A stretch of 64,000 nucleotides of DNA from assembly GCA_006386115.1 (NCBI GenBank), contig VFIW01000076.1, positions 304,463 through 368,462 on the forward strand. Direction: 5' to 3'. Position 1 is the stretch's first letter, and each line of letters begins with the position of its first letter. The position numbers and the translations under genes are program-made. Under the pieces are notes generated by a model. It was not told the origin of the DNA and did no database searches. It saw only the letters and a list, made by a program, of their open reading frames with translations. This document shows, in pieces, positions 1-64,000 of this stretch. Source of the stretch: Globisporangium splendens. Lineage: Eukaryota > Oomycota > Peronosporomycetes > Pythiales > Pythiaceae.

Positions 1-697
1 GAATCATAAGCTGGTCGCTGCTGGGGATGATACCGAGGTCGCTCGAGTGGCGGCTGCTGTTCCTGGGCTATTGCAAGCGGTGGTGGCTCTCGATGTGCTG
101 AAAGCTCGTCCTTCGGTGGATTACCGCTGAAGGATGGCAAGACGACAGTGTGATTGTGTGCGCTCGGAGCTGATTGTTGCACGCTTGGAACACCTGCCGG
201 TTGCTCTTTCGCAAGGCTCGGCTCTGCAGACACTGCGGCATTTCCGTCATCTACGTCTTGCGCGTCGTGTAAGCTGCTCTCTACGTTCATTGGAGTGGCT
301 GCTGCTTCGTCCTCTTCTGTGCCATCTATTTCCTGGATGGACTCTTTAATGAACTCGATCGGGACGTCCTGCTCCACTTCGGTATCGTCATATTCAATCG
401 TGTAGCACCCGTTTTCTTGTACCTCAGTCACTTTGCCTGGATACCATTCGCCTCCGCCAGCATATCGTCCAAGCACGCGTGAGACGACGCAAATGGTGCC
501 AGCAACATGCATTCGCAGATACTGCGGCGCAACGTGGGTCTCGATCTCGCCGTCGTCATAGAGCACTTCGTAGGTCGTAGCTTCTTCTGCTGTGTCTGGG
601 TTGACGCGCTGGATGTGACCAGGGTACCACATATCATCGCTGTTCCCATCGACAAGCCATCGACACGCGCGCCGACGGCATACAAATCTTGCGTCAT
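1..697 (-). CDS. Tandem Tudor-like domain protein, 3' end beyond the window
   Basis: The minus strand is open to the window edge and encodes two Tudor/SGF29-like repeats. The first has WYPGHIQRVNP followed by YEVLYDDGEIE; the second has EWYPGKV followed by YTIEYDDTEVE. An acidic, Pro/Gln-rich low-complexity tail follows. Such domains usually read methylated Lys or Arg on histones or RNA-binding proteins, so a chromatin or RNP role is inferred. The ATG at 697 opens with MTQDLYAVGARVDG, which looks like a natural Tudor lead-in, but it is out of frame with the repeats. The switch lies at 646-664, where CCATCGAC occurs twice 11 bp apart. The repeat frame is itself open further upstream to an ATG at 926, giving a less convincing hydrophobic/basic N-terminus. 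The start is therefore unresolved: frameshift, assembly error, or true upstream start. Confidence 0.6.
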
Positions 698-1428
698 TCT
701 TTGCGAATAAAATACTTCCAAACGCGTCTGCAGACAGTATACAAAAACGCAGCGCCGCGTTGACAATGTCAGCCCAATGAGCCGCTCGAAAACCCTGGGG
801 TGCGCGTCGCGGCTTGTTTCGCGGATCCGTTACGCTTTCCGTGTGCTCAAGGCGCACGAAAAAACTAATTCCAGCGAGACGCAGTTTCAGCAACAGCAAA
901 CGAAAAAAAGCGCGACTTCTCAGCATCAGCAGCAAACAACAAAGCGAAAATGTACGAGATTCCTGCGCGCTGGTTTCGTTCAATGACGCTTCTTCTTCAC
1001 CATTCTTCCATTTGCATTGACATCATTGAGCACCTGCAATGCTGCAAACGCATGAGCCTCATCCAAAGCGAGCAGTTAGGAGTACACAATGCCATTCATC
1101 CATCCGTAACAATATCATTCTCAGTCCCCGATATGACGCAGAGCAGCAGCAAACACACGCCAAGATGAAGGAGTTGGAATACATCCATAATATAAAAAAG
1201 CGAGTAAAAACCCATCCGAATGCGACCTATACGACACGCAAAGAAGCACATGCTCCATGTCCACATGGGTAGGACGAAGATATATAGAAAACCAAACAAC
1301 GCATAGCAATATACAGAATAAACGCGAAAATCCCAGCGGATTTGTGTACATGCGCGTCGTTCGTTTTCTTCCCCCTCCATCCACGTGCACGGGTCAACAT
1401 ATTCATTCATGCACTCGGTGCATCCACT
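698..1428. other. Intergenic; alternative 5' extension of the Tudor-like gene only
   Basis: From 698 to 926 the Tudor reading frame stays open on the minus strand, so this could be extra coding sequence or 5' UTR. From 927 to 1428 I see only short, compositionally odd ORFs and no recognisable gene. Confidence 0.5.
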
Positions 1429-2073
1429 TTAGCTCATCGTCATCATCGCGGTCTGCTGGTGCTCCTCTCGCTGTGCTCGGTTCGCCTGGATCTCGGCGAT
1501 GATCTGCAGCACGTGCTGCCGGTCTGCTTCAACTTGCGCGATGCGCCGCTCCACGGGCCACTCCTCCAGTTTCGTCTGTAATCGCTCTTTCGCCTGTCGG
1601 AGCTCGGCCTGGTCGCGCTCCCGCTTGCGCGCGATCTTCTCGCGCAGGTAATCGCATTGCGACACCACGCAGTGCTGTCCAAACGGCGTCGTGCACGTCT
1701 TCGCGTGGAAGCAGAGCAGTCCCCAGATCTTTGAACACGAGTCGCAGCTGCACCACACATACGTCAGCGTTAGAGTATATATACATCCATTTCGGTGCGT
1801 ATATACCATGTTACTACAATACCTCTCGATAGGCGACACCTTTCGGCGCGGCCCATAGCAGCGCACGAAGTGGTCGATGCTGGCTTTCACCTTGTGACAG
1901 CGGCCGTTGTGCGCCTGGCACTGCGTCTCCTGGCACGCCGCCGCGTGGTACAGCGCCTCGTTGTACACGCGGAACTTCTCCTCGTGCGCGACGCGGCCGG
2001 CACCGCCGCTGCCGCCTTCCTCGCCCGTCATGGACGCGTCCATGTCCATGGTCACGAACGAATCGCGGTCCAT
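1429..2073 (-). CDS. TAZ-type zinc-finger protein with C-terminal coiled coil
   Basis: Two exons, 1823-2073 and 1429-1747, separated by a 75-nt GT-AG intron (1748-1822). The spliced product carries the TAZ pattern of CBP/p300: HAAACQETQCQ, then CHKVKASIDHFVRC, CDSCSKIWGLLCFHAKTC and CVVSQCDYLREKI. This gives alternating His/Cys ligands for several zinc ions. A charged helix rich in Arg, Glu and Gln follows and probably forms a coiled coil. In known proteins TAZ domains bind transactivation peptides; there is no acetyltransferase or BTB domain here, so this is a stand-alone TAZ protein of unknown target. The start at MDRDSF is chosen because upstream residues in the same frame look non-coding. 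The intron is a multiple of three with no stop, so retention would insert 25 residues between zinc ligands. Confidence 0.75.
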   Translation of the reverse strand: MDRDSFVTMDMDASMTGEEGGSGGAGRVAHEEKFRVYNEALYHAAACQETQCQAHNGRCHKVKASIDHFVRCYGPRRKVSPIERYCSNMVYTHRNGCIYTLTLTYVWCSCDSCSKIWGLLCFHAKTCTTPFGQHCVVSQCDYLREKIARKRERDQAELRQAKERLQTKLEEWPVERRIAQVEADRQHVLQIIAEIQANRAQREEHQQTAMMTMS

Positions 2074-3163
2074 TTTGCTGCGAGTATATATGGGCGTTTG
2101 TATGTGTGGAATGTTCAGGTTTGGATGCTTTCGTTCTTTTCCTCCCAGGTTTTTGTTGCACGAAGTGATTGCGAACTTAACGAGGGAAAGGAAACGCACG
2201 TAGGTTCGTAATCCGTACCTTAGGCACGCACCAATCACAATGCACAATGCACAATGCGACAACATTGTGTCGACCATCACTCTGGAAAGGTCCAATAGAG
2301 GAGGTGCAGTCCCTCTCTTCACGGTCTGCGTTGTGTTTCTGCCACCTGCTGTTACGGCAGAAACTGCCAAAAACAAAAATCTCTGCAATCCGATGGCGAC
2401 ACAAGCCGGTTCTAGCAGGATCACGAACTCTGGCTCCTTTGATTGCGTGTGCTTGTGTGTGTTTGGCTCAGCTCGGCCCGAATCGGCTTGTCTTCGTCAG
2501 CGCCACATTGGAGCCACCCACATATGGCCTGTTTGCCCAATGCTTTCTAGCTGCTCAAACAAAGAGGTGGATGCGAATCTGTTGATGCGTCGAGAGGCAC
2601 AGGCGGATGGATTACTGTGAGCCGACCCTGAGCGAGAGCAACCGGCAGAAAGGAAGGCAGGCGCTTCTAGTAAATACCTTACGTGAGCACCGAGCGTCTG
2701 TGCAGAGCGTGGGCTGCTGCTGGCTGATAAAGGAAGCATCCAACGAACTCGGATTTGCCTCCAGCAAGACGAGCCAGTAGGTGCATTCAATAGGATACGG
2801 CAAGCCTGGTTTCTGGGTTTCATGATACGTAAGCGACGCAAAGAGCGCAAGAGGCACCGATAAAACATGTATGCGCACAGAGACAAGAATGACAGAAAAA
2901 TTGGTGCTAGTTCATTAAATACGGTGTGCTTGGTTGCTTCTGGGGAGAAGCCCAAGCGGGGAAAAATCGAGGCTCGACGACGCCCGAATTAATAGGTTCC
3001 TATACGTTAAATGCTATTTGGTGTTGCCAGTCTGTGTCTTCAGCGGGATCACGAATAAGCAAGCGATGCATGTTTTGGCTTGCTTGGTCGCGCTGCCATC
3101 GAATGCGAACAGGAGAGAAACGCGAACACGCTTGACGTAACGACGATTGCTTCATCCACTCGT
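2074..3163. other. Intergenic, nothing recognised
   Basis: Only short overlapping ORFs on both strands. A further 3' exon of the PARP-finger gene could lie here, because a GT donor is available near 3190, but I could not identify one. Confidence 0.5.
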
Positions 3164-3508
3164 TTACGCAGAGCACGCTTCCGGGAGATACCTTGTGTCG
3201 ACACCCGCGACCATGTAGCTCTGCACGAGCTCCTGATGGACAGCGTCGAGATCGCCAAAGCCCTCGAGGTTGTGCACGGGGATCTGCTTCACGTCCGGAT
3301 AGCATTCGATGTGGTGCCAGTTGATGCACACGAAGCCGTTCATGTGCTGGAAGACGACGCCGACGCGGAGGCGGCCCAACTCGATCTTGGCTTCGCACGA
3401 CTTGCAGCACGCATGCGCGCGGCGCGTCGACTCGATGATGTACGTGTGGTCCTTGGTCCACGGAGACAAGGTGCTCGTCGTGGGGCTCGAACTCAGAGTC
3501 ATGGTCAT
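3164..3508 (-). CDS. Small PARP-type zinc-finger protein
   Basis: A single-domain protein of about 114 residues. The motif runs RRAHACCKSCEAKIELGRLRVG, then W-H-H-I-E-C, then LEGFGDLDAVHQELV. This is the CxxC...HxxC zinc-binding layout and the trailing helix of PARP1 zinc fingers and DNA ligase III. Such fingers recognise DNA nicks and ends. No catalytic ADP-ribosyltransferase or ligase domain is adjacent, so it may act as a stand-alone DNA-break-binding adaptor (inference). The start at 3508 (MTMTLSSS) is preferred because the in-frame extension upstream is translated from a TG microsatellite. The last eight residues after VDTR could be read-through of a donor (GTATCT), so a further exon cannot be excluded. 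Confidence 0.7.
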   Translation of the reverse strand: MTMTLSSSPTTSTLSPWTKDHTYIIESTRRAHACCKSCEAKIELGRLRVGVVFQHMNGFVCINWHHIECYPDVKQIPVHNLEGFGDLDAVHQELVQSYMVAGVDTRYLPEACSA

Positions 3509-3531
3509 TGTGATTGCTTTAGCTGGCGGAA

Positions 3532-3576
3532 GTGTGTGTGTGTGTGTGTGTGCGTGTGCGTGTGCGCGAGCGCGAA
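3532..3576. repeat. (TG)n/(GC)-rich microsatellite
   Basis: About 20 nt of pure TG alternation followed by TGCG-type repeats, directly upstream of the PARP-finger start, probably in its 5' UTR or promoter. Confidence 0.9.
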
Positions 3577-5173
3577 AATTGCAGAATGAGCGCTTGCTTT
3601 TTGTTGATTCGCTGGGCGTTGGCTGCTGCAGGATGGATTCAACGGTTCGCCTGCTATGTACTAATGCCACCGAGCGAGTGATGAACCTTAGACCTGGAGG
3701 CAAAGGAGGAGCAGCAGCAGACGGGCGGGATAGGCTGTCTGCAGCAGAAAGGGGTGGACGGAGAAGGAGCGCGACAGACGAGGCGGACGCAGGCAGCCGA
3801 CGGACGGAAGGCGGTAGGGATTCGCACGGAAGCTTGGATGTTGCCGAGTAACGCAGCCAAACGGGGATTGTGTCGGTCTGTGCTCTCTTCTCGGGTGACG
3901 ACGGTGCGGGGTTTTATATGGAAGTTTGTATGGAGCTTCTCGGTTTGGTCTCGCCACACTGGCTGTTGCTGACACCAAACAAGAGCAACAGTGGACGGCA
4001 GGCGCTGGCTCCAGACCACCAGCCAAACTGCGACCACTGCTGCGAAAGGGGCCTGTCTTTGTTCTGGCTCTTCTCTCTTCTTTTCTCCACCACCCACCTG
4101 TTTGCTTTGATAAGTTGTAAGGGAATATAGGTTCTCACAGGCTTTTCATCACCCACAGAGAATTTCGGCACATTTTCGATCTGAGATACGACGCGCGTAT
4201 CTCCAAAAGTCATCTCTTTTCTTTGTTTGGTAGAGGAGCTGTGAGGCAAATCTGCATCATGCTTTTGAAAGGGGAGAGATTGGATTTTTGTAGTCTCTGT
4301 GATTATTGTGGATGTCCAACGTGAAGGGAGGGAGAAATCAAACAGAGAACCTAGCTACACAACCAAGAGCAGAAAATGCAAGAGAGCACCTAGCTTGACA
4401 AATCACTCGAGCGCTTGTTTGACACAGCGTCAACAGTGTGGGGCTTCAAAACCCCGACTACTTTGTCTGTGTTCTATGTTCTATTTTGCGACTGCTTTAT
4501 CGCGTTTTTCCTTCTTCTGCTGCTGTGCGCCAGCTGGATTGATCCGAATTTTTGTTCAACCATTGCGATACGTGCTCCAAAGAAAAAGTTTAGCATGTTG
4601 TATTGTCTGGTCCGCAACAACGCCGACAACTGGCGCATTGCCACCACTAACATCAGCGCTACGTTTTTTATTTGCCACCGTCGCAATAGCTACAGAGACC
4701 GCGAATGCTTCAGGACCGAACTGTTGCATGCAGGCAGGCATACCTGTTCGAATCGGCATGAAGGCGGAGCAGGAAACCGAAGGCAATTACAGTACCTCCG
4801 CTTAGTTTCATAGAACGAACTCATTTACCTAAACGAGACGGAACCGACCACTTTGTCGACACACGAGCTCGATCGTTCGAGGTCTTGGGAGTGAGCCGAA
4901 ATCGCGATTTGAGATCTTCGACGCTTCAAACAATGGCGATCCAACTCGAACTCAAGTTTATATGTCGCGAAGGTTCAAAAGAGAAGACTGGAGACAATAA
5001 CATACGATAAAATGCCAGTTGAGGGGCTTAACAAAAAGATGGTCCTTTCATGATGGAAGTCTGAAGCCATTAATTATTGTCCGCCCTCCCTACCGTTTTC
5101 TCTTCCGTCCACACTCCAACCTTGTCTCTGGTATGTCACATTCGCCTTTGTCACTTGACTGAAACACTGTATG

Positions 5174-5190
5174 AAGAGAGAGAGAGAGAG
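5174..5190. repeat. (GA)n microsatellite
   Basis: Short uninterrupted GA run in the gene-poor stretch. Confidence 0.9.
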
Positions 5191-8100
5191 ATGCAGCAGC
5201 CGCCTTGCAGCTTCTCTCTTTTTGATAAAGCACAGGGAACCGCGGCAAGATGCGTGATAGGAAGCCTTCAAGTCTTCTCGCTGATGTATGTCACTGGGGA
5301 GATAACGCAGAAGTCCTTTCTCGCTAGTTTTCACTTGGGACGAATATGCGAATTGCCAGAACAAGTCCGTCGTCTAAGATGGAGGCTCGCAGTTGCGAAA
5401 GCATGCTTGCAATGCGAACATTCGGCTCCTTCGCCCGAATTGTCAGCTCTAAGCTCCAACAGACGCAGTACAGTGGTTCTCCACCGACCTGCGAGCCTGT
5501 GCTTCATGTCGCATCGTGTTTTGCGACCAAGCCGCTTTTTCTGGTTTCTCACCACAGAGAAGCAAAGAGAACAAAACAAAAAAATGTAGAGGGGGAGGTG
5601 CTTCAAAACAAAAGAATACGTACAAGCAGAATTCTGGGCTCGTGTTTATTGTTCTCGACGCATCAGACGATTGACTGAGATTGGACTCAAAGATACTTTT
5701 TCTTTCAGCCGTTTCATCTTATAAAGCAACAACTGACAGGGATGCGAGCTTGTGTTTGTGGCTGCAGGCGGTTACACGTTTCCAGATCGCCAAGCAAGGT
5801 CTGCTTGCCAAAAAGCATGCGTTTGCTGCGAATGCAGACACTCAGCAACACACACACGAGGTCTGCAAACTGAATACAGTAAGCACTCCATTGCGACTGC
5901 ATCATCCAGCATGTCGACATCCTTGCCAGGCGACGCTTGCTGAAAGCGTGGCGCCATGGCGTTTGGTTGCCGACCATGCGCAAGCATTGGGAAGGACGTT
6001 TTGCAGATCCGGACGGTCGAACCAAGCAAGCCATGCGCAGGTTCTGGCGCAACTGACCGTGAACGAACCGAAAGAGGCGGCATTCGCGATTCGACACAAA
6101 TGCGAATCGCATGCGTGACGAGTTTTCGTTGTTGTTGATCACAACATGTGTGTGCCGCAATTTCTACCTACCGAAAAAAATGCGCGCTGGTGCTGCGTGT
6201 CTCGCAAACACTTCTGCTCGTTTCAGCGCGAAGAGCGAGAAGCGAGAAGAAAGAATGTAAAAGATCCACTTGCCGCTCCACTTGGCGCGCACCAAAATTC
6301 AGAAAGGAGGGCATTTTTGTTGGTTGGCGTCTTCATTACCGTATGTGTCGTTATCACTGCATCAGCAGGGTTGCCATTTTTGCCTGCTTGTTTTTCTCAG
6401 AAAATGAAAATGCGGCAAAAAGGCTGCAAGATTTGTGCTGTTCGCAGCACCCACTATTTCGCTGAAAACACACATCAACGATGATCAGAAGTGCACGCGC
6501 CGTCCTGCCGGCGTGACGCGCTGCATCGATTGGCGTCTGTGCACTAGAAGCCTGCCTACGAGAGGCTTGCTGATCTGCAGGAAACAAACAAGGCGTCTCC
6601 AACAGGTCGACAGTCGCAACAAAAGTTGTGTGTGTTGGGTTTGTTGCGAACGCAATCTCATCAAATCTGTGCATGCGAACCTAATGGATCTCTTGCTGCG
6701 TACAAAGCCAACCTGGACGGACACGCCTGAGCATATATTTGTACATACATGAACAAAGTGTGTTTCGAGTTATGGAGAGAGTCGTGAAAACCCCTTCTTC
6801 ACGAGTCATCCGAAGAGATCCCTCGACCCCCATTCTTGCTATTGGCTCTTTTCCTCAGACCCAGCTCCGTGGAGAAGAGCTCAGTGATGTAATGAGGAAA
6901 CAAGCCGCCACGAGTACATATGCATTTAAACAAATCGATGTGTCTCTCTCTTCGTGCAAGGAACATAAAGCTAATGGAAGAGAGATCATGGAGCCATCCA
7001 GTTCCCATCTGCACGAGCTCTCAGTGCGTCCCTCTCGCCCTGCAAGACGCCTTCCTTCCTATCGCTACCGCGCAACGAGCAACCTGCTCACTTGCACCGT
7101 CCTCCTTTCTCTTGAGTGTCTTTGAGAATGAGGAAAAAAAGCAGCGAAAGACGCGCTTGTGAGTGGTGTTCACTGCCATGTCCGATTCACTGGCTGGGAT
7201 GACGCGTAGTCTTTTCCGCCAATCATTTATCCTTATTGGATGCAATCTCTCCTGTTATTGGCTCATTTCCAGTCATTTCTCCATTTTTTAGCGAACCGTT
7301 TCAAGTCATATTTGTGGACCACACCGAGCCAAATGAGTCGATTTTTGTGGGACCTATATTGAGGTGAAGTGCAGTACGTTGTGCAACATCACACACATCC
7401 GAGCTTGTTGTCGTTCCGTAAATTGAAGTAGGTGCTACTGTCGGATATCCGGACGGAGGAGCCAAAAATGATCTTCTCTCCTCCTGTGGGTGCATGGATA
7501 ATGCTGCAAAAAGAAAAGGAACTCTTTGTTAATTTGTCTGACGCTCTGTGATCAGGTAGCATGGCGATGACCAGCTTTTACATAGGAGATGCCTGAGAAA
7601 CAGAGATAGTGAGAAAGGAAAGAAACGAAAGAAGCAAAGCCACGACGGATTATACGATGTGCACAAAGTTGGAAAGCAATGCAGTCAGTCAGCGAACGAA
7701 TGACATTGCAAACGCGCTGCTCTGCACTCGTGAAGAGTGCCGATAAATGCGTCAAGTCAAAAACAGACGGGAACTCGGTTCTTGCTCTGTTGGACACTTG
7801 TGTATCTAAAACCCACACTTGAGCTTGGCAAAGGTGACAACGAAAAATTGAGCTTGGGTCGGTCGTTGGGATGCACAATTGCGACTTTGGAATGAATGTA
7901 TGATCTTGCTGCTTTTGCGCATCGTCTGCAAATGTGATTTTCCTTCCTTTCCGTCTCTGCCCTTTCTTCCTGTAGGCTTGTACTGTAGGTCGGTTAACAC
8001 CTGAATGGAGGTCTGCATCAAAACGCGACTTGCTTGCATTGTTGGATCGTCTTTCGACAGTCATCAGCAAGGTTCGACATGCCAACTGCGTGCCTTTGTA

Positions 8101-9669
8101 GTACCGTAATGCTACTGCTGGAGACGACTGAGCAAACAAGCAAACCAACTGCAGTTCGAGCATGCCTCGCATTGAAATAGAATTGCAATCGTCCAAAAAA
8201 ACCACATGCACCTACAGTACGCATCGCAAGTCGGCGCCTGCGTTTGCAACGAACTGGTCTTAGTCGAGCCAAAAGAACAGAAAGTCGACAATTGGCAGGA
8301 TTGCATTCACTTCGTTTTTATACTCTTAACTGCACACCCTTCAAAATCGAATACTTGATGTGAAATTGTCGCTGGCAAATAGCAGTTGCCGGTCCAGAAG
8401 CGTGCACTGATCTGCATGCCTGATATCTGCACATTTATCAACAATTCAGGAAATGAGGTAAAAGAGGTGCATGTCTTGTTTGTTGCCTTCAATTTGAAGT
8501 TGAACACACTGAGCGGATACTCAGCGGGAGCGGCACTGCACACAACACAGCTTCAATTGTGAAGATCGCGCGTTTTTGTTTTTGTTTCTTTTCTTCTCTT
8601 GCAGAGAGTAGAGAGGAGCTGAGTGAACTGTGCTGAGCTTCCATCTGCACTTCCTCCCTCCTGCCTCTTCTGCTTCCGCGTGGAAAGGGCAACGCAACGA
8701 GACCCGCGAGCTGAGCTGGCTTTCCGAGTCTCAGAATCCCACTCGTCCCGCTTCAATCACAACAAGATCCATCTTTGAAGTTGCAGCATCTGTTAAAGCG
8801 ATTTGCAGAGTGAGTGAGCGAGTGCGCGTGTTCGGACATCCTCCACACATCAGTGGCTGCATCTCACTTCGTTTTTCTGTGTTGGCGCCTTGCTTGTAGC
8901 AAAGTCCAGAATGTTTGTGCATTCTGAATCACTGCGTTCCATGCTCGCACACTGCAATCAAGGGCACGCATGTTTGCAGGATTTCTGGATCTTATCGTTT
9001 GTATCCTTCTCACTTCTGCAGCTTGTACGCAAGCGGCACGATCGACACACTTGCTGACACAGTACATGCAGTGGAAATTTGTACGACAGTCGTCAGCAGG
9101 CTGTTGATGGTCGTGCGTGTGTACAGTATTTGTGTGATCTTTGTGCTGAATTTGTGTTGTGGAAGCCGACGATGACAGATGCGCGCTGTCAACAGCAGCG
9201 CAGTGCGTGTACACACACGGAGCCGCGACTTTTTGTTGAGAGGGAGGCATCGAAAATCAAGGGTCGTAAGCCAGACAGACCTCCACTCTCCCGCTTGCAA
9301 CGTGGGTCTGTAGGCACAATTGCGGTGTCTATTACTCGGAAGGCGCGCAAGGACAGTCTGGTCGAACGACGCCAGTATTTTACAAGGCGTCGACTGTCCT
9401 TCAGCTGCAGTGCGCAAGTGGGCGGACCAGATATGCGCATGGTCGCAACTCGCTTGCGACAAAACTCATGCGATAAAAAGCATTTTTGTTCAGTCGTGAA
9501 CATGCGCATGTGAGGGCACGACACTGTCGCTCTCGCGACTTCGACTTGCAAGTGTCGTCTGTTGCTCGATGCATGTGTCACCTGCAAAATTCTTGACTTC
9601 GCTGCAAACTGCTGTACATACTGAAACAGTGTTCTTCGTCACTACTGTACACATGCGCTGATTGCTTAT

Positions 9670-9693
9670 TTCTCTCTCTCTCTCTCTCTCTCT
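9670..9693. repeat. (TC)n microsatellite
   Basis: About 12 TC units followed by TTGCAG, resembling a polypyrimidine/acceptor signal but with no exon detectable downstream. Confidence 0.9.
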
Positions 9694-11442
9694 TGCAGCA
9701 ATTGCTCGTGATGTCCATCGGTGCTCGCTCCTGTTCCAGTTCGAAAGAGCACAGACCTGGATAGTTCAGACAGTTTGCATGTTTTCTATGGCGCAGAGTT
9801 CTCCCATAGAGAGAACACTGCAACAGCAACTGTGTACAGTATGTGTTGAAGTACACTGCAGAGTTGTCGAGTGAGCGAGGTGCATCTGTTCCACCTACTG
9901 TACGATCGCGCACTGTCCTTGCAAACATGTGCGTACAGTACATTTGCACCTTACGAGCCGAGATTGGCTCGCAAGTTCGGAATATGAAGAATGGCCATGC
10001 TGCAGCGTGCGATTCGTCGGGCTTCTGTGTGTGTTTGTGTGTGGAAACCATTGCAGTTGCTGACTGAGCTCTTGCTCTTTGTGGGACGAGCTGATCCATT
10101 TTGAATTAAAAAGGATAGTGGGTGCAGAGATTAAGGACCACTCGACAGGCGCTCTGTCCAAATTGTAAGGTGGGAAGCCATGAAGCAACGGGTCCATTTT
10201 CCACCTGCTGGCCGACGTTGAAGGGATTTTGATCCATCGAGAAAGTATGTGCTGTGAATGGTATGGAGTAGCCGAGACGATGGTTCCATGGGGAACAATG
10301 AAACAGAAGGGATGCATACGTAAATGTAGCCTAGGGCAATTGCCTTTGTCACTTTGTCCACACTGTGGGTGAATGGCATTTGAAGAAATTGTTTCGATCG
10401 AGCAGTTACACTGTGGAGATGCTGGCATCAACTTTGTCGTGATGGTAGGCTCACGAGTGCCATGCAGCTGGCGAATGGTAGTGCTATACCCAAAGGGCGT
10501 AGAACCAGCATGCAAAAAGCAAACTGCACAGCAAGTCACCTGTTTGATGGCACAACTTGCCACGATGTCAAACAGTCAGTTCCTGAGTTTGATTTTGAGA
10601 TCTCGAGTGTATGCTCATCGTCAAATGAGTTGGCAAGCAAGCACTGTGTTAGGCGGTCACTGTCAATCAAACAGATTCTCATGGCAGTTATCGGTGAAGA
10701 CGGATATCCGAGTGCTGTTAACGGTTCAGCGAATAGCCGTTTATCCGAGTTGGTGGATCACATGTGATGTAAACGGTTGCAGCATAACCGTCTGACAGTG
10801 GTCGATTTGAGCGATGGGTGAACAACCTCAGATTGTGGATCGAGACCTGGTGAGGATTTCTAGGAGAGAAGGCAGCCCTTGCTGCTTCTGAGCAAACGCC
10901 AATGGATCCACTCGCTGTGACCAAACGGCAAGTAGAACATCAATCCAGTTTGTCCCTTGCTTTTTCTAATAGTCATGCAATGTTTGCGCGCGGCGAGACG
11001 TCGTCATAATAGACCAAGCCATTTAAAGAAGAAGAGATAGCGATCACGATTTTAGACACAAAGGAGTGAAACAAACAAGAAAGAGTGACTCCCAAAATGG
11101 GAGAAGAAAACAGAAATTGGAGCCGGCCAGTGGCCTTCTCACGAGGGTTGGAGTAGTTTTCAACTAGCAATCACGAAGCATCAGCAAAGCTTCACACACG
11201 TTCGTATTGCCCCAAGCACAAAGATAAACCTTACGAGGAGACCCAATGCCTACCTTATACTTCCATATTCTTCTACACGCACCCTTTTGCTATTTGTCAA
11301 AAGCATCGTCCAAAATCATCAATTTCGACGCCTTTCTGGTGGTTTTTCGACACCAGCCGTTCGCCACCGCTCCTTCCGTCATCGCTCCCCACGCTTTGCG
11401 GTTCTCACAGAAACCACCACCAGAGCATTAGCAAAAGCAAGG

Positions 11443-12400
11443 ATGAGCGGCCCAACGGGAACGGAGAAGATCGTGCTTTCGACGGTACCTTTGCAGGAGA
11501 ATTCGGGCATCGCGTCGGCGGCACCACCGCGATATTCACGCCCCCCCCTCTTCTACCCCTGTTTGTGTAGGCTACTGGTGCCTTTTTCGGCGCCGCTGCG
11601 GGCTCGGTCGAGTCGGTGTGGTCGATCCCAAAGCTCGGTACGGAAAGCGTAGATTCGCGGCATGTAGCTCGCTTATGAGCGGGAAAATGTGGTGGTATTG
11701 CTGATGCATTGGCATATTTGCTGTAATTACTGCTTCATAGGCGATAAGCTGCCAAAGTTCTCGACCCAGATCAAGCAAATTGGTGTCCGTTCGGTGCGTA
11801 AATGCGAATTGAATGAGACGAGGAAGGCGCTCTTGGTCAATGGTAGAATTGGTTCTTACGTGAGAGTATCGTGTGTGTGTGTGTGGTGTTTTCTATTCGA
11901 GTAGCTTGTGTTTGCTACCGTGGGTGGTCTCTTCACCACTGGCGAGTTCGCTTCGGTACGTGCGATTATCTTTTTCCTATAGCAGCGATGCAAGAAGGGA
12001 AGGAAGGACACAAGACTCAACTCGGCATTTTGGCGATGACGGTATGGTTGATTTGCTGTTGTTTTTGTTTTTGTTTTTTTTTAACAGGCCAAGATCCGCC
12101 AGAAGGACGACCCATTGAACGCTGCGGTGGGCGGTGCGCTCGTCGGTGTCGTGCCAGGTGTGCTGAAGAAGAACGCCCGCGTCGGTGCCGCCACCAGTGT
12201 CGTCGTTGCCGTCGCCATGAGCGCCGCTGCCTACTGGTACGCCTGCTTGCTTATATGCCTTTGCCTCCATGCACCTCCCATGTATTCATCCACTCATCAT
12301 ATTGCTTCTTGCTGCTGTATGCTGTTGCATGAACAGGTCCGGCACGCAACAAACTTCGTTCGAAAAGTACGCTGCGACTCGCTTCTCCGACCGAACGTAA
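11443..12400 (+). CDS. NDUFA11-like complex I subunit (Tim17/22-fold membrane protein)
   Basis: Six exons with consistent phase: 11443-11484, 11571-11637, 11741-11793, 11905-11955, 12088-12236 and 12337-12400. They encode 141 residues, the same length I recall for mammalian NDUFA11. The protein starts MSGPTGTEKIVLST, then has Gly/Ala-rich membrane segments: ATGAFFGAAAGSVESVW, LVFATVGGLFTTGEFAS, and AAVGGALVGVVPGVLKK followed by AATSVVVAVAMSAAAYW. The KDDPLN turn before the third segment is typical of the B14.7/NDUFA11 branch of the Tim17/Tim22 family. NDUFA11 is an accessory membrane-arm subunit of respiratory complex I in the mitochondrial inner membrane. A TIM17/22/23 or PRAT-family relative is the main alternative. 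Exon 1 uses donor GTACCT; the other junctions have GTACG or GTGCG donors and YAG acceptors. Confidence 0.7.
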
Positions 12401-12653
12401 GCGGGTTAGCGACATACACACATACGCCAGAGGAGAACGCAATATATTGAAGAGAAGCGCACAATAGAGCAGCCGCAGCAGCTCCATGTGAATGATCTTT
12501 GGCCGTCGAAGCAAAAAAGAGAAAAGAAAAAAAGTAATGATTTGTCCAGTTGACTTGGTTTATTTCCTATCGAGCACATCACAGCATCAGTGGCAGCAAC
12601 AAAGGTCGAGAGATCAAAGCAACGGAGAATGGGATTACGCCTCTTGAAGTCGT
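12401..12653. other. Short intergenic spacer between convergent genes
   Basis: About 250 bp between the stop of the NDUFA11-like gene and the stop of the EGF-like gene. It contains an A-rich run near 12510-12535 that may serve 3' end formation. No ORF. Confidence 0.6.
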
Positions 12654-13851
12654 TTATGCCACGATCGGAGAAAGGCTCGCGCAGTTGGAGCCGTAGAAGC
12701 CGTCAAAGCACGTGCATGTTCCTGTCGTGAAGTCGCATTTGCCGCGGTTCGCACAGTCCACGTGGCACTTGTTGCCAATGGCACTCGTGCCGGCGCCTCC
12801 AGCAGCAATCTTCCCGCTGCAATCCGTCTCATCGACCGCTGTCATCGGGTCATCACCTGATGGACAGCGCACTAGCAAGGCGGCATAATTGAAAAGTTAG
12901 TTGCGGCGCCAAAGCCTCCGCTATGAGAATAACAGCAAATGACGCAGCGTACTCAGGGAGCAGTCGGCGCCAAACCATTCGGACAATTGACGCTGACCGG
13001 CGGCCAAGCCCACGGGCCACGACGAATCGCAGAGACACCCAAAGATGCGACTCGGGTCCCATGTTGAAGTCGCCTGCGTGCACACTTTTCTGCATGAAAC
13101 AATGTCGATTCACTGCCAGTAATGTATGTGAAATGATATACCTCAGCACCCGAGTAAGTCGTCGCCGCAGACAGAGGAAACGCGCTCGTCGTCGGTGCCA
13201 GCGCTTTCATGCTCAGGCACTGGCCATGGCCCGAGCATCCATTCGGGCAAATATCTACAGATGCATTGCAACAAGACGCATTGGTTTGCATGCACATGGA
13301 AGTACTCGACTACGAAGAATATAAACGGCAGCAGGATATGGTTCGCACAGCGTTGGCAAGCGGCTCCTTCGTATCCGAGCAGACATCAACACTGGCCGCT
13401 GGAGCGATCGCAGAATCCAGCATCCGAGCATTCCGCCTTCGGGTGGCCGGTGTCTGGTACACTTGGAATGCCAAATCAGGACGGACCAGCGGGACAGATG
13501 CCTGCTGACAGTCATGCATTGCAGTCACCCACATACTGAGTCATAATAGAAGCAATGCTGTGTTCACTGCTAATAGCGACACGTACGCAGAGAGCAATCC
13601 GGTGCCTTGTAGGCGGCGATGTCGGACGCCGCGCCGTATCCTTCAAAGCACGTGCATGTCTTGCAGCGTCCATGGCCGTTGCAGTTGCCGAGCATGGCGC
13701 AGAGGTTGTCTGTGGCCACACCCAGTTGCGCATCGACACTGTGCAGGAACAGGAGTGTCGCAATGGCAGCAGACAGTGTCCATGTCCACAGCAGATATGC
13801 ATTTGGCGCACGCGTCATCTGCATTATCATCATCATGTTGAAGAAAGCCAC
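12654..13851 (-). pseudogene. Secreted EGF-like repeat protein with two in-frame TGA codons
   Basis: Five exons: up to 13851-13587, 13501-13349, 13254-13142, 13089-12953 and 12871-12654. The product begins with a signal peptide (start at 13851, or 13818 at MTRAPNAYLL) ending near HSVDA. Cys-rich EGF-like units follow: CNGHGRCKTCTCFEGYG, CPNGCSGHGQCLSM, FGCLCDSSW and CANRGKCDFTTGTCTCFDG. Linkers such as GDDPMT are, as I recall, typical of oomycete EGF/tenascin-like secreted proteins. Exon 2 reads CPAGPS-stop-FGIPSVPDTGH...CDRSSGQC-stop-CLLGYEGAACQR, with TGA at 13476-13478 and 13386-13388. Both flanks keep the EGF pattern and correct splice phase. The exon 3/4 junction also needs a weak donor (GTGCTG) or a one-base shift to restore frame. 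A recently inactivated gene or sequence error fits best. Confidence 0.65.
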
Positions 13852-14706
13852 GTCCCCCGTCGAGATAGATGCTCACACTCGTGCACCAGCTGTGACTCTT
13901 GGAACCCAAAGCAGACACCCCTCATGCGGCAACTGTGACACTCACCTCGCTTTAACAACCCTTTCACTCCCACTCACAGACTTGCTCCACTTTGCTGACC
14001 GCCTTTGCCTCTCTTGTAGTGACCATATGCTGCTTCAATGCGGGAAACGCTCTCTGCCACGCGCAGGTTCGAATTTTTAGACGGAAACGGTGCTGCATGC
14101 GCTTAAGTCCGAATCTTTCCCTTCAAGATTGCTTTTTTTGGACTCGAAGCCATGTTCTGCGTGCGCAGCTGGGGCGAACGCGCACCCATACATTCGCCAA
14201 TACATTCTTTCCGGTCTTAAAGGCGTTTCTTCTGCCCGGCAGAGAGTCAAGAAGGGAGCGAGGAAGGAAGGAAACAGAAAAAAACACACACACACACTCG
14301 AGAAAGCGGAGCGCAAGAGGCACACAATTTTTGGCAGGAAGGAGGGCAGTTTGTGCGTGCGGAAGAGAGCGTGTGTCCGCGTGGATCAAGGGTGTCTCTG
14401 TGTGCGCAGGTGCGTTGTGTGTGTGTGTGGATGGATGGGTGTATGCGAAAAGTGTATGTTCATGCGGGGCACAGAAGAAGGTCGACACCGCGCCGCATAG
14501 TGAAAGTAGACAAGTGAACGAGCTGAGCTGACAGGCACGGGGTGTTCTCCCTTTGCTGTCATTTTCGATTCGTTGTTCATTTTTAGCAGCAAGCGAGAAA
14601 AGTCAGCGTCGGGCTCTGGTTGCTGCGGAGGTGAAATTGCACACATTGGACGTTCGAGGCAAGAGAAGGCACAGAGAGAAAGGACACAAGCGCGCAGCAC
14701 GCGGAG
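13852..14706. other. Intergenic, divergent promoter region
   Basis: Lies between the 5' ends of the EGF-like gene (minus) and the EF-hand gene (plus). It contains a short CA run near 14284-14297 and TG-rich sequence near 14395-14430. A TCATTTTCGATT element at about 14560 resembles an oomycete initiator. No gene recognised. Confidence 0.5.
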
Positions 14707-17700
14707 ATGGCGGGGAAGAAGCTCGATTTCGCGATCCCGTTGCAGAGCAATTTCAACACGGACGAGCCGTCGTCGCCGACTGCGGCCGATGCAGATCTGC
14801 TCATGGAGTTACCCTTTGTGACGCCGAGCTACTCGCTCGCGATCCAGTCAAAGTGCGCCATCATGGTGCGGAATGCACTCGTGGCGTCAAAGTGTACGTG
14901 TGACACCGCGTTTATTGTGTATGTGTGCTTTTTTTGGTATGTGTCTGTCACTCACAAAGTGGTTTTTGCTTGTACTTGTGTTGCTGCAGTGTCGACATGC
15001 ACCATTGACACATTGCTGCAGACCATTAGAGAAAATGCTGGTGAAGGCGCAGCGGTTGAGAAAGACGAATTCATTGAGACGGTTCGCATTTTGCCGAGTC
15101 TGCGAAGCGGTGAAGCATTTCGGTCGATCGAAGAGACTCTGGAACGCATATATCGGTCATTTGAAGCCGCAAACCGAGTCGATTTGTACCTGGTAAGTAG
15201 AATTGGACTGTCTTCCATTTCTCTGTCGCATGCACACTAATTGACCTTGTGTGTTTTACCTTTTTAATGACGCGATGCAGCTCGGCATTGGATGCTTGCC
15301 ATTGATCCAAGGATCTGTAAAAGAAAAAGTCCACGGCGCGATCCAATTGAGTTTGTTCGGCTGCGGCGAGGCAATGGACGCTCCTGTGTCGTTGTCGGTG
15401 CTGAAGACAGCGCTTGCGTGCCTGCTGCTGTCGATTTCCGCAGTGTTTGGCCTCGAGTCGGCGACCCCCGACCAGTTGCAGTCGACTTCTACGATCTTGA
15501 CAACCTCTGTGAATGAAGCTGTTGCGCGGTTGTATTCGTTTTATTCGCTCAACAAGGACAGCACATCGTCCTTCGACGCGCAAATCTGGCCGTGGATTGA
15601 GACGAACGCGCCAAAGGTGATGCCGTGGTTGAAGTTTGTGGATCAGCAGAAATGGCCAACGACAAAGCGCTTGACATCGCCAACAAAGAGTGATGCATCG
15701 TCACCGAGACGATGGGCGAGCCAGTCATCGGTCACGAGCTCACAAGCAGAGGGCTCGATTATCGATTCCTCGGGCGAATCGCAGGCGACGACCACCCCGA
15801 CATGCGCGAGTATTGAGCAGACGACGACGCTTAGCTTCCGCTTCTCGGAGGTCGATGGCGGGACGCTCAGTGTCGGCGAAGAGCAAGCGGCGAAGCTTTT
15901 CAACTTGCTGACGCAGTCTGCATTCACCAAAGTAAACCCGAGAGCGATGTATGATACATTTGTACAGCACACAGGCGACGGGTTGCTAGAGGAAGAGACA
16001 TTTCTGGAAGCCATCGAAGAGCTGCTGAGCATGACGAATATGCCGCACCTGAGCAAAGATAGCGAGTTCCTGGACGGCATGATCGATATTTTCCGGTGTT
16101 TCTTGCCGGAAAAGGTGCTCCGAGTTGACGCATTTGAGATCGCGGCTGGCTTCAGTCTGTTTGCGTGGGGGTCGAAAAGTGACAAACTCGGGTCCGCGTT
16201 CCATTACTTTGACGCAGATAGCAAGGGTTTCCTCAACAACCAGCAGTTGTGGCGATTCTTGCGCTCGATTTTGACGATCCTGCTGCATTTATCGCCTCCC
16301 AATCGCATGGTGGTCCAGCGGTATGGATCAATTGCCGCACTTGTCGACACTGGCGAGCAAGAGATCATGGAATCTATTATGGAGGGCATACAATACGAAG
16401 ACTATGAAGACGAGGACGACAGTGAACACGGCGATTTGCTTGAGCGCGATCGTGAGCAAACGAATTCCGAGTTGCGAGCCGGCGTCTATGCGTTTGAAGA
16501 TTTTGGCGAGTGGTACAATTCCGGTGGGTTTAAAGCAATGAGCTGGTTGGAGCTCCTCGATCTACGCAAGTGGGTATTCGTATCCCCCGAGTTTAAGGTG
16601 GATGAACTTGATATTCAGCCTTTCGACCCTGTGTACGCGAGTAGCAACTACTACACAGCAAACAATATTCAAGTTGATGTGGATGTGGAGTGTCCGGGCG
16701 AAGATTTGACCGTTGCGAAACCCCAGTTTACGTTTGCTGAGGCAATCGCAGAAGAAGACGATGAAGATGATGTCGAAAGCCACAGAGATAACAACGTGAT
16801 CCCGCTGGAGCCACCGGACAATTCGCAATCATCGTTTGGATCGTCGTCTAGCGGGCAGCGATCACGAAATAGCAGTATACCAAGTACCCTTCCTGCTATT
16901 TGCCTGAAAAACGAGATCGTGCTCGAATTCGACTTGACGCTAGATGCCGACGACGATGCAGTAACGGAGCTCCCATTGACGACGCTGAGCTTTGACAACG
17001 GAGATCTGATTATGTATGCGGAGCTCCAGCGAGTGACGAAACTGCATCAAGTCGATCTGAGCCGTGTGTATGAAGTGTTTGGTCCCTTGATGGAAGATCC
17101 GAACTTCGCAACCATCGAGAAGAGCACTTTTGATCGATGTGTGCGGAAATTGCTACCGAAGGCTGTCGCACACGATGTTGTGGCAGCGTTCGGCGTCCAC
17201 ACGAATACACGCGTGCCTCCACCCAGTGTGGGACGCGGAAATGATTCCAAGATGGCTGCAGATACGCTCTCGCGTCTGTTTTTCGCGTTCAATCGTAGCG
17301 GTACTGGCAAGATCGACCTCGTAGAGTTTGTTGCAGCGTTCACGATGTTCTGCGCCGGCTCCAAGAGCCAAAAGCTTGGATACGCGTACAGCTTGTTCGA
17401 TTCGGACAACGACGGATCCCTTACAAGACGAGAGATGTGGAAGTATTTGCGCTCGTTCTTGACGATGCTCCTTGCGCTCGGAAACGGCGCCGATTTGTCT
17501 GCCGAAGCCATCGCTAGCGTGGCAGACACGACGGCGATTGAGATTGCTGATACGATTTTCAGAGACTCGAGCAAGACATTTAGTGTGAGACGCCCTTCCC
17601 CACGTCACCAAAAGCGAACGCATCGCCATAGTCTCGATATCCCAGAATCTGCGGACACGATTGTGCTGGCTCAGAACAGGACTCGCCGAGATGGCGATCG

Positions 17701-20700
17701 CCGATATGAACACCGAGGGTCACTCCCTGACGAAGACTCGATCAGTCTGACTGGTGCAGCACAAAGTGCAGCTGGAGCAGGTGCCGGGAACGCATTTATT
17801 AGAGGCGGTGTCGTTTCGTTCCAAGAATTCGCGAACTGGTACTCGAGTCGTGGTCATATTATCATTGCCTGGATCGAATTGCTGGATTCGAAGAAGTGGC
17901 CAGAGGTGAACAACTCCGTCGCGGATGCGATCTTGCGGTACATCAGTCGTCAGCAGAAGGTCACTCTGCCTAATGGAGAGAATGGAGAGCGGGACTCAGG
18001 TTCTTCGAACGATACCGTGTCCTCGAATGACAGCGGACAGCGACGTGACCGCAGTTCGTCCCTGGAGCCTGGATATCCCGACACAAATATGACGATCCTG
18101 AGTGCTGCTAGCTTGAGAACAGGGAATGCAAACACCGCAGTGGCAAGAATGGATGGAATCGGCGGGATTGCCGATCTCATTACATCACCGCCTACGTCTT
18201 CTGCTACGGTGAAAGATTTGTCCTCGGTGGCGTTGCAGTTCAAGTTGACAAACTACGACAACACAACGCTTCGAATTCGATTGAAAGACGTTGCAATTGT
18301 GTACACGATCTCTGAGCGAATGAATATGAGCAGCTTGACGTGCCGAGATCTTGTGAATCTTCTCGAGAAACACTCCCAGGGACGGACGCTGACGAAGCAA
18401 GGCTACCTGAGAGCAATGCGAGAGCTCGTTCCACGGGACGTTCTGACCAACGAAGATCAAGAGTTCCTGTCGTTCCACTTGCTTCGAATATTCACGCTAT
18501 TCGAGACTGAAAGTGCTGTTGATGATGGAAACAACATCAATAGCTTTTTAGGCGAGCAAGAGGACCAAGGCAACGACGCCAACGGTACATCATCCGTGGA
18601 CAAGCTGTTTATCCTGTCTGGTTTGAGCGTCTTTTGTGGCACAACAAAGAGTTCAAAGCTGGGTACATTGTTCAAAGTGTTTGACGCGCACGGGAAGGGG
18701 TACGTTAATCGTCGTCACCTGTTCGAGATGCTCAAGTCAATATTAGTGGTTTTGTTTGCCTTCTCGAGCTTCAACGCTAGCAAGGCTCACTCCAATGACA
18801 CAAGCACGACGAACTCGTGGAGCACGAATTCTGCTGCCGAGCGTGCTGCAGGTGCTGTTATTTCCAAGCTGTTCTGCGAAGCGACTTGCCGCTACCCAGA
18901 TGTGATCAGCCTTGCAGAGTTTGCTGCCTGGTATGCGGCTGGCGGCTACATGGATTGTCCTTGGCTGGAGTTGCTCGACTTGTCCAAGTGGCCAGCAAAG
19001 GAAGCCTTTGAAGCTAGCAAGCGCGAAAAGCCACTGATCTGTGCGTTTGACATCCAAGACGAGAGCAGCATTTTGCAGTTCTCAGAAACTGATATCTCAA
19101 CGTATCTGTTTGTCCTCCGGTCGACGAAGCTGGGTGAATCGAGTGTCAGCAAGATTTACGACTCGCTGTTAGCGTACGCGACACCACCGCCAGAAGAAGG
19201 GAAGAAGAAGAAAGCTACTGGCCAAGGAAAAAGCCAAGCGTACTCGTACGCTGGTGTCGAAGAAGACGAAGGCGCCTACTTGGTGATCACGCGAAGCAAC
19301 TTTTACGAGTGCATTCGCAGCTTGGTGTCCAAAGAAGACATGTCTGAAAAGGCTCAACAGACCTCATCAAAATTGCTTTCAAGGATCTTCAACGTCTTTG
19401 ATCGCAAGCGCTGCGGCCGTGTGAATGCGTTGGAGCTTGCATGCGGAATGAGTATTTTGGGGAAAGGTTCGAAAAGCCAGAAGCTTGCTCTCGCGTTCGA
19501 TTTTATTGCGAAGATGAGACTTCAACGAAACCGTACTCTGAATGTGTACGCTTCGACGAATCACGGCGGCGCTGGTGCGAACGGCAATGCAGGAGCGTTT
19601 GGGTTCGTTGGCGGAGGTATCAACAGCATCTCCACGGGTGGTCCCACGTTTGGATTACCAAGTATGCGTGGCGCACCTCCTGGTACTGCTGGTCTTCGCC
19701 GTACAGCGATGCAGAATGAGGCAAACGCGCTCCCACACTCAGTGCTATTCATCTACTTGCGATCGTTTTTGCTTGCGCTGATGGCGTTGAGCGATGGGAG
19801 CTACCGGCTGGGGATTGAAAAGATGCACACAGAAGCTGAAGACTTTATCGAGGAAGCGATGGGAGACCTCATGACCGACGTGAGCACAACTGGCGGAGGT
19901 GCAATGGCTGCTGCCTCAAACAATGGCTTTGCTGCCTTTGGTAGCGTGCGTTCTCGTGCAAGTGTGACGTTCCAGCAGTTTGGGGAATGGTACAACACTG
20001 GCGGTTTCCAGATCATCTCATGGGTCGAGTTATTGGACGTTGCGAAATGGGAGCAGCAGCAAGAATATCAGGAACAGACGGCGTCGCTCGCGGGAGTCGG
20101 AACGGGCCGAGTCATGAGCAAGCGCATGCCTGTCTTGGGCTCACAGCGACCAGGAAATTACCCGGCGTCGAACGCGCAGCCGATGGAGCACGTCCAGCCC
20201 ATCGAGAACTACTACAGCACGAAGCAATTCACGCAAAAGCAGCATGTGCGGCAGAGTGAGATTGTGTCGACTTCGTATCCGCAGAGCATCCAAGCGATGG
20301 GCAAGCAGCAGGAGAAGAAGGAGCGCGACCAACGGGACTCGATCAGTGCCATCAGTTTGTGCTCGGACGGCCCGATTATGGTGTTTGCCGTCGCACGGAA
20401 GGCTGCCGAGTTGCACTTTTTCAACGAAGATATCACGCGCTTGAAGCACTTTTTGCATCAAACGCAATTGCATGTGGTGACGCCATGGGATCTCGGGGCG
20501 TCGTTGAAAACGGCATTGAACATCCCGAATCTAACGACCACAGCGTTCGTGACTCGCAGCCAGTTTATCGAGTCAGTCGAGCAGGTTTGCTTTATGCAAG
20601 CGGAAGGTCGAGCTGCACCAATGTCTATCAGTGAGGAGTCGATGGAGCTACTCGACCAGGTGTTGACGGTGTTTGTGCGCGAGCCGGAGGCTATCAAAAG

Positions 20701-21253
20701 TGGTGGTTCTACCATTGTGGAGGACGACGACGACGACGACCATGAAGGAAACGATCTGCTCGAGTTTGGTGCTGCTGTGTGCGGGTTGCTCGTGGTGTGT
20801 CAAGGCACGCTGCTCGACAAGCTCCGATGCGCGGCGCATCTGTTAGAAGACGGCCACGATAGAGAGAACTCCCAATCTGTCGTCATGGAGACCCTCAAGT
20901 CGTCGCTCATGTGCTTCTTGATGGCGTTCTACGGCATGAGCAGCTCGTTGGGGGCCGAAGTGGTCCGGTTCTCGGCTGAGTTGGGTGCTGAAGAGGTGCT
21001 ACATTCGTTTGAGGTCTCGTTTTCGAGTCCGTTGGGACAAAGCGACGATGAAGAGGAAGAAAGTAAGAGCGAGCAGTCCCTCGACTTGACGAAGGCGGTC
21101 TCGCTGCAAGAGTTTAGCGAATGGTTTGGCGATGCTGGCTACCACTCGCACCCGTGGCTCGAGCTGGCGGAGCTCCGACACTGGCCTGCTGCCATCAATG
21201 TGTGCGGCGCTGACACCGGAACCGTCGACACAAACCCGAGAGCGATCTTGTAG
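14707..21253 (+). CDS. Giant six-module EF-hand-related protein
   Basis: Three exons (14707-14893, 14990-15192, 15281-21253; donors GTACGT and GTAAGT) encode 2,120 residues. The last exon is a single 6 kb open frame. The protein is six diverged copies of one module. Each has a calpain/C2-like beta segment, a helix with GSKSxKLG, an EF-hand-like loop, a helix LxxxLRSxLxxLLxL and a terminal signature EFxxWYxxxGxxxxxWxELLDxxKW. Signatures end near nt 15655 (degenerate), 16570, 17905, 18990, 20050 and 21185. Loops with acidic ligands include FDSDNDGSLTRREMW and FDADSKGFLNN. Others, such as FDAHGKGYVNR, are partly degenerate, so only some are likely to bind Ca2+. No enzyme domain, signal peptide or membrane segment is seen. 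Acidic or Ser-rich linkers separate modules. I infer a large Ca2+-responsive scaffold; I do not recognise a named family. Confidence 0.85.
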
Positions 21254-21379
21254 ATTCTTTCGAGCCGTTTGCCGAATTGTCACGAGCAGGAGAACATCGT
21301 GTAATTTGATTTAGAAATTGCGCAAAATGTATGTACATTCTGGATATGGAGCTGTGTATTTGTGCATGTGTGTGTGTAT

Positions 21380-22296
21380 CTAGTTCTGCTTTTCTTTTGC
21401 TGTCGCAGATTCCGATGGAGAAGGTGTCGAGTCGCCGTGCAGAAGACACGCCATGCCCACGAGGATGAGCGTCGCGCCAAGGAACCACTGCAGCGGCAAG
21501 TGCTCGTGGAAGAAAAAGAAGCCGCCTGCAGCCTACAGCCAGCGGACAACATTCATAGCACAGAGTGAGATGATAAGTGAGTCAATTTCTCATGAACAAC
21601 GAGGAAGGAAGACGCACCGAGAGCATAAAGTTGACGGACGCGCTCGTGACCGTGGCCGTTAGGGAGTCTGTCTCGTGAAGTCCCTTGACGAAGAAGTTGA
21701 GCATGAGCGCGTTGGCGCCGAGCATAAGCGCAATGCAGAGCACACGGATGATCGCGGCCACCTGGATCAGACAGACGCAACACGTAAGGAACAGCCATGA
21801 GGATAGATGTGCTGTGCTGCTACATATGGACGCCCGCGGTTCCATACACACCGCGGCACAAGATGCAAAGAGCGGCACTTGGTTCGCCTCGCATTGCGCG
21901 TGGAGGTACTGGATGACGTTGGTATCACCGTCTGCGCCAAGCTGAGAGCAGATTCGTTAAACAGAAGCGGGTCGTCAGTGAAAAGAACACAAACTGCATG
22001 CGCAGCAGAGACAACGATAAGGGAATGCGAGGAAAGAGTTGGTACCTTTCCGAGCATGCCGGCCGTTGCGGCCAAGGCGCCTGCGAGTACACTGCGTTAA
22101 AAACGATGCATGCGATTACATACACAGCAGGCATGTACTGTGCGTTAAGAATACGCTTCGGATGCAAATGCCAGAGGAAGCGCATGCAGTTAATAGACCA
22201 TGCGACGCATGGCAGACCGACCTGCAGCGCATCTTGCTCTTGAACTGCTCGCAATGTTTGTGAGCGGTTTATCAGTTGATCTGATGATGTCGACAC
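21380..22296 (-). CDS. TMEM42-like small multi-pass membrane protein (EamA/DMT fold)
   Basis: Exons 22046-22080, 21852-21941, 21618-21761 and 21380-21532 join in phase with GTACC, GTGTGT and GTGCGT donors. The first coding exon (22218-22296, starting MSTSSDQL) is a guess that gives a total of 166 residues, close to the length I recall for TMEM42. Segments include ALAATAGMLGK, VAAIIRVLCIALMLGANALM, SASVNFMLS and FFFFHEHLPLQW followed by LGATLILVGMACLL. This is the half-size EamA pattern seen in TMEM42 and in one half of drug/metabolite transporters. A hydrophilic Ser/Thr/Lys tail ends the protein. Substrate and compartment are unknown. Its stop lies 126 bp from the convergent EF-hand gene stop. 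Confidence 0.7.
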
Positions 22297-22414
22297 AAAT
22301 CAGATCGATTAGCAACTCTTTTGGCAATTCTGCAAAATGCAGCTGAATTGCTTTCATGGATAATTTGTAACGCAGAAGCAGCATTTTGTTGTTAGCAACT
22401 GAGCGAAAGTTTGA

Positions 22415-22460
22415 GGAGTTTCCATAACACAGTGCATGTGTACTGTGTTATGGAAACTCC
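22415..22460. repeat. Perfect 19-bp inverted repeat with 8-nt loop
   Basis: Arms 22415-22433 and 22442-22460 (GGAGTTTCCATAACACAGT and its exact complement) flank the loop GCATGTGT. The RNA or single strand would form a stable 19-bp hairpin. It stands alone, with no ORF and no U-tract, upstream of the TMEM42-like gene. Confidence 0.9.
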
Positions 22461-23154
22461 GAGAGACCTCCACATCACCCACGAAACAGTGCAATCACAT
22501 TAGTTTGCATATTGTGATGCGACTTTGATTCAAAATGCAAATGCACAACGAGGATGCTGTATTTTTTTCACGTCAAACAAAACCGTTGGGTCAGCTTGTT
22601 CTCTGCAGTAGAAGACTCGGAGCATTCGTTCCTCTAGGACCCCGTCAACAAAAAAAGGCATTTTGGTTTGTTAGCTGATTATCACTCGGTGAACATGGTG
22701 CGTCAATGCAAAAAAACTCTCGGATACCACGATGTGCTACGCAATGTTTGCGGCTTTGCCCGCCATCTTGTTGTACGCTCGATACCAATATGGTCGCGCG
22801 GTACTGCCGCACTGCAGACTGTGGCGTCGCTTGACACGATCAGTGGAATCAGATAACTTTACAGCAGTGACAACAAATCCGTGCGGCACGTTGCATCTCC
22901 GCTGCGAGCGGCGCCTCATTGCATAGTTTTTTGGGTGGTCTCTCTGCGTGAAAGCAGTGCATATGTCCTGTATTACGGAAATCCCTCGCACAACAATCCG
23001 CTTGCTGCGTTTGCATGCACACACACACATCAAACTTGCAAGCAACACATGCCGAAACCCCTCTTTGTCAGCAAAGAACCCAACCATGCATGTCCTGTAC
23101 AATTGCTGCTGCTGTTTCATAGATAGATAAATGCCGATTATGCCAATGGAGAGG
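22461..23154. other. Intergenic, nothing recognised
   Basis: Only short ORFs. It lies downstream of the folate transporter stop and upstream of the TMEM42-like gene. Confidence 0.5.
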
Positions 23155-24867
23155 TTATCTGCCACATCCTTCACCACCTGCGATCGGGTAGCACGAGAGC
23201 CCAGGCACGAAGGACATGACGTTGATCACGGCCGAGTACGAGAAGAGCACGACGGCGAAGACGATGATGGCGGCGCTCGCACCCTTGGTGAAGCCACCGT
23301 ACATGCGCTGCTGCTGCGCGTCGAGCTTCTGCGCCGGCAGCCAGAGCAGCCCCACGAGCGCGATGAGGTTGATGCCGTAGTTGAGCACGAGCGACCAGAA
23401 CACGTTTACGCGCACGTTGTGCGTGTCGAGCTTGACTTCGGACGGCGTGTAGTACTGGTCGCCGCGGAAGAGACCCTGCGCGTTCGTGCTCACGAACACG
23501 CCGATGAGCCGCTGCAGCGAGAGCACGAGACCGACGGTCGCTCCCTCGGAGCCCTCTTGGATGATCTCGACGAGCGGCGCGACGTTGTTGAGCGTCGTGA
23601 TGCCGTCCGCAATGAACGAGACCGACATAATCGCGCGGTACGCGTACCGGTCGCGCACGACGTCAAATGACACGAGTGCTGACGCGAGCAGTTGCGGGGT
23701 GACCTGCAGGAACGGTGCCCAGCAGAAGAACGCGCGCCACGACTTGTTCATGAAGAAGTAGCGCCACGCGAGGATCGTGAGCAGCATGGTCACGTCCTGG
23801 ATCGTCTTGAGCAGCAGCGTGTTGTCGTTCGCGGCGCCCGTGGCCCAACTACGTACGGCGTTGGCCGAGTCGGCAAACTTGACGGCGAGGAACAGCGCGT
23901 AGAACGAGATGAACGCGAGAATGCCCCACACGGCGCGCTGCTGCATGATCTTCCAGAAGATCTGCGCGCGCACCTTCATCGTGTTGGGCAGCGAGTAGTG
24001 CTCCTCCTGCCAGTACTTGAGAATCACGGGAAGCGGCACTAAAGACACACACGCGAGCAACAGCGTCGCGTTCGAGAGCTTCATGTTGGGCTCCGAGCCC
24101 GCGGCACCCGAGCCGAGCGTCAGGTACGAATACGACGCCGTCACGAGCGAGGTGAGCCGTCGAAACACCAGGTAGGACACCTGGATGGAACCGCGATTAC
24201 GCAGAGATTCGCGTTGCGAGAGCTCGATCACGCGCGTGTGCACGCAGAGGTACGTGATGATGCAGCCGACGCTCGCGAACGCCGAGAGCACGATGAGCAG
24301 CGTCACGAGGCGCTGGTCCTGGGTTTCGTTGTTGGCCTCCTGGGACTCGAAGTGTGCGCTGATACCAGCCATCGCGAGCACACACGACGCATTGAGCAGC
24401 ATGCCGATGACCATGTACGCCTTGCGTCGCAGACCCATGATCGGGTAGCAGTCCGAGAGCAGCCCCACAAAGAAGCTGAGTGCCATGGGCAGCTCAATCA
24501 GGCGCTGCACCGCGACGTTTTCCTGCTTGGTCAGGTTGAGCTTGGAGCTCATGAGTGGCCGCAGCACGCCCTGGAGCGACTGAAACGAGAACGCGGACGA
24601 GAACACGGCGGCCACGAGTCCAATACACTCCATCGAGTAGAAGCGCACTTCGCCGCCCGTGCGCAGACTGCCGTACATCTCGTGGTTGTAGAACTGGTTC
24701 CCCGCGACGTACCGCGAGACGCTGCCGCTGAGGACAACAGCAGGAGGAGGACCGCCGCTAGCACCCAGGGGTGGTGACTCGTAGAGCTGCATGCCACCGT
24801 AGCCGTTCTCCTTGGCCGTCGACGTCGAGCGGCTCCCTCTCGGAGGTGGCGACCATGGAGACTTCAT
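23155..24867 (-). CDS. Folate/biopterin transporter (BT1 family, MFS fold)
   Basis: An intronless 570-residue ORF with a short basic N-terminus and about 12 hydrophobic helices. Family features include an early substrate-pocket region YSMECIGLVAAVFSSAFSFQSLQGVLRPLM, quoted in parts as IGLVAAVFSSAF and SLQGVLRPLM. Others are LLSDCYPIMGLRRKAYMVIG, which is the MFS loop 2-3 motif (D-x-x-P-x-x-G-x-R-R-K), and FIADGITTLNNVAPLVEIIQ near helix 10. BT1 proteins carry folates, pterins or S-adenosylmethionine in kinetoplastids, apicomplexans, plants and oomycetes; the substrate here cannot be read from sequence. Oomycetes typically have many paralogues. Length and topology match intact family members, and the strong codon bias (GC-rich third positions) suggests good expression. 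The first ATG, giving MKSPWSPPPRGSRS, is taken as the start. Confidence 0.9.
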   Translation of the reverse strand: MKSPWSPPPRGSRSTSTAKENGYGGMQLYESPPLGASGGPPPAVVLSGSVSRYVAGNQFYNHEMYGSLRTGGEVRFYSMECIGLVAAVFSSAFSFQSLQGVLRPLMSSKLNLTKQENVAVQRLIELPMALSFFVGLLSDCYPIMGLRRKAYMVIGMLLNASCVLAMAGISAHFESQEANNETQDQRLVTLLIVLSAFASVGCIITYLCVHTRVIELSQRESLRNRGSIQVSYLVFRRLTSLVTASYSYLTLGSGAAGSEPNMKLSNATLLLACVSLVPLPVILKYWQEEHYSLPNTMKVRAQIFWKIMQQRAVWGILAFISFYALFLAVKFADSANAVRSWATGAANDNTLLLKTIQDVTMLLTILAWRYFFMNKSWRAFFCWAPFLQVTPQLLASALVSFDVVRDRYAYRAIMSVSFIADGITTLNNVAPLVEIIQEGSEGATVGLVLSLQRLIGVFVSTNAQGLFRGDQYYTPSEVKLDTHNVRVNVFWSLVLNYGINLIALVGLLWLPAQKLDAQQQRMYGGFTKGASAAIIVFAVVLFSYSAVINVMSFVPGLSCYPIAGGEGCGR

Positions 24868-27668
24868 CTGGGCTACAACTGATGAACGAACGACAAGTTT
24901 CGTACAAGTTACGCTCGCTGCTTCGGTTGCGTTTGTTGTAAAGCGTTCGTGCCTGTGAGCTGTTGCGTGCTTGCACGCAAATTGTCGAATGGTGATTTGT
25001 GTTGAGGCTGCAACTTGCAGAGGTCCATTGCCAGTTTATGCATGGCACGCAACGCAACCACAAACCATGCCAGCGATGTGCATGTGAAGAGGTCAAAGTG
25101 GCCATTTTTGACGACAGCTGGTGGTCGCAAACAAACGTTGAGGGAGGAGGGAAGAAAGATGCGTGGGATCACCTACGCTGGGCAAAGTGAGGGAGAGTAG
25201 CATCACACGTTGTCTCTTGTGTTGCTGAGAATAGGAAGAACGACAAATTCGCAAATCCGCATGCATCTGTAATATCCGCCATCTCAAAATATTCGCGTTT
25301 GCGTTGCAGTTTGTTAAATCCGCAAAACAACAACAATAAATCCGAATACAGCATGGCATCCATCAATTCACAGCGCCGTGTCATGATGCAGTTCTTACAA
25401 TTCCCTTGAGCCGGTCGGTTGCTTTGCCTTCCTTCTCTAGCATTCTCTAATTCCGAAAGTTCTCTATTAGAGAACTATCTTCTGTAGAGTAGCACTTGAG
25501 CGCTTTGGTTCGCAATACGCTGAATAGTGTTCCTCCGCTCTTGCTTGAGGGAGGCACTCGTCGTGGAGTCGTGCGCTTTCGTCCACTTCGTGGGATGCTT
25601 TCTTTGGGAAGATTGTGCGGATTAATGAGTCAACTGAAGCCTCCGTGGTTTCACAGTGTGCTGGCAGTGGGATTTTCTCTTTCGTACGCTCCACAAACAG
25701 TTCGCCATTCAAATGGCATTGCATTGGTAGAGGTTGTCAAGGCAGGCACCTCCGCTCTCAGTGCGTTTGAAGCGTTCCTCATGCATCATTGCGCCAATGC
25801 CATCACCGGATAGCATACTGAATTAGACATTTTATGCCACAGATTCATTGTTATCCAGAGGGCAATTCGGCATCAATTTTAGTCGTTGAAGGGTATGGTT
25901 CTCAAGAACCGAACGTCTTGTTCATAAAACGGTGCCATGCGGGTGCCATGATGAAAATCATCAGAGGGCAACATGCTCGACTATGACGGACTTTTAGCAG
26001 ATTTAGCAACTCTCTCTCTCCATGGTACGGCAGACGCACGAAGTACTTGCTTTCGAATTCAGGTGCTGTTGGCCGATTTCGTGGTGAGTTTGTGTTGCCT
26101 TCAGAAGGTGCGGGTGATGTGTCTGATATGCGTTGCTGCAGTACACTCGGTGTCGCCCGTTGGAGACAACTGTAAAGCAAATCCTGTTGACAACCAAACT
26201 TGCCTCATCTGATGCACTGTCGATAAGTCACAGCGCTTGGACGACATCCTTTCTTATAAGCGCAGAAGTTCTCATGTGTCGAAGCGGTCTACACCAAGCC
26301 ATGTTCCAGTGCAATATTGCAGTACCTCATCAACAAGGACATCAAGCCATTGCTGTCGCTCTCAATGGCACCGAACCCACCAATCGCGGTGGGTGTCATA
26401 TACACAGCAGGCACGCATAGAGCAGCGCTCACCCAGTAGACACGTAAGAAGAGAAGGCTATGATCGTGCCAGCACACAGCAGCCAATGCCGACAGCACTC
26501 TGCATTTGATAAAGCTCCGTTCCGTCACATATTTTTAGCAACTGTGTGGAATCAACCCAATTTGATAGCAATTGTGTATAATTCCCACTCCAGCAGCTTC
26601 TAACTTCTTTTGAATAGCAACCCTCAATCACAATGGCTAAAACATACACTCCCAAAATTGGAACACTCTCTCTCGCTCTCTCTACAAGAACCGATTTCAA
26701 GCAGAAGATGGACGAATGCAAGGCGTGTGGCGAGGTCCTTCGATCAAAGAAACAAGCAAAGGACCAGAACAAGACAGCAACGTCACAACGCGAGGCGGCT
26801 CGCCCTTGTATCGACAGCGCTGTAAGCGGGCTGCTAAGGTGAGCTGCTTGCCTGCCTTCACCATCAGATCTGCCTCCATTGCTCATTGTTCGCGCGCCTC
26901 AAGGAAACTTCAGCTCGGTGGTTTCCTGTGCAAGATAATGCAGACGGAGGTCCTCTGTATAACAAATAACCTTGCACAAACTGTCAATCAACCTCATGTC
27001 AAACTAATGCTTTGTGACAAACTGTCCCAACACTTTTTTCTTCTGTCAGGATGTCAGATTATCAAGGTCGGCCTTCCTCTTCACGTTCCTGGTTAAGGTA
27101 GTAAGATGCAGTGTTTTTTTCTTTCTCACGCGAACTTCGCAGCAACCCATGCACCCAATTGCTTCATCGCTCATGTTTCCCCCTTTTCGTTTGCTTTGTC
27201 AGCGATCTCCTTCCGTTGACTGTCGGTAAGAATGATGCGCGTGGAGCCTGGCATCATCGAAAGTGCTATCTTCGCGACGCATGGCAGTGTTGTCTTCACC
27301 ACACGCAGCCTGGCGAGGGTGCGACATAATCGGACAAGAGCGTGGGGTCAAGATTTGTCCTCCTGGAGGGCAAATGCTTGCTGGGAGGACACCTCCAAGC
27401 AGACCTACTGTGAAGATTTGCATACCCTCTATATCTTATTAGGTGGAGGAGCTGCGAATAGGAGTGTGTGTGTGTGTGTGAAATTGACAAATAATAAAAG
27501 GCAAAATTCCTGGTAGAAAATTTGAGACCCCCTAATGCTGCTGCATGTACAGTGTTTGTATACTGTATGTGCCAAACACCCTCTTCGGATGAAAATGCAC
27601 ATGTTAACTTCCAACAGCATTATCAAATCACAGAAAGGATGCGCAAGCAACCTCCTCCGATCAAAAGT
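24868..27668. other. Intergenic, about 2.8 kb
   Basis: I see only short ORFs without motifs, the longest about 140 codons (26458-26886, minus). It contains a (TG)n run near 27464-27480. Degenerate mobile-element sequence is possible but not shown. Confidence 0.45.
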
Positions 27669-30039
27669 TCAAAAAAAATAGCTTTCCAGTTTGTGACTCT
27701 CGCAGTGAAACAGGGTCAAATGACAATAGTCTTTGTAAAAATCGGGGCACAGCGCATCGGGGACAGCGTCCGTGGTCGACTCGAGTGAAAAGTAGCTGCG
27801 TTCGTGAAACTCCATCGCGTCCGAAGAGCTCTCGTCGTCGTTCACCGGACTTTGCTTTTGGTCTGCGGTGGGATAGGACGTCAACGTCTGGATGCCCTTG
27901 GAGAGCCACATGGGGATGACCTGGTTGCTCTGAGCGTTCTGTTGATACTGCTGACTCAGTAAATGCTTGGCACGCTCGAGTGCTGACAGTGCGATACGAT
28001 TCGTCTCGAGCTTCAGTTCTCGGCTGTCAGCGATGGACGCGTTGCGTTCGCTGGTCGACGGGATCAGTGCGCACACTGCAGATGCGGACGCTTCCAAGAG
28101 CAACTCGCTTGTGGCTTTCTTGCAGAGCTGGCAGATCGGCAAGTGACCATCGAGCTCGAGGACCTGGCTCCGATTGGCCTTGGTCTTTGCCACCACGGCA
28201 AAGCACTCACACGCGGCGACTAGCGTGGCTTCGTCGCGCCCGTACCGTTTGCTTTGGCTGATCACGTACAGGAGCACCTGGAGTCCATTCTGTGCGGCGA
28301 CGCGGCTTTTGTTCAACGGATTCTGATGACAAAGGCACGTGATCGCTGATAACACGGCTTCGAGCACCGTGGGGCTCGTCGCATCCACCGCGAGCTGCAG
28401 CAGGAAGGTCACCGCGTCGCCGTACCCGATCGAGAGCTGATTGACTGACGTGTAAGCCAGATTTGCAATGCCAATCGCACATGCTCGAATTAATTGTGGA
28501 CTCTGATGCAAATTCTTAGCGGCGCTCAAGCCTTGAGTGAGCGCGACGTCTCCCTCCAACGCCACCATGGCGCTTTGGTTGACAACATGGTTGAACGCGA
28601 CGTTGCCAATGAGCTTCGCGGCTTCAGCTTGGACACGCAAATCTGGACTTTCGCGAAGATACTTGACGGCGATCGGCAAGAACTGGAAGTTCACGATCTG
28701 CGAGCGCAGGATTTCCGAGTCTGTTGTCAGTAGAGTAGGATATACATGTAGTTGTTTCAGTGTCCATGTGAGGTGAACGACATGAAATGTCCACATCGTA
28801 CCGTACGAGAGATTCACAAGTGCAGAGAGCGCTGCCATGTGGACTTCTGAGTCGCCAACAAGCGGCAACTTCTCCATTCGCGCACTCTCAATGAGCTCAT
28901 CGTCGTCGTCGCTATTGTCCTGCTCGTTCTTGTGTCCTCCTGGCAAGGACGGTGCAACGGGAAGCAGCAAGCGAGTCAGCACTCGGACCACGTTTTTCGC
29001 GGCCAGGACTCGTTTGTTGGGGATATGGACAGCGAGTGCAGCACACAACCGCGAAGCCTCGATAATCACGCGAGGATTCCGCACGTCAGTCTCCAGGATA
29101 TGCACGAGCGGCGTCGCTACCCCGGCTTTGGTAATTTCTTCCTTGACGTTCACGCTGGTTGTCGGACTCAAGCTGCCGCCACTTTCACTAACACACGCGA
29201 GTCTGTGACGATGCAGCAGTGGCCGCGTAGGTTTCTCGTGGATCGCGAGATGCACGAGCGCCAGCAGCACAGACCCCGTGACGAGATCGCCGCCAACATG
29301 CGCACTCAGGAGATGGGTTAAGAACGGCAGCACTCCGGCGTGGGTCACTTTGACCGCTGACGTCGCGGGAAGCAGCGCTATGCTCTGCGCGAATCTCGCA
29401 AACACGTCGTCGGCAGGGTCGACAGGTTCTTGTCCTGATGGCGAAGTAGTGCTTGCGGCGACGAACTTGCGCTGCCATTGCTGCTGTGCGTCCTTGTCGT
29501 GCTTTTCCTGCTGGAGCTCTTCCTGCAGCGCGAGCACTTTGGCTTTCCAGAGCTCGCGCTCTTGCTCAATAGCGAGCTGCTGGACGTGCATTTGCTCGCG
29601 CTTTGCCGCCTGAAGCATCTCGGAAAGCTCATGGACTCGAACATGAAGCCTACGCAAAGGCGAAATGATCACATATCATAAGCGAGGCGTCACGCTCATA
29701 CACACATTCACAAGGCGAGCAGCTACAAACTGGAATCTCACGCACGTGTGCACTTGTGCCTCCAGGTCGGTGATCTGGTTGAGAAGCTTCTGCTCGCGCT
29801 GGTCCTTTTCCTGCTGCACGTCGGCGAGCTGCCGCGAGAGCTCGAGCTCCTTTGGGGTCGGCACGTATGGGTACGCCTAACGGGTTCCTCAAAGAGCAAT
29901 TCATGAAGCATGCAAGCAGCGATGTGAGCCTGAAACTGCCTGAAGGATCTGCATCGCAGCGTGGCCTACTCACCGCATCCTTGGGCTCGATGAGCGCCAC
30001 CCTCACGAGAGACTGTGCGCTTGGCACTCGCTGCGCAAC
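27669..30039 (-). CDS. Armadillo-repeat protein with N-terminal coiled coil
   Basis: Three exons are supported: 29974-30039, 29746-29876 and 27669-29649, in phase, with donors GTGAGT and GTGCGT. An acceptor at 30039 shows at least one further 5' exon that I could not find, so the start is missing. The first part (PTPKELELSRQLADVQQEKD, then EQKLLNQITDLEAQV, then HELSEMLQAAKREQ) is a long heptad-rich coiled coil. After it comes a region of ARM/HEAT-type helices such as VAFNHVVNQSAMVALEGDVA, LIRACAIGIANLAYTS and VLEAVLSAITCLCHQNP. ARM solenoids bind extended peptides; coiled-coil plus ARM proteins often work at cilia, centrosomes or junctions. Function here is unassigned. The gene is divergent from TMEM65, 5' ends roughly 330 bp apart. 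Confidence 0.75.
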
Positions 30040-30367
30040 CTAGGAGCTCTGTCTTGCGCACACACAGACTCACGTACAAGAGGCAAGTAAGATGGTTTGC
30101 GTCAATTCACTTCACTCGTAGGCAACAAACAAATATTAGAAGCAGTGGCGAAATCAGGAGTATATTTAGATAGGCAGCCATTTCATTCTAAACTTGGTGC
30201 TTTACCTTCATGGATCGCGATCCATTCTTGCTACTCGCATAAGATGCGTCTGAGGATGGGAACCTCCGTGACTGATGAGGTCCGATTGCAGTGCATTTGC
30301 CAAAACTGTGGATTCCCAGCGCGTTCATTTGCATCCATAGTTTCCATCATCCACCAGACAGCAAACA

Positions 30368-31170
30368 ATGCGGCTGCTTCGTCGGACGTACACGAACCTT
30401 CGCAGGCGTTCCAGCATCGCGACTTTTCCTGTGTATTCTTCTTCCTACGGCTTCAAGAAACCCCATCCGTCTTCGTCGTCGCGTAAAGATGCTGTGTCCG
30501 CTGTCGTGAAGCAGTTCCACGCACTGACACTCGACCAGCGCACTCGGGCCGTCAACCGCGTGATGCAGTAGACCAACCGAAAACAGCTCGACGACAAGTT
30601 CATCGAGCATTTCTTTCTCGAAGCCGACAAGGACAAGGACGGATTACTCAACAAGCACGAATTCCGCGCGTTCTTGGCGTCGCGGTTCAGCCTCAAGTTG
30701 TTCCAAGCGAGCGACACGAACCAGTCAGTCGCGCGACCAACGAACGAACAGCTCAAGCTCGTGATGATCGCGTCGGCGATCCCGTTCGTGGGCTTTGGCT
30801 TCGTCGACAACATCATCATGCTCGCGGCCGGGGACATGATCGAGGACCACTTCCACGCTACGTACCACATCTCGATGCTCTGCGCCGCGGCGCTCGGCAA
30901 CACGGTCTCAGACGTCGTCGGGCTCAGTTTGGGCGGCATCATCGAGACGTTTGCGTGGAAAATCGGGATCCCAGACCCGCAGTTGTCCAAGCCAACATGC
31001 CGATCACGCACTGGTGCAACTTTCTGGCGTCGGCAGGCGGCATCACACTCGGTTGTTTGCTCGGCATGTTCCCGCTGCTGTTCATGAACCACAGCGACGA
31101 ATGCGAGGAAGGCGACAAGAAGAGCACAAAGCAAAGCGAAGCTGGCGACACGACGAGGCAGACAAAGTAG
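30368..31170 (+). pseudogene. TMEM65-like mitochondrial inner-membrane protein with EF-hand, frame broken twice
   Basis: The N-terminus MRLLRRTYTNLRRRSSIATF is Arg/Ser-rich like a mitochondrial presequence. A helical segment follows (VKQFHALTLDQRTRAVNRVMQ), then an in-frame TAG at 30569-30571. The same frame continues through an EF-hand, EADKDKDGLLNKHEF, into the TMEM65 core: PFVGFGFVDNIIMLAAGDMIE, then AAALGNTVSDVVGLSLGGIIE. A one-base deletion near 30988-30992 shifts frame. The next frame then gives NMPITHWCNFLASAGGITLG and GCLLGMFPLLF, the last TMEM65 segments. TMEM65 is an inner-mitochondrial-membrane protein linked to Na+/Ca2+ exchange in animals. Sequence between the lesions is well preserved, so either a recent pseudogene or assembly errors could explain it. 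Confidence 0.75.
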
Positions 31171-32473
31171 TCATCGGAAACTGCAACAGCATTGGCAACG
31201 TAAGCGCAGGACCGAAACACTCTGACGACGACTATTTATCACCAAGAGCGGCAGCAATAGCGTAGAAGACTAGTAACACATTCTGTTCGGTTCTCTCCAC
31301 GCCCAAATGACAGCTTCTTGCCTTCTTCATTCCTTCACAGTGTGGACTGTGTTGTGTTTGCTTCATAAGGCGGCAAAGTCACGCAACACTGGAGTGGTGG
31401 CCGCATCTTCCATTTCACTCATGTGCTTTGCCATCTTCGTGTCTTTGCAGCATCCAACGCGTTCACATCTCGCTCCGTTTAACAAGCCGAGAGTTGCCGT
31501 GTTGCTTCGTGTCTATGCAGTTTAACACACAAGATCTTGCATCTGTCATCACTTTCACATTGCAGCTTTTTCAAAATTCCATGCATCCTCATATACATAC
31601 AACAGCAGCAGCAGCATGTTACCTGACGGGCATACATGGACACCTCCATATGCCAATGCCTCCATATTGCGCCATACAATCTCCCCGTATTGAGTCGGAC
31701 GCCTGGGAACCACTCGCTTGTACCCCTCCCCCTCCCTTGTCATATTGTTTGTCCGTAAATGACGCGCGCATATTTGACCACAAAGACACGGAGACATGCG
31801 CTGGCTGTTTAACAAACACGTCATCTCTCCCATCTTCTCACTCAAAGCAGCATATTCCACGCAGAGAGACAGGGGATCGAGAGGGGCGACATCTTCGCGT
31901 GGGTAGGGAACGACGCCAATCTTGCATTTCTGAAGCTGGTCGTTTCGCACGTCGTACGTAGTTGGCATTCTGTACAACAGGTTCCCACCTACAGTACCAA
32001 TGGGCTCTCCCACTTGATTGATCCGATCTCGCGCGTCGCATGGCGTTCGTCCTACACGCTCCTGCTGCTCGCCATGCTGCTCGCCACCACACGCGCTTCC
32101 TTTATCTTTCCGTTCTTCCGCGTCTGAGCTCTTCCTACAAACAACGCGCGCATGCTCTTGAGAGAAGAGTGAGAGAAAAAGGAGGCCAGTTGCGCGCGCC
32201 ACCGTTTGCGTGTCATCGCCAGAAACCAGCCATCCTCGTAACGCTTCTGAGATCCAATCACCAGCGTTCGCATGCGTTTTCGCAAGTCGAGTCGGTTTCA
32301 CAGTGGCAAACGTCTTGTGCTAGATGGTTAACATATCCGATTTGAGAGGATATGCGAAGGTAAAACCGACAGCTGACGTCAGCACCCTGAGCACCGTTCA
32401 TCCGCTCGCGTCGGCGTTTCGCCCCCTCCTCTTGCCAGCACCCAACAAAGACGCCGGTCGCCTCGTTCGAAAA
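31171..32473. other. Intergenic, about 1.3 kb
   Basis: No gene recognised. A 248-codon minus ORF at 31555-32301 has no motif and looks like chance. The segment nearest 32473 is the promoter of the MLRQ/B12D gene. Confidence 0.5.
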
Positions 32474-32489
32474 GCTCATTCAGCAATTT
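32474..32489 (+). promoter_or_regulatory. Oomycete core promoter (Inr/FPR) of the MLRQ/B12D gene
   Basis: GCTCATTCAGCAATTT matches the oomycete initiator/flanking consensus GCTCATTYYNCAWTTT at 15 of 16 positions. It lies about 55-70 bp upstream of the ATG at 32544, the expected spacing for a short 5' UTR. Confidence 0.75.
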
Positions 32490-32543
32490 GCCTCCAAGCC
32501 TCCAAGGTTCTTCGCAGGAAACACTCCACTCACTCAAGTCAAG

Positions 32544-32819
32544 ATGGTCGCTGGAAAGGTTGCTCAATCGGCTGCGCGCAGATGGCTCGGAGATGCTGGC
32601 ACGTACCCGATCATCGTGACGTGCGCTGTCGCCACTGCCGTGTGCTCGTTCCACTGCGTGCGCTACCTGGCCGGCCACCCTGACGTCGCCTGGAACAAGG
32701 AGAAGCGCACCGACCTCTTCCGTCACGACGAAAAGTACGGCGAGGGCTGGCAATCGCACCGCCGCTGGTTCGCCACCATCCACAAGAACGCCGTCAACGA
32801 GTCCAAGGGTTTGATGTAA
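32544..32819 (+). CDS. MLRQ/B12D-family small mitochondrial protein
   Basis: An intronless 91-residue protein. It has a short basic N-terminus (MVAGKVAQSAARRWLGDAGT), one hydrophobic helix (YPIIVTCAVATAVCSFHCVR) and the family signature HPDVAWNKEKR. It ends in a polar tail. The B12D/MLRQ family includes plant B12D and animal NDUFA4, single-pass inner-membrane proteins associated with respiratory complexes I/IV. Length and single-helix topology match. The start is the first ATG after a near-consensus core promoter (32474-32489). An association with the electron-transport chain is inferred from family membership only. Confidence 0.8.
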   Translation: MVAGKVAQSAARRWLGDAGTYPIIVTCAVATAVCSFHCVRYLAGHPDVAWNKEKRTDLFRHDEKYGEGWQSHRRWFATIHKNAVNESKGLM

Positions 32820-33142
32820 ATGCGCGTTTGTGCATGCGTCACCAGCCAACCGCCCAACTACACAGATACAGCAGCAATACGTGCTCTTTCGATGAACTCT
32901 TTGACGCGCTTGGACGGAAAGATGAGTCTCGTGTCGTGACCTCTTCGTCGTTGGCGTCGCAAAGACTCGCACGAATTAGATTTTGTTGCATTGGGATGTA
33001 TGGGCCAATTTGGTCTATAGATTCATGAATATATACTACTATCTTTTTTTCTCTTTCACGTGCGCGTTTGTTGTGCTTCGGCATCGTTTGTCAATCCTTT
33101 GCTATTTCTTGGGCACAATAATATGGCTCGCCGTGTTTATTC
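32820..33142. other. 3' spacer between convergent genes
   Basis: About 320 bp between the MLRQ/B12D stop (plus) and the WDR81-like stop (minus). T-rich and without ORFs of interest. Confidence 0.6.
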
Positions 33143-36100
33143 TTAGATGACGCACTTCAAGACTCCATCGTCGCTTCCAACGAGGACCAGTTGGCGCAGC
33201 GGCAGCACGCAGACGCTCTGGCTCGAGACCTTGCTCTTGCTCATCTTGGTGCTGTTCGAGGAAAGCGAAGACAGCGACGGCTCCATCAAGTACGACGCGT
33301 CCACGCGCACCGTCGGCGCTACGACATCATTCTCGCCGCTGCTCTTTATGGCATCGCTTTCCGATGGCAGGCGCGCAGTGTAAAGCTTCGACGAGCAAGC
33401 GACGTACAACACGTTCATATCGGTGTAAGGCTGGACGGCAACCTGGCTTTCGCGGATAGCTTCGGGGATCCCAGTCACAATCATCTGCACGCGCGGCTTG
33501 TGCAAGTGCCTCAAGCTCCACACCCGCGCTTCACGTTCGGCACCAACGGCAAGAAACTGTGACGGAGAGAACTGCACGATCTTGATGATTTTCCCGTTCA
33601 GCGCCTGCCATCTCGCCATTTGCTTCCCTGTTTGCCTGTCAATGAGAATTATAACGCCCGCTGTCGTACCTGCCGCGATGTACACCTGACTGCTGCTCGA
33701 TGAAAAGATCGTCGCGAGCGTCGAGATGTTGACCGCATCGCGGACATCCACACGCCAGTCCGACACGACGCGAGGTCCCGAGCGCAAATCCACGCAGAGC
33801 ACTTTGTGTGAAGTCGAGACAGCGAAATCGGCGCTCCCCAAAATGGCCGACGCGCCAAACAGTGGGTTCGTGAGATGCGGATGCAGCGGAAGCGACCGCA
33901 GCAATGCAATCGAATTCACGTTCTCTTCGACGAAAGGCAGCTTCACGCGCACTTGGCTCGTTCGAATATCCCAAACATGCACGCATGCCGCCTCCATGGC
34001 GATCGCATGCGTACCGTCCATTGCATTTTGCACCGACAAGATAGGCGACGCAGTCTGGACTGCTGCCTGAGCGTGGCAAGGATGACTCGCAAGCCTCCAG
34101 GCGCGACAACTGCCGTTCTTGCTTCCCGAGAGAACGATTTCCTCTTCCAAGTCCACCGACAATGCGCGAACAGAACTGGAATGCGCCTTGATGGAGTTTC
34201 GAATCTCGGAAGTGAAGGTCCAACTCTCGAGAGCACCACTCCGATTGCTTCCACTTGAGTACGTCAGAGGGAAGGAATGATAATTCCCGCCACCAGGTCC
34301 TATATCAGGAGAACTCTCTGGAAATGACCTACCTCCAAACGGTTTCTTCACCAATGGCCGCAGCCACGCGTTGTCAAATGCCGCACGCTGGACTGACGAC
34401 GAAAGAGAACTCGACAGCAAGACCGTCCGTTTGTGTCGCTCATCTTGAACTCGGAAGATCTCGTTGAGATCTTGCTGATTCTGGTTGAGAATGGTGGACG
34501 GGATGTGAAGAAAGCTGGTCGATTTCACAGAATTGAGACGAACGGTGCGGTACGCAAAGCGCAGCAGGCTGTGAGAGTTCTTTGAGATCGCCTTCAGCTT
34601 GTCCTGAGTACCGTTCCAACCGACATCGAGTGTCGCATCCAGCATGTTTCTTCCGGGATCTCTCTCACGCTCACCACTCTGCTTTGCCAACCGATCGTCC
34701 AATACGCTCACATTCTGGCTAGTATTGCCACCGATAGGCAGCAGCAGCAATTGAAGCACTGAGTTGCTTTGCACAATGGGAAAATACTTACCGAAAACAT
34801 CCTTACCGAGGAGCGACCGAAGCGGGATGCACAACTCGGACACAATCTCACTCGCCAGATGCCACTGGAAGTTGGAAACCTCCAGCTGACTGTATACCAC
34901 GCTGCAGCGAGTCAAGAACTTGTTGATTCCCTGCACCAAGGGAACTGCACTTATTGTCGCATCTGGACCAATTTTCTGGCACATCGCAACGATTGTGCGA
35001 GCCAGCCCGACAACTATGAACGCACGTAATTCTCGATGGTTTTCTTTCTTCATCACACTCAGACTTCGCAAGATCTTTTGTTTCGTCGTGTTGACAACAG
35101 CCACATTGGAACGTGACGACGTGCTCGAGCCTTCGTGGATATAGGCATGAGCTGTCTTTGACGAAGTGGCTGCCGCAATGATAGCAGCTGCGGTTTGCGG
35201 ATGAAGAAACGGGGGCTCAATAGCCTCCAGCATGCCTACAAGCCCATTGTCTTTCCGATACAGCAGGTCGCTTTGGATGTGTGCATCGCTCAAATTGCGA
35301 ATGATGTGGCGCAAGATCCGCAAAATCACGTAGATTTCTCGACCAAGATCTCCCTGAAGACATCCAGACAAAGCAGTGTGTTGATATAGAAACAACGCAG
35401 AGGACCCTCGTCGGAAAAAAAGAACATGAATGACTTACCGGAACACCCTCAACTCGAACGGAACCAATTTTCTCAGCCAGCACGATAAGCTTCGGCAAAA
35501 CATCGAAAATATGCGGGAGGAGAATACTACGGACGGGATAGTCGCTGATCTCGCGGCACACAAGCAAAAGAGCATCCGCGACATAATGAGGTTCGTAAAG
35601 GCACGACTTGGCCATGAACGTGACATGAATCCCATCATTGTTGTGGCCACTTAGCTCAGAGCCCAGATCGTCGACACCACTTCTGTAGCTGCTCGACCCT
35701 TTTTTCCGGAGCGTGCTCGACTTGGTCAGTTTCGTCCACTTGTTCTTGATCTTTCCCAAATGAGGCAGCAAGGAGGTAAGTATAAACTTTGAGGCCAATG
35801 AAGGACCTAGGATATTCGCAGAAGCCAACTCTCCCACTGCCAAGGCTGTGACGGCGAGCGCTTCCGAAGCAAAAAGCGGGATTTTCGTCATACATCTGGA
35901 CGCTTCGTCGACGTTCAATGAGGGTGCCCAGGTCAAACCTTCACTAAGCCCGAGTGACGGCGTCGACACAATCCAATCTACCAGCACTGGCAAAAAGCAT
36001 TCAATGAATGCAATATTCCCAAAGCTTTTCACCACTTCCTTGAGCACCTCTGGCGCGGACAAACAAATCTTCATCAAAAACGTCAACTCCGAACTCTCGT

Positions 36101-39100
36101 ACGCACGTAAAATGTCGCGCGTTAGCTCTTGCTTCATCCCCAGCTTGTCCAGTTGAGCATTCAGCGAAGGTAGCAAGAAAACAATGGCTGCCACAACTCT
36201 CTCGACACGAATCGATTCGGTGTGTGACGATGCGTGGAAAAACTGAGAGATTACAGGGAACACGACTCGAAATTGCTGCGGCGGAAGCTGCACAAGTGAT
36301 GGCAGGAAGAGTCGAGCTGTGTCGAAACGATCTCTCCAGTTCGATGAGCGGTTGTACTGGGACAGGAAGCGGTACATCAGCGCAAATTCAGCAGGAAACA
36401 GGTTGTACTGCGACGGACAGAACTCCTCGTTCAAAATAGTACTGTGGGCAGGCTTGAGGCTTGGCTGTAGTTTGCTGTCATTCTTCCTTTGCAAAGAGCA
36501 GAGAATTGAATGAACCTCTTTGCCATCCAGTACTCCGATCAGCAATAACCGTTCCTTGGGATGAGGATGTATCAACGCAAGGACAGCATTCTATACACCA
36601 AAACGGAAGCGTTAGATCGGATCAAAAAGCACAGCAAAATCAACAACCAACCTTCATGTTGATAGGCATCTCACGGAGCTTGGAGGCGATCGCGTTGTTC
36701 CAACTATCTGGTTGCTCGAGTTTTGTCTCCATGTCGGTTTGTGGATTGCAAGTCGGAGCATTCACTTGTCTAAACAAGTTGAAGTACTCAACGATAGATC
36801 GCTTTGAAAAGAGTGGCGTCAGCGTGTAGATCTCTGCAATGATGCAGCCCAGGGAAAACAAATCAGCAGCTTTTCTGAATTCTTGATCCGTCAATTCTCG
36901 AGTATCTGGGATAATCTAGTAAAGTGCAACATCACGCATTCAATGTCAGTAAGCGCTCTTCTCCACAAGTACCATCTTGCAATCTTACATTTTCAATATA
37001 GCTGCGTGGAAGTGAGTATGCTGGATCGACAACCGCCTCAACCGTTCGCCGTAAGCTCGCTCGCGTTTCTAACTCCATCGAGCTTTGTTCGTGCGCGCGA
37101 TCCTCTAGTTCAGTAAGGGAGACTTGAGCTGTTTGTACGTTCTTGAATTCTGGAGATGGATCCTTGTCTTGCAAAGCACTCGATGTCGAGATTTTTATCG
37201 GAAGCCCGACGCGCAACAATTGCAAGTCCATTTCATCGAGGTGTTCAAAATCGGTTTCTCCCCAATCATAATCCAAAACGTCGTATCCACTGTTTTCTGA
37301 CGTGAAATCAGCGTCGAATTCTTCTGGCTTGCTTATCTGTTGCCAGAAGTCACGGAAGATATGAGAGCCCGCGTGTGCGTTCGTATGGTTACTGACTGGA
37401 GCACCTCGCGCAAACTGAGTTGAAGTATCTTCGTTTACTCCATGAATCAATGGAGCAGAAATAGCCAACATTCGCATTTGGTCAGTGCCGTCGCCATGCT
37501 GTTTTGATCCGCTTGCACCCCCTGCGAACGCCGAGGAGTTTGACGGCGATTCACTTCCAGCAGGAAATGCAAATGCAGATCCTCCGCCAATCGCATTGCA
37601 TGATGTATGAGTATGAGCTGAATCCGGGTGAAAGAAGTTAGGAATGACCGTTGCTAGCCGCGATACTGTCGGAGACTTTGCACTTCCGTCGTTTAAGCTT
37701 GAAGGCGGTGACAGCGGAGGCTCGGATCCATGCGACCGTGGGCGGGATTTCGTTTTTCGCCTTTGCTTCAAGCGAACGAGAGATTGTGATTTTGAGCTTG
37801 ATGGAAGTGCAGGACTCTGGCTCATTTGGCCACTCACCGTCAGATGACTGCTTTGAACCATTCTTGTCCCATCAGATGCATCACTGGTCGGCGCCGCCAC
37901 CACCTCGTTGGAGTCGTTTGCGATCAGCAAAGCTTTTGCCAGCATTCCTTCCGCCTGCTTTTTCATTTCACTTGGACGAAAAAGAGTCATCAGCAACTGT
38001 GATCGGTCCACTTGCTCGCGATCAGTCCCTTCTCCTTGTGGAAATGAACACGTTGACGACGACTCCAAGATGGCATCGGGCAGGCTCTTCTTTATTGTCT
38101 TTTTCGCTGGGTGTGATGCATCGAAAACTTGGACAAAGCCTGGGCTTTTTTCCAGCTGAGACTCCTTTTGGACCTTTAACGGGACATTCTTCTGTTTTAC
38201 TGCTTGATCCCCGCTAAGACTCACACCAAAATTCAAGTCAATCCAGGTGTGAAGTTGCGACGAAACCTCGTCACCTTCTAGCATTTTGCGATGAACACGA
38301 ATGAAGTCAGCAGCATCTTCGCACCACGTCGGCAGTTCCAAGTCCTCCATCTCTTCGCCATGAATGGATTTGAACACGTCCGGCTCAGTGTAAAATTCTG
38401 GAATGCACTCGTCTGGGGTCCAGTCGTACATCCGCGCAATGCTTGATGGATACTCTTTTGCCTGGAAATTGGAGCGTACAACTTGTCGAAGCAGCGTCAT
38501 TGGAGTGCGCCGAGCCAAGTATATGTAGTACGTGATCTCTGACAAGCTACGATTTCGCAATTATCTCTGTGAGATGATCACTTCACAGAGTCAACATGAC
38601 GCGAAAAATTTGCTACATACCTTTCTGTGATATGATGCGGAATGACACTGTTTTCGTACGTTCGATCCAGTTGATTGTCGCCTTTGTTCAAGCGGAATTT
38701 GCTCTTACTTAAATCACGCCAGCCACTATCCCGAGCTCGAAAGTCCATCACCCACGGTAAGAAAGGATGAAATACGCCGTCGATCTAAAGCAAAGGGAAA
38801 CGTGAGAACAATCGCACCGCACTCGTTTCAGGATTTTGGTGTGGAAAGTGCTTACCATTCTGCGACCAGCTGCTTTGTTGAGCAACATCAAATACTCGAA
38901 ATTGCTGATGTCGCCATCGCACCATTGCTCTGTTACGGATCTCGTTGAGAACGAAGCAACCGATCGGGACATTTGCAAAGACTCAATTGGTTCTTGTAGC
39001 AACGGAGCTTGCGATTTCCGCTCTAGGTTCGTTTCTGCTTCGCCAGAAGTCGACTGAACAAACGGGAGAGAACCTAGGCGTACCCATAGTGTATCGGTGA

Positions 39101-40181
39101 GCAAGATTTCATTGGGACTAAATCCCCCACACGCAACGTCTTGATCGTGAAGAAATTGCAGCATTCGACGCAATTGATAGATCAAGAAGCGCTTTTTCAA
39201 ATCCGATAGCGCTAGCTCTTCACCCTAGGTGTTAGCACGAAACGCATACTTGGCAGGAAATATTAACTGCACTTTCAGCGGGCAAGAAACAATGCACTTA
39301 CTTGAGTTTTTCCATCATCATGCAGCACATGTCGATTGTATTTCAGCACATCCTGAAGAGAGTATTTCTCGTACTCGAAAATAGCCAATGAAGCTGGATC
39401 GTCACGGACACCAGATGCACTTTCTTCTGTTGGGAATTGATACACTCCGCGCAATGGGCTCAAGTGCACGGACTTGGCAACTGCTTTTCGTGCAATCAAC
39501 TGGTCTTGTAATCGCTTGGAGTCAATTGGCGCTTTATATATGGGTATGTCTGAATAAAAAAGCTCGAGCAATGCTATGGGAGACACCTGCATCACACAGC
39601 ACAATGAACCACAGAAAGTACACCACGAAGGTCACGAGATCCACCACGAAAATGCACAGCACCAGACATTGTATATGCATATATACCTGTTGTTCACTCG
39701 GCTGTCTACGTTGCGCAGCCACAGATGCACCACGCACATTCCGGTGGAAGCCCAGTTCAATCTCCAGTTGTGTCTCCAAGCCGCCACGTAAGGCGCGAAC
39801 GCCATTTTCATTCGTTGTGTTGTCGTCATGCGTTCTCGCTAGTGGTTCCGATTCGCGCCGAACGTATCGGACATCTCGCTGCTTTCGTTGGATTCGTTGC
39901 TTCTTCTCTGCACTCTGTCCTGGAAACTTGCGCACAAACCACTCGAGCACGCGCTCTTGTGCTTCTTCGTGTTCACGCCGTTCTCCTTCTTCTCCTGGCG
40001 CTCTTACTTGTGTCGTCACGAGGCATCGCGCCTCCAGCGGGTCCACGGACGCGTAGCTGAACTCCCAGCGCAGATGCGCTCGGATGTCGTCGCGCACGTC
40101 CCTTGGCTTCTGTTGTCTTTTCCGCTCAGCGCCGCCATCCGCACCGCGCTCGCATCCTTTCTCGCCGCCGCCGTTCTCCAT
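33143..40181 (-). CDS. WDR81/LvsG-type BEACH-WD40 protein with degenerate kinase segments
   Basis: Eight exons keep phase: 39687-40181, 39302-39586, 38856-39224, 38621-38784, 36989-38546, 36652-36915, 35439-36590 and 33143-35353. They encode about 2,165 residues. Exons 2-3 resemble a kinase N-terminal half lacking catalytic residues ([34 protein letters not shown]). Exons 4-5 carry the BEACH core: [45 protein letters not shown] and [13 protein letters not shown]. Exon 6 has [20 protein letters not shown], a kinase alpha-F-like segment. Exon 7 is helical. Exon 8 ends in WD40 repeats ([52 protein letters not shown]). Animal WDR81 and Dictyostelium LvsG share this order; WDR81 acts in endolysosome maturation and autophagy. 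A poorly conserved Ser-rich stretch lies in exon 5. All exons are intact. Confidence 0.85.
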
Positions 40182-42282
40182 TCTGCCGCCGCGCCTGCGG
40201 AAGGGAGACCTTGGATACTTGCATTGACGCGTTGCGAGTTGAAGTAGGACCTTGAGAGACAGATTAATACTCTGAACCGACCATCACTCTGCGCACTCAC
40301 GAATTGACGGCAAAGAAACACTGATGATGATGATGGCGCACGCGCAGTACAGTGCAGTGCTGCACAAGAGGACGAACGGAGTGCGAACCTAATAATCCGC
40401 GCTGGAGAAGGACCACACTCTCTGTAATCACTTTCTTATATTGAATGACCTTGCCTATTTAGTAGTATATGTGCGGTCAGTGATGATAGCCCAGTTTCTC
40501 GTTGTCGTTTTCACATTGGAATTGACTTTTATGCGAGAATTGATATTCCTGTTGCAATCCATTAAATTGGCCATCGACTACATAGAAAGTGGTCAGAAAG
40601 TCGACAGTGGGTGGGTGTTGACAAGTTGGAGGGACCTGATACAGTACCAACATCTGAGAGGACACGACGCAAAACAGAAAGTGTCTCGCATGCATGTACC
40701 TTCAAGACAAGGTTTCAACGCACAGTCCAAGGGGTACGCACACATGTACACACTCTTGACTCAGTCGCACCGTCCGGCTTTCTATTCAGTCTGTGGAATT
40801 GTCACTCGGGAATTGTGGTTTTGTCCCAGTCACTCGGGAATCGCGCTTGTTCAACCTCGGTGTGTGGATGGAGTCGGCTGGGGTCCATTGCGCATCCTCA
40901 ATGGCTACGAAAGCAGCTTGTTCATCACGCCTGTGACATCACACTTGTCACCAAAAAATCAAATGAACCCCCTTCTTGACGCAAGGTCTCAGCGGCTCAC
41001 TTGCCTGAAAATAGCTCTCCCACAAGCCTAGAAAATTTGGGAGTGTGATCGAAAAAGCGATTACGCGTATTTTCGGTTCCACAGAGAATCAAAATTGTAA
41101 ATTACGATCGAAAACTACAATACGGTACAAAATCGGACGAGCCAACACAGAAAATGTGTAATTTATCTTTCCGTTTTTTGTGTGGGGGAGCTTATTCGTC
41201 TCCTTTTTTTCCTGCGCCACAAAAGAATTTGTACACCGTTGCGCATTCCTCATCGAAAAATCAGGTTCCGCGTGCTTTCGCTGTGCCCTTTCGTTGTTTT
41301 TGTGAGCCACAGTACGCTCTGAGCTGGATCGCGGGTTGTTCTGATTGCTTTCGAACGAGGCTTCGCTTCCGAGCGGCAAGCCTTTTTGCGCTTTGCATCG
41401 TTTGTAGTGGGGAAGAATGTTCTCTGCAGCTGTCTTGCTCGAAAGGGAATGCAGGGGGAACAGAGAAGACACGTTACTACCGCAAGCGTGAGCACCTCAT
41501 CTCCTCCATTCTGGTTTTTTTCTCCTCGCTGATTGGCACCCGAGCCAGCTGGTGGTATCAAATTCGAGAGGATCACAGGTTTCTCACCAGGAAATGGATC
41601 CATCTTTTTCATTCGTTTTAATCTGGGGACGAATTGCAGGTAATTCGCGACGCATTCGCCCTAAAGATCTGCTCTCGCGCCGAATCACCCAACAAAAAGT
41701 GTAAAATAACCGAAGAGAGAGAGAGAGAGAGTGAAAGAAAAGGAGGGAGAAAGATCGAACCTCCATTTTTTTCGATTCTTTCTTCCCAAAGAAGCTCTAT
41801 TTTGTGTGTGTCCTTGTCTCGCCGACAGCCTCGCAGGAACTAAAAAACCTCGAAGGTTTTTTCAACAGGGATAGGCAAAACGCTGCACCGGCCAGTTTCA
41901 ACGGTAAAAAAGCGTGGTTAGGGGGACAGCAACCAAACGAGGTCTGGACGTATCCACAAGCGAGTATACTGTGCGCAGCAATAATCCGAGATGCAACCCC
42001 AGATCCGAATTGCGATTAGGTCAGAGGCAATGGTGAGTCACAGTCACTCACGCAAAAAATAAAAAGAAAAAACAGAAAGGAAAACCCGAATCTGAAGAAG
42101 TCCGATTATGGCAAATTACTTCCGCCTGGTTATATTTTACTTGCAGACAAACAGAAAAGTGCGTTTTTTTCGAGCCGTAAGAAAAGGCAGCGCTGTGCAT
42201 GAGAAAACAGCGCACAGTGCTCCTCCCGCCCTAATAATTTGCCGCATATCTCGATCTTCTTTCTGGCAAGAGGACGCGACGC
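40182..42282. other. Intergenic, about 2.1 kb, divergent promoter region
   Basis: Sits between the 5' ends of the WDR81-like gene and the kinase gene. A 196-codon plus-strand ORF (40441-41031) has no recognisable motif. A GA repeat lies at about 41716-41732. Nothing else identified. Confidence 0.5.
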
Positions 42283-44328
42283 ATGGCAAACATGGCGGGC
42301 GTCAAGGGCAAGTACATGCCGCTGAGCGAAGCCAACGTGAGTCCGCTCATGGTCTCGTCCTACGACGGACAGTATCTCTGCGTGAGCTCGTCGTCGGCGG
42401 CTCCCGGCAGCGCTTCTTCCTGTTCGTCGTCGTCGTCGGCGGCGGCGTCGTTTAATAATGCGAGCGACAAACGTGACGCGCGCTTCTCCATGGGCAATTA
42501 TCTCGGCGGAGGCATCGCCGGCGTCGTGTACGAGGCGTACGACCGAGAGTACGCGCGCAACGTCGCGATCAAGATCTTGAACCCGGTCGGTTATAAAATG
42601 TGCTCGCCCGCGGCACTCCGACGCGGCGAGATCATCAAAAAAGGTGTGCCGATCATGGGCAACGTGCGCGGTATGACACTGGAGAATGTGTACTGGGTGA
42701 GTGTCCCGAACCGTCGTGACTTAATCGCGTGCTATGTTGACGGAAGAAACGCGTCGTCTACTTCGTCGGCGATGATGATGGGGATGAACGCCAGCAACAA
42801 TTCCGCGAGTCCGTCGGTGATGCTGCGCGAGTTAACGCTCGAAATGTGCGTGTCGCTGTGGCTTTTGGATGCGGATTTGGACGATGTTGTACAAAACCAG
42901 CGATTTGCGAGCGAAGACCCCGTGAATGACCACCACCACAACAACAGCTGCCGACGTGTGACGGCTCGAACCACAACAAGGACAATGATCGCGGGCCAAA
43001 TGCGCGAAGAACGGAAAGAAGACGATAGCGACAGTCTCGACGTGGACGAAGAGGAGCTGATGATGGATGCGACCCATGCACTGGCTCGCGAAGAGGAAAT
43101 CAAGGTCGGCGACGTCGTGTACATGGTTCCGAAAATGCCTGCGAAATACAAGTCCTTTTTGCAGAGCCGCAAGACCATTTACCGTGAGATTGCGCACATG
43201 CACAAACTCACCGGTAATTCCGTGTCGGGTCAAGTTGGTGGTGGCCATGAAAATGTACTCAAGCTGTACGATGTGCTGGAGTTCGTTCAGCCGTCCAAGA
43301 GCACGATCTTCCTGGTGCTCGAACTCGCGTACGGAGGCGAACTCTTCGATCGCATTCGATCAGACAACGGCGTCGAGGAATCGGTGGCGCGAGGCTATTT
43401 CAAGCAGCTGTTATCGGGCGTCCTGTATTGCCACCAGCTCGGTATTGTGCATCGCGACCTCAAGCCTGAGAACTTGCTGTTGAGCGAGTCGGATGTGCTC
43501 AAGATCGCCGACTTCGGACTTTCGGCGCATTTCATTGCAGCAGTGAGCGGAAGCGCACAGGATGACTCGTCTCTGATGGCGCTCGGCAGCAGTAACTATC
43601 AGCCTGAAATGGACGGGGAGTCAGGTATCATGACGCCAGCAAGATTCCGCCGTCTCAATTCGATTGTCGGGTCTCCACATTATGTCGCGCCCGAAGTTTT
43701 GCAGAACGCACGGTACGGGTACGAAGGACGCAAAGCGGATATGTGGTCCATTGGTGTGATTCTGTATGGTCTCTTGGTCGGCAACCTTCCGTTTGGCAAG
43801 GAATTGCCAACGTGCCCTCGCTATTTAAAATTCTGTGAATGGATCCGATCCCTTCCGTGCGAGCCTCTGACGGGCAAGCTCATGTTCGACATGGATATCT
43901 TCAATGCCGGTCCTGCTCGCATTCTTTCTAGTACCAGCAACCCATCATTGCCCCAGCAAGACGATTTCGCCAAGGCGCAGCAGCAGCAAATCCGGATGGC
44001 TCAAGTGCTCCCGAGTTATCAGCCGACGCCTGCGATGATGATCCATTCCTCATCACTTTGGAGCGGCGTGCCAACGCCAACGAAGCCGCCTGCTTCGGCG
44101 ATGAGCCTGCAGAGCAACAACAACGAGGCTGGCAACAGCGCTCTCCAGAACGGAGCTGGCGGACGACGAGGCAGCCGCGTCGTGACGTTCCCAGGATGGT
44201 TTTTCCCCGCCAAGTTGTCTCCGCAAGCAGTGTTCCTGCTCGCTTCGCTGCTGCAGCCGGACCCAGCCAAGCGCATTTCGTGCGAAGACGCGTACAAATC
44301 CAATTGGGTCATGGATCCAATGTACTGA
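42283..44328 (+). CDS. CAMK-like Ser/Thr protein kinase with a large N-lobe insertion
   Basis: An intronless 681-residue protein. The glycine loop is LGGGIAGVVYEAYD near residue 72, with the ATP lysine in VAIK near 94. About 200 residues of inserted, partly low-complexity sequence follow before the alpha-C helix region (KTIYREIAHMHKL). The rest is canonical: hinge LVLELAYGGELFDRI, catalytic loop HRDLKPENLLL near 390, DFGLS near 409, activation segment GSPHYVAPEVL near 465-475, and DMWSIGVILYGLLVGNLPFG. A second insertion (residues ~510-630) precedes the final helices LASLLQPDPAKRI. The catalytic residues K, E, D and D are present, so it should be active. The kinase core is closest in style to CAMK/SnRK/AMPK. 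No calmodulin-binding or UBA motif was recognised. Confidence 0.85.
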   Translation: MANMAGVKGKYMPLSEANVSPLMVSSYDGQYLCVSSSSAAPGSASSCSSSSSAAASFNNASDKRDARFSMGNYLGGGIAGVVYEAYDREYARNVAIKILNPVGYKMCSPAALRRGEIIKKGVPIMGNVRGMTLENVYWVSVPNRRDLIACYVDGRNASSTSSAMMMGMNASNNSASPSVMLRELTLEMCVSLWLLDADLDDVVQNQRFASEDPVNDHHHNNSCRRVTARTTTRTMIAGQMREERKEDDSDSLDVDEEELMMDATHALAREEEIKVGDVVYMVPKMPAKYKSFLQSRKTIYREIAHMHKLTGNSVSGQVGGGHENVLKLYDVLEFVQPSKSTIFLVLELAYGGELFDRIRSDNGVEESVARGYFKQLLSGVLYCHQLGIVHRDLKPENLLLSESDVLKIADFGLSAHFIAAVSGSAQDDSSLMALGSSNYQPEMDGESGIMTPARFRRLNSIVGSPHYVAPEVLQNARYGYEGRKADMWSIGVILYGLLVGNLPFGKELPTCPRYLKFCEWIRSLPCEPLTGKLMFDMDIFNAGPARILSSTSNPSLPQQDDFAKAQQQQIRMAQVLPSYQPTPAMMIHSSSLWSGVPTPTKPPASAMSLQSNNNEAGNSALQNGAGGRRGSRVVTFPGWFFPAKLSPQAVFLLASLLQPDPAKRISCEDAYKSNWVMDPMY

Positions 44329-45346
44329 ACATGCCTGTATACTCTCTCTTTTTTGTGTCATAGTAGAAAAAAAAGCACCACTGATGAAAAAACAAACAAA
44401 ACAGCAAGAAACCACCAGCATGCGAAGAGAAACACCAGAGCTCTTGCGCTTTTAACCTAATCTATATAGTACGATATCTCAATAAATGCATCTTCCACAC
44501 ATCGTATTGCTGCTGCTGGTTTTGTCAAACATCAACGAGATGATCTACAATGCATTCGTAGTGTCACACAAAGCTCCATGCTCGCACCAGAAGTGCTGAT
44601 ATAGCTTTGCGCGATATTTCGTCCATAACTGGAACGGATGTATGGTGTCAAGCCACGCAAATGCAGTCTGAGTGGAAATCGAGATGCGTGCAACATGCCA
44701 GTGCTGTTGTCCACTGCAAAGGTCTCGTAAAGATATATATCCCGTAGCTTTTCACCAGCGGCCACTAATTTCAAGACAACGTTTCGCTACGAAGGCTCAC
44801 TACAACAGAGCAGCAGCCAAACAGCAGGAGACTCACAGTGTCTCGCTCACGAGCATTTTCCAAGGAGACGCCGTCGTGCACGTGTCGATGGTCGCGTCGA
44901 GCCTGACGCTCGTGTGTTGATGCCAGGGAGCTTCAAGCGGACAGGCGTGCACTTCGCACGCATCTGTCTGTTGCTGGAACCTTCTCCCCATCGAGATCTC
45001 GCCCAGCACCGCGATCTTGCGGTCATGGACCTCCAAGTCGCAGGCTGTCGTCGCATAACCAAGTTTTTTGTTTTTGTTTTTGTTTTGTTCTTTCGACAGA
45101 CACAATGGACAACAGGCTACTAATCAGGCAAACCTAGTACGTGTGTCTCAGCCGGTTATAAAGTAACCGGTGCAGAACAAGCGGCTGTGCGGTTGATGGT
45201 TGCATGATTATTGCATTGATTGCATCGAGAGTCTCGAGACAGAGACAAGTGCGTTGATCAAATGCGCCAAACGCGAACAAACTGCTCCATTATTGCTGGA
45301 AGCCACTCAATTGTGCAAGCAAAAATCATGCACATTCTCCTATAAT
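44329..45346. other. Intergenic, about 1 kb
   Basis: Between the stops of the kinase and the first cystinosin gene (convergent). Poly-A-like runs occur at 44366-44373 on the plus strand. Only short ORFs. Confidence 0.55.
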
Positions 45347-46306
45347 TTATCCTGCATCTGCATTCCGTCCATTGCTGGTGCTGCCACTCGTGCTGGTGGT
45401 GGCAATGGGGAGCAACGACTGCGTCTCCTGCAGCGCGGCGTACTTGGTCGACGATGTCTTTGCGTACCAGACGTAATGCTGCAGCAGGAACACAACGTCC
45501 ACATGGATGCAAATGAGCCCGAGTGAGAACTTTACCGGATCGCCTGTAATCGCCGTCCAATCGTGAGTCGCGACGCCATCGAGAAGCTGTTGCGAGACAG
45601 ACAAAACTCCGCCTGCGATGTCTGTGAACACGCCCCAGATAGTCCACCCGGCCGTCGACTTGAGCTGGTAGTTTAGGACGATCTGTGGGATGTTCTTGAC
45701 GAGCGTCGTCACGAGTTTGACGTAGCTGAGGTAGTACAGGAAGTTTAGCGTGTTGAACACGGACGCTTCATTGTTACCCCTGACCACGACGATGGCTTCA
45801 AAGAGGACTCCGACGGCCACGAACGCTGCTGTCCAACCAACCGTCGCCCGGCTCACAGTCTGCTCGCCGCGGGTGTATATGAGGCACTGAACGATCGATA
45901 GCGTGACGGCGAACGTCGCATGCACCGAGAAGAGCACGTCGTTGGCCTCAACAGCGTTCCGGTTGCCGCCATTGCGTCGCATATACTGCTCTTGCACGCT
46001 CGTGCTAAAGTAAAACGCGCAGTTGAAGATCGTGTAGCAGATGAATCCGAGCATGTGGAGCACCATGAAGTCCAATGAGAGACCGACGACGCTCTGGCGC
46101 GTATAATTGAGATACAGCTGCGGGTAGAACCCAATCGCCCAGCACAGGAAGTACGTCCATCCGAGGATCGACGACACACGGTTCCAGGGCTTCGGGATGT
46201 GTGCATTGGCGTCCAGGGTGAGCCCCAATGCTAGTCCCACAGCCAGGACGCTTGCCGATACGAGAACTACGCGAGTCTGGATCGGTAGACGAAAGAACCA
46301 GCGCAT
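45347..46306 (-). CDS. Cystinosin-like cystine/H+ symporter (PQ-loop), copy 1
   Basis: An intronless PQ-loop protein of 319 residues with seven predicted membrane helices. PQ-loop 1 is in WTYFLCWAIGFYPQLYLNYT followed by RQSVVGLSLDF. PQ-loop 2 is in TLVKNIPQIVLNYQLKST, then AGWTIWGVFTDIAGG. Near the end, ITGDPVKFSLGLICI and FLLQHYVWY are strongly cystinosin-like. Cystinosin exports cystine from lysosomes with protons. A Tyr/Leu-rich tail (TKYAALQETQSLL) could act as a sorting signal, by inference. The start at 46306 (MRWFFRLPIQTRV) is chosen by alignment to copy 2 and because a core-promoter match lies just upstream at 46323-46338. An in-frame upstream Met at 46342 exists. The classic N-glycosylated lumenal domain of animal cystinosin is absent. 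Confidence 0.85.
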   Translation of the reverse strand: MRWFFRLPIQTRVVLVSASVLAVGLALGLTLDANAHIPKPWNRVSSILGWTYFLCWAIGFYPQLYLNYTRQSVVGLSLDFMVLHMLGFICYTIFNCAFYFSTSVQEQYMRRNGGNRNAVEANDVLFSVHATFAVTLSIVQCLIYTRGEQTVSRATVGWTAAFVAVGVLFEAIVVVRGNNEASVFNTLNFLYYLSYVKLVTTLVKNIPQIVLNYQLKSTAGWTIWGVFTDIAGGVLSVSQQLLDGVATHDWTAITGDPVKFSLGLICIHVDVVFLLQHYVWYAKTSSTKYAALQETQSLLPIATTSTSGSTSNGRNADAG

Positions 46307-46322
46307 TTTTGCAATCCGCTGC

Positions 46323-46338
46323 AACTTGAAGAATGAGA
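46323..46338 (-). promoter_or_regulatory. Probable core promoter of cystinosin-like copy 1
   Basis: On the minus strand TCTCATTCTTCAAGTT matches GCTCATTYYNCAWTTT at 14 of 16 positions. It lies 17-32 bp upstream of the preferred ATG at 46306, implying a very short 5' UTR. Confidence 0.5.
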
Positions 46339-46821
46339 TCATGTCCGGGATAAAAGCACCCAAGTGACCGTAGCTCAGAGGATGGTGGGTGCTCCCAGAG
46401 AATGTGCGTAGGGTAGAAAACCTACACAATCGACCATTGCTGGTGCTGCCATGTTCGTTTCAGAGCAACATGCTGCGTTGAAGCTGTCTGCTTGGTATCA
46501 GCAAATCAAAAGTCTGCATTGCAAGGACTCACACTATCTGTAGCCAATGGGAATGGAGAATCCACTCCAAGCGAGCCAATGAGCATCGCGAATGGACATG
46601 TCGATGCAACAACAAAAAAGAGCATCTGGTTACCTCGTTTGAGTGACATGTTACAATAGGGTTACGTTTCTTGAATGTTTTGTACCCTGTCCTTTCATTC
46701 GCAGAATGCGGAAACGTGCCAAGTGCAACTTGCAGGCTGCGTTGAACGTGGAGGAAATGCGCTTCATATTGCAGACTTAATCCTGCGTGCTGTCGTAGTA
46801 TCCGCATTGCAACCGCATGCC

Positions 46822-49800
46822 ATGACGAAGAAGCGCTCTCCGTATGAGCCAGAGCCCGTCCCGACTGCTCTTGGGCTCCGACAGAGCGGCAGCAGCGGAG
46901 GGAGCCATGGGAAGGCGGCATCGCTCAAGAAACAGAAGCCGACGATTCCAAGCAGTTCCTTCTTGTTTCCTGATGACACTGATGATTGGAGGGTAAGCAG
47001 GAACAACAGTGAGCATGGCACTGTGCTCGCGACTGACGCCGAGCACGACGTGATGAATGCTGCGGACGCGAAATTAGCGGCTCTCGCTGTGGCTGGTTCA
47101 GCTTCTTCAGTCAAGAAACAGGAACAGAAATTTGCCACAAGAGTCAATGGCGCGAGTGGATATGCCACGACTGAACACAGGCAGCAAACGCAGCCGGCAT
47201 ATGTGTATGTGTATGTACTAAATGTGTAACGTTTTAACCAAGTACCTGTGTATGTGTGCAGAAGAGCGTCGAGGCGTTGGAAGAGAAACGAATACTTTTG
47301 CCGTATCTGGACAAAATCGAGTACATCAACTACCAACTCCGGTGCGACCTTTGCCCCTTTTGCGTGGTGCTTGTTTGCTTCTTTCACTGTGTGGCCAAGG
47401 CAATGAGGGAATACTAACGCACAATGTGCAGGATGCGCGGTCTTCTTGTACCAGATGCAAGCGCATCGGCCACGCACCAGCAATGCAACAACGATTCAGC
47501 ACCCCATTTCCCGAAATCAGTGGCGGCTCGAGACACAAGCACCACTGTTGTTAACGGGAGAACGTTAGTCAAGCCACTTCACGACTCCTCTCCAGTGACA
47601 GTGAACCAGGCGCCGATCGGACACAATCAGGAGGTAGATCGAGGGAATCAACAAGCTGCTAAGAAACTCTCGGCGGATCTGCTGCGTACGCGGTACCCGA
47701 GGCTCGTTGAGACCATTGGAGACAGTGCGCGACTCTCACCACGCCTTCGCCCGATCACATGGCTGCTCAAACTCATGGAAGGCATTTACGACGCATTCTT
47801 TTCAGACGTAGTTTTGTCCTCCGCATCAACAGGCAATGCGAAAGTAGACATGGAGACGCCATCTCCGCGACCTGAGTCCACCACAATCGAAAAGTCATCG
47901 AGCCAATCGTCTGTCACGAATAGTTCCCGGTCTGCAAAACGGAAGGCACCTGGAACTACCGTCGCGCTCCCGACGTTCACGCAGCGATTTCTTCAGCACT
48001 CGCTAGGTTTGCCCGCGCTTGCTGACCAGGATTGTCTCGATTTGGTCTATAATATTGAAGTCGCGCGTGAGCGGTTCCCGGAAGTCTCCCTCTTCAGCAA
48101 TTTTCTGCGTGAACTCTTTGATAGCGATGCGCTAAGTTTTTTCTTGTGGTTCATAGCGTGGCGCAGAAAGAACTGGAATTGCGACTGTGCTCGAAAGAGA
48201 AACAAGCGCGGACTTCGAGTGCGAAGAAATACACTCCTGGGAACCTCTTCGAGGTAGTTTCCCATCCGCTGATTCCGGATGGAACGAAACAAGTTTTCCT
48301 TGCACGCGATGGCTGTGAGAGTGTGCTGAGGAGGCTGTTCTCGTACACGATGGAGCTCCGTCAATCTGCCGCATCGATCCCAATCGCCACGCCAATATTT
48401 TTGGCTCAGTACGTGGTGAACGAGAAGATGAAAGCACTATTTAGTGGGAGCGGGAAACCGTTGATCCCGATCGAGGACTTCTTTTCTCACATGATGGAGA
48501 CTTTTCGGGAAATCAGCGAAGATACCATAGCTCAGTTCAAGTACAACGATGACGGTATGTGAAATCATCTCTCTATCCTTCCTGCGTGAGCGCTCTGTCT
48601 GACAACTGCCTTTTTGGTAGCTGGGTGAATCCTTGACAAATTTGATTCGGTTGCGGAACACGATTTCGTGCGATTCCAAAATCGACAAAATGGTTGTCAG
48701 CTATGCAGAGCAAGAGCGCTTGCTACGAAATACGAAAATCGAGCTGATGGAGATGAAGCACACGAATAGCGACAATCGATTTCGCACTCAGATCTGCTTG
48801 ATGCAAAATCGAATTCGTTTGCAAGAACAAGAGTTGCGGCACATTCAGAGCGAAATCAGCTCCATTGAGTCGCGCGTAAATGATGTTTGGAAAGCCGTTG
48901 TGAAACCACGGGCAAACAAAGGAAAAAAGTGGCATGGTTCGTCGAATTCGAATTCGCTGGAAGCGAAAGCTTCCTCAGCAGTGAAGCTTTCTTCAATTCT
49001 GGGTTGCTTTGAGTACTTCATAGCCCGACTTCAGAGAGAGCATGACATCGAGGTGAAAACGTCGGCGTTACTAGCAAGGCCATGGGAAGAGCAAATGGAG
49101 GATCTAAAACTTCGCATGGTGATACGAATTCAGCGTGCATACAGAGCAAGAAAGAAAGCTAGAGAAACCAAAGAACAGGCGAGGGCGAAACTCCGCGACC
49201 AGATTCGGGAACGAGATCTGAGACTGAAAAACGAGCAGATAGACCAAAAGCGGCTGCAAACACTGCATGAGAAAGACATGCAACGCCACCAAGCTCGCCT
49301 TCAGTTAAAGAAAGCACAAGAAGATCAGGCAAAAGCAGAACTCGAGGCGAAGCAGAAAGATCTGATCAAAAAGTTGAGAGATGAAGAAATCTCGCAGCGA
49401 AATGCCAAGCGGAATCGCCAACAGCAGGCGCACACTTTCCACGAATGGGTTGATTTTATTCAAAGGCGATACAAGAAACGACAGGCAAACAAAGTGTTCA
49501 TGAAGTTCAAGTTTTTGAGGTGGAAGATTCATTTCTCACCACACAAGAATCGTGTGCGAGCGGCTATGCGAATTCAACGGTTTGCTCGAGCCCAGCAAGA
49601 ACGAGAGCGGTTCCGCCGAGTGCTCAATTTGCGCGTGAAACGCAACAGAATCGCACGGAAGTATCTTCAGAAAGTGCAGATGCGGCAACTCAATACGCTT
49701 TTCAACCAATGGTGTCGCTTCACTGTGTCCAATCAAAACCTGAAGGCCAATTTCCAAAGCATCATTCACAAGCGCACTGTGAACTGGTTTCAACAGTGGG

Positions 49801-52800
49801 TGGGATTCATTGCTCTCTGGAAGGCAAAGAAAATCGACGCAGCCAATTTCATCCAACGTGTCTACCGTGGACGTATTGCTCGACAAGTGTTTCGTGTCCA
49901 GCGCATTCGATACTGCAATGCCCTAACGATTCAGCGGGTTCGTCGAGGGTACAGATGCCGTGTTGAAGTAGCCCTTCTACGAAAACTAAGGCATCATCAA
50001 GAGTTGCAATGCAGAGTTCTTTTGCAGCGAATCAAGAATCGGCAAGTGCTTTCGTGTTTCTCGGTGCTGGCATGGCACACATCTTTGGAGTGTGAAATAA
50101 AGAGAAGGGTGTATGCCCGTCAGCTACGCGCATTCCGTGAATGGATCAGTTTTACTCGTCGGAAGCAGGACAAGCGGGCAGCGTTTTACCGCAAGTAGTA
50201 CAACAGCTCAATCCTAATCCAGCGCAACTACCGTCGCCATCGATGCCAAATCGTGTTTCGCGAATCCGTTGCTCGGCATCGAGCCGCAATAACGATCCAG
50301 CGAGTTTTTCGAGGGTTCCAGGGTCGAGAGCGAGCAAAAAAGTGTCGTTGGGAGAGAAATGCAGCGATTTCCTTACAGACAGCGTGGAGAAAACGTCGAG
50401 CGAAGCAGCTCGCAGCGTCGATACGAACCGAGAAAATTCTCCTGGGTGCATTCAAAGGCGGTTATTCGAGTACCAAACGAGCGATCGCATCCGGGTATTG
50501 GTATGTCGTGGATCAAGAAGGCAATGGCATTCTCCACATGGCAGCTGCAGCTGGCCACAAACGATCTATCAAGCTGTGCTTACGGAATCGCATGGATGTC
50601 AATGTCACTAATCGACACAGTCAAACTCCGTTGCACTTGCTGTTAGCAAACCTGCCGCCTTATACGAGCGCCAACGAACGAAACGGAGACCGGATCGAGA
50701 AAGTAGCGCTGGCAGCATATATGATCGACCACGGAGCTTGGCTCGAAGCACCTGATGAAGATGGATTCACACCACTTCTCTTGTGCGCTGCACTGTGCCA
50801 AACTGAAGCGGTTGAAATGCTGTTGGAACACGAGGCAAATACGGATGCTCTCTCACCGAGTGGAGGTCTCAATGCTGCTCAGCTGTCAGTGGGAGGAATC
50901 AACTTGTCGCTGCTTCAGGACGTCGTTCAAAATTCCAAGCGATAAAAGATGCTGCGCGCGCGTGTCCACAAGGTATCTTTGGTAGCAGACGGCATTAGCG
51001 TCTCGGCGATGGAGTATATGTGCTTCTTCCGTGCGTTTGAAGACGAAAGCGCACAAATGCGTGCCAAAATCCACGCCGCGATCGAGATTCAGCGACATTT
51101 CCGTGCGAAAAGGGCACATCGTCTCGTGAAAACGCTCCTCCATGAGAATCGCTGTGCGTTGCGCCTTCAGCGGGCGTTCCGAGACCGCAAAGCTCGCCGG
51201 TTAGCCGCGTTCAAGCGCAAAGAGCACGGCGATGCGACAACGATCCAGTCGCTCTGGCGCGGATACTGGACGCGAAAGCAAGAGCAACAACTGGGATTGA
51301 ATGTACAACGCAAAATCCACCTGCGTCGTCGTCTGGCTGCGTTGCAAATCCAGCGTGTGTTTCGCGGATGGTGCGGTCGGAAAGCTGTGTACCGCGAGAA
51401 GGTGGTTCGCACGTTGGGACCAAGAGGCTACCTCGCATGGGAGCAAGTCTGACAGCGTGCGCTCATGGTTCGCTCATTCAAGGTCTGGGACGAGGTGAGG
51501 TGCGCGCCACAGGATTTCTGCGGCGTGCTGTTCTGTTGCCACCAAATCACGCGTGCGTGCAATTGGGACAAACCAAAGGAATGGGCTGTAGAGGATCGCG
51601 CAGCATTCGAACATCGATGCCAACTGTATCGATGGGGGTACACACAGCCGATGTAGCATGCGGCTGTACGACTGCAACGACTGTGGCGCGCGCGGGTGGC
51701 ACGCATTTCTTTCCAGTTCGTCCTGGAATCGGTCCATCTGATGCAAACATGCGGGCAAGATTATCTGGAAGTGCCGACGAATCTTGTGGAGATGGGTAAT
51801 TGCGTGCTGTATTTGCACACGATCGCGCACGACTACGAGCGCGCGCGCGTCCGTTGTACGGTCGTCTGATGCGCATGATGACGCAGCGCGGACCCGACGT
51901 CTCGTTCATCCTGCTGTCGTACGGCATTTTCCTGTACGTGACCCAGGAAGAAGACTCTGCACTGGTTGAGGACATGATTCTGCGCGGCAAACTCCAGGAC
52001 CCGCAGTTGATCAAGTACAAAATGGCGCACTGGGGCTTTTTCCGCCAAGCGGTGGTGCAAAACCCACTGGACGCCGAGAGCAATTTGAATTACGCCGCGC
52101 GCGTGCAGCGGCTCTGTGGTCACTACGAAGACGCGACGACGTATTATCTGCGTGCCGTTGCCGCGAATCCGCACAAGCACGGGTCGATGGCAGTGTTCCA
52201 GGACATGCTGGATCGGAAACGTCGCACGGACGCGATCAAGAGGAAGAATGTAGCATACGAGCAGGAGCAGGAGAGGCGACGACAACGAGCGAATCCAAAG
52301 GCGAATGCAGGCAGAGCACCAGCGCTACTGCCATTAAGCAGAACGGTTGACGAAGAGGAATTACGAGCCCAGTACGACGCATTTGAAGTCTTTAGGCGAT
52401 GGCAGCAGAAGCAAGCCGAGACCGACGATATCGAGCGGCGATGCGCTTTGGAAGCCGAAAGAGAGGCTGCGGATCGTCTTGCTGCCGCAAAGAAGATCCA
52501 ATCGCGGTACCGACGACGTGCTGCGATGCGACAAGTGAACCGCGTCAAGCGCGAGAAGCAACTAGCGGCATCTATCGCTGAGCTTGCGGCGCAGAAAGTG
52601 GTCTACGACAAGGTCATCGCCGCATTTGATCAGCTGGGAAGTCCGGGACCTGTATCATCGGGATCTGCTTCCAAAACAGTAGTAGCAAATGCGTCGCCAC
52701 CGACAATGAACAGCAATCGGCCGTTGAGTGCGTCGATCACGCGACTGCATGCGCTGCTCCAACGGATGCAGATCGGTCCGAGCGACGCAGAAATCCAGGA

Positions 52801-52915
52801 CGCGACTGCGCAATTTTACTCCGCGAACCCAACGCTGCGCCACGTGAATGTCATGGGTGTCTGCCAATTCGTCGAGAAAACCCCCACGCTGCGCGCAAAA
52901 GCAACGGCGTGCTAG
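46822..52915 (+). pseudogene. Giant RGS-like/IQ/ankyrin/WW/TPR-type gene with multiple disabling lesions
   Basis: Exons 46822-47202, 47262-47341 and 47432 onward join in phase. The product starts MTKKRSPYEPEPV and continues into a helical region (FLQHSLGLPALADQDCLDLV, LFSNFLRELFDSDALSFFLW). Frame is lost near 48140-48165 (one base missing) and phase again fails at the intron 48555-48620. From 48621 one frame runs through coiled coil and many IQ motifs (IQRAYRARKKAR, IQRFARAQQERER, IQRVYRGRIARQ). Ankyrin-like repeats (GNGILHMAAAAGHKRSIKLC, TPLHLLLANLP), more IQ motifs and a WW-like segment (VWDEVR...NWDKPKEW) follow. In-frame stops interrupt it at 50196 (TAG), 50943 (TAA), 51450 (TGA) and 51654 (TAG). 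A two-base excess in a GC run near 51840 shifts the frame before the TPR-like end (NYAARVQRLCGHYEDATTYY). All three stop types occur, so recoding is excluded. Confidence 0.75.
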
Positions 52916-53624
52916 CGCAACAATTGTCATGGAACAATCGAAAAAGGATCGATTATTTGTGAGATGAGTCGAGATTAAACTCAGCAGTTACGATCGTGCT
53001 CCTTGCAAAAAGGCTGCGTGCTGAAGTGCTAAGCGAATCGCTGCGTTAAAACTGTGTGATAATGGATCAGTCCCAGCCCCTTCTTCCACAGCCTTTCGAG
53101 CGCAACGGGACATGCTGCTCGCATCAAGATGAACAGCAGGTGTGGCGTCTCGACACCTCCGTCAGCAGTCAGTATGAGCCAGCGACAACGCAACGCGAAG
53201 AGCCAATTCGTCTGCACTTCTTGCGCAATGCCGTGTGCTACGAATACCAACTGTCGTTGCCACTGTGGAAAAAAAGAAAGAAGGCTGCTCTTCTCCATTC
53301 AGCGGTCTTATCGATTGCCAAACTTTGAATGTGAATACGACGCGAGCATGGCGTCTATTTGCATGCTGAGGATGACAGCCTAAAGCCAGCGCGTGTGCGC
53401 GCATGAAATTGCCATCGATTGAGCAATTCTGGTAATGATACCTGAGATATTTGGATCTGTTGCTGCGCTGGTAGTACATCACAAACGCTGTCGATACTCT
53501 TCCGGGAGCGAAGTATTGGTGTGGTTTTGGGCGAGAAAAACTGCAGCAAATGGTAAGAATGTACATACTGAATCTCGTTGCGTGCTGTTGAGTGGCTGAT
53601 GAATTAGTGTCGCATTAACAGAGC
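52916..53624. other. Spacer with Cys-rich short ORFs
   Basis: Two overlapping plus-strand frames at 53056-53383 are noteworthy. One contains a Cys-rich stretch (FVCTSCAMPCATNTNCRCHC) resembling a zinc ribbon, and could be a 5' remnant of the IQ-related fragment downstream. No intact gene. Confidence 0.4.
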
Positions 53625-54251
53625 ATGCGCCAAGATTTCTATTGCTCAGTATGCCGCAAACTCTACTTTGAGTACACTTTGCGAGGCTTTGAGCTCGTGT
53701 TCCCTGGAATCCCTCCCAGAGGGCGACTTCAGCGCCACCCGCAAGAGTGTTTGATGCTTGAAGAGTCCTACAAGTGCCTCCAAGAAGAACGATTGCGCCT
53801 TATGAACGTGATACAAGTATACGCGCAGCAAGTCGCGACTATGGCGGTGCGGCGCATGGAACAATACCACTTGCGGCAACAAACACTTGAAAAACAGAAA
53901 CAAGAGCGCGCTGCAGCGAGGATTCAGACGAAATCATGACAACTTATGCATCACAGACAGCGTCAAAAGGGTCGACGGGATGCCAAATTGCAATAAATCG
54001 CTGCCATCCTCATTCAACAGCATTTCCGGAAAAGACGCGATCGAGAGGACGCTTGTCGACTGCAAGCACGTCTCCACCTCGATCTTTACGTCGTAAACTT
54101 CCGATGCACGTGCCGGATCAACAACACATTCTTGCTGTTGAACATCACCGTTGCAGAACCTGACAGCAACGAACCTGATTCGATGGAGCTCCATACTCGT
54201 GCATGGCATCCAAGTTCACTTGGCGCCGAGGCATCGTCTCTCTGGATCTGA
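53625..54251 (+). pseudogene. Second IQ-type gene remnant
   Basis: One frame reads QDFYCSVCRKLYFEYTLRGF, a charged coiled coil (MEQYHLRQQTLEKQKQERAA), then an IQ-like motif (AAILIQQHFRKRRDRE). It ends near SSLWI and is interrupted by TGA at 53937-53939 and TAA at 53994-53996. Both sides of each stop keep coding character. It is probably a second decayed gene of the IQ family, or a detached 3' piece of the large pseudogene. I cannot assign a function. Confidence 0.55.
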
Positions 54252-54890
54252 ACCCAAGATGTGCAACGCATTCGGCTCCACAAAACAAACAACGATGACA
54301 ACAATTGCAATGGCGCCATCCGCAGGTGTACATGCAAACAGTGAGACACGTCGGCAACTGTTGGACCGCATTGTGTACGAGCATCTCGACGTGTTTCGTT
54401 CAGCGAAACACAACCTGCTGATTGTAGCTCTTCGGCAAGAAAATGTAGCCATGTGGCCAACGATGTGTTGATCTCAAATGAATTCGGACTGCAATCACGT
54501 GTCTTCTCTCGCTGTTGATTGGCTAGTCATCAACGATATCTCGTCTATGATTGGATGATGGATATGTGAGTCATCATATTTCAATGTTCTGATTGGCTGA
54601 TCGGTTTAACCGTTTCTCCTCTGCCACATGCGACTTCAACGCTCCACGTGTTGTATGCATCATCATTTTCTCCGCAGCAATGCACGAGCATACAAACTTC
54701 AATTGTATTGCAATGCAATGTCATTGCATGGTCCGGTATATTGGTCGGCATCGCAGACATTGTTTGCCAATCAACGGACCAAAACATTCACTCTGCACTC
54801 GATAATGAAATGGCGAACGGCTGCTTGATTTGAATGGAGCTGCTCGTTTTCTCCTCATCTGCATTTCCAGATCTCCCTGCTGTTGCCGTC
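54252..54890. other. Intergenic, promoter side of cystinosin copy 2
   Basis: Repeated TGATTGG/CCAAT-type boxes occur on the plus strand near 54515-54605 (TTGATTGGC, ATGATTGGATG, CTGATTGGCTG). They are possible CCAAT promoter boxes. No ORF of interest. Confidence 0.45.
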
Positions 54891-55787
54891 ATGAACTTGT
54901 TCCTGCAGCTGCCGATCAACACGCGCGTGGGCATCGTGTCGGGGCTGATCCTCGCGGTCGGGCTCGTGCTCGGGCTGCTGCTCGACGCGAACGCGCACAT
55001 CCCCAAGCCGTGGAACCGCGTGTCGTCGATCATCGGCTGGATCTACTTCTCGTGCTGGAGCGTGAGCTTCTACCCGCAGGTGTTCCTCAACCACGCAAGG
55101 AAGAGCGTCGTGGGCCTCTCGCTCGACTACACGGTGCTCAACATGCTCGGCTTCACGTGCTACACGATCTTCAACTGTGCGTTCTACTACAGCGAGAGCG
55201 TGCAGGAGCAGTACATGCGCCGTAATGGCGGCAACCGCAACGCCGTCGAGATCAATGATGTGTTCTTTTCCGTCCATGCCGCGGTGCTCGTTGGCGTGTC
55301 GCTGTTCCAGTGCACGATTTACACGCGCGGCGGCCAAACTGTCGGCAAGGCGACGATCGCATGGACAGCTGGCACAGTTGTGGCTGCGACGCTGTTTGGC
55401 TTGGCGGTAATGATTACGGGCAACGACGAGAACTCGCTGCTCAACACTCTCAACTTTCTGTACCTGCTCAGCTACGTGAAGCTGATGACGACCCTGGTCA
55501 AGTGCGTCCCACAGATTGTCTTGAACCACCAGCGTAAGTCGACCGTCGGTTGGACGATCTGGAATGTGCTGCTCGACATCGCCGGTGGCTTGCTCTCGAT
55601 CGGGCAGCAAGTGCTGGACAGCGCCGCGACTCACGACTGGACTGCGATCACGGGCGATCCGGTAAAGTTTTCGTTGGGTTTCGTGAGCATCGTCGTCGAC
55701 ATCGTGTTCATCTTGCAGCACTACGTGTGGTATGCGAGCAACAACCACTACATCGCGTTGGACGAGAAGGCACCATTCTCACCATAG
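54891..55787 (+). CDS. Cystinosin-like cystine/H+ symporter (PQ-loop), copy 2
   Basis: An intronless 298-residue protein closely related to copy 1: both share DANAHIPKPWNRVSSI, YMRRNGGNRNAVE and ITGDPVKFSLG. It has seven helices with PQ-loops in CWSVSFYPQVFLNHARKSVV and LVKCVPQIVLNHQRKSTVGW. It ends with IVFILQHYVWYASNNHYIAL, a short tail with a Tyr motif. Start at 54891 (MNLFLQLPINTRV) is favoured by collinearity with copy 1; an in-frame Met at 54834 would add 19 residues resembling leader sequence. GC-rich codon use and an uninterrupted frame indicate a functional gene. The two copies point away from each other across the IQ pseudogene region, consistent with an inverted duplication. Confidence 0.87.
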   Translation: MNLFLQLPINTRVGIVSGLILAVGLVLGLLLDANAHIPKPWNRVSSIIGWIYFSCWSVSFYPQVFLNHARKSVVGLSLDYTVLNMLGFTCYTIFNCAFYYSESVQEQYMRRNGGNRNAVEINDVFFSVHAAVLVGVSLFQCTIYTRGGQTVGKATIAWTAGTVVAATLFGLAVMITGNDENSLLNTLNFLYLLSYVKLMTTLVKCVPQIVLNHQRKSTVGWTIWNVLLDIAGGLLSIGQQVLDSAATHDWTAITGDPVKFSLGFVSIVVDIVFILQHYVWYASNNHYIALDEKAPFSP

Positions 55788-57559
55788 ACCAGTCTAGAGA
55801 AACCAAGTCCAAGTCGTCAGGTAACGAGGTCCAGCAATGCAACACGCATGCATTCCACAGATCGGGGGGAAAGAACAGAATAGTCAGCATCAATTGCTTT
55901 CCAAAGTTAAAGTATAGGGTCAATATTGCCTCTCGATGGGTTCGCCACGCTTGCGTTTGTGTTTGCGCACTCTTCTCTTTAACCTGGGTGCGCTGAAATC
56001 GGGGTCGTACCTGGGCTTTGGTTGATTTTTCCTCAGTGGAGTGCTGTCAGTTATTGCCGCGCACGAAATCCACTGAAAGGCAAGCCTCGTTGCGTCGTGA
56101 AGCCGTGCATTCTCAGCAGGAGCGAACGCAGCAGGAGCGAACGCAGGAAGGCAGGCTGCCAAGCGAGAGTGAGAGATTACTCGGTTGTCAGCTATGGTTG
56201 AGAATGAAATGAGTGCGAGACAAGCCTCGTTGCTTCGCCAAGTCGTTCATTTTCCAGAAAGGAGTAGGTTGCCTCGAAGAGACACTTTGCAGGTTTGACA
56301 AAGCAGGGTGTTCATAGCATCAAAATGAGGACTTGGTGACAGTGCAATTTAGGTCGGGCGTGGTGTTGTTCAGGGTGGGGAGCATTTGACCACGTTTCAG
56401 CGCCAAGTTTCCATTTTTTGGTGCTTGAAACACCCTATTTGGCCGATTGCGCTGCTTTGGCTTGTTGAAGTTTTTGCTGTTTGTGGATTGTTTCTGTGGA
56501 GTGAGCCAAATCCCGATCTTGCCGTGCCTGTGGATGTGGCGGGCACCAAAGCGCCAAAGGATTTGTTGCTGGGACATTTTGGTCCAGAAAGCCTCACACA
56601 CACGGAGAGAATGGAGCTGCGACGCCTGATTACAAATTAGACGGCTGCAGATCCAACGCGGCGTCTCGTGCGTGACCAAACACTGCTGTTTCTTCTGTTT
56701 TAATTGCTGACACTGGCGAGTAAACGCTTTCTCCCCCATCAAATCCATCAAAAAAAAAAAAAGAGATGAAAGCGAGGAGAGCGTCGTTGAGTCTAACACC
56801 AGTCATGCTGATTCACACACAAATGAACCAACCAGACCTCTCTATGTACGATAATATGCTATCACTTCGTCACGTTTAGAAGCAATAGTACACATAAAAT
56901 AGTGACTTGGTCAGATCACTTGAGTGTGATACCGTTGTATAGTTGCTGTGAGCGATTTGCTGGCATCTCGCTCGTCGAAGGGTGGCCATATTTTCTGGCG
57001 TTTGGTGTCCGATGAACTGGCCAATCAGGTTCCTTAATTTCCATCCTAATTGATGTGGCCCACCCACATGATGCGATTTTTGCAGTGTCTACAAAGTGAA
57101 ACCGTTTACTCGAACACTATTTAGATAGAATACCCTTCCAAAATGATAATCCAATATTTGAACTGACATTTATGTATGGGATATTTAGCTATAAAGGAAC
57201 TCATGAACTCTAATATTTCAACCCTGTATAAAACGATATATATGGCATGGACCACTGCCTCGTTCTGAATGTGGGGTGTCACATCAGCGAAAAAGGTGCG
57301 CAGGTACTGTCTCTCCATGGAGATGGGTCGGCTTGAAGGGTTCATAAACGATCTTTCTTTTTATTGGCTCTCGCTGCAACCGACTCCCCATGGTGTGTGA
57401 CACCAAAGCGGGATTGCCAACCAACTGATAGCTTCCGATCGGTGCCCACCACATCCTAGGCGGGTGAGTAACGGCACCACACGAAGAGGAATCCTGTTGC
57501 AGCCGCATCCCCTCCCTTTCCCCCATTGTCCGATCCGTTCGGTTGCCAGCTTTAAAAGC
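55788..57559. other. Intergenic, about 1.8 kb
   Basis: Contains a diverged direct repeat (AAGCCTCGTTGC at about 56081 and 56222) and a short tandem GCAGGAGCGAAC at about 56117-56145. A poly-A run lies at about 56749-56762. An 84-codon plus ORF at 56386-56640 has no recognised family. No gene called. Confidence 0.45.
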
Positions 57560-57575
57560 GCTCATTCCGCAATTT
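57560..57575 (+). promoter_or_regulatory. Oomycete core promoter (Inr/FPR) of elicitin A
   Basis: GCTCATTCCGCAATTT matches the oomycete consensus GCTCATTYYNCAWTTT at all 16 positions. It lies about 65-80 bp upstream of the ATG at 57641. Confidence 0.9.
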
Positions 57576-57640
57576 ACCCTCTACAGGTCACGCCAGCCAG
57601 TCCCAGCAGCGCTTTTCCCAGCTCTCTCCTAACTACCACA

Positions 57641-58186
57641 ATGAAGTTCTCGCTTGTTGCCCTCGCCGCCACCTTGGCCGTCGCCTCCGCCGCGGACTGT
57701 GACCTCACGAAGCTCACGCCGCTCCTGAGCGACAGCAACGTCGCGACGTGCTCGACGGACTCGGGCTTCTCGTTCACGTCGGCGTCCAAGCCATCGGCCG
57801 AAGTTGTGTCCAAGATCTGTACCAGCACGGCGTGCAAGAACGTATTGGCGGCCGTCAAGGCGCTCAACCTCGGTGACTGCACGTTACTCGGCATGCAGTT
57901 GGAGACCGACTTGCTGAACCCGATTGACGCAGCCTGTGGTACCGGCTCCGGAAGCTCGACTGGCAGCTCGGCCGGCACTGCTACCGTTGGCAGCACCACG
58001 GGCTCGTCGTCTTCCGTCTCGGCCTCGAGCTCGACGGGGACGACGGGCTCATCGTCCGCTGACGCCACCACTGTCAACACCCCATCGACGACCACCACCA
58101 CGCCAACCCCAACGACGTCGGCTGCGTCCAGCGTCGCCATGGCTGCCAGCGCCACTGTCGTCGCTGTCGCCGCGGCGTTTTTGTAA
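57641..58186 (+). CDS. Elicitin A, secreted, predicted GPI-anchored
   Basis: A 181-residue protein. The signal peptide MKFSLVALAATLAVASAA is cleaved before an elicitin domain with the six conserved Cys (DCDL, ATCST, KICTS, ACKNV, GDCTL, AACGT) at family spacing. A Ser/Thr-rich, probably O-glycosylated stalk follows. It ends in a small-residue/hydrophobic tail (VAMAASATVVAVAAAFL) typical of a GPI attachment signal. Elicitins bind sterols that oomycetes cannot make themselves and are recognised by many plants. No catalytic activity is expected. The gene is intronless, has an exact core promoter, and heads a local cluster of three intact and at least two broken relatives. Confidence 0.95.
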   Translation: MKFSLVALAATLAVASAADCDLTKLTPLLSDSNVATCSTDSGFSFTSASKPSAEVVSKICTSTACKNVLAAVKALNLGDCTLLGMQLETDLLNPIDAACGTGSGSSTGSSAGTATVGSTTGSSSSVSASSSTGTTGSSSADATTVNTPSTTTTTPTPTTSAASSVAMAASATVVAVAAAFL

Positions 58187-58347
58187 GTGGATGGATACGT
58201 CCGCGATATCTACAGATACAGGGAGCGTGCAAGGGCTTCCAAAATGCATTCTTCAGTTATGAATTAATCCATACTGGCTGTCTATAATATATGTGGTGGC
58301 ATCCAACCAACGCGCTTTTGAGTGCTTGTGCTCGGTTGCTTTGAACT

Positions 58348-58499
58348 GAAGGTAGTTGGCTTGGTCGGAGGCACGAAGGAGAAGCCTGAGTCCGCAGTGC
58401 GCGTGGCGTCGATGGTGTAATTCAAAAGTGGATCAAGTCGCAATCGGCAGCCCTGGCGACGGCAAACGCAGCGGCAGCGACGACGAGGGAGAACTCCAT
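58348..58499 (-). pseudogene. Truncated, frameshifted elicitin fragment
   Basis: From an ATG at 58499 the frame encodes an elicitin-type leader (MEFSLVVAAAAFAVARAADC), then hits a stop shortly after DCDL. A shifted frame continues with ADSGFSFVPPTKPTTF. This matches the start of the elicitin domain, closest to elicitin B (ADSGFNFVPPSRPT). The remaining four Cys and the tail are missing. It is therefore a 5' remnant, not a functional gene. Confidence 0.75.
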
Positions 58500-59065
58500 G
58501 GCGGACTTGGGAGCGCGTGAAGGAGGTTCTTGCTTTTTTGGAATGCAAATTGTAGAGTGAGGCTAACGTGTGGAGGTGGCATCAAAGCCCAGTCCTGCGT
58601 CTAGGTAGGCGCATCAACTGCAGACACATGCAGTCCGTCCACAGTTTAGATGGCCACCGAACGAACTCGCATACATGTACTTCCTCTTGTTTTCTCCAGA
58701 TCTCCCAAAGATGTGGATGAGGAGCCTGCATTCCAACACATGTGTTGTCACTTCTGCAGCGCAGCTCTGCAACATAGTTCTTTTCTCTACGCGGACAGGA
58801 ATCATTGACGAAAATACTCGGAAGAGACCGAGAGTGTCAGGAGACTTCGTCTTTCTATGAAAGTAAGTCTGATGAACGCAGTCTTACCTGGGGTTCCCAA
58901 GTGGTTGAGACTGCACATTGTTCAAGGACATGCATGTAATTGCTTCTGCAAAGGAGATCATGAGACGAAGTATTTGTATGGTCAATGGGAGATGTTGCCT
59001 TCCCTCCTTGACAGGCAGCGTAGTTCCTTCAAAACTACAAAGCTGTTCCGATTCTTTCGCGCACA
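58500..59065. other. Intergenic within the elicitin cluster
   Basis: No intact gene. Short ORFs on both strands without motifs. It could include the lost upstream part of the possible elicitin-tail remnant at 59066. Confidence 0.4.
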
Positions 59066-59245
59066 AAACCAGCAGGCTTGTCAAATGCTTCTGGAGTTGG
59101 GAGCGACTCCTCCGATGCCACTGCTGCCCATACGATCGAAGGTTCTGCTGCTATGACAGCAGCGCTACCCAGCGCCTCCATCACTTTGTCAGCAGCAACG
59201 GGGGCAAGCGCCATCATCATCACTGTCGCTGCTTTGTTTTACTAA
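59066..59245 (+). pseudogene. Possible remnant of an elicitin-like 3' end
   Basis: One frame encodes a Ser/Ala/Thr-rich stretch (KPAGLSNASGVGSDSSDATA) and then a small-residue hydrophobic tail (LSAATGASAIIITVAALFY) before TAA. It looks like the stalk and GPI signal of an elicitin-like protein. No Cys-rich domain is joined upstream in frame; a TAG closes the frame about 60 bp earlier. Composition alone supports it. Confidence 0.35.
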
Positions 59246-60078
59246 CAGTTGAGAGGAGAGCACTGCTCGAGTCGATGCATTGCAGTGTAGCGAGCAGCTT
59301 TCAAAGGTAGCCAAAGTTTTGCAATGAAAATTCATTCTGGATGGAGTTGCGCTATCCACACTCTGCATCACGCATTTGGTCAAGTGCAGGGAAATACTAC
59401 CCGGTCATTTCTCCCAAAGTACAGTGATGGGTGTAACCCGAAACGTAACCCCATGTCACTCTAACGAGAGAAGATGCTCGGCTCGGCTTGTCTGGCTCGG
59501 CTCACTTGGCTCGAAAATGACAAGATGCAGTGACAGCGAACACTTTTTGGCCATGACATATTGAAAATGGCGATAGATGAATGCGTTTCGTGTGTTTACG
59601 TCTCGGTGAATCCACGGATATGCGGTTTCTCTTATCCACTCATGAGCATGTATCTTGGCCTGAAATTAGCCACGTGGACCTGTGAGACTGGAAGTACTTG
59701 AGCACACAGTGAAACGATATCCTTCAGAAAGCGGAGTGAGCTTCAAGTCGATGTCAAATAGTCCAGTGGAACGACGGGTGCAAGAGTGGGCTCAGCTTTA
59801 ATCGAGTAGTATTGCGTCTCCATATGGATGGATGGATGGATGCTGGCATTTTACAGTCGACTCCTGGCGAACATTGCGGGGTTCAACATCAAGACTTTTT
59901 GCTTTGTCTTGCGTTGTCACGTGCACGCTCACATCTCTCGGAGCACCAAGAAGACCTCAACAGCATGAAACGAATTCGACAAGCAGAGCCTTAGGTATAC
60001 AATCGTGTATATTATAAATCGATTTAGCGTTTTGACACAATACTTCAGCACTAGTCGAAGTAGCTAGACGCTAGCAAC
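59246..60078. other. Intergenic within the elicitin cluster
   Basis: Contains short simple repeats (GGCTCG at about 59478-59512; GGAT at about 59826-59841). No gene seen. Confidence 0.5.
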
Positions 60079-60657
60079 TTAGAAGAAAGCGGCGGCGACG
60101 GCAACGGCGACCGAACCGGCAGCCATGGCGAGCGATGAAGCAGACGAAGCTGGAGTGGCGGTCGTTGGCGCTGGGGTGGTGGTCACAGTGGTGCTCGAAG
60201 TGCTCGAGCCGGAGCTGCTCGAGGTCGTCGCAGGGGCAGGAGCAGTCGTCGTCGTCGTCGTTCCCGAGGTGCTGCCGACAGTAGCAGTGCCGCCCGAGCT
60301 ACCAGCCGAGCTGCCGGCCGCAGCGGCGGAGCTGCCAGCCGTGGCGGAGGTACCACTACAAGCAGTCGTGATTGGGGTCAGCAAGTCGGTTTCCAATTGA
60401 AGACCGAGCAAGGTGCAGTCACCAAGGTTGAGCGCCTGGACGGCAGACACAACGTTGAGGCACGCAGTGCTGGCGCAGATGCGGGTCAAGGTGTCGGCAG
60501 TTGGACGCGATGGTGGCACAAAGTTGAAGCCCGAGTCGGCGGTACAGGTCTGCACGTTCGGGTTGGTCAAAAGTGGCGTGATCCGCGTGAGGTCGCAAGC
60601 GGTCTGCGCGTTGGCAACGGCGAGGGTGGCGGCAATGGCGACGATGGAGAGCTGCAT
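60079..60657 (-). CDS. Elicitin B, secreted, predicted GPI-anchored
   Basis: An intronless 192-residue elicitin on the minus strand. Signal peptide MQLSIVAIAATLAVANAQT is followed by the six-Cys domain (ACDL, QTCTA, RICAS, ACLNV, GDCTL, TACSG). The core ALNLGDCTLLGLQLETDLL is nearly identical to the matching part of elicitin A. The stalk is rich in Gly, Ser, Thr and Ala. The C-terminal tail SSLAMAAGSVAVAVAAAFF fits a GPI signal. A core-promoter match is 39-54 bp upstream. A and B are probably tandem-inverted duplicates with divergent stalks. A role in sterol binding at the cell surface is the family expectation. Confidence 0.95.
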   Translation of the reverse strand: MQLSIVAIAATLAVANAQTACDLTRITPLLTNPNVQTCTADSGFNFVPPSRPTADTLTRICASTACLNVVSAVQALNLGDCTLLGLQLETDLLTPITTACSGTSATAGSSAAAAGSSAGSSGGTATVGSTSGTTTTTTAPAPATTSSSSGSSTSSTTVTTTPAPTTATPASSASSLAMAAGSVAVAVAAAFF

Positions 60658-60695
60658 GGTGGACGTAAAAGGAAGCTGCTTGACCTGTGGAGGGT

Positions 60696-60711
60696 AAATT
60701 GCGGAATGAAG
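60696..60711 (-). promoter_or_regulatory. Oomycete core promoter of elicitin B
   Basis: On the minus strand CTTCATTCCGCAATTT differs from the consensus GCTCATTYYNCAWTTT only in its first two bases. The following ACCCTC also matches elicitin A, showing that the promoter was duplicated with the gene. Confidence 0.8.
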
Positions 60712-62370
60712 ACAGATAGAGTGAGAGATGGCCCCGCACGTGCACGTCGGGCTCCCGGGTCACACGAGTGATGCAACGAGTGACATCATCATGCAGAGCC
60801 AGTAATACGCAGTGGCGTAGGTCGCTGATCTTTCTGCGTTTCGAATGCCAGAGCATCTGTTTCCTCACGTTCCTTAGCTTTGCCCTCCCCTCTCCCTCCG
60901 CCACCGCGTTTTGATGTGTGTCGGATACTGCACTTGGAAATTAAAAAAGGATCCTGGAACGTAATCAACCCGAACCGTCTACGCACGCACTCCACTTGCC
61001 GATCGAGTGTAATTGCGCTGCCCGATTTATTTCGTACCTCACGATCCTTGATTTACAGCGCTGACCTGCAGGTCTTGTAAACAGAGCGAGCCTCGACTCG
61101 AGTGCTGAGATGCACTTTTAGGACAGCGGCGAGGAAATAGGAGGATGGCAAAGAGGATGCTGGCGATAGCTGTGCGGTGAACTCAAGTCAGCATTTCTTA
61201 ATGCGGTATCGGATTCCACTGCATCAGTCCAACGCACCGCCAAGGAAGTCCAACGTCGCGGCTGAAATGGAAGATCGTAGAGACTTGTAGCTCATGCACA
61301 TAAAAGGGCTCGCAGTTGCTGATCACACACATGCAATGAATGCACTGTCTGTCTGCGATACGGTCCAAAAGAACTCGTCTGCCTCTATACATCAAGCAAA
61401 ATGTATTATGCCTTTCGTTCGATTAGGTGTATCCTCTTCACACGGAGAAAGACAAACCTTTTCAATTACGGTATTGCGTTTTTGTCGCAGACGATTCCAC
61501 GCATTATCACAGGAAGCAGCTGCTTGTCACAACTTTACGATCGCGAGACCGATGTGGAGTGGTCCACGCCGTTGTGTTGTAGTGGGTGAGTATGCATATT
61601 TTGTGTGAGTTCTTGTGCATTCAGCTGCCTCTGTGTACTTTGTTTGTGAGCTCTTTCGCAACTGAGCTGCCCAAGTTGCTCAGCTGATGCTCGTGAGGCT
61701 GGGCACCTCGAGCTTTCGTCTCTTCTCGCTCTGTGCTGCCAGCAGCACCTCTACATGTAGACGAAGCGAAAGGCGCGTGCGACGTTCGGTCAATACGTTA
61801 CGTTGGCCACGGCTATGACTTAGAGCCGTGCCCAACATATCTTTGTCCACGTTTGAGAAGGCGCATCGATTTCCAACTTGGATCTCAAAGCACCGGAGAA
61901 TCATGAACATGCTTTTGTTTGGGTAAAGCAGTAATCCCGATGGAGAGCAGGATTACTGGTGGACGGAGGTTGTACACTCGAGCGAAACACGACTGGAATT
62001 GGTCGATGACGCACTGGCAAAAAGTGTTTCGGTGCACTGACCAACCCAACAGGTCGTCTACATCGGTTGAATCATTTGGGATCTCCAAGATACTGTACGC
62101 ACTGGCATTAAGGGAGGCTTGTGCCACAAGCTTCGTCTCAGAAATCCGTTGGCGCCGATCCATGCCACGCTGGACGCTTCAGCCCCAGACTAACTCGAAA
62201 AACAACTCGTTGGTGAATTTGCTGGCTCGATCACACGCGTGTACCTACGATACGGAGTACGTTGTTCTCTACATGTGATTGAACCGCGCCACAAAGCATT
62301 GCATCTTGTGAGAAAAACTGTAGTTAACATTGCTTATTAATGAAAGCTTAACGTATCCCTTTAGCTCGTC
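60712..62370. other. Intergenic, about 1.7 kb, nothing recognised
   Basis: Only short ORFs on both strands, the longest 119 codons (61919-62278, plus), with no family motif. Confidence 0.5.
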
Positions 62371-62913
62371 TTAGTAGACTGCAGCAGCAATAGAGCACAC
62401 CACCGCTCCGACGGCAGCAACCGAAAGCGACGTCGCTGCCGAGCGTGGTGATGGCGTTGGCGTCGTCGTGCTGTTTGCCGGTGCCTTCACCATGCTGTCG
62501 TCGTCAGATGAATCTTCCACACTGCCCGATCCATGGCCGCTGCCAGAGCCGTGGACGTGGTCATGCGAGTCGTCGGTGGTGTTGTTGGTAGCAGTTGAGC
62601 CCTTCTTGCAAGCCGCCTCAATTGGATCCAAGAGATCCGCGTACAGCTGCTTGCCCCTGATGGTGCATTCTGGGAGACCGGCGCTCTTCGCCGCACTCCA
62701 CACAGTCATACAAGCCGCGCTGTTGCAGAACTTGGTCATCGCATCACCGGTCGGCGTAGCTAGCTTGGCGAAATCGAAGCCAGACTGGACTTCGCACGTC
62801 GACTGCTCAGGAATCGACACGGCGTCGTTGAGCTTGAGGTCACACTCTGCAGCGTGGACAGTAGCAGCGAGTGTGATGGTGGCGACGGCGGTGATGGCAG
62901 TAGCGAACTTCAT
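62371..62913 (-). CDS. Elicitin-like protein C, secreted, predicted GPI-anchored
   Basis: A 180-residue protein starting at 62913 after a core-promoter match. Signal peptide MKFATAITAVATITLAATVHA precedes a diverged elicitin domain that still has six Cys (ECDL, STCEV, KFCNS, ACMTV, PECTI, AACKK). A His/Asp/Ser-rich stalk (DDSHDHVHGSGSGHGSGS) is unusual and could bind metal ions. The tail ends AATSLSVAAVGAVVCSIAAAVY, split here as AATSLSVAAVGA and VVCSIAAAVY, fitting a GPI signal. The loops differ from A and B, placing it among elicitin-like (ELL) proteins. A long in-frame extension upstream to 63261 is rejected because it crosses the promoter and lacks coding character. Confidence 0.9.
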   Translation of the reverse strand: MKFATAITAVATITLAATVHAAECDLKLNDAVSIPEQSTCEVQSGFDFAKLATPTGDAMTKFCNSAACMTVWSAAKSAGLPECTIRGKQLYADLLDPIEAACKKGSTATNNTTDDSHDHVHGSGSGHGSGSVEDSSDDDSMVKAPANSTTTPTPSPRSAATSLSVAAVGAVVCSIAAAVY

Positions 62914-62940
62914 GGTAATGTGTTGTTGGATGCAGGAGGC

Positions 62941-62956
62941 GAATTGCAGAATGAAC
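62941..62956 (-). promoter_or_regulatory. Core promoter of elicitin-like C
   Basis: On the minus strand GTTCATTCTGCAATTC matches GCTCATTYYNCAWTTT at 14 of 16 positions and lies 28-43 bp upstream of the ATG. Confidence 0.7.
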
Positions 62957-63825
62957 AAGATGTGAAAGCATTTTACGAGCAGCACTGAGGATCTCAGTGT
63001 TAAGCAAGTCGTGATTTGGTTGTGTATGTTGTGGCGCCTAGAATCACTGGATGACAAAGGAGTTACTTGGACCAGACTAGTGTGTGTGTGTGTTTTGTAC
63101 TCTACCTTCGAACATTGGCCACTACCTGCACACAAACGTGAGGTTGACGTATCCAACAAGGTGACGACATCTTGTAATCTACTGATGGATACATCAGACA
63201 TCTCGGCAAGGTTGCGCCGCTTTGCTATGATTGGCTCGTGGCCGATCTCCAACTGTGGCACATCGCTTGAGATTGGCTATCGATGGGTACAAGGCACGTG
63301 TCATTGCCTTTCGTACCTCCTCATTCTTGCCGCACTTCTCTTCGCTGATCAGATAGGTCCAGCTTGGCGGACCCCACGCGCGCTGTACATGTGCTCGCAT
63401 CTGAGAATGCAGTCGAGTTTTCAAAGAGCACTGCTATTGCCTGCACCAATATAGCATTAGCTCTCGTTACAGCCTGCACCAAAGTGTGCCACAAATTTTA
63501 CTATATCTTACCTCGTCAATATGTCGTCTTGATTTGCCTCGTCTAGGTGGACACAGTGACAGATAAAACGACTGAGAGCATGAAGGCTCCAGCAGCAAGC
63601 GATAACGATGAGTCTGCTGACTTAGGTGGGGATGGTTAATGGGCTTCTTGCTGTTTCTCGGCGCGGCCACTGTGGCGGCGGTGTCCATTGTAGCACCAGA
63701 GCCATGTGAGTGAACATGAACATTGTGTGGTGTAGAGTTGTCGCGGAAGTCTTTGGAGCTACGAGAGCGAACGCCACCGCCATCATAGGAGCTATGGACC
63801 CGCTGGAGCGTCATGGTAGGTGCGG
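62957..63825. other. Intergenic within the elicitin cluster
   Basis: Short ORFs only. The part adjoining 63826 may contain the degraded stalk and tail of the elicitin fragment that follows. Confidence 0.4.
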
Positions 63826-64000
63826 TCATGGGGAGTCGACTGCTCCTGTACCGTTGCAGGAATTACCGTTCTTTGGCTTCTCGCAAGCCGCCTTAGCGGA
63901 TCCAAGACACCCACATACAGTTTCTTACTGCCGATTGCGCATTCTTCGAGACCGATACCCTTCACGACCTTGAACACAGACATGCAAGCGCTCTGTTGCA
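63826..64000 (-). pseudogene. Elicitin-like fragment at the window edge, frameshifted
   Basis: The minus strand enters from beyond 64000 with SACMSVFKVVKGIGLEECAI and GSKKLYVGVLDP. These align with ACMTVWSAAKSAGLPECTI and GKQLYADLLDP of elicitin-like C. After LDP the frame shifts; the alternative frame gives AACEKPKNGNSC with the expected sixth Cys, then stops at 63826-63828. The stalk and GPI tail are not joined. The 5' part is outside the window. Confidence 0.7.

Follow-up and report, generated by a model that had tools for sequence, protein, structure and literature searches.

What kind of protein is encoded by the giant EF-hand gene at this locus, and how much of it could still respond to calcium? 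The window, a 64,000-nucleotide stretch of Globisporangium splendens contig VFIW01000076.1, contains a three-exon gene (Table 1) whose spliced translation comprises 2,120 residues with no internal stops and is identical to the NCBI protein FI667_g13255 of G. splendens. The product has a computed mass of ~233 kDa and a computed pI of 4.9. Its N-terminus reads MAGKK and lacks the Met-Gly for myristoylation, a trait of NCS proteins. No clear membrane segment stands out in a hydrophobicity scan of 19-residue stretches; the peak stretch (residues 170-188, mean 2.1) is the module 1 equivalent of the LRS helix described below. The protein is probably cytosolic and is probably not a flagellar part.

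Six modules in one protein

A module profile of 233 columns matches FI667_g13255 six times, in order. A control profile, built exclusively from a distant relative, P0044 (seven modules), and hence without FI667_g13255, also recovers all six modules, with best pieces of 53.6, 130.6, 129.0, 95.7, 59.4 and 43.7 bits for modules 1 to 6; modules 3-5 are matched in two or three pieces each. Because the best domain in 200 shuffles of FI667_g13255 reaches 3.7 bits with the same profile, the six-module match is not due to chance, and the six-fold internal repeat proposed in the initial annotation of this 2,120-residue protein is confirmed. Module 1 scores 194.7 bits when it is itself part of the profile, and module 6 matches a profile of other modules with a probability of 98.6% (hhalign). 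Module-to-module identity inside the protein is 18-32%. A full-length self-BLAST returns the self-match alone, with no internal matches, and the repeat is visible by BLAST once the modules are cut apart and compared.

The orthologue search scored 7,981 candidates and reported 48. Exactly six module matches are observed in 39 of the 41 oomycete-type orthologues examined, which bears out the expectation that copy number would be conserved in relatives. The 39 sequences tabulated consist of 27 named oomycetes and 12 environmental sequences of oomycete type. The two that were not tabulated are P0025 (seven matches, with module 6 split in two) and P0034 (five matches, N-terminus missing), and P0037 and P0038, whose gene models are incomplete, and P0089, a partial record, were dropped before the census. 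A tree was built with 72 modules of 14 family proteins, after removal of modules with at least 100 gaps in the 233 columns. In it, the six positions form six separate clades in Globisporangium, Phytophthora, Albugo, Saprolegnia and Aphanomyces (bootstrap 99-100). One clade per position indicates that the six-module array predates the split of these five oomycetes and that the modules have evolved without homogenisation. Across lineages, module 5 of oomycetes groups with that of thraustochytrids (71%), and no such grouping is seen for the other positions. Between G. splendens and Saprolegnia, modules 2-5 share 47-55% identity, whereas modules 1 and 6 share 25-26%.

Table 1 Features of the giant EF-hand gene and neighbouring frames, in window positions.
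Feature	Position	Strand	Basis or remark
Giant EF-hand gene	exons 14707-14893, 14990-15192, 15281-21253	+	GT-AG introns, open frame
Module 1	14800..15667, aa 32-259	+	spans both introns; fast evolving; cap degenerate
Module 2	15818..16582, aa 310-564	+	profile matches
Module 3	16910..17911, aa 674-1007	+	profile, fold model; sole module with canonical Ca2+ loop
Module 4	18221..19000, aa 1111-1370	+	profile matches
Module 5	19028..20062, aa 1380-1724	+	profile and cut-module BLAST; long insert in third EF-hand
Module 6	20366..21193, aa 1826-2101	+	profile, hhalign; fast evolving, cap degenerate
Module 1 EF4 exit helix and cap	15587..15655	+	
Module 2 EF4 exit helix and cap, WYNSGGFKAMSWLELLDLRKW	16511..16573	+	
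Module 3 EF4 exit helix and cap	17837..17899	+	
Module 4 EF4 exit helix and cap	18929..18991	+	
Module 5 EF4 exit helix and cap	19988..20050	+	
Module 6 EF4 exit helix and cap	21122..21184	+	
Live EF-hand loop, DSDNDGSLTRRE, module 3 EF3	17399..17434	+	ligand census, 39 orthologues
Dead loop, DADSKGFLNNQQ, module 2 EF3	16211..16246	+	position 12 E to Q
Dead loop, DRKRCGRVNALE, module 5 EF2	19400..19435	+	Lys at ligand position 3
Dead loop, SVRSRASVTFQQ, module 5 EF4	19943..19978	+	Arg at 3 and 5, Gln at 12
Conserved island, PVYASSNYYTANNI, linker of modules 2-3	16628..16669	+	conserved columns, 12 representatives
BT1-family transporter frame	23155-24867	-	adjoining open frame; Pfam PF03092, 45 bits
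ARM-like frame	27669-29672	-	
WD40-like frame	33143-35395	-	
BEACH domain frame	36932-38560	-	
Protein kinase frame	42283-44328	+	
PQ-loop protein frame	54834-55787	+	

Four EF-hands and a cap in each module

In alignments, every module resolves into four EF-hand units, giving 24 in FI667_g13255, and a continuous profile match is obtained between the module and frequenin. Judged from these alignments, the module is a four-EF-hand domain of the NCS/calcineurin-B type followed by a cap, W.ELLDL.KW. For module 3, the predicted fold (model m4d15005dec47, from an alignment of 31 rows besides the query, one being the identical full protein P0002) contains four helix-strand-helix units in the NCS order, and the same build is suggested by sequence for the other five modules. 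In a structure comparison, the module 3 model matches the fold of apo NCS1p; below rank 6, the matches are mostly calmodulin-, kinase- and other EF-hand pairs that cover about half a module. The fourth EF-hand of module 3 holds a low-confidence insert of ~75 residues in the predicted model. This insert (17582-17803) bears RHSLD and HRGSLP in the majority consensus of the alignment, which we take, from the type of motif, to be possible basophilic-kinase sites.

The helix motif is LRS in modules 2, 3 and 5, LKS in modules 4 and 6, and LKT in module 1. The closing signature is degenerate in modules 1 (W...MPWLKFVDQQKW) and 6 (WFGDAGYHSHPWLELAELRHW), and the cap Trp is almost invariant. Separately, the island PVYASSNYYTANNI sits in an otherwise variable linker and is preserved to Saprolegnia (SMYYTAKNI in P0041); its conservation pattern would fit a possible docking motif.

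A four-EF-hand domain is common to these modules and to NCS-1/frequenin, recoverin, KChIP and calcineurin B, and alignments place a G-x4-KL linker between EF2 and EF3 in both the modules and the NCS family. NCS proteins are further characterised by an inactive EF1 and by a helix that follows EF4. In contrast to the single domain of ~200 residues of an NCS protein, FI667_g13255 has six domains, and the N-terminal Met-Gly of the NCS family is replaced by the sequence given above. The Trp cap is found in the modules and not in the NCS family, and the Ca2+ sites of NCS proteins lie in EF2 to EF4, whereas FI667_g13255 has one live loop in 24.

In Pfam, EF-hand_6, EF-hand_7, EF-hand_1 and EF-hand_8 are above cut-off in FI667_g13255, and beyond generic EF-hand families nothing in Pfam or NCBIfam is above cut-off. 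The XopAW effector family of NCBIfam (23 bits vs a cut-off of 120) and ThsA_Macro of Pfam (16.1-16.3 vs 25) are sub-threshold EF-hand cross-matches and were rejected; the relative P0051 barely passes the latter cut-off (26.5 vs 25). A literature search judged at the level of titles and abstract openings found no name for the six-module architecture, PMC5322657 being the one related text that it turned up. Tandem NCS-like domains are already known, and it is the six-module capped form that appears to lack a name in the literature. The initial annotation is amended as follows. Its EF-hand-related module is retained, with four loops in place of one, mainly the third having been noticed. Its helix and closing signature hold for modules 2-5, with the LKS and LKT variants and the degenerate ends as exceptions. 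Its statement that no named family has this architecture stands for Pfam and NCBIfam, and the domain itself is of a known kind.

One canonical calcium loop in 24

A strictly canonical loop is observed in one of the 24 EF-hand slots, module 3 EF3, in 38 of 39 orthologues; the remaining orthologue still has all four ligands. Positions 1, 3 and 5 of this live loop are Asp in 39/39, and position 12 is Glu in 38/39 and Asp in 1/39. No strictly canonical loop occurs at any of the other 23 slots, which could be read in 31-39 sequences each, fragmentary gene models reducing the number to 31, 32 and 38 for EF1, EF2 and EF3 of module 1, to 37 for module 3 EF4 and to 38 for module 6 EF1. Near-canonical cases among these 23 slots occur in module 1 EF1 (four) and module 6 EF4 (two), and nowhere else. 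The loss of ligands, previously described for several loops, is therefore real and was understated. Likewise, the suggestion that some copies sense Ca2+ while others are structural narrows, in the ligand census, to one copy with a canonical loop; a scaffold role for the rest is what we infer.

Several dead loops carry the same substitution throughout the set. In module 2 EF3, Gln at position 12 is present in 38/39 orthologues and Lys at position 5 in 33/39, the latter being missing from all five Saprolegniales among the 12 representatives compared. In module 5 EF2, Asp1, Lys3 and Glu12 are each found in 39/39, and in module 5 EF4, Arg3 is found in 37/39 and both Arg5 and Gln12 in 39/39. Module 3 EF2 has Asn1, Thr5, Gly6 and Glu12 in 39/39 orthologues and, from these residues, might be a weak Ca2+ site. 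Across 12 hand-picked representatives, conservation in these four loops (module 5 EF2 and EF4, module 2 EF3 and module 3 EF2) is 0.69-0.84; the live loop scores 0.83, and the four linkers that were measured lie at 0.13-0.36. In modules 1 and 6 the loops reach 0.36-0.51 in the same set, and further loops, among them module 3 EF1 and module 5 EF3 (0.47), fall under their module mean (0.55-0.56). Owing to these low scores, constraint is demonstrated for some dead loops only. The retention of identical substitutions shows that some dead loops are fixed and not drifting.

Related arrays and the proposed function

A second search that started from P0044 yielded 131 proteins, 120 of them reported; modules were counted in the 95 proteins P0044-P0138. 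Four module matches, the first module often being partial, are found in the diatoms Attheya, Chaetoceros and a record labelled Psemu, taken here as Pseudo-nitzschia, as well as in Triparma, a bolidophyte, and Chrysoparadoxa. Pseudo-nitzschia is a pennate without flagella. The thraustochytrid Hondaea has five matches and environmental proteins have 3 to 11; taxonomy was looked up for Hondaea, Chrysoparadoxa and Chaetoceros. Giant proteins with 3 to 11 capped NCS-type domains thus form an unnamed family that was found in oomycetes, diatoms, bolidophytes, Chrysoparadoxa and a thraustochytrid. Many live loops are present in P0050, P0051 and P0054. In the environmental, seven-module proteins P0044, P0050 and P0051, several modules combine canonical EF2-EF4 with the Trp cap, indicating that the presence of a cap does not depend on loop loss. 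Three further arrays, P0060 (from the dinoflagellate Durusdinium trenchii), P0061 and P0068, have 13 matches each, no cap and mostly live loops. A search for stand-alone modules matched three of 7,993 scored candidates, namely two fragments, one from Hyaloperonospora and one environmental, and a generic EF-hand protein that has no cap; the limited sensitivity of this search means that absence of single-module proteins is not demonstrated. One scan of viral contigs gave 36 pattern matches and one of prokaryote genomes gave three, none of which was confirmed as a relative.

A sister array is present in the same G. splendens genome (L008:396-6977, minus strand, G000:C11). Its open frame of 2,194 residues, to which the count is confined, contains 10 full NCS-type modules and no Trp cap. 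Of its EF2-EF4 loops, 26/30 are strictly canonical and 4/30 near-canonical, and its EF1 loops are canonical in 0/10. A 99.9% identical copy lies at a contig start (L009, G000:C13; the two contigs are similar in length, with 143,614 and 142,953 bases), and the two copies are either haplotigs or a duplication. The genome has at least one further gene of the array type. The sister array can be aligned with P0060 and P0061 in more than one register (33-36% identity over ~2,000 residues), and for this reason orthology is not claimed. Both the sister array and P0060 share the tandem NCS-type module with FI667_g13255 and, unlike it, have mostly canonical EF2-EF4 loops and no cap. The genome therefore contains two arrays made from one bead type, the first mostly calcium-blind (FI667_g13255) and the second calcium-competent.

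Since nearly all of the 24 pockets look lost and one is intact in relatives, we propose, with moderate confidence, that FI667_g13255 is a calcium-independent docking scaffold of six NCS-type domains with one Ca2+ switch in module 3. Observed in favour of this proposal are the six homologous modules, the NCS-type match, the four predicted EF-hands of module 3, the single conserved canonical loop and the position-specific conservation of some dead loops; docking, switching and groove closure by the cap are what we infer. The five loop-dead modules, some with Lys or Arg at a ligand place, would hold a single fixed conformation without Ca2+ and would dock partner helices or peptides constitutively, by analogy with the EF-hand region of dystrophin and its ligand. 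Module 3 would bind one Ca2+ and change shape, and a rise in cytosolic Ca2+ would then cause it to loosen or tighten the assembly. The W.ELLDL.KW helix may close the groove of its own module or touch the neighbouring module. The dystrophin EF-hand region is calcium-blind and binds beta-dystroglycan together with the WW domain. It shares 13-15% identity with the module 3 model in the structure comparison, EF-hand_2, the dystrophin family of Pfam, reaches 14.8 bits in FI667_g13255, below the cut-off of 27, and EF-hand_3, WW and ZZ are not among its Pfam matches. P0051 passes the EF-hand_3 cut-off (27.4 vs 21.7) and the sister array that of EF-hand_2 (39.9 vs 27), reflecting the cross-matching of EF-hand models.

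A more tentative version of the proposal is a hard-wired sensor array in which five modules are each frozen in one state, either by Lys/Arg in ligand places that act as tethered cations instead of Ca2+ or by loss of the closing Glu, and module 3 is the true switch. With a sister array whose loops are nearly all live in the same genome, oomycetes would then own matched Ca2+-dependent and Ca2+-independent strings of the same beads, and such a pair might extend across stramenopiles at large.

Other readings were weighed against the scaffold. The EF-hand families above the Pfam cut-off, the live loops of the sister array and of P0050, P0051 and P0054, and the potential weak site in module 3 EF2 would all suit a Ca2+ buffer or multi-site sensor in which many EF-hands bind cooperatively; this role is very unlikely for a protein whose orthologues are strictly canonical in 1/24 slots. 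Decay of a calcium-sensing array, leaving dead modules without function, would agree with the fast evolution of modules 1 and 6 and with the predominance of non-canonical loops, many conserved no better than their own module. It is considered unlikely, as six module matches persist in 39/41 orthologues, several dead loops are fixed with identical substitutions and the cap Trp hardly varies. Database names ("Guanylyl cyclase inhibitory protein", "putative guanylate cyclase activating protein" and "Kv channel-interacting protein 4") point to a regulator of one enzyme class, of the guanylyl cyclase inhibitory/activating or Kv-channel interacting type. These names, however, look transferred from generic EF-hand similarity, GCAPs match worse than NCS-1 or calcineurin B, and the literature search found no paper linking "guanylyl cyclase inhibitory protein" with Phytophthora; we likewise doubt this assignment.

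A flagellar or zoospore calcium sensor of the calaxin or centrin type is the most improbable reading. Calaxin is among the closest solved relatives, and more than half of the calcium-binding-protein genes of Phytophthora infestans are spore-induced according to PMC5322657. Six module matches are nevertheless present in Peronospora effusa, P. belbahrii, P. destructor and Bremia lactucae, and four-match relatives occur in diatoms, including the Psemu record. PMC3471859 and PMC6264045 describe Peronospora and Bremia as wholly or mostly without zoospores. Non-zoosporic downy mildews are reported to have lost flagellar genes, and the species surveyed in PMC6264045 show a depletion of flagellar and EF-hand domains. 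Persistence of the six modules in such species makes a flagellar role unlikely.

The persistence of a single live loop among 24 throughout the oomycetes examined offers a handle on why cells retain a calcium-blind sensor chain. The pattern allows one to ask whether pseudo-EF-hands serve as constitutive docking domains, and the sister array, which is calcium-competent and encoded in the same genome, provides a natural control. Two P. infestans proteins, PITG_04603 and PITG_10150, are multi-EF-hand oomycete proteins like FI667_g13255, with 10 and 8 EF-hands, and are termed novel in PMC5322657; they may be counterparts of FI667_g13255 and the sister array. According to the same paper, one of the pair is fairly constitutive, the other is induced over 100-fold in sporangia, and orthologues of both occur in zoosporic and azoosporic species.
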